This document shows positions 1-6,381 of a DNA stretch of 6,381 nucleotides, one piece after another. The notes under the pieces were generated by a model, which was given only the letters and a program-made list of their open reading frames with translations, did no database searches and was not told the DNA's origin. Position 1 is the stretch's first letter. Each line of letters begins with the position of its first letter. Source of the DNA: Deltaproteobacteria bacterium RIFOXYA12_FULL_61_11 (lineage in GTDB: Bacteria > Bdellovibrionota_F > JAHFAK01 > YA12-FULL-61-11); the NCBI GenBank assembly GCA_001799195.1, contig MGSU01000266.1:1-6381 (forward strand), in the 5' to 3' direction. The translations under genes and the position numbers were made by a program.

Positions 1-10
1 TGTAGAAGGA

Positions 11-31
11 CGGGAGATCGTCATGCTCCCG
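11..31. repeat. Stem-loop with GTAG nearby, REP-like candidate
   Basis: CGGGAG (11-16) and CTCCCG (26-31) form a perfect 6-bp stem around a 9-nt loop, with the tetranucleotide GTAG at 2-5 just outside. REP elements mobilised by RAYT transposases are typically a GTAG-type tetranucleotide followed by a short palindrome, and a RAYT-like relic covers this site. The stem also lies inside an open reading frame, so it may simply be coding sequence. Confidence -1.
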
Positions 32-101
32 TGAGTCTGAAACTGCTTGTACGAACTGCTCCACCACCGCTCTGGAGAATGATGGGAGATCGTCTTGCTC
101 C
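12..101. repeat. Two direct repeat copies, 72 bp apart, in the transposase tail
   Basis: The 18-mer at 12-29 (GGGAGATCGTCATGCTCC) recurs at 84-101 with a single change (A23 versus T95), exactly 72 bp later. The spacing is a multiple of three and preserves the minus-strand frame, giving REHDDLPSF and QEQDDLPSF 24 residues apart. The outer stem pairing of the first copy is not kept in the second, which has only GGAG/CTCC plus wobble pairs. That favours a coding repeat over two conserved hairpins. Further copies could lie left of the window. Confidence -1.
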
Positions 102-472
102 TGCGAGGGTTTCCCCTGCTCTTGGCGGTGGGCTTCTACCATCTCACGATAGACAGCACAACGCTCGGCATCGGTCTCGCCCAGGGCCAACCAGGCCTCC
201 GAGGTGTCGATGCGGTCGTCGCGCTCAAGACCCGCGTAATGGCTGTAGCCGCAGAAACGGTAGTCCTGCGGTAGGGTGCGCTCCTCGCTGTTCCAACGGT
301 TGAGTGCGATATAGCGCTGCACGGAAAGGATCGCCTCCCAACTATCCCAATGATGCATCGAAGTCCTACCTGGGAATGAAGGACCTGGGAACTCTGACCT
401 CGCCGAATAGGCTTGTCATCGGCCGGGGTTCGGTCTATGGCAGAGCCGGTGACGGCAACGGCGACGGAAACC

Positions 473-1165
473 ATGGCCCATTTCCCCCTCATGATCGAGC
501 TCGCGGATCGTGCCGTGGTGGTGATCGGTGGCGGGCAGGTGGCCGCGCGCAAGGTCTCGACCATAGTCGAGTACGGTGCAGCCGTGACCGTGATCGCCCC
601 CGAACTGCATCCCGACCTCCTCGCTCTTGTGCAGGCCGGCAGGATCTCGCACAGGTCCCGACCCTATCAAGAAGGGGATCTCTCGGGCTTCACCCTGGTC
701 TTGGCCGCCACCGATGACGCCGAGATCAACCGCCTCGTCCACGCCGAGGCCCTCTCGCTCGGAGTACCGGTCAATACTGCGGACCGACCCGACCTGTGTA
801 CCTTCTACATGCCCGCGACGGTTCGGCGCGGCGAGTTGCTCGTGGCCATCAGCACCGGCGGAGCCTGTCCCGCCCTGGCGAGAGCTCTGCGCGAACGCCT
901 GGAAACCGAGTTCCTGCCCGAGGGCAGCGAACGCTTGGTCGCCGCAATGACGCTACTGCGCAAGACCTTGCTGACCACCAGCGGCTATGAGGAACGTTCG
1001 CGCCTCTTGCGGGAGTTGGCCGCCGACCGAAAACTCACCGGTGCCTTGATGGCCGGGAATCTCGCCGCCGCTGAGCATCTGCTCGAGGAGCGGACCGGTC
1101 TTGTCTTCGATCTCTCTGAACTCGAACTCAGTAGCTGCAACCTCTCCTCGAAGGAGGAAGCATGA
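473..1165 (+). CDS. sirC: Precorrin-2 dehydrogenase / sirohydrochlorin ferrochelatase (CysG N-terminal type)
   Basis: This 230-residue cytosolic enzyme oxidises precorrin-2 to sirohydrochlorin with NAD+ and probably also inserts iron to give siroheme, the cofactor of sulfite and nitrite reductases. It corresponds to the N-terminal half of enteric CysG and to yeast Met8p. The Rossmann nucleotide-binding motif VVVIGGGQVAARK is at residues 15-27, and LVLAATDD is at 75-82. NTADRP at 101-106 puts Asp104 at the position of the catalytic aspartate of CysG. VAISTGG (124-130) and PALARALRE follow, then a helical C-terminal domain. An ATG at 437 and a TTG at 413 are also in frame, but the ATG at 473 gives MAHFPLMIEL, which aligns residue for residue with the CysG start MDHLPIFCQL and places Asp104 exactly; GGA sits upstream. 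The site phosphorylated in Salmonella CysG (Ser128) is Thr here. The stop overlaps the next start (ATGA). Whether it has ferrochelatase activity is inferred from the family. Confidence -1.
   Translation: MAHFPLMIELADRAVVVIGGGQVAARKVSTIVEYGAAVTVIAPELHPDLLALVQAGRISHRSRPYQEGDLSGFTLVLAATDDAEINRLVHAEALSLGVPVNTADRPDLCTFYMPATVRRGELLVAISTGGACPALARALRERLETEFLPEGSERLVAAMTLLRKTLLTTSGYEERSRLLRELAADRKLTGALMAGNLAAAEHLLEERTGLVFDLSELELSSCNLSSKEEA
1151..1157 (+). promoter_or_regulatory. Strong ribosome binding site of the methyltransferase gene, inside a hairpin
   Basis: AAGGAGG, a full Shine-Dalgarno sequence, lies 4 nt before the ATG at 1162 and fixes that start. Part of it (AGGAG, 1152-1156) can pair perfectly with CTCCT (1144-1148) across a 3-nt loop, within the last codons of the upstream gene. 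Ribosomes finishing the upstream gene would open this stem, which would suit translational coupling across the ATGA junction. The coupling is inference. Confidence -1.
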
Positions 1166-1944
1166 ACACGCGACGCGAACCCGGCATCGTCTATCTGGTC
1201 GGCGCTGGTCCGGGGGATCCCGAACTGCTGACCCTCAAAGCCGCCAGGCTGCTCGCTCTGGCCGACGTGGTCTTGTATGATTATTTGGTTGACGAACGCG
1301 TCCTCGGGCACGTCAACCCGGCGGCCGAGCTGCACTATGTCGGCAAGAAGAGCGGCGTGCACACCCTGCCGCAAGAGAAGATTAACGCTTTGCTGGTGGC
1401 CGAGGCCAAGGCGGGCAAGACCGTGGTGAGGCTCAAGGGAGGTGACCCCTTCGTCTTCGGCCGGGGTTCCGAGGAAGCCCTCGAACTGGTGAAGCACGGC
1501 CTTCGGTTCGAGGTGGTGCCCGGCATCTCCTCGGCCATCGCCGTCCCGGCCTATGCCGGTATCCCGGTGACCCATCGAGAGATCACCTCCAGCCTCATGA
1601 TCATCACCGGTCACGAATCGACCCGCAAGCACCAGACCGACCTCGATTGGTACAAGATCTCCCTGGGTAAAGAAACCCTGGTCTTCCTGATGGGGGTAAA
1701 GAACCTGGCCTTCATCGTCGAGCAACTCATCGCCCACGGCAAGGATCCCGGAACCCTCGTAGCCGTGATCGAGTGGGGCACCTTTCCCCGCCAACGCACC
1801 GTGGTAGGGACCCTCACCACCATCGTCGAACTGACTGCCGCGGCACGCTTCTCGCCGCCATCGGTCATCGTCATCGGTCCGATCGTTGCGTTGCGCGAAC
1901 AACTGCGCTGGTTCGACCGCGAGCAGGATCATGGAAGCACCTGA
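1162..1944 (+). CDS. cobA: Uroporphyrinogen-III C-methyltransferase (SUMT)
   Basis: This 260-residue enzyme methylates uroporphyrinogen III at C2 and C7 using S-adenosylmethionine, giving precorrin-2, the branch point to siroheme and cobalamin. The tetrapyrrole-methylase hallmarks appear in order: YLVGAGPGDPELLTLKA (residues 11-27, SAM-binding P-loop-like turn), VLYDYLV (37-43), VRLKGGDPFVFGRGSEE (89-105), VVPGISSAIAVPAYAGIPVTHR (118-139, shortened here to its key parts PGISS and GIPVTHR), MIITGH (146-151), LVFLMGV (173-179) and the C-terminal AVIEWGTFPRQRTVVGTL (201-218). The length is normal for a single-domain SUMT. It is not fused to the dehydrogenase as in enteric CysG, but the preceding gene supplies that half, joined by a 4-nt ATGA overlap. 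Together the two convert uroporphyrinogen III to siroheme. No other cobalamin genes are visible, so a siroheme role is more likely than B12. The start is set by the AAGGAGG site. Confidence -1.
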   Translation: MNTRREPGIVYLVGAGPGDPELLTLKAARLLALADVVLYDYLVDERVLGHVNPAAELHYVGKKSGVHTLPQEKINALLVAEAKAGKTVVRLKGGDPFVFGRGSEEALELVKHGLRFEVVPGISSAIAVPAYAGIPVTHREITSSLMIITGHESTRKHQTDLDWYKISLGKETLVFLMGVKNLAFIVEQLIAHGKDPGTLVAVIEWGTFPRQRTVVGTLTTIVELTAAARFSPPSVIVIGPIVALREQLRWFDREQDHGST

Positions 1945-3805
1945 GCCTTGTGCAGCCTCGAGGCGCCTCCTGCGCATTGGCTTCCTCGCACTTGCCCTTG
2001 CGATCTTGGGCATCTGCTATGCGAGGACCGCGGCGAGGTTCGAACTCTCCTCGCACGATCTCATCTGGGCTAGTGAACCCCCCCTCGGGTTGATCCTCAA
2101 GCAGGTCGCGCTATTGGCGGGAGACCTCGTTTCCCCGGTCTGGCGCCTCCACACCAACCATGAAGCCCCGGGCAACCTCTTCCCTCTCTCCTACGCTCTC
2201 CCTTTGCATTGGTTCGGCACATCCTACGAAATCCTCGAGAAGACCATCCTCTTAGGGGCTGTCATCTTCCTGGCAGTCTTCATCTTGACGGTCCACTCCC
2301 TCGCCGGTCAGAAACCAGGCTTCGACCTCAAGACCTTGAATGTCGCGCTGGTAGTACCGGCTACCCCGTACCTCGACCTGCACCTGCACTTCCTCCCACC
2401 GGCAAATGGCCTCGCGGTGTTGCTGTTGCTCGGTCTCGTACTCCTCACCGGTCTCTGCACAACTCCCATCCGGTTCAAATTCCACCGGCTCGCCCTCCTC
2501 GGTATCCTGATCACAACGATCTGTAAGTGGCCTCCTCTTACCACGGAAGTCGTGGCCACGCTCGCCCCCCTCGGGTGCTACCTGCTGTTCCTCTTCCTCG
2601 CCAAGGACCGGGATCCCGCGTCGCTGCCGTCCCAATCCCCATCAACATCGCTAAAGACCTGGTTGTTGCCGGGGTTGGTGCTCATCCTTCTGCCCTTGGC
2701 CATCTTACAATGGTGGCCGACGATCATTGCTCACCATGACCGCAGTACCCAACCACTCTCCGAGTACCTCGTGTACCTCGGTCAACGCCTCGCCCCAACG
2801 GACAGTCTGCCGACCTTTTCTCGATCGGACTTCCTCCGCTGGATAGTCCTGCCCCTCGGATGGCCCCTCTTCGCTCTTGCGCTCCTGTTCAGACGAAGGC
2901 CCCAGCCGGTCGTGCTCGCACTCTTGGGTACCTTCCTCACCTGTATTCTTGGCTTGATGCTCTCGCCGGTTCGTTGGCCGGACTACTTATTCCCCCTGCT
3001 CGTTCTGGGTCCCCTGTGCACTGCCCTGTTGATGCTCCGCGAGCAGAACCACCGCTTCCAGGCCTGCATGAGCCTTGGTCTCGTGATCGTCACCCTCCTG
3101 GTGCCGTGGTGGTCCGAAGCGCAACCACCTCCGTTCAACGGACTCCCACGTATGCTGAGCGAGAATCACTCGGCGATCTATGAACACGGCCTTGTGTTGA
3201 TCGAGGAACGGTTCGGGCCGGAGGAGGTGCGGCGTAGCAAACACCTCCTGGTCGGCGAACGGATCCACGAGTACGATCACCTGCACGAACACCTGCCGCT
3301 GGCCCTTCTGAGCCGCGGAGCGGGCATCGTTGAACTAGCCCTCACTTCGGAGTTGCACCCGCCCGACTGGCCGGACCTCCTCACGCACGATCTGATCTGG
3401 TTCGGTCTGGCACTCGAACGCACCCGAGCTTGTACGCTCCTTACCCAGGGAGGGACCTTCGCCGACCTGCTTTTCGTCGCCACCCATTTCTTCGGTCGCG
3501 AGACCAGGTTGTCCCCCTATCGTCCGAGCGTCCTGGCGCGTTCCTCCCCGGGCAAGCTCACTCAGTGCTTCGCGGAGACCGAGCTCCACAAGTGGCCCCC
3601 GGGGATACTTCTGCCCGACAGCCTCCTTTTCCTCGCGGAAGTGCAGGATTGCCTGCGCCTCGAGGCTCCGGGGTATCTCGAGGCCTTCACCGCCTATGCC
3701 GAACAGCAGCACCAGGTGTTGCTCGCCTCCTATGAACTCCTCGAACTTGCACCCAACCTGTGCGTCTTCCTCAAGCGCCCTCTCCGGGACCGACTACTCC
3801 GATGA
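1931..3805 (+). CDS. Large polytopic membrane protein of unknown function, possibly GT-C-like
   Basis: I do not recognise this 624-residue protein. The first two thirds are membrane-embedded, with about ten hydrophobic segments: roughly 14-30, 104-123, 136-147, 159-176, 187-199, 204-223, 243-262, 302-320, 326-344, 350-369 and 378-394. The charged loop between the first two (31-103) contains SSHDLIWASEPP. Residues 395-624 look soluble and include a His/acid-rich stretch (HEYDHLHEHL, 446-455). An acidic motif after the first helix, many membrane spans and a soluble C-terminal domain are the usual plan of GT-C lipid-linked-sugar glycosyltransferases, but no diagnostic motif is clear, so that is only a guess. 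The ATG at 1931 is preferred over a TTG at 1886 because it begins just before the first membrane helix; AGGA lies only 2 nt upstream. It overlaps the methyltransferase gene by 14 bp, suggesting cotranscription and coupled translation. A link to siroheme is unproven. Confidence -1.
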   Translation: MEAPEPCAASRRLLRIGFLALALAILGICYARTAARFELSSHDLIWASEPPLGLILKQVALLAGDLVSPVWRLHTNHEAPGNLFPLSYALPLHWFGTSYEILEKTILLGAVIFLAVFILTVHSLAGQKPGFDLKTLNVALVVPATPYLDLHLHFLPPANGLAVLLLLGLVLLTGLCTTPIRFKFHRLALLGILITTICKWPPLTTEVVATLAPLGCYLLFLFLAKDRDPASLPSQSPSTSLKTWLLPGLVLILLPLAILQWWPTIIAHHDRSTQPLSEYLVYLGQRLAPTDSLPTFSRSDFLRWIVLPLGWPLFALALLFRRRPQPVVLALLGTFLTCILGLMLSPVRWPDYLFPLLVLGPLCTALLMLREQNHRFQACMSLGLVIVTLLVPWWSEAQPPPFNGLPRMLSENHSAIYEHGLVLIEERFGPEEVRRSKHLLVGERIHEYDHLHEHLPLALLSRGAGIVELALTSELHPPDWPDLLTHDLIWFGLALERTRACTLLTQGGTFADLLFVATHFFGRETRLSPYRPSVLARSSPGKLTQCFAETELHKWPPGILLPDSLLFLAEVQDCLRLEAPGYLEAFTAYAEQQHQVLLASYELLELAPNLCVFLKRPLRDRLLR

Positions 3806-4017
3806 TCCACCACGCAACTGCCTGTTTTCTGTTGGCCAATCTGGGCCCAGTCCACCATCATGTGGCAATCCCTTCCCCGATTGAGGTTTCTGCCCCCGAA
3901 ACAACCCTACACCTCGTCCAGAGGGAGCCCTGAGTGGTCCGGTCCACGAGATCAATACTGTTCCTCGCTCCGGTCTTCGCGGGGGTCTTCGATCCTCGGT
4001 GAAGAAGAGGGATGGTT
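3806..4017. other. Convergent intergenic region, no gene seen
   Basis: The membrane-protein gene and the PgsB-like gene end facing each other here. I see no credible coding frame and no classical terminator (a strong stem followed by a T-run) on either strand. Two short perfect palindromes lie close together, TTGGCCAA (3832-3839) and CTGGGCCCAG (3841-3850). Near the right end GGTCTTCG occurs twice, 12 bp apart, and TCTTC/GAAGA could form a weak 5-bp stem. Confidence -1.
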
Positions 4018-6381
4018 TCACTCCCTCCCGTACAACCAACCCTCGCGCTGGCGGAGGTTGAGGCGGTCGAGCCGCCGCACGGCCTCGGCATGGCTGATCA
4101 ACTCGGCGGCCAGGAGTTTGTAGGTCAGATCCGCCTCTTTCCGCCGACGCACGCTGTCGAAGGTATCGAACCAGGCATTGAGGACGGTCTTCCACCAGGT
4201 CCGCCGAGTCAGGGTCGGCTGCTCTACCCGAGCGACCCCGGTGGTTTCCTTCGTGGCAACCTGTGCTTGCAACCGCTCGAGGAGAGCCAACTCCTCGATC
4301 CCAAGCCCTCGTCCACCCTCGCCGCCGCGCTGGGTGAGTTCGGCCACCACGAGTTCGGCATCGAAGCGGGAAAAGTGTTTCCGCTGGAGCAGCCACTCGA
4401 AGGCTTGTTCTTGCAAGAAGACGTCCTGACCACTGAACTGCTCGAGCCGTTGCACGACCTGCTCGTGCTCAGTCCAAAACTCGACGAAGCGCAGCCCCGG
4501 TCCCTTGATGTTCTGAGCACCGACGACCTGGACCGAGGACTTGGGCGGAACGGACCCGAGGATGACCTCGACCAGGCCCTCGGCGCTGACGTCGAAATCC
4601 GGTACCACGACAACCCGCTGGAGGAAGGTTGCCCGGACCATTGCTACCAGGGAAGGGCACGTGGTCTCGAAGCCGTCGCTCTCCGTAAGATCGAGCAGGT
4701 GGCGAGCCAACTCGTTCCAGGCGAGTTCCTCCACACAGACGTTCGCCGCAACCTCGAGGTCTGCCTCGTTCTCCCAGGTCCCACCGAGCTTTTCCAGAAG
4801 AGGTTTCACCTCGCTCACGAGCCCGGCGACGGCTTCGCTCACGAGCCGGGGTTGATCCTCTCGGAGCAGAGGCACGACCAGCGCGGCACAGCGTTCGGCG
4901 AGCGGGGCGAAGAGCCTGTCCGTCTCTTCGACAGTACTCCCGAGCCAGGCAGTCAGGGCCGGCCGCCAGTCGCATCCCCTCTCCACCTCGACCCTCACCT
5001 TGGCGAGGAGTTGGGTCAACCAGTGCCGGCGTTGCTCGGGCTCGGTGCTGAGCGGCCGTGGCCGCAGAGCGAGGTACTGCCCGAAATAATACTCGACCAG
5101 GTCGCGGAATTCGCGCACCGCACTGCCCACGACCAGGACGGCCGAGGGGAACACATCCTCGACCACGGTCTTGGCAAAAACATGGGAACGGGCAGGCCGA
5201 TCGGCGCGGTTGTTGATCATCAGCACCAAGGGCTGGGCAAGATTGTCCTCGCGCTTCCAGCGATCGAGCTGCAGGCCTCGCAGGCTGGCAAGGAACCCTG
5301 CCCGCTCGTTGGCCGCCATGGTGTTGCCGAACACGATGCGGCGCCCGGCGAGGACAAGAGGGGCGAAGCGGCGCAACGCCCCGACATCGCCCAGGAGGTT
5401 GTCGGCCATGACCACCAGGGCCAGGTCCCGCGGGATATCGAGTTCATCGGCTAAACCGAGGCACATGGCGATATTGAGGGCATTCTCCAAGTAAGGAAAG
5501 CGGCCGAGGTACTCCTCGGGGATCAACCTGGCATAGACCTCGGGCACGGTGAGCACCTCGGTCCCCTTGAATCTGCCGGCCTCGGCCAGGAGAGGATAGG
5601 ACTGGCCCTCGGCGGTGATGAGCTTGGATTTCCGGGGGATGAACAGGGAGATGGTCGTGGCCACGTCGTAACCCGTGGGGCCCTGGATATCCTCGTGGTC
5701 GGGATAGGTATTGGTCACGGTGGCCAGGTCGTCCTTCATCCAGTCGTGGGCCAGGATCTGGACATAACGGGGGTTGAGGGCCATGCACTCCCACAAGAAG
5801 ACCTGGGTGTCCATGGCCGAAGCCTGTTCCAGGACCCGGAGCTGTTCGAAGATGGTGGCTTTGTCGTACGGTCTGAAGATCGGCACCTCGACCTGGTCGA
5901 TCCCCGGGAAACTCGAGATGAACATCGCCTCCGAACCGGTGGTCTTGGAGAAGACCTGGTAACCGAGACCGGTGAACAGTCCTGCCTTGAGCCGTTCGCT
6001 GCCGGATTTTCCGCGCGAACCCCAGCCCCCGATGCAGAGCGGCATCGAGCGACGCCAATGGGTTATCCTGCGACGCCGCTGAACAGCGAGAGCGGCAAAG
6101 GTCCCGCTCGCGAGCCCCAGGAAGACAGCTAAATGCCACAGCCGGTTGGCATAGGGGGTCAGGAAATAATTGAAATCCACCCCGAGATCCTCGAGGGTGC
6201 GGAGCAGGTCCAATCCTGGGATAGCAGCCAATCGGATCGGAACTCCGGAGCGGCGAGGCCGCTCCCAGAGGCCATCGGTCGAACGCAGGACCACCTGCTG
6301 GCCCGTCACCTCCTCATAGTCGCTCAGGTACTGCTCGATTTCGGCGGCATTGCCCTGTCTGACCGCACCATAGCGGCGTAC
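4018..6381 (-). CDS. pgsB: Enlarged PgsB/CapB-family poly-gamma-glutamate synthase (Mur-ligase type), 5' end outside window
   Basis: The frame is open from the right edge to the TGA at 4020-4018, giving 787 visible residues. A GTG at 6309 is an internal codon; 24 more codons precede it without a stop. Numbering from that GTG, there is one probable membrane anchor (57-76) followed by RRRR. The ligase core follows: P-loop GSRGKSG (97-103; PgsB has GIRGKST), SKTTGSEAM (121-129), ECMALNP (174-180), NTYPDHEDIQGPT (200-212), GNTMAANER (328-336), NNRADRPARS (366-375) and QNIKGPG (599-605, compare GVGNIHG). These match PgsB/CapB, which activates glutamate with ATP to extend poly-gamma-glutamate at the membrane. 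Bacillus PgsB has about 390 residues. Here roughly 150 residues are inserted between about 408 and 592, and about 160 follow the last core motif. The residue after GKS is Gly instead of Thr. No pgsC follows downstream. The family call is firm; the polymer made is inferred and could be another amide-linked product. Confidence -1.
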   Translation of the reverse strand, partial: VRRYGAVRQGNAAEIEQYLSDYEEVTGQQVVLRSTDGLWERPRRSGVPIRLAAIPGLDLLRTLEDLGVDFNYFLTPYANRLWHLAVFLGLASGTFAALAVQRRRRITHWRRSMPLCIGGWGSRGKSGSERLKAGLFTGLGYQVFSKTTGSEAMFISSFPGIDQVEVPIFRPYDKATIFEQLRVLEQASAMDTQVFLWECMALNPRYVQILAHDWMKDDLATVTNTYPDHEDIQGPTGYDVATTISLFIPRKSKLITAEGQSYPLLAEAGRFKGTEVLTVPEVYARLIPEEYLGRFPYLENALNIAMCLGLADELDIPRDLALVVMADNLLGDVGALRRFAPLVLAGRRIVFGNTMAANERAGFLASLRGLQLDRWKREDNLAQPLVLMINNRADRPARSHVFAKTVVEDVFPSAVLVVGSAVREFRDLVEYYFGQYLALRPRPLSTEPEQRRHWLTQLLAKVRVEVERGCDWRPALTAWLGSTVEETDRLFAPLAERCAALVVPLLREDQPRLVSEAVAGLVSEVKPLLEKLGGTWENEADLEVAANVCVEELAWNELARHLLDLTESDGFETTCPSLVAMVRATFLQRVVVVPDFDVSAEGLVEVILGSVPPKSSVQVVGAQNIKGPGLRFVEFWTEHEQVVQRLEQFSGQDVFLQEQAFEWLLQRKHFSRFDAELVVAELTQRGGEGGRGLGIEELALLERLQAQVATKETTGVARVEQPTLTRRTWWKTVLNAWFDTFDSVRRRKEADLTYKLLAAELISHAEAVRRLDRLNLRQREGWLYGRE
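4811..4847. repeat. Short tandem repeat, 24-bp period, inside the pgsB-like gene
   Basis: TCGCTCACGAGCC occurs at 4811-4823 and again at 4835-4847, exactly 24 bp apart. On the minus strand this encodes LVSEAVAG followed by LVSEVKPL, within the inserted region of the PgsB-like protein. The period keeps the frame and fits a small in-frame duplication in a helical segment. Confidence -1.

Follow-up and report, generated by a model that had tools for sequence, protein, structure and literature searches.

A family of long PgsB-related ligases and its partner genes: a candidate polyglutamate-type system in outer-membrane bacteria

Poly-gamma-glutamate (PGA) is known chiefly from Bacillus and its relatives, in which the chain crosses one membrane. 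Our study revealed a family of long PgsB-related ligases in outer-membrane bacteria; several hundred of them carry it, and the same partner genes almost always accompany it. In the passages that describe it, the CapsuleFinder model for PGA capsules makes CapB and CapC mandatory and finds loci in most phyla, including Planctomycetes (PMC5542703). That model was built on the Bacillus operon CapABCDE, and the same passages mention neither a long CapB nor a tandem CapC nor partners in the outer membrane (PMC5542703). PgsB/PgsC or PGA-type loci have been reported from many phyla, with no long form in the passages that report them (PMC4497714, PMC5542703). Among open-licence PMC papers, neither a description of a long PgsB nor polymer production by any member of the long family was found, and an account in a subscription journal is possible.

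The window, which is the whole stretch of DNA that was analysed, is the entire contig C266 (6,381 bp) from a draft genome of 4.64 Mb in which a search found no 16S rRNA. Its minus-strand ORF (6381..4018) is open across 787 codons and runs off the end of the window, which is the end of the contig; it is the C-terminal portion of a gene truncated at the contig edge. As the earlier note had it, the start is not seen: the P-loop lies at residues 118-127, with more than 115 residues upstream of it, and the start codon falls outside the window. The features of the ORF, all on the minus strand, are as follows.

6145..6381, minus strand: residues 1-79, the end of the HEAT-like N-terminal half and a linker, from alignment to a full-length relative; low model confidence.
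6049..6141, minus strand: residues 81-111, a long hydrophobic helix in the model, by its sequence a likely membrane anchor, comparable to the N-terminus of ordinary PgsB.
5083..6042, minus strand: residues 114-433, the ATP-binding and central part of a PgsB-type Mur ligase (TIGR04012 match, Mur ligase fold), the most conserved part of the family.
6001..6030, minus strand: P-loop GGWGSRGKSG, residues 118-127; G121 and R123-S126 are common to ordinary and long forms, and the flanks differ.
5782..5793, minus strand: WECM, residues 197-200, containing the conserved glutamate E198.
5692..5703, minus strand: PDHE, residues 227-230, containing the conserved D228 and H229.
4618..5067, minus strand: residues 439-588, a helical insert within the C-terminal ligase domain, all-helical in the model and not in ordinary PgsB; conservation 0.25.
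4432..4617, minus strand: residues 589-650, the rest of the C-terminal ligase domain (strands and a helix), from the model and fold comparison.
4501..4515, minus strand: QNIKG, residues 623-627, the counterpart of GNIHG by alignment.
4018..4431, minus strand: residues 651-787 and the stop codon, a helical tail in the model, with its last 47 residues well conserved; a second match in both long relatives, G319 and G219.

The remainder of the window carries unfused, overlapping siroheme genes on the plus strand (413-1944), namely a precorrin-2 dehydrogenase-like gene (413-1165) and a tetrapyrrole methylase (1162-1944). These are followed by a 623-aa hydrophobic protein (1934-3805, plus strand), probably a multi-pass membrane protein, which is convergent with the ligase gene and gave no Pfam or NCBIfam match. 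A 119-aa frame (2-358, minus strand) is open off the left contig end and by eye resembles a REP-type transposase end, with no family match above cut-off.

The missing HEAT-like half was recovered by searching the same genome with the protein of the long relative G319, and forms the last 593 codons of contig C330 (L043:3275-5054). In pairwise matches to a full-length relative (L044), C330 stops near residue 583 and C266 starts near residue 597. As both contigs align to this relative with only ~14 residues absent between them, the whole protein is reconstructed at ~1,390 aa, the usual length for the family. The earlier note had estimated a ligase of about twice the normal size, which falls short of the ~3.5-fold obtained once the half on C330 is counted; its proposed search for the true start and neighbours led to this half and to an operon spread over contigs C62, C330 and C266. 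The relative G319 carries the HEAT-like half and the ligase in one frame of 1,373 aa, and in G219 the HEAT-like half is a separate gene immediately upstream of the ligase. A gene split between the contigs of a draft genome may suggest that the length stems from a frameshift, chimera or read-through, the first of which, with assembly error, had been named beforehand as grounds for rejection. We give such an artefact a negligible probability: the complete chromosomes of Sulfidibacter corallicola and Sorangium cellulosum and many isolates match the same residues at length, most loci have full-length frames, and conserved full-length relatives refute it. The long relatives have the same insert and tail, so the length of the protein is not the product of a frameshift or of misassembly.

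The ligase itself was matched in NCBIfam by TIGR04012 (PgsB) only, over residues 94-431 (E 4e-58, 197 bits), which is below the curated cut-off of 222.7 bits. This was so in all 11 long members tested (197 for the window protein and 189-219 for ten others), and long ligases escape the PgsB name because they score just under the NCBI cut-off. Pfam gave no family for the window ORF and no plausible family in any of the 33 long members tested, and a PDB sequence search with the ligase profile returned no match. The AlphaFold model, built on a 33-row alignment, has a pLDDT of 85.5 and a pTM of 0.84, and displays a Mur ligase fold across residues ~95-640. Its nearest folds are MurE (Z 19.6; 3.5 A over 356 residues), FolC/FPGS (~19) and cyanophycin synthetase (~17-18). 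Ordinary and long forms have core residues such as G121, R123-S126, E198, D228, H229, N358, R392, D394 and R395 in common, and judging from its sequence the long ligase should therefore have kept its ATP chemistry. The P-loop flanks and ~50 other positions are fixed differently in long forms than in ordinary PgsB.

The extra regions lie around this core. In ordinary PgsB, GNIxG is found ~34 residues past the core with ~16 residues after the motif, whereas in the window protein QNIKG is 187 residues past the core and is followed by 160 residues, which bears out the claim of extra residues on both sides of a GNIHG-like motif. When aligned with it, G319 and G219 each proved to have additional sequence ahead of QNIKG and an extended tail; the GGWG.RGKSG P-loop and the QNIKG motif do not vary. 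In the model, the insert (439-588) is set between C-terminal-domain strands 414-419 and 590-592/616-622. It is poorly conserved, with a mean share of the commonest residue of 0.25, as is the middle of the tail, and the tail end reaches 0.56. This would point to a docking role for insert and tail, and not to a further active site. HEAT repeats were detected by Pfam in most, not all, members (best E 7e-11; over the cut-off in 3/6 relatives, and weak in the window's own protein). No ATP-grasp domain was found by Pfam in the N-terminal halves of six relatives and the window's own half, which gave HEAT or nothing convincing. The earlier description of a PgsB-like ligase with extra regions is thus confirmed by the TIGR04012 match and by an insert and tail common to long relatives, and its remark that these regions bear no recognizable motif agrees with their matching no known family by sequence.

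The first two long relatives came from a sample of 386 genomes (G319, with 46% identity across residues 70-436, and G219, with 40%). An alignment-based scan of 84,980 genomes, one per species, yielded 333 matching loci. Scans of genome and viral collections with single-sequence patterns found no match, nor did phage records, and the matches on plasmids were only partial, below 60% identity and, wherever they bore a name, listed as ordinary PgsB. Of these 333 loci, 80 were kept, from Pseudomonadota (33), Myxococcota (26), Planctomycetota (6), Acidobacteriota (4), Nitrospirota (2), Thermodesulfobacteriota (2) and one each of Bdellovibrionota, Poribacteria and Walliibacteriota, with the rest unplaced; we take all of these phyla to be diderm groups. 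The genome of the window holds three Omp85 matches, and because Omp85 proteins are present the host most likely has an outer membrane, in keeping with the Gram-negative host supposed in the earlier note.

Long and ordinary forms are clearly separated. The HEAT half and ligase share one frame in 70/75 loci from which the ligase was recovered, and the tail past the core spans 43-80 residues in ordinary and 300-470 in long forms, with outliers of 199 (a contig-truncated form) and 817 (a mis-bounded match). Core scores are ≤187 bits for ordinary and ≥441 bits for long forms, with no intermediates. In the tree of the shared core, which is unrooted and in which several ordinary PgsB rows are long branches, a branch 3.62 changes per site long, supported at 100/100, divides the long forms from the remaining sequences. 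The tree proposed earlier sets them apart from ordinary PgsB. Homologues sharing the same regions do exist, as the alternative of a described PgsB subfamily would have it, but they form a separate clade for which no description was found. These proteins are best called a PgsB-related ligase family; by the NCBI model they fall outside PgsB proper. Two apparent giant fusions of 2,947 and 3,074 aa (L056, L073) were rejected; homology in L056 starts at residue 1542, preceded by arginine-rich read-through in a GC-rich frame, and L073 is presumed to be alike.

Stretches of ~20 kb from 16 genomes revealed a usual gene order, held in most of the 16: a sensor of ~890 aa, a tandem CapC protein (CapC2) of ~1,080 aa, a periplasmic protein (PERI) of ~820 aa, a hydrolase (HYD) of ~300 aa, an outer-membrane-like protein (OMP) of ~1,730 aa and the HEAT-PgsB ligase. 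The window's own genome has the same order on three contigs, with the sensor, CapC2, PERI, HYD and the first ~390 OMP codons on C62, the remaining OMP and the HEAT half on C330, and the ligase of the window on C266. Three of the operon protein families have no Pfam family above cut-off. Neither CapA/PgsA nor PgsE was seen in the operon, the genes of which had no PF09587 match; a PF09587 protein in the same genome is on contig C335, unlinked to the operon as far as the contigs show.

Variants of this arrangement were also observed. CapC2 and the periplasmic genes are downstream of the ligase in a Holophagae genome and Sulfidibacter corallicola (L048:15229-20921; L050:15205-20948; L093), the latter having a second copy of the system at L093. 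In a Planctomycetota genome (L054/L144; L144:1-19901) the cluster forms divergent halves, with OMP and HEAT-PgsB on one strand and the sensor, CapC2 and PERI on the opposite strand. Erythrobacteraceae (Qipengyuania, Alteripontixanthobacter; L145, L058) have a CapC2 of 822-844 aa, a periplasmic protein of ~250 aa and no OMP. A second stand-alone hydrolase-like gene of 426 aa is found in Pyxidicoccus (L135:5068-6348) just upstream of CapC2, near the position of the sensor in other genomes.

That the modules are neutral decoration on an enzyme with ordinary PgsB function, beside genes for unrelated envelope functions, would agree with the poor conservation of the insert and mid-tail. We nevertheless consider this improbable, as the tail end is well conserved, the HEAT, insert and tail modules are present in every complete long form surveyed, and the order of the operon genes is kept between phyla.

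CapC2 contains two PF14102 domains above cut-off, is ~1,050-1,130 aa long and scores under the TIGR04011 cut-off. Tandem PF14102 was found in 39/40 genomes with a long PgsB and was clustered with the ligase in 33 of the 36 that could be placed, 31 of them ~5-16 kb upstream and 2 at 5.7 kb downstream. The presence of CapC2 in the window's own genome and in these 39 of 40 rules out the earlier suggestion that the extra regions of the enlarged ligase replace PgsC. In most operons the CapC part of CapC2 is followed by two copies of the HYD domain in which the active-site pattern has been lost (L126:4786-7947; L130-L142). In the genome of the window, a short run of unknown residues from masked bases breaks the frame of CapC2 (L126, on C62). 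Plasmids of Chroococcidiopsis thermalis and Corynebacterium glyciniphilum carry an ordinary PgsB beside a two-domain PgsC of 333-334 aa (L127:4226-5227; L129:4209-5213), and tandem CapC is therefore not confined to the long system.

HYD had no Pfam or PDB sequence match, and its model (pLDDT 91.1, pTM 0.87) was compared by fold. The first five matches lie within ~2 Z units and are read as one group: an Agrobacterium protein (2odf, Z 13.5 over 181 residues), N-formylglutamate amidohydrolase (2q7s, 12.4), YndL with PGA (5onj, 12.0), PghP (3a9l, 11.9) and the phage PM1 gamma-PGA hydrolase (21dc, 11.3). Carboxypeptidases and succinylglutamate desuccinylase were further away (Z ~10-11). The pattern H121, D125, R151, D164, H193, E271 and R277 is intact in 14/14 stand-alone copies. 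The modelled fold of HYD would thus point independently to gamma-glutamyl chemistry, a fold not being a specificity, and a PgsB-type ligase with a hydrolase of the glutamyl-amidohydrolase type provides two independent pointers to a glutamyl polymer.

The OMP gave no convincing Pfam match. By a crude score, its last 380 residues are barrel-like, with hydrophobic alternation in 0.142 of windows compared to 0.065 when shuffled and 0.046 in the ligase, and complete members start with signal-like sequences. In Legionella yabuuchiae, Methylovulum and another member of the Methylococcaceae (L138; L133; L096:5926-8088) the OMP is split into two genes, and in the methanotrophs the second half starts with a lipoprotein-like signal. 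CHASE2 was above cut-off in 5/5 sensors tested; a histidine-kinase ATPase domain passed its cut-off in two of them and gave a weak match in a third. The conserved sensor gene adjoins CapC2, as might be expected if the operon encoded an envelope complex for stress response or signalling, with the CHASE2 sensor directing the glutamylation of a partner by the ligase and no polymer being exported. We hold this to be very improbable, since export accounts better for a tandem CapC, a secreted hydrolase and a very large, barrel-like secreted protein.

Our study therefore favours the ligase as a subunit of a six-gene, polyglutamate-like system of diderm bacteria, a reading we regard as probable. From the data above we infer what is made, how it is exported and how all the tasks are divided. 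The Mur-ligase core, with its fold and motifs, would use ATP to join glutamate or a close analogue to a chain on the inner side of the inner membrane, and docking of the ligase to tandem CapC may rest on its hydrophobic helix together with its HEAT, insert and tail modules. CapC2 would pass the chain outward, its two inactive hydrolase-like domains perhaps holding it. The linked PERI and the large secreted OMP, with its barrel-like C-terminus, may carry the chain to or through the outer membrane, the stand-alone HYD could trim or release it, and the CHASE2 histidine-kinase-like sensor would control the system.

The product could also be different, with the same machine using another amino acid or, in place of free polyglutamate, furnishing a carrier (lipid, protein or polysaccharide) with short tails of glutamyl residues. 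The long branch, the ~50 positions fixed differently, including the P-loop surroundings, the scores of all tested members under the PgsB cut-off and the many amino acids served by the Mur ligase fold all allow for this, but HYD is structurally nearest to glutamyl amidohydrolases and the partner CapC is the partner of the PGA synthase, and we deem another product rather unlikely. A poly-gamma-glutamate-like product, as first proposed in the earlier note, is supported as the likeliest guess. The strongest form of our reading is an undescribed two-membrane apparatus for gamma-linked polyglutamate, present in at least nine named diderm phyla and comprising an enlarged ligase, a CapC2 whose two dead hydrolase domains guide the chain, an active hydrolase and an exporter in the outer membrane; the case for it is evenly balanced. 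Counted against the six-gene polyglutamate-like system are the branch of 3.62, which allows a change of substrate, the scores under the TIGR04012 cut-off, an operon in which no CapA/PgsA or PgsE was seen, the crude score behind the OMP barrel and the Erythrobacteraceae that lack the OMP.

In summary, the six-gene cluster provides a concrete candidate for the making and export of polyglutamate in outer-membrane bacteria, and the carriers of long PgsB include cultured marine, soil and methanotrophic bacteria, with Marinobacter alexandrii, Halomonas daqiaonensis and Methylovulum miyakonense among the cultured, non-pathogenic ones. The long form shares with PgsB/CapB (TIGR04012) the Mur-ligase core, the RGKS P-loop, the ECM and DH motifs, the N-terminal hydrophobic helix, N-I-x-G and a CapC-type partner. 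However, PgsB/CapB is ~400 aa, compared to ~1,390 aa for a long form with a HEAT-like half, a helical insert and a helical tail, and the latter belongs to a separate clade, under the curated cut-off and in a different operon. CapC2 differs from PgsC/CapC (PF14102, TIGR04011) by its tandem form and two inactive hydrolase-like end domains. HYD shares its predicted fold with the gamma-PGA hydrolases PghP and YndL and with N-formylglutamate amidohydrolase, but has no sequence-level match to them, has its own pattern with an Asp at D125 and is encoded with the synthase. Cyanophycin synthetase CphA makes a polymer too and shares the Mur-ligase fold (Z ~17-18); it has an ATP-grasp domain N-terminal to the Mur ligase, whereas none was found in the long PgsB, which belongs to a membrane system with CapC.
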